From Rhodothermales bacterium (lineage in GTDB: Bacteria; Bacteroidota; Rhodothermia; Rhodothermales; UBA10348): a stretch of DNA of 32,256 nt. The DNA lies in NCBI GenBank assembly GCA_040221055.1, contig JAVJVN010000009.1, positions 1 through 32,256 of the forward strand, in the 5' to 3' direction. How positions within the stretch are numbered: position 1 is the first letter of the stretch; each line of letters begins with the position of its first letter. The notes under the pieces were generated by a model that worked only from the letters and a program-made list of their open reading frames with translations, searched no databases and was not told the origin of the DNA. A program made the translations under genes and the position numbers. Below are positions 1 through 32,256 of this stretch, piece by piece.

Positions 1-150
1 GGTTCCCCGTGTGTGGTTGTGTGGGCTCGCTGCCCCCCCACCCCCCCCCCCCCCCCCCCCACTCTTTTTGGGTATATCCCCAAACCCGGGCCATGATCAA
101 CCAGGCGCGATCTGTACGCCCTGGATCCGCCCGGAACGAAATAGCAGGTA
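1..150. other. Non-coding left edge with poly-C tract
   Basis: No gene is visible here. Positions 33-39 are seven C, 40 is A and 41-60 are twenty C, flanked on the left by a G/T-rich stretch. A short inverted repeat TTTGGG/CCCAAA (67-72 and 79-84, loop 73-78) follows. The rest, 85-150, is the upstream region of the HD-domain gene and shows no convincing promoter. The poly-C run is unlike anything else in the window and is probably a contig-end or sequencing artefact, although a slippage-prone tract cannot be excluded. Confidence 0.6.
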
Positions 151-990
151 ATGTCAGTGGATAGTCATCACATGCCGGACTGGAAGACCCCGAGTCCGAA
201 GGAAGAACAACTCGATCGGGCGCTGCTGTCCCACACGGATGGTCGACTCCATGAGGCCGTCAAGGCCATGGTATCGGACAAGGAAATCAACCTGTACCAC
301 AGCTACGCCAATGTCGTCTCGGTACGCCGCTTGGGGTACAATGACCATGGACCCGTACATGCCCGTGTAACAACGTACAACGCCTTGAAACTCATGCGCC
401 TCCTTCATGAAGGAGGGGTTGAAACGAGTCTGGTGGCGGAAGACGTGGCTACCTACGAGGATTCCTGTTTTGCCGTGGCGTTGGGATGTTTCCTCCATGA
501 CCTGGGCATGTCGGTTACGCGTGAGCGGCACGAATGGCATTCGATTATCCTGGCCGACAAAATCATCACTCGCTATCTGGACACCTTCTATCCCGACGAC
601 CTGGCCATGCAGATCGTACTGCGTTCGGTCATCCATGAATCGATTGTCGGGCATATGGCGCACGACCGGATCCATTCACTTGAAGCCGGTGTGGTGTTGG
701 TCGCTGATGGTACCGACATGACGCGTGGACGCAGTCGGATTCCGATGAACCTGGAACGGGATCCCATGGTGGGAGATATGCATCGGTATTCTGCGAACTC
801 CATTACGCGCGTGGATCTTGGGCCGGGAGCGAACAAGCCAGTCCGCTTGACCATCCAGATGAACGATGTAACCGGGCTTTTCCAGATCGAGGAAGTGCTC
901 ATGACCAAGGTGAAGGCATCACCGATCATGCCGTTCCTGGAGATTGCCGCCGAAATATCGGGCCAGGAGCCCAAGCTTTACCTGCGCTAA
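151..990 (+). CDS. HD-domain metal-dependent phosphohydrolase
   Basis: Predicted cytosolic HD-superfamily protein of 279 residues. The metal-binding pattern can be followed in order: histidines in YNDHGPVH (residues 63-70), the doublet His116-Asp117 in FLHDLGM, a histidine region around 162-171, and Asp186 in the segment VADGTDM. The family hydrolyses phosphate esters, often nucleotides or signalling nucleotides, but nothing in this sequence fixes the substrate. The region after residue 190 (RGRSRIP and the following beta-rich part) is probably a family-specific C-terminal domain. The ATG at 151 is preceded only by a weak purine stretch (GCAGG), so the start is probable rather than certain; Met8 is an alternative. 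The gene is tail-to-tail with the oxidoreductase gene, only 5 bases apart, with no hairpin between them. Confidence 0.8.
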   Translation: MSVDSHHMPDWKTPSPKEEQLDRALLSHTDGRLHEAVKAMVSDKEINLYHSYANVVSVRRLGYNDHGPVHARVTTYNALKLMRLLHEGGVETSLVAEDVATYEDSCFAVALGCFLHDLGMSVTRERHEWHSIILADKIITRYLDTFYPDDLAMQIVLRSVIHESIVGHMAHDRIHSLEAGVVLVADGTDMTRGRSRIPMNLERDPMVGDMHRYSANSITRVDLGPGANKPVRLTIQMNDVTGLFQIEEVLMTKVKASPIMPFLEIAAEISGQEPKLYLR

Positions 991-995
991 AGGGC

Positions 996-2054
996 TCATC
1001 CGCGTCCTGACAGCACGCGAGCAGCATCCCCGACACGCGTATTGCCGGTCAGCACACTGGCCAGGATTTCGCCCGTGAGTGCCCCGAACTTGAAGGAATG
1101 CCCCGATCCTCCGTAAAAATGGAGGCCCATTGGCGTTTCGCGGAGTTGGAAGCGGCTGTCTTCCTGGACGGCGTACCAACACGCGCGACCTGCCAGAATC
1201 CCGGGACCGGTCGGGTCGGCAATGCGGCTGCGGTACAAGTGCCCGAGTTCATCCAGTTCCTTACTGGAAACCTCTCGACTGTCGTCTGGCGATCCGGACC
1301 GGGAGAAGGTATGCATGCCGATTTTCCAGGGAGTACCGGCCACACCCGGCACGACGTATAGTCCACCCCGTTCGTCGAGGTCCAGGATCATGGGGTATGC
1401 TCCATCCGGGTGGCTCGCAATTCCGGCCCAGGAAGGCCGTTCCTGTAGATATCCGATGACTTGCCTGGAGGGAATCACGTCGGGCATGTGCGTCCAGGCC
1501 CCCGTGCACCACAACGTTGTTTGGTCCGACGGGAGATGCTCGGGAATGATGCGGCGGTTTTCCTGGATGTCCACGCCGGTTTGCCGGGCCAATATCGCCA
1601 GGTCCTCGAGGATACGATCTGCGAGCAGGATGCCCCCACCCGGAGCGTAGAGTGCGTCGTCCTGATGGTCCAGCAGGATCCAGGGAAACCGCTCCCTGAG
1701 GGCTCCCGCGGGGAGAGCTTCAACGGTCAGGCCGAGTCGGCGCAGGGACTTCACCGAATGATGGATCCATTTGGAGCCCTTGAAACCGACGGCGAGCGTA
1801 CCGGTCGGGACGTACCGCGAGATTCCGGTCTGCTCCCACAGGCGGTCCCACGCGCGGTACGCGTCCACTACAAGTTGGGCATATCCGTGACGATCCCCGT
1901 ACGTATGTCGAATGAGACGATGGGCATCATGACTGGACGATGCCGGGTTCGGGATGGGCCCTTGGTCGTACAACGTGACCGACATTCCCATTCTTCTGGC
2001 CTGGACGGCCGTCGACAGGCCGTGGATTCCGGCGCCGACAATGGAAACCTTCAT
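996..2054 (-). CDS. FAD-dependent amine oxidase, monomeric sarcosine/pipecolate oxidase-like
   Basis: A 352-residue flavoprotein of the DAO fold. The N-terminal dinucleotide-binding motif GAGIHGLS is at residues 7-14. Three later features match the monomeric sarcosine oxidase/N-methyltryptophan oxidase/pipecolate oxidase family: Lys244 in WKIGMH, where that family has its oxygen-activating lysine; Cys292 in RACWYA, where it has the covalent flavin cysteine; and GGSGHSFKF (315-323), the usual C-terminal FAD-contact motif. It should therefore oxidise a secondary amino acid (N-methyl amino acid, pipecolate or proline analogue) with oxygen, giving an imine and peroxide. It is the last gene of the minus-strand operon and its ATG overlaps the stop of the OCD-family gene by 4 bases. 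The exact substrate is not known; family assignment is firm, the substrate class inferred. Confidence 0.82.
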   Translation of the reverse strand: MKVSIVGAGIHGLSTAVQARRMGMSVTLYDQGPIPNPASSSHDAHRLIRHTYGDRHGYAQLVVDAYRAWDRLWEQTGISRYVPTGTLAVGFKGSKWIHHSVKSLRRLGLTVEALPAGALRERFPWILLDHQDDALYAPGGGILLADRILEDLAILARQTGVDIQENRRIIPEHLPSDQTTLWCTGAWTHMPDVIPSRQVIGYLQERPSWAGIASHPDGAYPMILDLDERGGLYVVPGVAGTPWKIGMHTFSRSGSPDDSREVSSKELDELGHLYRSRIADPTGPGILAGRACWYAVQEDSRFQLRETPMGLHFYGGSGHSFKFGALTGEILASVLTGNTRVGDAARVLSGRG

Positions 2055-2995
2055 GGCAGCTGCTGGAAAACCAGTGAGGCGGCAACCAGATCTTCGAGCG
2101 CATTTCCCACCGACTTGAAAACGGTAATCTCAGAGCGATCCTGTCGGCCGATGTGGCCACCGGAACACAGGTCGAACAAGTCCGCCTGGATATGGTTGGG
2201 CCCTATGGCGTGTTCATGGACAGCCTGAATTACGTCTCCAGCCTCGCTCAACGCTGCGTTGCGTTCATCCACGAACAAGCTGCTGGCGGCCATCAGGGCC
2301 GAATCGGATTCGCGCATGTCGGGGGTGAAGGCTCCCACAAGGTCAACGTGCGCTCCCGGACGGACATCCCGCAAGGTGATGAGTGGTTCCCTGCTCAGGG
2401 TTGCGGCACAAATGATATCGGATTCACCGATGGCTTGGTAAAGGTCCCGTACCACGTGGATTTCTTTGGCCCATCCGGACGAACGCACTTCAGAAGCCAG
2501 TTCTTCTGCCCGGTCGGGTGTCCGATTCCAGAGCAGGATCCGCGTTACGGGACGTACGTGGGCATGCGCAGAAATCAATGGCCCGGCCATCCGTCCGGCA
2601 CCGATCATGAGCAGCGTTCCGGCGTCCGGTGCGGACAGGAAGGACGAAGCCAGGGCAGACGTTGCCGCCGTGCGCAGTCGTGTCAGGGCGTCGGCCGCCA
2701 TCACCGCCAAACGTTCACCGGTAGCCCGGTCCAGGAGTACATAGGTCGCCTGTACCGAAGGGCGTTGATCCGGAAATATGGTCGCAATCTTGACGCCGAG
2801 ATGGGTTCCCCATGACGGCATGGCGAGAAGGTGCCCTCCCGGAATCCGGAACGCAGCCCGGGTGGGTTGGCCGTGTGTGGATAATGCACTGGAAGGCGAC
2901 GATGTACGCTGCTCGGCGAAGGCCAAGCGGAGTGCCGGCACGAGCGTCTCCCATGAAAGCCGGGCTGCTACCTCGTCATCCGTCAGAACGGTCAT
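2051..2995 (-). CDS. Ornithine cyclodeaminase/mu-crystallin family reductase
   Basis: A 314-residue NAD(P)-dependent enzyme of the OCD/mu-crystallin family. Visible signatures are Lys69 in LGVKIAT (substrate carboxylate binding in the family), Arg108 in RLRTAATSA, the Rossmann motif IGAGRMAG (131-138), and FKSVGNALEDL (293-303). Where true ornithine cyclodeaminases have a catalytic Asp in a GGDCPGK-like segment, this protein has VGAFTPDMRE (220-229), the form seen in ketimine/imine reductases and Δ1-pyrroline-2-carboxylate reductases. I therefore favour reduction of a cyclic imino acid (Δ1-pyrroline- or Δ1-piperideine-2-carboxylate) over deamination. The ATG follows the porin stop codon with no spacing, and the gene overlaps the downstream oxidase by 4 bases, so translation is probably coupled. 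Alanine dehydrogenase-type activity remains possible. Confidence 0.8.
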   Translation of the reverse strand: MTVLTDDEVAARLSWETLVPALRLAFAEQRTSSPSSALSTHGQPTRAAFRIPGGHLLAMPSWGTHLGVKIATIFPDQRPSVQATYVLLDRATGERLAVMAADALTRLRTAATSALASSFLSAPDAGTLLMIGAGRMAGPLISAHAHVRPVTRILLWNRTPDRAEELASEVRSSGWAKEIHVVRDLYQAIGESDIICAATLSREPLITLRDVRPGAHVDLVGAFTPDMRESDSALMAASSLFVDERNAALSEAGDVIQAVHEHAIGPNHIQADLFDLCSGGHIGRQDRSEITVFKSVGNALEDLVAASLVFQQLP

Positions 2996-3967
2996 TCAAA
3001 ACGATACGATCATGGTCATCCGGGCAATGACCTCAGGATTATCGTCAATGTCATCCTTGGACCAGATGACGTTCGGAACGAACTGGATTCCGGATTCCGG
3101 GACAAAAGCAAAGCCTGCCGTCACCCAGGTATTCCGGACGGTCGGAGTTTCGAATACGTCCACCCGGCCAATCAGACGTTTCGAATCCGAGACGGCATGA
3201 CGGGCGAAGACCGAAATGCCGGTGCGCTGCAGGTCGCCGGGAGCCGCGTCAATGGTGCGTACCGAATGGAATGCTTCGATTCCGACGTTGGTCCCTCCGG
3301 ACGTATATCCAATGAAGCCATTCACGTCCATCTGGGATCCATCCGCCCGGTCTGCAAAGGAGCTGCCCAGGGTGCCGTGAAAACGCTCGCCGGGTTTGAA
3401 TTCCAGTTGACCGTAGACCTTCTTGTACTTGTCATCCTCCGGCGAAACACTGGTATTGCCGGCGACCATGACGGAATAACGCACGGATGGCAGGCGTCCC
3501 AACGGCCCGGAAAGCTTGACGCCCTGATCCCGGGACGAGGAGATGCCAGCGCGATCCTGAATGGTCTTCTCAAGTCCCCGATACCCCCATTGGGCCTCCG
3601 ATATACCGAATACAGGGGGTGGAGAAAGACCCATCGTCAGGTTGTGACCTTCACCGATCGCATTTTTCCAAACGAGGAAAAGGTCCTTGACGAAGGGGGT
3701 CTGGGGACCGCTTCCATTCAATCGACTGCCCGCTCCGTCGAGACGCAATCGACCCGAGAAACGATCCGACTTCACGAAATCGGCTGTCAGATAGGCCCTC
3801 CGGTACTGGAAGGCATTCTCACCATCCGATGTGCCATCCGGCGAGGTGATGGTGTAGGCGTAATCGGCGTAGATCAGGCCGCTGAGTCGGACGGAATCCT
3901 GCGCGCGCAGTTGCAAGGCACTGCACGCCAACAGGATACCGCCAAGGGCCAGAAGGCGGTGTAACAT
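2996..3967 (-). CDS. Porin-like outer-membrane beta-barrel protein
   Basis: Predicted secreted protein of 323 residues. It starts with a basic-hydrophobic signal peptide (MLHRLLALGG..., likely cut after LRA near residue 22). The mature part consists of alternating-polarity strands with Gly/aromatic turns and ends in MIVSF, with the terminal Phe typical of proteins inserted by the BAM machinery. The segment VFGISEAQWGYRGLEKTIQDR-type region, around residues 100-120, resembles phosphate-selective porin/OprP-like proteins of Bacteroidota. It probably forms a diffusion channel for the substrate handled by the flanking enzymes. The chosen ATG at 3967 gives a clean signal peptide; an in-frame ATG at 3997 would add ten residues. 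Both lie inside an inverted repeat. An LLAC sequence at residues 12-15 looks like a weak lipobox, but a lipoprotein is less likely. Confidence 0.75.
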   Translation of the reverse strand: MLHRLLALGGILLACSALQLRAQDSVRLSGLIYADYAYTITSPDGTSDGENAFQYRRAYLTADFVKSDRFSGRLRLDGAGSRLNGSGPQTPFVKDLFLVWKNAIGEGHNLTMGLSPPPVFGISEAQWGYRGLEKTIQDRAGISSSRDQGVKLSGPLGRLPSVRYSVMVAGNTSVSPEDDKYKKVYGQLEFKPGERFHGTLGSSFADRADGSQMDVNGFIGYTSGGTNVGIEAFHSVRTIDAAPGDLQRTGISVFARHAVSDSKRLIGRVDVFETPTVRNTWVTAGFAFVPESGIQFVPNVIWSKDDIDDNPEVIARMTMIVSF

Positions 3968-4010
3968 GGAAGGTTGGCTGTTTGGCTGCGGCGCCATGTT
4001 ACGCAACCTT
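3961..4010 (-). promoter_or_regulatory. Interleaved inverted repeats over the porin start
   Basis: A perfect 9-bp inverted repeat pairs 3961-3969 (GTAACATGG) with 3994-4002 (CCATGTTAC). A second perfect 7-bp repeat pairs 3970-3976 (AAGGTTG) with 4004-4010 (CAACCTT). The arms interleave, so in the mRNA they form either a pseudoknot or two alternative hairpins. Both possible ATG codons of the porin (3967 and 3997) lie in opposite arms of the 9-bp stem. This could control translation initiation; a function is inferred only. Confidence 0.4.
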
Positions 4011-4031
4011 GAACACTTCTGCGAATGTACC

Positions 4032-5531
4032 TCAGTCTTCCACGTTGTCAATCTGGGCTTTCTGCAAGCGACCGCTGTAGTCCACATACACGGTTTTCGT
4101 CTCGGTATAGAAGTCAAAGACTTCCCAGCCGCCCTCACGATGGCCGTTACCGGTAGCCTTGACGCCCCCGAACGGCATATGGGCCTCGGCGCCGATGGTC
4201 GGCCCGTTGATGTAGGTGATTCCGGCCTCGATGTCGTGCATGGCCTTGAAAGCCGTGGAAACGTCGTTCGTGTAGATGGCGGAGGACAGACCGTACTCCA
4301 CATTGTTGGCGACCGCGATGGCTTCCTCGTAATCCTTGATCTTGATCACCGACAGAACCGGGCCGAAGATTTCCTCGCGCGCCACGCGCATGTCCGGAGT
4401 AACACCGGTGAGAATGGTGGGCTTGAAGAAGAACCCGTCCGCAAGCGCGCCATCCGTAGCACGGTTGCCACCCGTCAGGATCGTGGCGCCTTCTTCTTTT
4501 GCAACGCCCATGTAATACTCGATCTTGTCCATCCCTTTCTGGTTGATGACGGGGCCCATCTGCGTGGATGCGTCATTGCCGTAACCGATGACCAGGGCTT
4601 CGGCCTGCTTCTTCAGGCGGCCAACCAGTTCATCATGCAGGCTTTCATGCACGATCAGTCTGGATGTCGCCGTGCATCGCTGGCCGGTCGTACCGAACGC
4701 TCCCCAGACCAGTCCATCAAGGACCAGGTCGAGGTTGGCGTCTGCCAAAACGATGGCTGGATTCTTTCCGCCCATCTCCAGGGACAATCGCTTGTGCATG
4801 CGACCACAGGCCTCACCGATCCGGGACCCTGTTTCGGACGATCCTGTGAAGGAGACTGCGTCCACGTCCGGATGCTCAACGAGCGCCCGGCCAGCCGTAC
4901 CGGCTCCCTGGACCAGATTGAGTACGCCAGGTGGCACGCCCGCATCGGACATGATCTTGACCAGGAGGGCGCCGGAGTTCGGGGCGTCTTCGCTGGGCTT
5001 GAAGACGACCGTATTCCCCGCGGCAAGTGCCGGAAACATCTTCCACGTGGGCACGGCAACCGGGAAATTCCACGCAGTTATGACGCCGATAACCCCGATG
5101 GGGCGACGGATGCTCATGTTGAACTTGTTCGGGAGCTCGCTGGGTACCGTGTGCCCGAACAGCCGACGCGTTTCCGTAGCCGCGTAGTAAGCCGTGTCGA
5201 TGGCTTCCTGGACATCACCCTTGGTTTCAAAGAACGGTTTCCCCATTTCGCGGGTCATCTGGAACGCCAACTGGCTCTTGCGCTCCGTAAGGAGGTCGCC
5301 AATCCGCCGCAGGATGTCGCCGCGGGCCGGGGCGGGCATGCGACTCCAACTCCGGAAAGCTTTCCGTGCCGCTCGGACCGCATCGTCCACATCCTCGACC
5401 CCCGATTCCGGAAACTGACCGATCACGTCGCTGTGGATGGCCGGATTGATGTCCTTGAATGTTTTGCCGGTGGAGCCGTCTTGCCAGACGCCGTCAATGA
5501 AGTTCTGGGTGAGTACGTCGTTCATGGTCAT
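4032..5531 (-). CDS. NAD(P)-dependent aldehyde dehydrogenase
   Basis: A 499-residue soluble aldehyde dehydrogenase of normal family length. The catalytic set is complete: Asn155 in TAWNFP, Lys178 in FKPSE, Glu252 in LEMGGKNP and the nucleophile Cys286 in GQRCTATS. The NAD-binding glycine segment FTGSSETGS is at 228-236. The C-terminal stretch PTIGAEAHMPFGG followed by TGNGHREGG resembles the uncharacterised AldH-like group and, more distantly, aminoadipate-semialdehyde dehydrogenases. It oxidises an aldehyde or semialdehyde to the acid. It is the first gene of the minus-strand operon, 64 bases ahead of the porin, so its substrate is probably the semialdehyde formed after the flavin oxidase opens or dealkylates its amine. 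A second ATG two codons downstream is an alternative start; neither has a Shine-Dalgarno sequence. Confidence 0.88.
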   Translation of the reverse strand: MTMNDVLTQNFIDGVWQDGSTGKTFKDINPAIHSDVIGQFPESGVEDVDDAVRAARKAFRSWSRMPAPARGDILRRIGDLLTERKSQLAFQMTREMGKPFFETKGDVQEAIDTAYYAATETRRLFGHTVPSELPNKFNMSIRRPIGVIGVITAWNFPVAVPTWKMFPALAAGNTVVFKPSEDAPNSGALLVKIMSDAGVPPGVLNLVQGAGTAGRALVEHPDVDAVSFTGSSETGSRIGEACGRMHKRLSLEMGGKNPAIVLADANLDLVLDGLVWGAFGTTGQRCTATSRLIVHESLHDELVGRLKKQAEALVIGYGNDASTQMGPVINQKGMDKIEYYMGVAKEEGATILTGGNRATDGALADGFFFKPTILTGVTPDMRVAREEIFGPVLSVIKIKDYEEAIAVANNVEYGLSSAIYTNDVSTAFKAMHDIEAGITYINGPTIGAEAHMPFGGVKATGNGHREGGWEVFDFYTETKTVYVDYSGRLQKAQIDNVED

Positions 5532-5560
5532 GCTTGGGTCGAAATGTGAATGCCGTCCAA

Positions 5561-5640
5561 ATTATACGGCGGAGCGTCCGGCATCAATCAAAGATTCTGC
5601 GCGGATTGTTCGTCCGGTCCGGGCACCGGGCGTATATTTC
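5561..5640. promoter_or_regulatory. Divergent promoter region, aldehyde dehydrogenase / aminotransferase
   Basis: The 134-base gap between the two divergent genes carries candidate promoters for both. On the minus strand a perfect TATAAT (5566-5561), continuing as TATAATTTG, lies 22 bases downstream of TTTG (5593-5590), close to a Bacteroidota-type -33/-7 pair. On the plus strand TATATTTC (5633-5640) follows TTG (5606-5608) at a somewhat long spacing of 24. The minus-strand candidate is the better of the two. No operator-like palindrome stands out. Confidence 0.35.
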
Positions 5641-5665
5641 GAGCTGTCCAACCATCTGAGAGCCC

Positions 5666-6865
5666 ATGAATCTGTCCGACCGACTTTCCGATCGCGTGAA
5701 GCAGGTACCGCCCAGCGGGATCCGTCGTTTTTTTGACATCGCCGCCACGATGGACGATGTGATCACCCTGGGAATCGGCGAGCCGGATTTCGTCTCTCCC
5801 CAGCCCATCATCCAGGCTGCAAAGGCCTCCATGGATGCGGGACGCACCGGATACACGTCGAACGCCGGCATCAAGGAGTTGCGTGACGCCATCTCGGAGC
5901 AATTGATGGCCAGGTACAACGTGTCCTACGATGCGGGCTCGGAGATCCTGACCACGGTAGGTGTTTCGGAGGCGGTCCAGCTGGTCATGCTGGCCGTTCT
6001 GAACCCCGGGGACGAAATCCTCATTCCCGAGCCCTGTTTCGTGTCCTATGGTCCGACAGCGACTTTTGCCGGAGCCAAGGTGGTATACGTTCCGACGTCC
6101 GTCGAGAATGATTTCCAGGTAACCGCCGAGGACATTGAATCGCGGATTACGCCCCGAACGAAAATGATCTTCCTGGCCTATCCGAGCAATCCCACAGGTG
6201 CTGTCCTTCGGCGGTCGTTCCTGGAGGAGATCGCGGAAGTGGTGGTGAGACACGATTTGCTCGTGTTGTCCGATGAGATTTACGACCGCTTGATTTACGG
6301 CAAGTCCTATGAGCGAGGGCACACCTGCCTTCCCTCCATCGGGACGTTGCGGGACCGGACCATCCTGTTGGGGGGATTTTCGAAGAACTACGCCATGACG
6401 GGCTGGCGCGTCGGATATGCATGTGCGCCGAAGCCCATTTACGATGCGATGTACAAACTGCATCAGTACATCATCATGTCCGCTCCGACAGCCGGCCAAT
6501 GGGGCGCATTGGCCGCCATCCAGGACTGCCAGGACGATGTTGAGCGCATGCGTCTGGAGTACGACCGCCGCCGCCGTTTCATCGTGGACGGATTCCGATC
6601 CGCAGGGCTTCCCACGTTTGAACCCGAAGGAGCATTCTACTGCTTCCCGGACATCCGCTCGACCGGATTCACCTCTGAGGAGTTCGCGCAACGACTGCTG
6701 GAATCCGAGAAAGTTGCCGTTGTACCGGGGGATGCCTTCGGTCCCAGCGGGGCCGGTTACATCCGTTGTTCCTATGCGAATTCCATGGCCAACATCCAGG
6801 AGGCCGTCCGACGGATTACGCGTTTTGCCGAGCAGGCCCGGCACGAGGCATCGGTGGGAGCATGA
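5666..6865 (+). CDS. Class I PLP-dependent aminotransferase
   Basis: A 399-residue fold-type I aminotransferase of the aspartate/aromatic aminotransferase-like Iγ group. Visible residues are the N-terminal GIGEPDF (36-42), Asn175 in YPSNPTG, Asp203 and Tyr206 in LSDEIYDRL, the Schiff-base lysine Lys240 in GGFSKNYAMTGWR, and Arg248 in the same motif. A C-terminal arginine in GYIRCSYA should bind the substrate carboxylate. The protein moves an amino group between an amino acid and a 2-oxo acid; the amino-acid specificity cannot be read from the sequence. It heads a four-gene overlapping group that continues with a membrane protein, prfB and nadB, and it is divergent from the aldehyde dehydrogenase operon. 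That raises the possibility, not shown, that it transaminates that pathway's product. Confidence 0.88.
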   Translation: MNLSDRLSDRVKQVPPSGIRRFFDIAATMDDVITLGIGEPDFVSPQPIIQAAKASMDAGRTGYTSNAGIKELRDAISEQLMARYNVSYDAGSEILTTVGVSEAVQLVMLAVLNPGDEILIPEPCFVSYGPTATFAGAKVVYVPTSVENDFQVTAEDIESRITPRTKMIFLAYPSNPTGAVLRRSFLEEIAEVVVRHDLLVLSDEIYDRLIYGKSYERGHTCLPSIGTLRDRTILLGGFSKNYAMTGWRVGYACAPKPIYDAMYKLHQYIIMSAPTAGQWGALAAIQDCQDDVERMRLEYDRRRRFIVDGFRSAGLPTFEPEGAFYCFPDIRSTGFTSEEFAQRLLESEKVAVVPGDAFGPSGAGYIRCSYANSMANIQEAVRRITRFAEQARHEASVGA

Positions 6866-7227
6866 GCATCCGCATCGCTTATCTCGTCGGAACCCTGGTC
6901 AGCCTCCTGCTGCATGTCGTCCTGGGTTGGGCATGGAGTGTGGTGGGTGCCATCCTGGCTGGCAGCTTGACGGACCGGCTGGGCGCACTGGTCGGAGCGA
7001 CCAGCATGGTGCTGGCGTGGGGACTCGCCGTATTGTACAGTTTCATGGTGGCACCGGGCGAGACGGCGGAGATGGCAAGGGTGGTGGCGGCACTGCTTGG
7101 AAACCTTCCGTCACCCGTGACCGTCGCATTGACCCTTTTCATCGCAGCCGCGCTCGGTCTCTCCGGAGGCTGGTTCGGTTCAACACTCAGACGGATATTC
7201 TATCATGGACAACGAACAGATACGTAA
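6862..7227 (+). CDS. Small hydrophobic membrane protein, function unknown
   Basis: A 121-residue protein I do not recognise. It has roughly three to four hydrophobic stretches (about residues 5-35, 44-62 and 80-105) separated by short polar loops, and a basic C-terminus ending HGQRTDT, so it is likely an inner-membrane protein. The ATG at 6862 overlaps the aminotransferase stop by 4 bases and is preceded by GGTGGGAG, a usable ribosome-binding site; this decides the start against the longer reading from 6766. Its 3' end overlaps the first 23 bases of prfB in another frame, so translation of the two may be coupled. Codon use resembles the neighbours and the frame is hydrophobic throughout, which supports a real gene. 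Confidence 0.65.
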   Translation: MSIRIAYLVGTLVSLLLHVVLGWAWSVVGAILAGSLTDRLGALVGATSMVLAWGLAVLYSFMVAPGETAEMARVVAALLGNLPSPVTVALTLFIAAALGLSGGWFGSTLRRIFYHGQRTDT

Positions 7228-8306
7228 CCTGTTAGAGCGTGTGGGCACGCTCGGGAGGTATCTTTGACGTATCAGCTCACATAGAGGCCAGGGACGAACT
7301 GGCGAAAAAACGGCTCGATCCCTCGTTCTGGGACGACGTCCTGGCGGCACAGGCTGTGGAGAAGGAGATTTCAGCCCACAACGAATGGATCAATGCCTGG
7401 AACAGCATCCAGACTCGTGTGGAGAATGTCCAGACCCTCATGGAAATGGCGGCGGAGGAAGGCGAGCTCCTGGATGATGAAATCCAGGCCGAGCTGAATC
7501 CGCTTGAGCGGGAGGTCAACGAGCTTGAAATCAAGCAGTTGCTGAACGGTCCAGATGACCACCGGGACGCGATTGTCACCATCCACCCCGGTGCGGGTGG
7601 AACGGAGAGCCAGGACTGGGCCGACATGTTGGTCCGGATGTATACGCGGTGGGGCGAGCGCAACGGGTACAAAGTCCATCTCCTGGAGTATCAGGAGGGG
7701 GATGTGGCGGGTATAAAAAGTGCTACGCTCCACATTGCGGGCGACATGGCCTATGGTTACCTGAAGTCTGAATCGGGCGTCCACCGCCTGGTGCGGATCA
7801 GTCCATTCGATTCCAGTGGCCGGCGTCACACGTCGTTCTCCTCTGTATTCGTGTATCCCGAAATCGACGACACCATCGAGATCGAGCTCAAGTCGGACGA
7901 TATCGAGTTGCAGGTATTCAGGAGTGGCGGGAAAGGTGGCCAGAACGTCAACAAGCTGGAGACCGGCGTCCGGCTGGTATGGACGGGCAAGCTGTCGGAC
8001 GGTACCCAGCAGCGGGTTGCCGCGGAATGTACCGAGGAACGGAGTCAACTCCAGAACCGGGAGCGCGCCATGGTCATGTTGAAGTCCCGGATCTATCAGC
8101 TTGAACAGGATATCCTGCAGGCTGAGAAGAACAGGATTGAGGGTACCAAGAAGAAGATAGAATGGGGCTCACAAATCCGTTCCTACGTTTTCCAGCCCTA
8201 TACGATGGTGAATGATCACAGGACGGAGACCAAGGTAACCGATGTCGATTCAGTCATGGACGGCGACCTGGACGTCTTCATCCAGGCTTTCCTGATGATG
8301 GACTGA
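7205..8306 (+). CDS. prfB: Peptide chain release factor 2, with programmed +1 frameshift
   Basis: Release factor 2 recognises UGA and UAA and triggers hydrolysis of the finished peptide on the ribosome. The first frame runs from ATG 7205 for 20 codons to an in-frame TGA at 7265-7267. The rest is read in the +1 frame from GAC at 7266 to the stop at 8304-8306, giving about 366 residues, the usual RF2 length. In the full protein the stop-codon-reading tripeptide SPF is near residues 199-201 and the catalytic GGQ near 244-246 (in SGGKGGQNVNK). Start and stop of its neighbours overlap: 23 bases with the membrane protein upstream and one base (TGATG) with nadB downstream. The frameshift makes RF2 synthesis depend inversely on RF2 level. 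Confidence 0.96.
7253..7268 (+). promoter_or_regulatory. RF2 programmed +1 frameshift site
   Basis: The sequence is GGGAGG (7253-7258), TAT, CTT (7262-7264), TGA (7265-7267), then C. This is the conserved RF2 recoding arrangement: an internal Shine-Dalgarno-like hexamer three bases upstream of the CUU slip codon, followed by the weak-context stop UGA-C. When RF2 is scarce the ribosome slips from CUU to UUU and continues in the +1 frame. Spacing is the same as in the Escherichia coli site. Confidence 0.95.
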
Positions 8307-9892
8307 TGCAGTTGACGTTCGATTACCTGATTCTTGGCAGTGGAGCGGCCGGCCTGTCCATAGCGCTTGAATTGGCCCAGTCGGGTTCAGTGGCCATCGT
8401 GACCAAGAAAGAAGCGGTGGAATCGAACACGAATTATGCGCAGGGTGGCATAGCTGCGGTCATGGATGCCGGAGATTCCATCGAGGCACATGTCCGCGAT
8501 ACGCTGATTGCCGGGGCAGGGTTGTGTGATGAACAGGCCGTCCGCACCATTCTTGCTGATGGCCCGGACCGGATCCGCGAACTCCAACAGGGTGGAGCGC
8601 GCTTCACAGAGCACGACGGAGCACTTCATTTGGGACGTGAGGGTGGCCATGGCAAACATCGCATTGTACATGCCGCCGATGCCACGGGTCGGGAAGTGGA
8701 GCGATCTCTTCTGGAGCGTGTCCAGGCGCACCCGGACATCCGGATTTTCGAGCATCATATGGCCCTGGAGCTCATAACAGAGCATCATCTGGGTCAGTAT
8801 GTCAGTCGAGTGACACCGGATATCCACTGTTTCGGGGCCTATGTCCTGTCCGAGCAGGAGGAGCGCGTGGTGACCTTCCTGGCCAAGGTCACGCTCCTGG
8901 CCACTGGCGGGGCCAGCCAGGTCTACCTGCACTCCACCAACCCGGTGGTCGCTACTGGAGATGGGGTGGCCATGGCGTATCGGGCCAAGGCGCTCATATC
9001 CAACATGGAATTCGTTCAATTCCACCCCACGTCCCTGTATCATCCGGATGCCAACCGCTTCCTTATATCCGAGGCGGTACGAGGGGCCGGGGGGAAGCTG
9101 CGGAATCTCGCTGGAGAGTGCTTCATGTCCAGGTACGATGCCCGCGAGGAATTGGCCCCCAGGGACATCGTGGCCCGCGCCATCGATGATCAGCTGAAGT
9201 CGCGAGGGGAGCCCCACGTGTGGTTGGATGTGACGCATCTGGATGAGCAGGAAGTGGTGGCGCATTTCCCGACCATTCATGCAGCCTGCCTGGGCTGGGG
9301 CATAGATATAACCCAGGACCTGATTCCCGTCGTTCCGGCCGCTCATTACATGTGTGGTGGTGTCAAGACCGATGTGGACGGCAAGACCTCCATCAGGAAT
9401 CTGTATGCGGTAGGCGAAGTGGCCTGTACGGGTCTGCATGGTGCCAACCGACTGGCATCCAACTCCTTGCTCGAGGCGCTGGTCGTCGGGCGCCGGGCCG
9501 CGGTTTCGGCGCGTCAGGATGCGGCGTCCACGACCTTGTGCCCGACCATCCCGGAGTGGGATGACTCGGGTACGTCCAATCCCACTGAATGGGTGCTCGT
9601 GTCCCACAACCGAGACGAACTCCAGCGCATCATGTGGGACTATGTAGGCATTGTGCGTTCGCGCTTGCGATTGGAGCGCGCCCGGCGACGCATCCATGTA
9701 CTGTATGAAGAGACGGAGGAATTCTACCGGAAATCCAATGTCTCTACGGGCTTGGGAGAATTAAGGAACATGATTGCCGTGGCCTATCTGATCGTGAAAT
9801 CGGCGACGACACGACGTGAAAGCCGTGGTTTGCACTATATGACGGATTACCCGGAGATGCGGGAGGACCGGGCGCAGCCGACCCTTCTCTGA
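8306..9892 (+). CDS. nadB: L-aspartate oxidase
   Basis: A 528-residue flavoenzyme that oxidises L-aspartate to iminoaspartate, the first step of de novo NAD synthesis. The FAD motif GSGAAGLS is at residues 11-18. The family segments NTNYAQGGIAAV (41-52) and REGGHGKHRIVHAADATG (111-128) follow, then the active-site region with APRDIVARAID, and LHGANRLASNSLLEALV near the FAD end. The C-terminal helical domain ends with RGLHYMTDYP, typical of NadB rather than of succinate dehydrogenase flavoprotein, its closest relative. The start ATG shares one base with the prfB stop. Neither nadA nor nadC is in the window, so iminoaspartate must be used by a partner encoded elsewhere. A terminator hairpin follows after about 100 bases. 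Confidence 0.94.
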   Translation: MQLTFDYLILGSGAAGLSIALELAQSGSVAIVTKKEAVESNTNYAQGGIAAVMDAGDSIEAHVRDTLIAGAGLCDEQAVRTILADGPDRIRELQQGGARFTEHDGALHLGREGGHGKHRIVHAADATGREVERSLLERVQAHPDIRIFEHHMALELITEHHLGQYVSRVTPDIHCFGAYVLSEQEERVVTFLAKVTLLATGGASQVYLHSTNPVVATGDGVAMAYRAKALISNMEFVQFHPTSLYHPDANRFLISEAVRGAGGKLRNLAGECFMSRYDAREELAPRDIVARAIDDQLKSRGEPHVWLDVTHLDEQEVVAHFPTIHAACLGWGIDITQDLIPVVPAAHYMCGGVKTDVDGKTSIRNLYAVGEVACTGLHGANRLASNSLLEALVVGRRAAVSARQDAASTTLCPTIPEWDDSGTSNPTEWVLVSHNRDELQRIMWDYVGIVRSRLRLERARRRIHVLYEETEEFYRKSNVSTGLGELRNMIAVAYLIVKSATTRRESRGLHYMTDYPEMREDRAQPTLL

Positions 9893-9950
9893 ACGTCAGC
9901 GGGGAACATTTCAGGGACCCAGGCATGCCTTGGGAGAAGCGGACAGTCCG

Positions 9951-9980
9951 TTGCTTCGGAAGCAGATTCCGTTGTATATT
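9951..9980 (+). promoter_or_regulatory. Candidate promoter of the rimP-nusA operon with overlapping palindrome
   Basis: TTGCTT (9951-9956) and TATATT (9975-9980) are separated by 18 bases, a good housekeeping-type pair. A palindrome, TGCTTC-G-GAAGCA (9952-9964), covers the -35 element; its one-base centre fits a DNA operator better than an RNA hairpin. A further palindromic segment, CCCAGGCATGCCTTGGG, lies upstream at about 9918-9934. Transcription from here would start near 9987, immediately ahead of two terminator hairpins. Confidence 0.45.
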
Positions 9981-9992
9981 GGAGGTTCGGAG

Positions 9993-10024
9993 AAAAGGGG
10001 AGGCGGATGAGGCCGCCCCTTTTT
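9993..10024 (+). terminator. Intrinsic terminator after nadB / first leader hairpin
   Basis: GGCGG (10002-10006) pairs with CCGCC (10013-10017). GG/CC extends the stem past a bulged A, and an A-tract before it faces the T-tract (10020-10024) after it. The loop is 10007-10012. It would end nadB transcripts; because the candidate rimP promoter lies just upstream, it is also the first element of that leader. Confidence 0.6.
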
Positions 10025-10046
10025 GTTGATGAGCGGATTCTGGTGG

Positions 10047-10078
10047 CGCCCGTCCGAGCTTCGGACCGGGCGTTTTTT
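10047..10078 (+). terminator. Strong intrinsic terminator in the rimP leader
   Basis: CGCCCGTCCGA (10047-10057) pairs with TCGGA-C-CGGGCG (10061-10072): eleven base pairs with one bulged C and a GCT loop, followed by six T (10073-10078). This is a textbook rho-independent terminator ending only 39 bases before the rimP start. Its position suggests transcription attenuation of the rimP-nusA-infB operon rather than only the end of nadB. Confidence 0.75.
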
Positions 10079-10117
10079 ACAACTGGCATCCGTGTCCGTT
10101 TACATAGAAGCCAGACC

Positions 10118-10636
10118 GTGATCAGCCAGACCGACATCGTGACGGACATCGCCACACATACTGAAGCATCTTCCAGGACCGGAGAGACGACGCAATCGCG
10201 TATCCGTGCCGCCATGGAGGAATTGCTGCACTCGTCCGACCACTTCATCGTGGACGTTGCGGTGCGTGGACGCAGCGGGTCCATTGTTGTGGAGGTATAT
10301 CTGGATGGCGACGACGGCATTGGTATCCGCGATCTGGCAGCATACAGCCGCGAGTTGGGTTTTGTCCTGGAGGCGGAGGACGTCATCCGGGGCAAATATC
10401 ATCTCAATGTGTCATCGCCCGGAGAAGAACGCAGCCTGGTCCTTCCGCGTCAGTACCCGCGTCACAAGGGCCGGATGCTGGAAGTCGTGGTCGGGGAAGG
10501 TGATGCAGCCGAAGCCTTGGAAGGAAAACACGCCGGAATGGATGATGACGGACGGCTCATTCTGGAAACCGCAAAGGAGACGCGGAAAGTCGATCTCTCG
10601 TCGATTTCCCGGGCTCGCATAAAGTTACCCTGGTAG
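10118..10636 (+). CDS. rimP: Ribosome maturation factor RimP
   Basis: RimP assists maturation of the 30S subunit. The protein contains the family order: the N-terminal helix with IRAAMEELL, the alpha-beta domain with FIVDVAVRG and VEVYLDGDDGIGI, the segment YSRELGFVLEAEDVI, and the signature LNVSSPGEERSL, then a C-terminal SH3-like part ending RIKLPW. I chose the GTG at 10118 because AGAAG at 10106-10110 is well placed as a ribosome-binding site and gives 172 residues, near the normal length. An upstream ATG at 10007 would put both terminator hairpins inside the coding region and is unlikely; GTG 10139 is another option. It is the first gene of the rimP-nusA-infB operon, and nusA follows after 12 bases. 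Confidence 0.88.
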   Translation: MISQTDIVTDIATHTEASSRTGETTQSRIRAAMEELLHSSDHFIVDVAVRGRSGSIVVEVYLDGDDGIGIRDLAAYSRELGFVLEAEDVIRGKYHLNVSSPGEERSLVLPRQYPRHKGRMLEVVVGEGDAAEALEGKHAGMDDDGRLILETAKETRKVDLSSISRARIKLPW

Positions 10637-10648
10637 GGATCCACCAAC

Positions 10649-11911
10649 ATGCAAAGTTCAGACCTTGTATCGTCGTTTGCCGAGATTGCCCGTGAAAAGG
10701 GCATAGACCGGGATAACCTGCAATTGATCATCGAAGATGTGTTCAAGGCGATGATCCGCAAGCGTTATGGCGCGGACGATTCGTTCGAAGTCATTTTCAA
10801 TCCGGATCATGGTGACATGCAGATCATCCATGTCCGGGAAGTCGTGCCCGATTGGGACGTGGAGGATCCTGCCACGCAGATCGAGGCATCGGCCGCGTTA
10901 TTGGTGGACGAGGATTTCGAGGTCGGCGACGAAGTGGCCGAGGAAATCGACCTGAAGGATTTTGGTCGCCGGGCCGTCATGACCGCTCGTCAGACGTTCA
11001 GTCAGCGTATCCGTGATATCGAGAAAGACAACGTTTTCGATTGGTACAAGGATCTCGTGGGCGAGGTCGTCGTGGGCGAAATCTACCAGATTCGTCGTCG
11101 GGAGATGTTGGTCATCCACAACAAGGTGGAGTTGATCATGCCTCGCCATGAACAGATCCACCGGGACCGCTACCGCAAGGGGGACATGGTCCGTGCTGTC
11201 ATCAAGGAGGTCGGCCGGGATGTCGCCGGCAATCCGCAGATCATCATTTCCAGAGCCGATCCGTTGTTCATGGAGCGGTTGTTCGAATTGGAAGTACCGG
11301 AAATCGATGAGGGAATCGTGGAGGTGAAAAGGATCGTCCGGGAGCCCGGTGATCGGGCCAAGGTGGCGGTCATCAGCCACGACGATCGCATAGATCCGGT
11401 GGGGGCTTGTGTCGGTATGAAGGGCTCGCGCATCCATGCGGTTGTTCGCGAACTCGGCAACGAGAATATCGACGTGGTCCAGTGGTCAGACGATACCATG
11501 GAATTGATTTCACGTGCACTTTCCCCGGCAAATCCGGTTCAGATCATCACGAACGATGAATTGAATCCTCCCCGTGCAAAAGTGGTCGTCAAGGCGGATG
11601 AAGTCAGCCAGGCCATTGGGCGTGGTGGCATCAATATCCGGCTCGCATCCGCACTCACCGGGTACGAAATCGACATCTACCGTGAGATTGCCGACACGGA
11701 GGAAGACATCGAAATCACCGAGTTCGCGGATGAGATTCCTGCGGACCTCCTGCAGCAGCTGCGGGATATCGGTTGTGACACGGCCCGCGCCGTGATGGAG
11801 TTGTCCCGTGACGAACTCATACGACGTACCGGGATGGAGGAAGTCGCTGCGGAACTCATCATGCGGGTCATCAAATCAGAGTTTGACGAAGAGGAGGGAA
11901 TGGCCCCCTGA
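10649..11911 (+). CDS. nusA: Transcription termination/antitermination factor NusA
   Basis: A 420-residue NusA with the full domain order. The RNA-polymerase-binding N-terminal domain covers about residues 1-130, the S1 domain 135-202 (VVGEIYQI...NPQIIISR) and KH1 about 205-280, with the GACVGMKGSRI loop at 252-262. KH2 covers about 285-345 with AIGRGGINIRLAS (322-334). A helix-hairpin-helix-like acidic C-terminus runs from 355. NusA binds RNA polymerase and nascent RNA, enhances pausing and hairpin-dependent termination, and takes part in antitermination on rRNA. The gene is 12 bases after rimP and 50 before infB. Its own product is the natural candidate to act on the terminator hairpins at the head of the operon. 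Confidence 0.96.
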   Translation: MQSSDLVSSFAEIAREKGIDRDNLQLIIEDVFKAMIRKRYGADDSFEVIFNPDHGDMQIIHVREVVPDWDVEDPATQIEASAALLVDEDFEVGDEVAEEIDLKDFGRRAVMTARQTFSQRIRDIEKDNVFDWYKDLVGEVVVGEIYQIRRREMLVIHNKVELIMPRHEQIHRDRYRKGDMVRAVIKEVGRDVAGNPQIIISRADPLFMERLFELEVPEIDEGIVEVKRIVREPGDRAKVAVISHDDRIDPVGACVGMKGSRIHAVVRELGNENIDVVQWSDDTMELISRALSPANPVQIITNDELNPPRAKVVVKADEVSQAIGRGGINIRLASALTGYEIDIYREIADTEEDIEITEFADEIPADLLQQLRDIGCDTARAVMELSRDELIRRTGMEEVAAELIMRVIKSEFDEEEGMAP

Positions 11912-11961
11912 CGCCGTACAACTGACGCCCTCCAATATCGCACTGTTCAAGATCTCCCTAC

Positions 11962-14757
11962 ATGGCAACGACCAACAAATTCAAGAAAGTCAGACTTTTC
12001 AAGGTATCCAAGGAACTCAACGTCTCCGTGGATCACATTGTGGGTCACCTTACCGAGGCAGGATATGCCGAGGCCATAGCAGGGACCGGTCTGAACGCAG
12101 CAATCACGACGGAGGAAGCGTACGAGGATTTGTTGTCCCACTTTGCGGACGACAAGAGGCAGGCGCAGAAAATCAGCGAGAAGCGTGCACAGCGAAGGGC
12201 GACGGATGCGGAGGAAGCAGAGGCTGCCGCGTCGCCAGCTGTGGCTCCCGAACCGGAACCCGAACCAGCGCCGGAACCCGAGCCCGAACCTGAGCCGGAG
12301 CCCGAACCTGAGCCGGAACCCGAACCTGAGCCGGAACCCGAACCCGAACCCGAACCTGAGCCCGTGGCGGAGCAGAAGCCCGAGCCGGAGCCCGAGCCCG
12401 AAACGGAACCTGAACCCGCAAGCAGTCCGGAGCCGGCAACGGAAACCGACGCAGACAAGGATGCGGACGTGCCGGCAGCAGAACCGGAAATCACCGACGA
12501 TCCCGAGCCGGAGCCCAAGGCAATCCCCGAGGCCGCCGAAACAGAACAGGCGCCTGCGGCAGAGCCCGAGGAAGCACCCTTGGACGAAGCGACTGCGGAG
12601 GATGCGGAAAAACCTGCGGCTCCGGCAGAGGAAGGAAACAAGACGCTTTCTGCCGATCGATACAAATTGGCCGGGACCAAGGTCCTGGGTACACTGGATC
12701 TGAGTACCATCGAGGACGCCAGCGGGGATCGCTCCGGCAAGCGCAAGCGCAAACGCATTGGGGGGAAGAAAGCCGCCGACCCCGTAGCCGAAAAGAAAGC
12801 CGCCAAACCGGTCAAGGCCGCAAAACGTGTAGGCAAGAAGGGCCCCAAGGTAGACGAAGCGGATGTGGAGGAAACACTCCAGAAAACGCTTCGCGAACTG
12901 GAAATGGGTGCCAGTCGGGTACGCCAGAAACGACGCAAGCAACGCCGGGATACGCGTGCTTCGGAACGGGATCGTACGGCTGAGGAAAACGAAGGACAGG
13001 ACAAGATCCTGCGCGTCACCGAATTCGTCTCGACCGGCGAATTGGCCAATCTCATGGACGTGGGCGTGAATGCTGTCATCTCAACGCTCTTCTCTGCCGG
13101 TATGATGGTATCCATCAACCAACGTTTGGATGCCGATACGATTACGATCGTGGCGGACGAGTTCGGATTCGACGTGGAGTTCATAACGGACTTCTCCGGA
13201 ACGGACATCCAGATAGAAGAGGACGACGAAGCGGATTTGCAGCCGCGGGATGCGGTTGTCACGGTCATGGGCCACGTGGACCATGGAAAGACATCCCTTC
13301 TGGATTACATCCGGAGCGCGGATGTGGTTGCGGGTGAGGCCGGTGGAATCACGCAGCACATAGGTGCCTACCACGTAGAGCTTCCGAGTGGCAAATCCAT
13401 GACGTTCCTGGATACGCCGGGTCACGAAGCGTTTACGGCCATGCGTGCCCGTGGCGCCCAGGTCACAGACGTCGTCATCCTGGTTGTTGCCGCCGACGAT
13501 GCCGTCATGCCACAGACCATTGAGGCCATCAATCATGCCTCGGCAGCCAATGTGCCGGTCGTCGTCGCCATCAACAAGATTGACAAGCCCGATGTAAACG
13601 TCGACCGCGTCATGCAGCAGTTGGCAGACAAGAACGTGCTCGTCGAGCAATGGGGTGGAAAGGTCCAGTGTGAACTGGTTTCCGCGAAAACAGGAAAGGG
13701 CGTCATCGAACTGCTGGAGAAGGTCGCTTTGGAAGCAGAGATCCTGGATCTCAAGGCGAATCCGGACCGGAATGCCATCTGTTCCGTGATCGAAGCCCGG
13801 TTGGAAAAGGGCCGTGGCAATGTGGCCACCATCCTGGTCCAGAACGGTACTCTCAAGGTTGGCGATGCCTTCATTGCAGGCAGTTTTGCCGGACGCGTGC
13901 GTGCCATGTTCGACGAACGGGAGCGGCCCGTCAAGCAGGTAGGACCATCCCGGCCGGCCCTCGTCATCGGACTGGATGGTCAGCCTGAAGTGGGCGACTC
14001 ATTCATCGTAATGGACGATGAAAAGGAAGCCCGTGAGATTGCGCAACGCCGTCAACAGATCCAGCGCGAGCAATCGCTGCGTCAGCGTAAACATATCACG
14101 TTGGACGAAATCGGTCGTCGCCTGGCACTGGGAGACTTCCGTGAACTCAACCTCATCGTCAAGGGCGACGTGGGTGGTTCGGTCGAAGCCCTCTCGGATT
14201 CGTTGCTGAAGCTGTCCACGGAAGAAGTCGTCGTCAACATCATCCATAAGGGTGTGGGCGCCATCAACGAGTCGGACGTCATGCTGGCGTCGGCCTCGGA
14301 TGCCATCATTGTCGGCTTCCAGGTCCGTCCAGTCATCGGTGCACGCCAGTTGGCCGAGCGGGAAGAAATCGACATCCGCCTGTATTCCGTCATCTACAAT
14401 GCCATCGAGGAAGTCCGGGATGCCCTGGAAGGATTGCTCTCGCCTGAGAAGAGTGAGTCCATCCTGGGTGTAGCCGAGGTGCGTGACATCTTCAAGGTGC
14501 CCAAAGCCGGAACGATTGCCGGCTGCATGGTCATTGAAGGGAAAATCCGTCGCTCCGATCAGATCCATCTCATCCGGGACGGTGTGGTCGCGTACAAGGG
14601 TACGCTGGCCTCGCTGAAGCGCTTCAAGGACGACGTCCGGGAGGTGGTGAACGGCTATGAGTGCGGCATGAGCATTGACAATTTCAACGACATCAAGGTA
14701 GGCGACCATATAGAAGCCTACGAAGTTGTTGAACGCAAGCGATCCCTCAACGAGTAA
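11962..14757 (+). CDS. infB: Translation initiation factor IF-2
   Basis: A 931-residue GTPase that places initiator tRNA on the 30S subunit. The N-terminal IF2 domain ([14 protein letters not shown], from about residue 8) is followed by a long Pro-Glu repeat (residues about 96-150) and a Lys/Arg-rich segment (about 250-300). A second IF2 N-domain-like part follows, then the G domain: GHVDHGKT (437-444), DTPGH (484-488) and NKID (538-541). Domains II to IV complete the protein, with [11 protein letters not shown] in domain III. The length is typical of Bacteroidota IF2, which have long disordered N-terminal parts. No clear Shine-Dalgarno sequence precedes the ATG. rbfA follows after 15 bases. 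Confidence 0.97.
12247..12417 (+). repeat. Degenerate hexanucleotide repeat encoding Pro-Glu dipeptides in infB
   Basis: The DNA is made of variants of CCCGAA/CCTGAG/CCGGAG hexamers in tandem, encoding a run of about 24 Pro-Glu units, with an AP and a VAEQK interruption. The protein segment is expected to be an extended, acidic, disordered linker. The repeat is likely to vary in copy number between strains by slippage; the codon mixture shows it is selected or old rather than a fresh expansion. Confidence 0.85.
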
Positions 14758-14772
14758 GTCGGACAGCCAGCC

Positions 14773-15153
14773 ATGAGTATCCGGACAGAGCGGGTTGCCA
14801 GCCTGTTTCAACGTGAAATCGCCGGCATCCTGTCATCGGAGTTCAGCGACCAACTGCAACCCATGGTCACCGTGACGGGTGTTCGCGTAACGCCCGACCT
14901 GGGGATCGCGTACGTTAACGTGTCCGTCATGGGATCATCGACTTCCGAGAAACAGGGGGCATTGGCGGTACTCAAGGACCTTACCCCACGCATCCGTGGC
15001 AGCCTCGGTAAAGCCGTCCGCCACCAGGTCCGGAATATACCCGAGTTGCGTTTTTTCCTGGATGAGTCGCTCGACAACGCCCTCCACATGGACGAACTGT
15101 TCGGACGCATCCGAAAGGAACGGGCCCGTCGTGGAATTGAAGACGATGAATGA
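14773..15153 (+). CDS. rbfA: Ribosome-binding factor A
   Basis: A 126-residue single KH-type protein that matures the 30S subunit, acting late on the 16S rRNA 5' end. Family features are the N-terminal helix RTERVASLFQREIAGILSSEF (split by the expected helix turn), the strand MVTVTGVRVTPDLGIAYVNVSVMG (about residues 33-56), and the segment VRHQVRNIPELRFFLDESLDNA (about 78-99), which holds the RbfA signature. It sits between infB and truB, as in many bacteria, and its last 8 bases overlap the truB start. The ATG at 14773 gives a normal-length protein. Confidence 0.93.
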   Translation: MSIRTERVASLFQREIAGILSSEFSDQLQPMVTVTGVRVTPDLGIAYVNVSVMGSSTSEKQGALAVLKDLTPRIRGSLGKAVRHQVRNIPELRFFLDESLDNALHMDELFGRIRKERARRGIEDDE

Positions 15154-15850
15154 TCGACCGGACGTGCCGCCTGTTCTGGAATATCCGGACAGGCCGGAGT
15201 CCTGGGATCCGCTGATTCTGTTGATCGACAAGCCGAAAGGGCTGTCGTCATTCGACATCATTCGTCAGTTGCGCAGGATATCGCCCATCCGGAAAATCGG
15301 GCATGCGGGTACGCTCGATCCGATGGCGACGGGGTTGGTCATTTGCCTGTCCGGGCGAGCCACCAAGCAGATGTCCCGGTTCATGGATATGGACAAAACC
15401 TACTCGGGCACCATCCGGTTGGGACAGTCAACGCCCTCGTACGATGCCGAAACCGAACCCGTTGATGTCGGCGATGCGTCGACAGTTGACTGGGACGACA
15501 TCCAGGCGGCGCGACAGGCCTTCCTCGGTGAGATCACGCAGGAAACGCCCATGTACTCTGCTGCGAAGGTGGGTGGTGAGCGTCTCTACAAGAAGGCACG
15601 AAGAGGTGAGACCGTGCAACGGGCTCCCCGGCACGTGCGGATTGACGTTTTCGACATCACGGAGCGGCGCGGGAATGACATCGACTTCCGGGTCGTATGC
15701 TCCAAGGGAACGTATATCCGGTCATTGGCACACGAAATGGGTCAACGACTGGGCACCGGGGGCCACTTGACCGCATTGAGGCGCGAGTCCATCGGGCCGT
15801 ACAACGTGGCCCGAGCGTGGCCGCTGGACGAATTGACATCATCGGCATGA
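15146..15850 (+). CDS. truB: tRNA pseudouridine-55 synthase
   Basis: TruB converts U55 of the tRNA T-loop to pseudouridine. The catalytic motif GHAGTLDPMATG is at residues 52-63 with Asp58 as nucleophile. LIDKPKGLSSF (26-36) precedes it, and KTYSGTIRLGQSTPSYDAE and CSKGTYIRSLA follow in the proper order. The protein, 234 residues from the ATG at 15146, lacks the C-terminal PUA domain found in proteobacterial TruB, which is common in Bacteroidota. The start overlaps rbfA by 8 bases; longer readings from further upstream run through rbfA in another frame and are rejected. The stop overlaps the ribF start as ATGA. Confidence 0.93.
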   Translation: MNDRPDVPPVLEYPDRPESWDPLILLIDKPKGLSSFDIIRQLRRISPIRKIGHAGTLDPMATGLVICLSGRATKQMSRFMDMDKTYSGTIRLGQSTPSYDAETEPVDVGDASTVDWDDIQAARQAFLGEITQETPMYSAAKVGGERLYKKARRGETVQRAPRHVRIDVFDITERRGNDIDFRVVCSKGTYIRSLAHEMGQRLGTGGHLTALRRESIGPYNVARAWPLDELTSSA

Positions 15851-16770
15851 TCACGTTCAGACATACGGTGGAGGCCGACCTGAAGTCCGGTTGCATCGTG
15901 ACCATGGGCAGTTTTGACGGATTGCACCTCGGGCATCAGACGTTATTGGAAGCCACCCGGAAAGAGGCCGAACGACGGGGGTTGCCGGCCGTCATGGTCA
16001 CGTTCGATCCACACCCGCGGGAAGTCCTGACCGGGCGTCGTGCGTCGCTCCTGACAACCGTTGCGGAACGATCCCGTTTGGCTCGCCAGTTCGGTATGGA
16101 TGGCGTCTCCGTCTTGGCGTTCACGTCTGATGTCGCCGCGCTGGATCCCGACGTCTTTGTGCGTCGCGTGTTGCTGGATGGCCTGAACATGAAGGGTACC
16201 GTCGTCGGGCATGACCATCACTTCGGCCGGGGAAGGACGGGAAACGTCGTTGTCCTGCGGGAGCTTTCCGCTGACCTCGGGTTCGAAGTGACAGCGCTGC
16301 CCGCGCTCACCACGGACGGGCAAGTCATTTCGTCTTCCAGGATCCGGGTCGCGCTCGGCATGGGGGACGTGCACGATGCCAACGACCTGCTCGGCTATGC
16401 CTATGGCCTGACGGGTACGGTCGTTCATGGAGCAGGGCGCGGACGGACCATCGGTTTCCCGACCGCCAATCTGCAGTCCGAAGATGAGCGGAAAGTCGTC
16501 CCGGACCGGGGCGTGTACGCCGTGCATGTATATCTGGACGACGGATCCGTGCACGACGGCATGATGAATATCGGCTATCGCCCCACGTTCGGGGGTACAG
16601 GGATGCACCTCGAGGTGAACATCCTGGACTGGAGCGGCGATCTGTACGGGCGTGAAGTTCGGGTGGAATATGCCCAACGGATTCGTTCCGAGCGCAAATT
16701 CGATGGAATAGAGGCTCTTGTGGCGCAACTAAACGAAGACCGGGAGCGTTGCAGGGCCGCACTCAGGTGA
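15847..16770 (+). CDS. ribF: Bifunctional riboflavin kinase/FAD synthetase
   Basis: A 307-residue enzyme making FMN from riboflavin and ATP, then FAD from FMN. The N-terminal nucleotidyltransferase domain shows GSFDGLHLGHQ (21-31) with the HxGH motif, TFDPHPREVL, and a GHDHHFGRGR segment. SSSRIRVAL links to the C-terminal riboflavin kinase domain, which has GRGRTIGFPTANL and NIGYRPTFGG. It follows truB with a 4-base overlap and closes the translation-factor group before rpsO. The coupling of ribF to truB and rpsO is common in bacteria and need not mean a functional link. Confidence 0.94.
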   Translation: MITFRHTVEADLKSGCIVTMGSFDGLHLGHQTLLEATRKEAERRGLPAVMVTFDPHPREVLTGRRASLLTTVAERSRLARQFGMDGVSVLAFTSDVAALDPDVFVRRVLLDGLNMKGTVVGHDHHFGRGRTGNVVVLRELSADLGFEVTALPALTTDGQVISSSRIRVALGMGDVHDANDLLGYAYGLTGTVVHGAGRGRTIGFPTANLQSEDERKVVPDRGVYAVHVYLDDGSVHDGMMNIGYRPTFGGTGMHLEVNILDWSGDLYGREVRVEYAQRIRSERKFDGIEALVAQLNEDRERCRAALR

Positions 16771-16778
16771 CATTCGGG

Positions 16779-16810
16779 TTGTGAATCCGTGTGATTCCGC
16801 CCTAACTTGA
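16779..16810 (+). promoter_or_regulatory. Candidate rpsO promoter
   Basis: TTG at 16779-16781 and TAACTTGA at 16803-16810 are 21 bases apart, resembling the Bacteroidota -33/-7 arrangement (TTG ... TAnnTTTG) with one mismatch. It lies in the 131-base gap between ribF and rpsO and would produce a leader of about 85 bases containing the rpsO hairpin. Evidence is sequence similarity alone. Confidence 0.28.
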
Positions 16811-16864
16811 GTGATTCGGGATATACCCGGATGTGCGAATTCGATTCCAGAAAGGAAACGGGTT

Positions 16865-16893
16865 CTTCTTTAGCATGGTAAAATCTAAAGAGG
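16865..16893 (+). promoter_or_regulatory. rpsO leader hairpin sequestering the ribosome-binding site
   Basis: CTTCTTTAG (16865-16873) pairs with CTAAAGAGG (16885-16893) to form nine base pairs, including one G-U wobble next to a G-C pair, around an 11-base loop. The right arm contains the entire Shine-Dalgarno sequence AAAGAGG (16887-16893), eight bases before the rpsO ATG. When folded, the ribosome-binding site is closed. S15 is known to repress its own mRNA through leader structures in several bacteria; here that is inferred. Confidence 0.55.
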
Positions 16894-16901
16894 TTCTCTC
16901 G

Positions 16902-17168
16902 ATGATTTCGAAAGACGATAAACAGGAGCTTATCGACAAGTACGGCAAAGGGCCGTCCGATACGGGTACTCCTGAAGTGCAGATCGCGATTTTCAGCAAG
17001 CGGATCAATGAGCTGACCGAGCATCTCAAGGCGCATTCAAAGGATCACTCCACGCGTCGCGGGTTGCTTCAGCTGGTCGGCAAGCGTCGTCGCCTCCTCA
17101 ATTATTTGATGGACAGGGACATTGAACGCTACCGGACCATCATCGCTGAATTGGGCATCCGCAAGTAA
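16902..17168 (+). CDS. rpsO: 30S ribosomal protein S15
   Basis: An 88-residue S15 that binds the central domain of 16S rRNA. The pattern is complete: [25 protein letters not shown]-type helix region (about 22-46), the conserved [12 protein letters not shown] segment and [10 protein letters not shown], with Tyr-containing C-terminus IAELGIRK. The ATG at 16902 is favoured over upstream in-frame ATGs at 16833 and 16875 because S15 normally begins MxxxxDKQELI-like and the clear AAAGAGG ribosome-binding site is eight bases ahead. It is followed by a 16-bp hairpin and then pnp, the classic rpsO-pnp arrangement. Confidence 0.96.
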
Positions 17169-17178
17169 GGCCTTTCAT

Positions 17179-17220
17179 ATGGGCGGCACCCCCGGTCTCG
17201 GGGGTGCCGCCCATGGTTTT
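17179..17220 (+). terminator. 16-bp perfect hairpin between rpsO and pnp
   Basis: ATGGGCGGCACCCCCG (17179-17194) pairs perfectly with 17199-17214 around the tetraloop GTCT. Only GGTTTTGG follows, so the T-tract is weak. It may be a partial terminator that limits read-through into pnp, or an RNase-processing and stability element as known for rpsO-pnp mRNA in enterobacteria. Confidence 0.65.
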
Positions 17221-17259
17221 GGCGCACACTGAGAAAAGGAAAAGGAAAAAAGAAAAATC

Positions 17260-19500
17260 ATGTCAGAAGCTATTGTCCGGGACGTCGAGTTTGCTCCCGG
17301 AAAAGTCATTTCCCTCGAGACGGGCCGCCTGGCCAAGTTGGCCAGTGGATCGGTCGTTGCCCGCATGGGAGATACGATGGTCCTGTGTACCGTCGTTGTG
17401 GACAAGAACATCAAGGAAGGCCAGAGTTGGTTTCCGCTCACGGTAGACTACCGCGAGAAATTCTCCGCCATCGGCAAGTTTCCGGGTGGATTCATCAAAC
17501 GGGAAGGACGCCCGACCGACAAGGAGGTCCTGACGTCCCGGCTGATTGACCGCCCGGTCCGTCCGCTTTTCCCGGACGGCTTCATGAATGAAGTCCAGAT
17601 CATTGCGACCGTCATTTCGGCCGACGAAGAGAATGACGGAGACGTCATTGCCGCCGTCGGAAGCTCCGCGGCACTCTTGCTCTCAGGAGCTCCTTTCGAT
17701 GGTCCGATCGCGGAAGTCCGCATTGGACGTATTGACGGCACATTCATTGTCAACCCGACCCTGAGTGAGTCGGAAGAGTCCGATTTCGACCTGATCGTTG
17801 CCGGCAAGCTGGATGCGCTCGTCATGGTCGAGGGGGAAATGGATGAAGCCTCGGAAGACGACATGCTGGAAGCCCTTGAAGTCGCTCATGCGGCCATCAA
17901 GAAGCTCTGTCAGTTGCAGATCGATCTCGCTGAAGCGTTCGGCGTGACCCCCATTGAGTACAGCACGGTTGCTACTCCATCCGAGCTCATTGAGAAGGTC
18001 CGTGGCATGGTGTCCGCGAAGATCGATGCCCACATCCGCAAGCCGTACAACAAGGAATCGTTCTACGGCGGCATGGACGAAATCAAGGCGGAAACCGTCG
18101 AGGCGTTGCTGGGTGCGGGTGACGATGCAGTGGAAGCCACGCCGGAAGGCTGGAAGAAAGGCGATATCAAGTCGGCCGTTTCGGTGGTTGAACGCGATGT
18201 CATGCGGGAAATGATCATGGCGGACGGCATGCGTATTGACGGCCGTGGCCTGAAGGACATCCGCAACATCTGGTGCGAAGTGGGCTATTTGCCCCGCGTC
18301 CATGGATCCTCCATCTTCACCCGTGGAGAAACCCAGGTCCTCGCCAGCGTCACGCTCGGAACAGGCCGGGACGTCCAGGCTGTGGATCAGGTCTTCGACC
18401 AGACCGATCGTGATTTCTACCTGCATTACAGTTTCCCGCCGTTCTGTACCGGTGAAGCCAAATTCCTTCGCGGCACCAGCCGTCGGGAAGTGGGTCACGG
18501 TTACCTGGCCGAGCGCGCCCTTGCCGGCATGCTGCCCGACAAGACGGAATTCCCGTACACCATCCGGATCAATGCGGATGTGCTGGAATCCAATGGTTCA
18601 TCCTCAATGGCCTCGGTCTGCTCCGGCTCCATGGCCCTGATGGACGCGGGTGTACCTATCCATAAGCCCGTCAGCGGTATTGCCATGGGGCTCATTTCGG
18701 ATGGGAAGCGGTTCTCGGTACTGTCCGATATCCTGGGTACGGAAGATCACCTGGGAGACATGGACTTCAAGGTGACCGGTACCCGCGACGGGATCACGGC
18801 GTGCCAGATGGACATCAAGGTGGACGGTTTGTCCCGTGAACTGCTGTCCCAGGCCCTGCATCAGGCCAAGGAAGGCCGCCTGCACATCCTGGACATCATG
18901 GACAGTGCCATCAGCCAGCCCCGTGAAGACCTTTCACGGTATGCTCCCCGACTGACCCAGATCACGATTGACCCGAGCTTCATTGGCGCGGTCATCGGAC
19001 CGGGCGGCAAGATCATCCAGGGTATCCAGCGCGATACCAACACGACGGTTGAAATCACGGAAGAGGACGGCCTCGGTTTCGTGACCATTTCCGCTGTGAA
19101 CGGTGACGATGCGGCACGTGCCCTCGAAATCATCAAGGGTATCGTAACCCAGCCGGAAGAAGGCGAGGAGTACGAAGGCACCGTCCGGAAGGTCGAAGGC
19201 TTCGGTGCCATCGTTGAAATCCTGCCCGGAAAGGAAGGTCTCCTGCATGTTTCCGAACTGGATTGGGGCTACGTCTCCAACGTGGACGAATATGTCCAGG
19301 TGGGCGACAAGATCAAGGTCAAGCTCATTGAAGTCCGGGATGATGGCAAGCTGCGCTTCAGCCGCAAGCCCTTCATCGAAAAACCCGAAGGCTACGAAGA
19401 GCGTCCCCCGCGTGAAGACCGGGGAGATCGTGATCGTGGTGGTCGCGGCGGTGGTCGTGACGGCCGTCGTGGCGGTGGTGGCGGACGCGATCGTCGCTAG
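17260..19500 (+). CDS. pnp: Polyribonucleotide nucleotidyltransferase (PNPase)
   Basis: A 746-residue 3'-5' phosphorolytic exoribonuclease. Two RNase PH-like domains (about 10-230 and 320-555, the second with TDRDFYLHYSFPPF and GTSRREVGHG) flank an all-helical domain. A KH domain carries IGPGGK near 579-584, and an S1 domain begins at EEYEGTVRKVEGFGAIVEI. The last 30 or so residues form an Arg-Gly-rich tail with repeated DRGG/RGGG units, likely an RNA-binding disordered extension. An A/G-rich leader (AAAAGGAAAA type) precedes the ATG. The gene follows rpsO across a strong hairpin and ends at a 14-bp terminator stem. Confidence 0.96.
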   Translation: MSEAIVRDVEFAPGKVISLETGRLAKLASGSVVARMGDTMVLCTVVVDKNIKEGQSWFPLTVDYREKFSAIGKFPGGFIKREGRPTDKEVLTSRLIDRPVRPLFPDGFMNEVQIIATVISADEENDGDVIAAVGSSAALLLSGAPFDGPIAEVRIGRIDGTFIVNPTLSESEESDFDLIVAGKLDALVMVEGEMDEASEDDMLEALEVAHAAIKKLCQLQIDLAEAFGVTPIEYSTVATPSELIEKVRGMVSAKIDAHIRKPYNKESFYGGMDEIKAETVEALLGAGDDAVEATPEGWKKGDIKSAVSVVERDVMREMIMADGMRIDGRGLKDIRNIWCEVGYLPRVHGSSIFTRGETQVLASVTLGTGRDVQAVDQVFDQTDRDFYLHYSFPPFCTGEAKFLRGTSRREVGHGYLAERALAGMLPDKTEFPYTIRINADVLESNGSSSMASVCSGSMALMDAGVPIHKPVSGIAMGLISDGKRFSVLSDILGTEDHLGDMDFKVTGTRDGITACQMDIKVDGLSRELLSQALHQAKEGRLHILDIMDSAISQPREDLSRYAPRLTQITIDPSFIGAVIGPGGKIIQGIQRDTNTTVEITEEDGLGFVTISAVNGDDAARALEIIKGIVTQPEEGEEYEGTVRKVEGFGAIVEILPGKEGLLHVSELDWGYVSNVDEYVQVGDKIKVKLIEVRDDGKLRFSRKPFIEKPEGYEERPPREDRGDRDRGGRGGGRDGRRGGGGGRDRR

Positions 19501-19520
19501 TCATCGTTTCCAACGAGATC

Positions 19521-19560
19521 GAATAGCGGGGGCCGTCAGGTCCCCGCTATTCTTGTATTC
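19521..19560 (+). terminator. Terminator after pnp
   Basis: GAATAGCGGGG (19521-19531) pairs with CCCCGCTATTC (19542-19552). The stem continues inward through a G-U and two C-G pairs to a GTCA loop, 14 pairs in all. The tail TTGTATTC is only moderately T-rich. It separates the translation cluster from the long downstream gene run. Confidence 0.65.
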
Positions 19561-19572
19561 AGCATATTGTAG

Positions 19573-20805
19573 ATGTTCGAAAAAACCATACTTGAGAATG
19601 GCGTCCGCGTCCTGACGGAGCGCATCCCTTCGGTCCGAAGCATCAGCATCGGAGCCTGGGTCGGGGTGGGCAGCCGGCATGAGCATGAAGATGAGGGGGG
19701 GATCTGTCACTTCATCGAACACATGGTGTTCAAGGGCACGATCCATCGCCGCATGCATCATATTGCCCAACGGATGGAGAACGTGGGCGGCTACCTGAAT
19801 GCCTTCACCTCGAAAGAGTACACGTGTTTCTATGCCCGCGCACTCGATGAGCACCTGCCGCGCGCCATCGATACCGTGTGTGACTTGGTTCTGTATCCGT
19901 CCCTGCCTGAAAAAGAGATCGAACGCGAAAAAGACGTCGTGATCGAGGAAATGCGAATGTATGACGATACCCCCGAGGATCGCATCTTCGACCTCGTGGA
20001 CACGGTGGTCTACCCGGATCACGCCATGGGCCGACCGGTGATCGGGCGGGAGGATACGGTCCGATCCATGACGCGGGACGGGCTGTCGGGATTCATGGAC
20101 CGGAATTTCGTGCCAAACCGGATGGTCATTGCCGTGGCCGGCAATGTGGATCATGCGCGTACGGTCAAACTGGTCGAAAAGGTGTTCCGGAAATCGGACC
20201 GGCGGCCCGTATCGCCGGAAATCATCCCGGTCCCGTCGACCGCTCCGGCACGTACGCTTATTGACCAACGGCCCGTCCAACAGGCCCATCTGGTACTTGC
20301 GTCTCGGGCCTATCACGTACACGATCCCCGGCGGGCTGCACTTTCGGTGCTCAATACCCTGCTGGGTGGAGGCATGTCCAGCCGATTGAACCAGAACATC
20401 CGTGAGAAATACGGCTATTGCTACAATATTTACTCCTATGTGAACCTGCACTCGGACGCGGGTGACTTCGGTGTCTACATGGGTACGGATGCCAAGCACA
20501 TTGATCACGCGGAAAGACTCATTTTCCGGGAATTGGACAAGCTGGCCCAGAAGCCGGTCTCCGAACGGATGCTTGAACGGTCGAAAAGTCAGGTGAAAGG
20601 CGGTATCATGCTCGGCCTGGAAAGCATGGGAAGCCGGATGATGCGGATTGGTCGACAGGAATTGTATTACGATGCCTATTTTTCTCTCGATGAAATACTT
20701 GAAATGATCGATACGGTGACGGTGGACGACGTTCGCAGCGTTGCCGAGGATCTTTTCGGAAGGGATCGTTTCTCAACCGTGCGACTCATTCCCCAATCAG
20801 CATGA
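19573..20805 (+). CDS. M16 family zinc metallopeptidase
   Basis: A 410-residue peptidase of the M16B (processing-peptidase-like) group. The inverted zinc motif HFIEH is at residues 46-50 and the third ligand is a glutamate at about 125-126 in VIEEMRMYDDTPED. The C-terminal half holds the second, inactive M16 domain with GGGMSSRLNQNIREKYGYCYNIYSY-type substrate-binding residues (around 268-290). It degrades or processes peptides or small proteins, usually in the cytosol; no signal peptide is visible. Linkage of such a peptidase to pnp is common in many bacteria. The stop overlaps the epimerase start by 4 bases, beginning an eleven-gene run. Upstream, only the pnp terminator and an AT-rich stretch are seen; no clear promoter. 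Confidence 0.9.
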   Translation: MFEKTILENGVRVLTERIPSVRSISIGAWVGVGSRHEHEDEGGICHFIEHMVFKGTIHRRMHHIAQRMENVGGYLNAFTSKEYTCFYARALDEHLPRAIDTVCDLVLYPSLPEKEIEREKDVVIEEMRMYDDTPEDRIFDLVDTVVYPDHAMGRPVIGREDTVRSMTRDGLSGFMDRNFVPNRMVIAVAGNVDHARTVKLVEKVFRKSDRRPVSPEIIPVPSTAPARTLIDQRPVQQAHLVLASRAYHVHDPRRAALSVLNTLLGGGMSSRLNQNIREKYGYCYNIYSYVNLHSDAGDFGVYMGTDAKHIDHAERLIFRELDKLAQKPVSERMLERSKSQVKGGIMLGLESMGSRMMRIGRQELYYDAYFSLDEILEMIDTVTVDDVRSVAEDLFGRDRFSTVRLIPQSA

Positions 20806-21722
20806 CCATACTTGTAACAGGCGGAGCCGGCTTCATCGGATCGCATGTGGCGGAGGCCCTCCTTGGCCGGGGACACGATGTCCACATCCTGGATGATCTA
20901 TCCGGTGGAAAACGGGAAAACGTGCCCTCGGGAGCGACCTTTCACGAAATGGATATCCGCAGCGCAGACGTGCAAGATCTATGGAACACCCACAGATTCA
21001 GCGTCATGTATCATCTGGCGGCCCAGATGGATGTCCGGAAATCCGTCGCCGATCCGCGTTTTGATGCGGACGTCAACATCGGGGGCTTCCTGAATCTCAT
21101 GGAAGCCGGACGCCAGAACGGTCTGAAGAAGGTGGTCTTTTCGTCTACAGGGGGCGCCATTTACGGTGAACCCGACCATGTACCGCAGGATGAAAGCCAT
21201 GCGCTGCAACCGCTTTCTCCATACGGCATCACAAAGCTCTGTACAGAAAAGTACCTCTATTTCTACCAGCAGACTTACGGAGTGGATTTCGTTGCATTGC
21301 GTTATGGCAATGTGTACGGACCCCGCCAGAATCCGCATGGAGAGGCTGGCGTCGTGGCCATTTTCGCCGAACGTATGTTGGACGGAGTGCAACCGATCAT
21401 CAACGGCGATGGAGGCCAGACCCGGGACTACGTCCATGTATTCGACGTCGTGAGAGCGAATCTGGCAGCCCTCGAGCACGCAGGGTCAGGCATCTTCAAC
21501 ATCGGAACGGCTGTTGAGACCGATGTGAATGCCCTGTTCCGCATCATCCGGGACACCGTGGCACCGGATATGGAGGAACAGCATGGGCCGGCGAAGCCGG
21601 GAGAGCAGCTCCGTTCCGTCCTGTCCTGGGCCCTCGCTCACCAGGAGTTGGGATGGCGCCCGGAAATCTCCGTTGAGGCCGGCATGAAGGCAACGGCAGA
21701 ATGGTTCAGGGACCGCCGATAG
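20802..21722 (+). CDS. NAD-dependent nucleotide-sugar epimerase/dehydratase
   Basis: A 306-residue extended short-chain dehydrogenase. The NAD-binding motif GGAGFIGSH is at residues 7-15; the catalytic residues are Ser115/Thr116 in FSSTGGAIYG, Tyr141 and Lys145 in SPYGITK. The sugar-nucleotide segment RYGNVYGPRQNPHGEAGVV and DGGQTRDYVHV point to a UDP-glucose 4-epimerase-like (GalE/WbpP) or dTDP-sugar enzyme. It likely makes a nucleotide sugar for surface polysaccharide, which would fit the glycosyltransferases found further down the same run. The start overlaps the M16 gene as ATGA, and scpA begins immediately after its stop. Specific substrate is not determinable. Confidence 0.88.
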   Translation: MTILVTGGAGFIGSHVAEALLGRGHDVHILDDLSGGKRENVPSGATFHEMDIRSADVQDLWNTHRFSVMYHLAAQMDVRKSVADPRFDADVNIGGFLNLMEAGRQNGLKKVVFSSTGGAIYGEPDHVPQDESHALQPLSPYGITKLCTEKYLYFYQQTYGVDFVALRYGNVYGPRQNPHGEAGVVAIFAERMLDGVQPIINGDGGQTRDYVHVFDVVRANLAALEHAGSGIFNIGTAVETDVNALFRIIRDTVAPDMEEQHGPAKPGEQLRSVLSWALAHQELGWRPEISVEAGMKATAEWFRDRR

Positions 21723-22430
21723 ATGTACAGGATCCAACTCCAGCAATTCGAGGGTCCGCTGGACCTGCTGCTGTTCTTCATCCGGAGGGACGAGTTGGAT
21801 GTGCACGACATTCCGATTGCCCGGATTGCCGATGAGTTCCTGGAGTACGTCCACTACATGAAGGAGGTGGACCTGGATGGGGTTGGTGACTTCCTGTACA
21901 TGGCCGCTGTTCTCATCAACATCAAGACCCGGATGCTCCTGCCGTCTCCCCAGGTGGACGAGGAAGGTGAGCCCATGGATCCCAGGGCGGAGCTGGTTGA
22001 GCGCCTCATGGAATACATCCGGTTCAAGGAAGCCTCCGAGCTCCTGGCCAGGGAGTTCGAGGACCGGTTGTCCCGCCACACACGGGGATTGGCATCGGCC
22101 CCGGAGATGCCCGTCCGGGATCCACAGGACGAACTCGTCGACGCGACCGTATTCGACTTGATCTCTGCCCTCAAGCGGGTGTTGGTGGATGCACCTGATG
22201 AATGGGTGCATCAGGTGGAGGTCGAAGCCTATTCACTGGATGAGCAACAGCAGTTCCTGCGCGAGACCCTGGTTCGCGGAGAACGGGCATCGTTCGTGGC
22301 GCTGGCCACAGGCCGGAGCAAGCCCTTCATCATTACGACGTTCCTGGCCGTACTCGAACTGGCTCGTACCGGTGAAATTGATATCTTCATTGGCGGACAG
22401 GCCGATGATTTCCAGATTGCACTCGCATGA
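21723..22430 (+). CDS. scpA: Segregation and condensation protein A (kleisin)
   Basis: ScpA, 235 residues, bridges SMC heads with ScpB in the bacterial condensin complex that organises and separates chromosomes. The N-terminus has the diagnostic FEGPLDLLLFFIRRDELDVHDIPI-type segment (residues about 9-32), followed by VDLDGVGDFLYMAAVLINIKTRMLLP. The C-terminal winged helix includes SFVALATGRSKPFIITTFLAVLELARTGEI. The ATG follows the epimerase stop directly, and the last four bases overlap scpB, so both kleisin-complex subunits are translated together. Confidence 0.94.
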   Translation: MYRIQLQQFEGPLDLLLFFIRRDELDVHDIPIARIADEFLEYVHYMKEVDLDGVGDFLYMAAVLINIKTRMLLPSPQVDEEGEPMDPRAELVERLMEYIRFKEASELLAREFEDRLSRHTRGLASAPEMPVRDPQDELVDATVFDLISALKRVLVDAPDEWVHQVEVEAYSLDEQQQFLRETLVRGERASFVALATGRSKPFIITTFLAVLELARTGEIDIFIGGQADDFQIALA

Positions 22431-23142
22431 CCACCGACGACGCCACACCGACACCGAATGAGCAGGGAAACCAGGGCCGCATCCAGGGGCTCGGGGCCAC
22501 GCGGTTGGAGATGGCTGTGGAGGCGCTCATCTTTGCCTCCGACGAACCGGTTCCGGCAGCGCAATTGGCGAAGGCCTATTCGGATGTCACTGGAGAAGCC
22601 TTGCCTGCGCCCGATGATATAGCGGGAATCGTGGAATCCATCAATGGACTCTACGAGCGCACCGGACGTTCATTCCGGATTGCACAGTGGGGAGGTGGTT
22701 ACCGGTTTGCTACCGTGCCGGATGTAGCTCCGTTTGTTGAAGTATTGGTAGATACATCGTCACGCAAGCGATTGTCGCGCACGCTCATGGAGACGCTTGC
22801 CATAATGGCTTACAGGCAGCCGACAACGCGCAGTGATATTGAATTCGTTCGGGGTGTGGATTGTGATTATGCCATCCGCAAGCTCATGGAGTATGGTCTC
22901 GTGGATGTAATGGGACGGTCCGAAGGATTGGGGCGTCCGCTGCTGTACGGCACCACGGATCGCTTCCTGGACCTTTTTGGATTGGCATCCATAGGCAACT
23001 TGCCGAATCTCAGGGAGATTGAAGCCATTCTTGATGATCCGGCGTTCCAGAAAGAAAAGGCGAAGTTGCTCATGACAGCCGGGTTGCAACAACACGCCGA
23101 CCCCGGTGCTGAGACATGGAACGATGCTGACGGAGAAGAGGA

Positions 23143-23146
<4 letters not shown>
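22427..23146 (+). CDS. scpB: Segregation and condensation protein B
   Basis: ScpB, 239 residues, dimerises and binds the ScpA linker in the SMC complex. Two winged-helix domains are recognisable: the first with LEMAVEALIFASDEPVPAAQLA (about residues 27-48), the second with SRTLMETLAIMAYRQPTTRSDIEFVRG (about 116-142) and LMEYGLVDVMGRSEGLGRPLLYGTT. The C-terminal tail is acidic (DADGEEE). The start overlaps scpA and the stop overlaps the pseudouridine synthase gene, each by 4 bases. Confidence 0.93.
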
Positions 23147-25448
<2,302 letters not shown>

Positions 25449-25449
25449 C

Positions 25450-26562
25450 GTGGCGGTCCTCGTTTCATCCCTTGCGGATATCCAATGGCTGACCGGTTTC
25501 ACCGGATCGAACGGGATCTGTCTGGTGCTTGGCCAGGAGTCGTTCCTTTTCACGGATGGACGCTATCGTGATCAGGCCGAGCAGGAAGTCCGGGAATTCC
25601 GGGAGATTCAGGCACACCGGTTCAGGAGTGTCCAAGATCAGCCGACCACGGCTGCTGGAGGTACCCCTGCGCAGACAGGGACGGTGCACGTGAGGATCGT
25701 GTCGGGCTCCTTGATTGCTGCGGTCGGGGACCTCTGTCGGGAGCGGATTGACCTTCGGAAGGACGTGCTGCGTTTCCAGGCGGATCACCTGACCGTTGCC
25801 GATTACGATGCCCTCGTGCTGGCACTTCCCGATTCCCGTCTTGAGGGCGTCTCAGGACTGCTCAACCGTGCGCGCGCTCTGAAGTCCGATGACGATCTGG
25901 GTGCGCTGAAGCGCGCTCTTGCGCTGAGTGAGACCGTTTTCGAAGCCGTACTCGGCATCGTGAAGGAAGGGATGACGGAGTTGGATCTGGCCGCCGAAAT
26001 CGACTATCGTCAGAAGATGGCGGGCGCGAGTCGGTCCTCCTTCGAAACCATCGTGGCATCCGGTCCCAACAGTGCCTTGCCGCACGCCCGACCCGGGACG
26101 ACGCGACTCGCGCCCCACACGCCCGTCCTGGTGGACTTTGGATGCGTCCTGGACGGATGGTGCAGCGACATGACCCGGATGTTCTGCCTGGGAGAGCCGC
26201 CCGCCGACTTCCTTTCGGCCTATACGATCGTGGATCAGGCGCGTGCGTCCGCCGTCATCCAGGCCCGTGCCGGCATGACCTCCCGTGAATTGGATGCGGT
26301 GGCTCGGGATGTCATTGCGCACGCCGGAATGGACGATGCGTTCTCGCACTCCCTCGGACACGGACTCGGTACGGAAGTCCACGAATGGCCACCGGTCTCT
26401 TTCCGCTCGGAGACCGTACTGCCTGCTGGCAGTGTCGTTACTGTCGAACCCGGCGTGTATTTTCCCGGACGGTATGGTATCCGGATAGAAGACACCGTAC
26501 GACTGGGCCCGGGACCCGCTGAACGCCTGAATCGACTGTCCACCGAACTCTTCATCGTGTAG
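25450..26562 (+). CDS. M24 family aminopeptidase (Xaa-Pro dipeptidase-like)
   Basis: A 370-residue metallopeptidase with the creatinase N-domain and a pita-bread catalytic domain. The five metal ligands are present: Asp229 in VLVDFG, Asp240 in CSDMTRMF, His304 in SLGHGLGTEVHEWP, Glu333 in TVEPGVY and Glu347 in RIEDTV. It removes N-terminal residues before proline or cleaves Xaa-Pro dipeptides. The GTG at 25450, one base after the guaB stop, gives an N-terminus (AVLVSSLADIQWLTGFTG) about 15 residues shorter than usual; an earlier TTG inside guaB could restore part of the first helix. It also has a linker around residues 60-82 that is longer than common. No signal peptide is seen. Confidence 0.87.
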   Translation: MAVLVSSLADIQWLTGFTGSNGICLVLGQESFLFTDGRYRDQAEQEVREFREIQAHRFRSVQDQPTTAAGGTPAQTGTVHVRIVSGSLIAAVGDLCRERIDLRKDVLRFQADHLTVADYDALVLALPDSRLEGVSGLLNRARALKSDDDLGALKRALALSETVFEAVLGIVKEGMTELDLAAEIDYRQKMAGASRSSFETIVASGPNSALPHARPGTTRLAPHTPVLVDFGCVLDGWCSDMTRMFCLGEPPADFLSAYTIVDQARASAVIQARAGMTSRELDAVARDVIAHAGMDDAFSHSLGHGLGTEVHEWPPVSFRSETVLPAGSVVTVEPGVYFPGRYGIRIEDTVRLGPGPAERLNRLSTELFIV

Positions 26563-26565
26563 CTC

Positions 26566-27258
26566 ATGTCCGACGCCAAGCGCATGTCCGATTCTTTCGT
26601 GCCGTTCAGTCACCCTCTCGGCGACCTGGATAACAGTGAGCGATCCCGACGTGCGTCAGCTTTCCATACGTTGATGGCTGGGCGCCGGACGGTGCGTGAA
26701 TTTGCGTCCACGCCGGTGCCCGAGGACATCATTGCAACCTGTATTCGTGCCGCCGGAACCGCACCGTCCGGCGCCCACAAGCAACCGTGGCATTTTGCAG
26801 CCATTTCCAGTCCGGCGCTGAAGTCGGAAATCAGACAAGCAGCCGAGGAAGAGGAAGCATCCTTTTACGATCACCGTGCACCAGACGAATGGCTCAAGGC
26901 ACTCCAACCGTTTGGCACGAACGCGGACAAACCGTTCCTGGAAATCGCACCTTGGCTGATTGCCATTTTCGCCAGACCTTTCGATGTACTGCCGGACGGG
27001 ACGCGGTCAAAGAACTACTACGTCCAGGAGTCCGTCGGTATTGCCACCGGTCTGTTGATTGCAGCCTTGCACAACGCCGGTCTGTCCACGCTGACCCACA
27101 CGCCCAGTCCCATGGGCTTCCTGAACGATCTGTTGGGACGGCCATCGCACGAACGGGCCACCATCCTGCTCGTCGTGGGCCATGCCGCAGACCATGCCCG
27201 GGTGCCGATGCTGGATCGCAACCCGCTTGATCAGATCGCCTCCTTCCATGGCACATGA
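26566..27258 (+). CDS. Nitroreductase-fold flavoprotein, iodotyrosine deiodinase-like
   Basis: A 230-residue FMN enzyme of the nitroreductase superfamily. The FMN site has RRTVREF (40-46) and TAPSGAHKQPW (65-75). The lid segment EEEASFYDHRAPDEW holds Glu97 and Tyr101, and Lys122 follows 21 residues after Tyr101. This Glu-x3-Tyr-x20-Lys arrangement is the substrate-zwitterion clamp of iodotyrosine deiodinase. The region ending GLLIAALHNAGLSTLTHTP and the tail with LDQI also match that family. It may reductively dehalogenate halotyrosines, as shown for some bacterial homologs, or reduce another phenolic amino acid. It starts 3 bases after the peptidase gene, and its 3' end overlaps the glycosyltransferase by 11 bases. 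Met7 is an alternative start. Confidence 0.82.
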   Translation: MSDAKRMSDSFVPFSHPLGDLDNSERSRRASAFHTLMAGRRTVREFASTPVPEDIIATCIRAAGTAPSGAHKQPWHFAAISSPALKSEIRQAAEEEEASFYDHRAPDEWLKALQPFGTNADKPFLEIAPWLIAIFARPFDVLPDGTRSKNYYVQESVGIATGLLIAALHNAGLSTLTHTPSPMGFLNDLLGRPSHERATILLVVGHAADHARVPMLDRNPLDQIASFHGT

Positions 27259-28570
27259 TCGTCCATTGCGGGTCCTGGTGCTGGCCTACTATTTTCCTCC
27301 CATGGGGTTGAGCGGTGTCCAGAGAATTGCGAAGCTCGTCAAATATTTGCCTGAAAATGGCGTGGACGTCACCGTTCTTACCGTACATCCGGGGGCCTAT
27401 TTCGCATTCGATGAGACGCTGGAAGCAGAGGTGAATGCTTCGGGAGCGACGATCGTGCGAACCCGGTCATTGGATCCGACCCAATGGATGGGTGGCCGGC
27501 GGACCGTCGGGCTGCCAGCGGAGTCCCGTCGCAGCAGGCTGAGCAGAGCCGCAGAGTGGATATTCCAACCGGACAACAAGATCGGTTGGTATCCGTTTGC
27601 CGTTAAAGAGGGGAGGAGGATACTGGACCGGACGCCTCATGATCTGATTTATGCGACCGCTCCGCCCTACACGTCGCTGCTCGTCGGGGCTCACCTCGCT
27701 CGTGCCTGTTCTCTGCCGTTGGTCCTGGATTTCAGGGATGACTGGGTTGGCAATCCGCGACACACGTACCCGACGGAGTGGCATAAGCAATTCGCCGTCC
27801 GGATGGAGGGTCGCGTGTTGGAGCAGGCAGAACGCATCCATGTCGTAAACCGCCTGATTGGCGACCAACTGGCGACGCGGCATCCTGGTGCTTCCGATCG
27901 CATATTTGTAGTGCCACAAGGGTTTGACCCCGATGACTTCGCGTCGGACGTGCATGCACAGTCCTCTGTCGAAACGCGCGATGATCATCTTCCGGATGCA
28001 ACATGCACGTTCCTGTACTCGGGAATATTCTACGATGTCCAGCGCCCCGACGTCTTCCTGCGTGCATTCGCCGCCGCATGCGCGGCGTCCCCTGCGTTCC
28101 GTCGCGACGCCCGCGCCCGTTTCGCGGGGCTCGTGCCACCCCACATGGACCGCCTGGTCGGTGAATTGGGCATCGCCCCGCAGGTCGAGGTGTTGGGCTA
28201 CCTGGACCACGACGCAGTGGTCAGGAACCAATTGGATGCCGATGTCCTGTGGATGACGATCGGTCGTCGTGTGGGCAGCGAAGGCATCTCCACCGGCAAG
28301 CTGTATGAGTATCTGGGGGCAGGAAAACCCATCCTGGGGTTGGTTCCGGAGGGTGTCGCGAGAGAGACGCTGGAAGCGAGTGGTATCGGGTACGTATGCG
28401 ATCCGGATTCCGTTGAGGAGGTGGCTGCCATGCTGTTGCGGCTCTTCGGGTTATGGCAGGAACACCGTCTTCCCGGTCCGGCTCCCGCAACGTTTCTGGA
28501 AACCTACAATCGATGCGAGCAAGCCCGGCAAATGGCCCATATATTCCAGTCGTTGGTTCCTTTCACCTGA
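27248..28570 (+). CDS. GT-B glycosyltransferase (family 4-like)
   Basis: A 440-residue glycosyltransferase. The N-terminal Rossmann half begins VLVLAYYFPPMGLSGVQR, the acceptor-side glycine loop. The C-terminal half has FLYSGIFYD and the donor-binding segment STGKLYEYLGAGKPILGLVPEG, a variant of the EX7E motif. No transmembrane segment is evident, so it acts at the cytosolic face. It probably adds a sugar to a lipid-linked or surface-glycan acceptor and could use the nucleotide sugar produced by the epimerase of the same run. The ATG at 27248 lies inside the end of the deiodinase-like gene (11-base overlap); a longer reading from 27182 is not supported. A C-terminal domain past residue 400 is variable. 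Confidence 0.82.
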   Translation: MAHDRPLRVLVLAYYFPPMGLSGVQRIAKLVKYLPENGVDVTVLTVHPGAYFAFDETLEAEVNASGATIVRTRSLDPTQWMGGRRTVGLPAESRRSRLSRAAEWIFQPDNKIGWYPFAVKEGRRILDRTPHDLIYATAPPYTSLLVGAHLARACSLPLVLDFRDDWVGNPRHTYPTEWHKQFAVRMEGRVLEQAERIHVVNRLIGDQLATRHPGASDRIFVVPQGFDPDDFASDVHAQSSVETRDDHLPDATCTFLYSGIFYDVQRPDVFLRAFAAACAASPAFRRDARARFAGLVPPHMDRLVGELGIAPQVEVLGYLDHDAVVRNQLDADVLWMTIGRRVGSEGISTGKLYEYLGAGKPILGLVPEGVARETLEASGIGYVCDPDSVEEVAAMLLRLFGLWQEHRLPGPAPATFLETYNRCEQARQMAHIFQSLVPFT

Positions 28571-28580
28571 TTTCACGCCT

Positions 28581-28991
28581 GTGCCGACCCCGAATCGCCT
28601 GGATTTGACCATACACAGCAATTTCGACGACCTCGAGCGGGTGGTTGATGAGACGGAGTCGTTCTTTTCGGCGCTTTCAGACGACGGGGACTTCGTGTAC
28701 ACCGCGGTACTGTTGGCGAGCGAAGCTGCCACAAACTCCATAGAGCACGGCAACAAGCTCGACCCGGCGCGGATGGTCCGGATTTCCTATGAGGTCCATG
28801 GACCCTCGGTTGAGATGCACTTCGAGGATGAAGGCTCCGGATTCAATCGTGCCGATATTCCCGATCCGCTTTCAGACGAAAACATACTTGACGACGGCGG
28901 AAGAGGCATTTTCCTGATCGAGCGACTGGCTGATGCCGTCCGATATGAGAATGGAGGCCGACGTGTCGTCATCGTTCTGACCAGAAAGTAG
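28581..28991 (+). CDS. RsbW-like serine kinase / anti-sigma regulatory ATPase
   Basis: A 136-residue single-domain GHKL ATPase. The N box is LASEAATNSIEHGNK (45-59) with Glu48, Asn52 and His56; the G1 box is DEGSGFN (83-89); the second glycine box is GGRGIFLIERLAD (106-118). Such proteins bind and inhibit a sigma factor and phosphorylate an anti-anti-sigma partner, or act downstream of a PP2C phosphatase. Neither a sigma factor nor a STAS protein is encoded nearby, so the partner lies elsewhere. The GTG at 28581 gives a normal-length protein; no good ribosome-binding site is visible. It is 10 bases after the glycosyltransferase and 2 before the next gene. Confidence 0.85.
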   Translation: MPTPNRLDLTIHSNFDDLERVVDETESFFSALSDDGDFVYTAVLLASEAATNSIEHGNKLDPARMVRISYEVHGPSVEMHFEDEGSGFNRADIPDPLSDENILDDGGRGIFLIERLADAVRYENGGRRVVIVLTRK

Positions 28992-28993
28992 GC

Positions 28994-30922
28994 GTGCCCG
29001 GGAAAGGAGCTGCAGCGTCCAACAGGGCCATCGTCCTCTCTGGACTGTACAGTGTCGCCGCCATGGCGCTGGTTGTCGGTGCGACACGCAAAGAGTGGTT
29101 CCTGATATTCGTGGCGTCTGCCCTTGCCATGCTGTTCATCCAGATTTGGATGTGGCAAACCGATGCGCTGGATTGGAAGGGGATAGCCCTGCTGGCGATT
29201 CTGGTGCGTCTGGTGGCCCTTCCGGTTCCACCGGTGCTTTCGGATGATGCTTATCGGTACATCTGGGATGGAATGGTGAACCTTGAGGGCATGAATCCTT
29301 TCCTGTTGGTGCCCAGTGATCCTTCGCTGCGCTTCCTGCACGATGCCGCGGTCTATCCACTCATCAACCGACCCGATGTCCACTCTGTCTATCCACCGGT
29401 CTCCCAAGCCCTTTTCACGGCGGCAGCGGCCATAGGGGGAGAGTCATGGACCCGCGCATTTCTCGCGCTGAAGTCCATTGCGGTCCTGCTTGAGATGTTT
29501 GGACTGTACCTGTTGTCCCGCATAGCCAGGGAGCGTTCCGTCATGTTGCTTGCATTGAGTCCGGTTCTGCTGGTGGCTGGAGCTGTACAGGGCCATACCG
29601 ACATTCTTCTCGTCGCACTGTTCGGCGGAGCGTTGTGGGCCTGGCAGCGGAATTACCGCGTGACCACCATCGGTATCCTGACGCTGGCCGGCTGGGTGAA
29701 GTTGTGGCCCTTGTTGTTCGTGGTCACATTCCTTATCCATCTCTCGAAGGAAGATCCGAAAGTGGCTTTCCGTGGCGCGGTGTTGACGGTCGCGATGACC
29801 GTGTTGTTGTGGATGCCTTTCATGCACAGAGCGGTTCCGGGACATATCCTTGAATCGCTGGACCTTTATGTGCGGTGGTTTGAGTTCAATGCCGGCCCGT
29901 ACTACATCGTTAAGGAGTGGTACTGGTGGACCACCGGGATGGATTGGTCCAAGCAGATTGGTCCTGCATTCCGCCTGCTGTTCCTGATCGGTACGGCGTT
30001 CATCTGGTTGCTGCAGTTGGTCCAGGCTCGTCGCTTGGCGTTCGTGGTTTCCGCGCCGGATAATCAGCCGTGGTTCCTGTGCTGGGTCATAACCTGTGCG
30101 TACTTCCTTCTCTCGACGACCATCCATCCCTGGTACATCGTAGGATTGGTGGTCCTGGGTATGGTCCTGTTCGAGGACCGGATTCCCTGGCACATCCTGG
30201 TATTCAGTGTCCTGTCGTTCGGAACGTACCTGTTGTATGTGGGCGGGCCGTACTGGTGGACCGTTGCACTTTCCTGGACCGGAGCCGCTGCTGTATGGAT
30301 GTGGCTGCAGGCCACCGGCCGCCGGACAGGTTGGATGGACACCATCCTGCGTTGGCGGGCATGGGGCAAGATGCTGTTGATGCGTCCCTGGGTGTTTCCA
30401 GATTTCGCCGTGGCAGGGGAGAGGATCCTCGATCTCGGTGGCGCTGAAGGATACGTTGCCGATGCTGTACTGGACCGATTTCCGGGCTGGGACAGGGCTG
30501 CTGTTGTTGATATCCGACCCGCCGGTCGGACGTCGAATGAACACCACGTGTACGATGGAATCGTACTCCCCATGGATGACGAATCCTATGGCTTAGTAAT
30601 ATTGTCGTACGTTTTGCACCATTCCAGCCATCCAGAGCGTGTTCTGTCCGAAGCCCTTCGCGTTTGTGCAGGTCGTGTCGTCATTCTCGAGTCGGTTTAC
30701 CGCTCTTCATATTCCCTGCGGTGGCTTCGCTTTGCGGACCACCTTGCGAATGCGGTCCGATCCAGGGGGGAAATGAGCCGGCATGCGGATAGCCTCAATC
30801 ATCGTCGGGAGGACGAATGGGTCGACGCGGCCCGTGAGCTCGGGGGCGTGGTTGTCGGAAGGCGAACAGTCGTGCGACCCGGGCACGTAACCGCAGTCCT
30901 CGTCATCGCGAAGAAGCGATGA
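28994..30922 (+). CDS. GT-C membrane glycosyltransferase fused to a SAM methyltransferase
   Basis: A 642-residue protein with two parts. Residues about 10-450 contain about eleven hydrophobic helices. The loop SDDAYRYIWDG (83-93), with its acidic pair, matches polyprenyl-phosphate-sugar-dependent mannosyltransferases of the GT-C fold, so this half should transfer a lipid-linked sugar at the outer face of the inner membrane. Residues about 470-642 form a class I methyltransferase: ILDLGGAEG (478-486) is the SAM motif, followed by DIRPAGR, LPMDDESYGLVILSYVLHH and ALRVCAGRVVILES. The frame is continuous with no sign of a join error. It starts with GTG 2 bases after the ATPase gene and ends overlapping miaA by 20 bases on the opposite strand. 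Acceptor and methylated group are unknown. Confidence 0.8.
   Translation: MPGKGAAASNRAIVLSGLYSVAAMALVVGATRKEWFLIFVASALAMLFIQIWMWQTDALDWKGIALLAILVRLVALPVPPVLSDDAYRYIWDGMVNLEGMNPFLLVPSDPSLRFLHDAAVYPLINRPDVHSVYPPVSQALFTAAAAIGGESWTRAFLALKSIAVLLEMFGLYLLSRIARERSVMLLALSPVLLVAGAVQGHTDILLVALFGGALWAWQRNYRVTTIGILTLAGWVKLWPLLFVVTFLIHLSKEDPKVAFRGAVLTVAMTVLLWMPFMHRAVPGHILESLDLYVRWFEFNAGPYYIVKEWYWWTTGMDWSKQIGPAFRLLFLIGTAFIWLLQLVQARRLAFVVSAPDNQPWFLCWVITCAYFLLSTTIHPWYIVGLVVLGMVLFEDRIPWHILVFSVLSFGTYLLYVGGPYWWTVALSWTGAAAVWMWLQATGRRTGWMDTILRWRAWGKMLLMRPWVFPDFAVAGERILDLGGAEGYVADAVLDRFPGWDRAAVVDIRPAGRTSNEHHVYDGIVLPMDDESYGLVILSYVLHHSSHPERVLSEALRVCAGRVVILESVYRSSYSLRWLRFADHLANAVRSRGEMSRHADSLNHRREDEWVDAARELGGVVVGRRTVVRPGHVTAVLVIAKKR
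30903..30922. other. Palindromic convergent stop region
   Basis: TCATCGC (30903-30909) and GCGATGA (30916-30922) form a perfect 7-bp inverted repeat around six bases. Each arm ends in the TGA stop of one of the two convergent genes (plus-strand stop 30920-30922, minus-strand stop 30905-30903), so the 20-base gene overlap is the hairpin itself. No T-tract follows on either strand. Confidence 0.6.
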
Positions 30923-31832
30923 TGTCCAGGCGCTCGTCCATGGAGAGCGCATCGGTATCGATCCAGATGGCTCCATCCAACTTGCGGAACCAGGTCAACT
31001 GTCGCTTTGCGTATCGTCGGGAATTCCGCTTTACCCGTTCGACGGCCGAGGCGAGAGTACATTCACCCCGGACATATGGCAACAGTTCCTGGTAACCGAT
31101 GGTTCGGAGCGGAGCGTCCATCTCGTTGTAGCCCAATGCGTGGAGCCGCTCCACCTCATCAATCAGGCCATCCGACAACATGCGATCGACGCGTTCGTTG
31201 ATGGCGCTGTACAGCCCCGTGCGATCCCTGTGCAGCACAAAGACCTGGTACTGGAATGCGGGTTCTTCATGCTCGTGGAAGAAAGACGAGAGCGGTCGTC
31301 CGGTAGCCGTCCAGACTTCCAATCCCCGGACAATTCGCTGGGTTTTGGTCGCGTCGAGCGTGGCTGCGTACGCAGGATCCACATCGGATAGTTCTACATA
31401 AAGCGTTGCCGCCCCTTCATTTACCAGTCGTGAATTGAGGTGACTTCTGATATCAGGCGGCACCTTGGGCGTTCGACCAATGCCGTTCACGAGGGCCGAC
31501 AGGTACAGGGTCGATCCACCTACGACCACAGGAAGGCGCCCGGCATAAAGGATGGATCGGATGAGCGTTTCCGCATGATTCTTGAACGCCCCAGCGGACC
31601 AGGTTTCATCCAGGGACATTCCACCGGTGAAGTGGTGAACAATCCCGTCCATCTCGGAGGCCGTCGGCTTGGCTGTTCCGATTGCCAGATCGTCGTAAAC
31701 CTGACGACTGTCACATGAAATGACTTCGCCGGGGCCATCTTGGAGAGTCGCACTGCGATGCGCGAGCTTGACCGCCGTCTCGGTTTTGCCCACGGCGGTC
31801 GGTCCCGTAATGACTGGTATGCGTTCAGACAT
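30903..31832 (-). CDS. miaA: tRNA dimethylallyltransferase
   Basis: MiaA transfers a dimethylallyl group to N6 of A37 in tRNAs reading UNN codons. The P-loop GPTAVGKT is at residues 10-17, and CDSRQVYDDLAIGTAKP (about 40-56) holds the catalytic Asp41. GGSTLYLSALVNG and KTQRIVRGLEV follow. The length, 309 residues from the ATG at 31832, is normal; an upstream in-frame ATG at 31868 would add 12 residues and lies deeper in the recombinase gene. The first 8 bases overlap the end of the recombinase gene, so miaA may be transcribed from that gene's promoter. It converges with the glycosyltransferase-methyltransferase gene. Confidence 0.94.
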   Translation of the reverse strand: MSERIPVITGPTAVGKTETAVKLAHRSATLQDGPGEVISCDSRQVYDDLAIGTAKPTASEMDGIVHHFTGGMSLDETWSAGAFKNHAETLIRSILYAGRLPVVVGGSTLYLSALVNGIGRTPKVPPDIRSHLNSRLVNEGAATLYVELSDVDPAYAATLDATKTQRIVRGLEVWTATGRPLSSFFHEHEEPAFQYQVFVLHRDRTGLYSAINERVDRMLSDGLIDEVERLHALGYNEMDAPLRTIGYQELLPYVRGECTLASAVERVKRNSRRYAKRQLTWFRKLDGAIWIDTDALSMDERLDIIASSR

Positions 31833-32256
31833 CCAGGTACGTGCCGGACGAATCATCCGGGCGGGCATGTGAATACTTGCTGGTAGTAGTCAGGGATTTG
31901 TGCCCCAGGGTTTCTTTCACGAGATGCGTCGGCGCACCCCGGTCCATGGCATGGGAAGCGTGGGCGTGCCGTAGCCAATGAGGAGACACGTCTTTATCGA
32001 TTCCTGCGGCCTTTGTGGCCGACTTCACAATACGCCACATCTGTTGACGGCTCAGGTTGCCGCCATGGGACGACCGGAATACCGGGTCCGGCGATCGTCC
32101 GAATCCGTCCGCAAGTTCGCGTTGACGCAATTCCATCAAATCCTTCCAGACAGAAGCTGTAACCAGGACATTCCGTGCTTTTTCGCCTTTCCCGACAACG
32201 GTAATCTGACCGGCCGTTCCTGATGAAGCTCTTCGCTCCGTTACATGCTTCCAGCA
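31825..32256 (-). CDS. Tyrosine recombinase (integrase/Xer family), 5' part outside window
   Basis: The last 143 residues of a site-specific recombinase; the frame is open to the window edge, so the N-terminal DNA-binding domain and the first catalytic arginine are missing from view. Visible catalytic residues are the beta-hairpin lysine in VVGKGEKAR (residues 21-28 of the fragment), His93 and Arg96 in HWLRHAHASH, His119 in LGHKSL and the nucleophile Tyr128 in TTSKYSH. Spacings of 23 from Arg to His and 9 from His to Tyr equal those in XerD. It could be a chromosomal Xer-type enzyme or an integrase. The stop lies inside the miaA start (8-base overlap), unusual for a mobile-element integrase and more in keeping with a resident gene. 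Confidence 0.85.
   Translation of the reverse strand, partial: CWKHVTERRASSGTAGQITVVGKGEKARNVLVTASVWKDLMELRQRELADGFGRSPDPVFRSSHGGNLSRQQMWRIVKSATKAAGIDKDVSPHWLRHAHASHAMDRGAPTHLVKETLGHKSLTTTSKYSHARPDDSSGTYLDV

Follow-up and report, generated by a model that had tools for sequence, protein, structure and literature searches.

The analysed stretch of DNA ("the window") comprises 32,256 nucleotides of contig JAVJVN010000009.1 in the assembly GCA_040221055.1 of a Rhodothermales bacterium. It contains an open reading frame, here termed iyd, that very probably encodes a bacterial iodotyrosine deiodinase (IYD), an FMN flavoprotein predicted to reductively dehalogenate free 3-halotyrosines. The assignment is based on homology, placement, conserved residues, the predicted fold and the gene order, and from characterised IYDs we infer the FMN cofactor, the substrate and the chemistry of the protein. 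The reading frame extends from an ATG at 26566 to the stop codon TGA at 27256-27258. Its start codon follows the stop codon of a pepP-like gene at a distance of 3 nt, and its 3' end is overlapped over 11 nt by the sequence beginning with the ATG of a glycosyltransferase (GT) gene. The locus comprises the following features:

23964..25448, + strand: guaB, IMP dehydrogenase, two genes upstream of iyd (PF00478, 8.7e-163; order -2 in 12 loci)
25450..26562, + strand: pepP-like M24 metallopeptidase, likely start GTG at 25450 (PF00557, 1.5e-60; PF01321, 3.7e-14)
26566..27258, + strand: iyd, putative bacterial iodotyrosine deiodinase / halotyrosine dehalogenase, 230 aa, FMN nitroreductase fold
26758..26778, + strand: TAPSGAH motif, codons 65-71, including Ala70, which aligns with human Ala130
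26854..26868, + strand: Glu97 and Tyr101 of the predicted zwitterion clamp, codons 97-101, within helix 83-103 of the structural model
26929..26931, + strand: Lys122, third residue of the clamp, codon 122
27100..27102, + strand: Thr179, codon 179, aligned with mouse Thr235 / human Thr239
27248..28570, + strand: glycosyltransferase (Glyco_trans_4_4; PF13579, 4.1e-15; order +1 in 11 loci)
28578..28991, + strand: RsbW-like HATPase, next in the conserved block (PF13581, 1.2e-20; order +2 in 9 related loci)

The original prediction had proposed a halotyrosine dehalogenase on account of Glu97, Tyr101 and Lys122, which were said to reproduce the clamp of IYD, together with the peptides TAPSGAH and LLIAALHNAGL. 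Both peptides were found in the translated protein, and the three residues lie at the positions claimed, with a spacing (i, i+4, i+25) identical to that in the aligned mouse IYD row. Across the six frames of the window, 144 stop-to-stop stretches reach 100 aa or more, and the pattern E-x3-Y-x20-K was detected in one of them, namely in the IYD protein itself. The counterparts of the three residues in mouse IYD are presumably Glu153, Tyr157 and Lys178. We take the human equivalent of Ala70 to provide a backbone contact to the substrate phenolate and the mouse and human equivalents of Thr179 to form a hydrogen bond to flavin N5; all mouse and human residue numbers were assigned by counting along the mouse row of the alignment. 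PDB entry titles show that Thr239 of the human enzyme has been the subject of study.

The conservation of these positions was examined in an alignment of 93 rows, consisting of the window protein, 80 loci, the IYD of Haliscomenobacter hydrossis (HhIYD), mouse IYD and ten control nitroreductases. The loci were the best 80 of 120 in the genome collection that encode a relative and had been found via a set of six peptide patterns, two of them overlapping with the clamp. The controls originated from the window's own and related genomes and represent ten of 13 candidate loci: two were dropped as repeat proteins of other controls (L138 and L139, repeating L132 and L136) and a longer, distant member (L137) was left out by choice. 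The Glu/Tyr/Lys triad was present in 83/83 IYD rows and in none of the ten controls, in agreement with the expectation that most nitroreductases lack the clamp; partial clamps occurred in one control with Glu and Tyr but without Lys and in another with Lys alone. The equivalents of Ala70 and Thr179 were likewise each present throughout the 83 IYD rows and missing from all ten controls, so that clamp, Ala and Thr are common to the window protein and to the characterised deiodinases in the alignment, including the bacterial HhIYD. All five residues were also kept in 29/29 loci (L002-L030) from a search that used the whole protein instead of the peptide patterns; these are the best 29 of 43 other IYD genomes in that search and partly overlap the named loci.

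A phmmer search against the sequences of solved structures identified HhIYD as the closest relative (5KO7, E 9.9e-71, 241.2 bits), followed by four mouse and human IYD sequences (E 1e-47 to 2e-46, 162-166 bits), while a distant IYD (6PZ0) was matched at E 2.5e-21 and 79.6 bits. IYDs occupied ranks 1-6 of the 25 PDB sequences, the best non-IYD reaching 44.3 bits. In the IQ-TREE phylogeny of the 93 rows, which does not include the 6PZ0 sequence, one branch (93/82) separates the 83 IYD rows from the ten controls and places the window protein on the side of mouse IYD and HhIYD, and hence not outside the deiodinase clade; this branch, which shows one change in 96% of the bootstrap trees, is not starred, the bootstrap is unsettled and the control branches are long.

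Membership in the Pfam family PF00881 (Nitroreductase; 76.7 bits, passing the gathering score of 23.5) and a weak match to the BluB profile TIGR02476 would also fit an ordinary nitroreductase or a BluB-like flavoprotein in which the resemblance to the clamp is coincidental. Among the NCBIfam profiles no IYD match was obtained and BluB was the best hit; however, its 62.1 bits remained well below the cut-off of 150, IYD chains are far ahead by sequence as well as by fold, and the full clamp was absent from all ten control nitroreductases. We therefore consider this explanation extremely improbable.

The fold comparison relies on a predicted model and not on a solved structure. The AlphaFold2 model, computed from a 30-row alignment, reached a pLDDT of 92.5 and a pTM of 0.88 and bears Glu97 and Tyr101 on the helix formed by residues 83-103. 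Its closest chain was 5KO8_B, HhIYD in complex with iodotyrosine (Z 27.9, 1.2 A, 218 residues aligned, 50% identity). Among the 50 entries listed, IYDs took ranks 1-12 and BluB came next at Z 18.1; in a Foldseek search IYD chains filled ranks 1-25. BluB and general nitroreductases were ruled out as candidate identities by the BluB score below cut-off, the IYD-first matches, the clamp, the tree and the fold. The assignment to the halotyrosine dehalogenase family is thus borne out by the nearest solved relative, the tree, the clamp, the Ala70 and Thr179 positions and the predicted fold, all of which point to IYD.

Among the known systems HhIYD (5KO7, 5KO8, 5KRD) resembles the window protein most extensively, sharing sequence, fold, clamp, Ala/Thr positions and domain extent; both are bacterial, but their sequence identity is only approximately 50%. 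In the tree HhIYD is located beside Bacteroidota rows (nearest L099), whereas the window protein stands beside the rows of its own family, several of which are titled Rhodothermales or Bacteroidetes. According to PDB titles, HhIYD has been solved in complex with iodotyrosine and with 2-iodophenol, and we take HhIYD and bacterial IYDs to be active dehalogenases. The mammalian enzymes (mouse 3GB5, 3GFD, 3GH8, 3TNZ; human 4TTB, 4TTC, 5YAK) have the clamp, the Ala and Thr residues, the TAPSGAH motif and the fold in common with the window protein. Their substrate-bound entries, which are 42-44% identical to it, matched the model with Z 27.6-27.9 and the substrate-free entries with Z 22.9-23.8. The thyroid counterpart is a flavin enzyme that removes iodine from a modified tyrosine. 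Mammalian IYD has an N-terminal membrane anchor; unlike these anchored proteins, the window protein has only about eight residues ahead of the aligned core. The group of 6PZ0, 6Q1B, 6Q1L and 6TYK, presumably from Thermotoga neapolitana, is IYD by name and has the same fold but is much further away (79.6 bits, Z 22.7, 30% identity). BluB and other nitroreductases share the FMN nitroreductase fold, although with Z 18.1 or less, and none of the ten controls, among which there is no BluB by name, has the full clamp.

By analogy with these enzymes, reduced FMN would drive the loss of halide from free 3-halotyrosine, namely of iodide and possibly also of bromide or chloride. Glu97, Tyr101 and Lys122 on the lid would hold the amino acid zwitterion and shut the lid over the flavin, the phenolate would be held by Ala70 and the FMN 2'-hydroxyl, and Thr179 would tune flavin N5 toward dehalogenation chemistry. 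PMC5499721 describes a contact of the substrate phenol with the FMN 2'-hydroxyl in IYD and two proposed mechanisms, one tautomer-driven and one single-electron. Among the papers listed in literature searches, we recognised none that deals with this gene.

A protein of the IYD lineage might nevertheless perform another job, acting on a different tyrosine-like compound or ortho-substituted phenol or catalysing another reduction, with dehalogenation as a side activity. Such a role would be compatible with the IYD orthologue SUP-18 of Caenorhabditis elegans, which acts on a potassium channel according to PMC3930498, with the wide distribution of the carriers, and with a genomic context in which we found nothing that ties IYD to halogen or tyrosine metabolism. 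However, the five tested positions in contact with substrate or flavin, including Thr179, are kept in 83/83 rows, and we regard a different function as unlikely. The 80 named loci bear 13 phylum names, seven of them being without an assigned phylum, and Lake Baikal, a body of fresh water, appears in the title of one. Since carriers are found under so many phylum names and one is titled after a freshwater lake, a marine link does not appear to be specific, and the proposal that the enzyme's role suits a marine bacterium received little support.

With regard to tyrosine metabolism, HPPD (TIGR01263) is present in the window's own genome. Among 60 related genomes, 33 were positive for both IYD and HPPD, 11 for IYD only, 12 for HPPD only and four for neither, so that no association was seen over these genomes (odds ratio 1.0, p 1.0). 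The 45/60 genomes scored as HPPD-positive each gave a match with an E-value of 1e-40 or lower; they include G016, whose match is below the cut-off, and G030, where the match is in two pieces of which one is below it. The homogentisate dioxygenase HmgA (TIGR01015) was found in 0/60 genomes at E 1e-40, yet HPPD occurs in 45/60 of them, an observation that we note separately. The halogenase model PF04820 matched the own genome weakly (26.9 and 21.2 bits); because it also matched five of 14 control genomes, E. coli among them, these matches are uninformative on a link to halogenases.

Within the family the gene order around iyd is conserved. guaB was detected at position -2 and pepP at position -1 in 12/12 loci, with the GT gene at +1 in 11, all on the same strand; one locus (L044) was left out of the upstream counts, as it begins too near IYD to tell. 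The window's genome encodes one IYD and gave one other nitroreductase match. Of the 60 genomes, the own genome included, 44 carry IYD and 16 do not, three members of the window's genus being among the latter; 46 genomes were matched, but G001 and G030 represent weak matches to other nitroreductases and were scored as IYD-negative, and several of the 60 are incomplete, so that some absences may be gaps. In the three genus mates without IYD (G001, G002 and G003; loci L113, L114 and L115) the guaB-pepP-GT order is retained, with pepP directly followed by the GT gene on the same contig. In a tree of guaB, pepP and GT the three group together as the sister clade of the window (100/100). Since they form a single clade, one loss of IYD in the genus is the simplest reading, although a single tree is no proof of a loss as opposed to a gain.

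The window IYD shares 60-72% identity with the IYDs of 11 family loci (L031-L041). Over the same loci identities amounted to 75-82% for guaB and 39-46% for pepP, while those for the GT were 42-61%, the two highest values (54 and 61%) deriving from partial matches. At the sequence level IYD is thus better conserved than either of the two genes that flank it directly, pepP and GT, and the IYD identities in comparison with those of guaB and pepP suggest that it is under firm constraint. Horizontal transfer of the window IYD was also considered, given that by identity its nearest relative is L031 (73%) while the guaB-pepP-GT tree joins the window with the IYD-less genus mates, but this discrepancy was too weak and the idea was dropped.

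It had further been proposed that adjacent peptidases could release halotyrosines from proteins, which IYD would then recycle. One peptidase indeed adjoins iyd, the M24 enzyme ending at 26562, but the plural is wrong as the M16 peptidase (19573-20805) is located seven genes upstream. The stop codon of the M24 gene only 3 nt from the IYD start and the presence of pepP at -1 in all 12 loci that reach this position may seem to indicate such a pathway, as may a tricorn-type S41 protease encoded two to three genes upstream on the same strand in the Lewinellaceae loci L094, L098 and L102. However, guaB-pepP-GT persists without IYD in the three same-genus genomes, the tricorn-type protease is so placed in just 3/68 loci outside the family, and in all three an opposite-strand gene for a TonB-type receptor separates it from IYD; in a fourth locus (L090) the protease is encoded at a distance of five genes and on the opposite strand. 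We know of no preference of M24 aminopeptidases for halotyrosine. Taken together, peptidase-fed recycling has little in its favour and seems very unlikely.

Outside the family the commonest neighbour within two genes of IYD was a formyl transferase (5/68 loci, all Bacteroidota, on the other strand). The 53 direct neighbours on the same strand (gap below 150 bases) in these 68 loci most often belonged to the Pfam families Uma2 and Rhodanese, with three members each, and no halogen, tyrosine or peptidase theme was apparent in the 25 of 66 neighbour families listed. Ten representatives of the neighbours recurring in at least three loci were scanned, comprising the formyl transferase (five loci, the nearest neighbour), the tricorn-type S41 protease, a lyase, the TonB-type receptor, Uma2, a rhodanese, a tetrapyrrole methylase, DUF192, DUF5655 and an ABC ATPase; the tricorn-type protease was the sole peptidase among them. 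Non-recurring single neighbours were partly scanned, and because a simple script was used for calling the neighbouring ORFs, some of these may be spurious.

In the guaB-pepP-iyd-GT string the predicted deiodinase would most simply act as a standalone clean-up enzyme for halogenated free tyrosine. We tentatively suggest, as a possible though rather doubtful role, that the family IYD is a housekeeping repair enzyme clearing oxidatively halogenated free tyrosine independently of any tyrosine-degrading pathway. Bacterial IYDs are known and solved, with no agreed natural substrate or role to our knowledge. The window gene adds a clear member to this already known family and leaves the definition of an IYD unchanged; it also provides a conserved, syntenic example across most of a family together with same-genus absences, which is useful for comparative tests. 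If the suggested role is true, the window's genus, which among the genomes compared has one IYD carrier and three clear-cut natural absences, would be a ready system for finding the role of bacterial IYDs.

Several further observations were made in the window. An ORF at 31825-32139 on the - strand, beside miaA (30906-31868, - strand), matches the C-terminal part of a phage integrase (positions 89-169 of the PF00589 profile), and in four family loci an ORF that recurs at the fourth position downstream of IYD resembles it by eye. The ORF at 28994-30922 (+ strand) joins a weakly matched GT87-like part (25.1 bits against a cut-off of 25) to a C-terminal methyltransferase domain. Finally, a row of genes at 996-5531 on the - strand, which includes a DAO-type FAD oxidoreductase, an ornithine cyclodeaminase/mu-crystallin, an ORF at 2996-4303 and an aldehyde dehydrogenase, looks like an amino acid degradation cluster.
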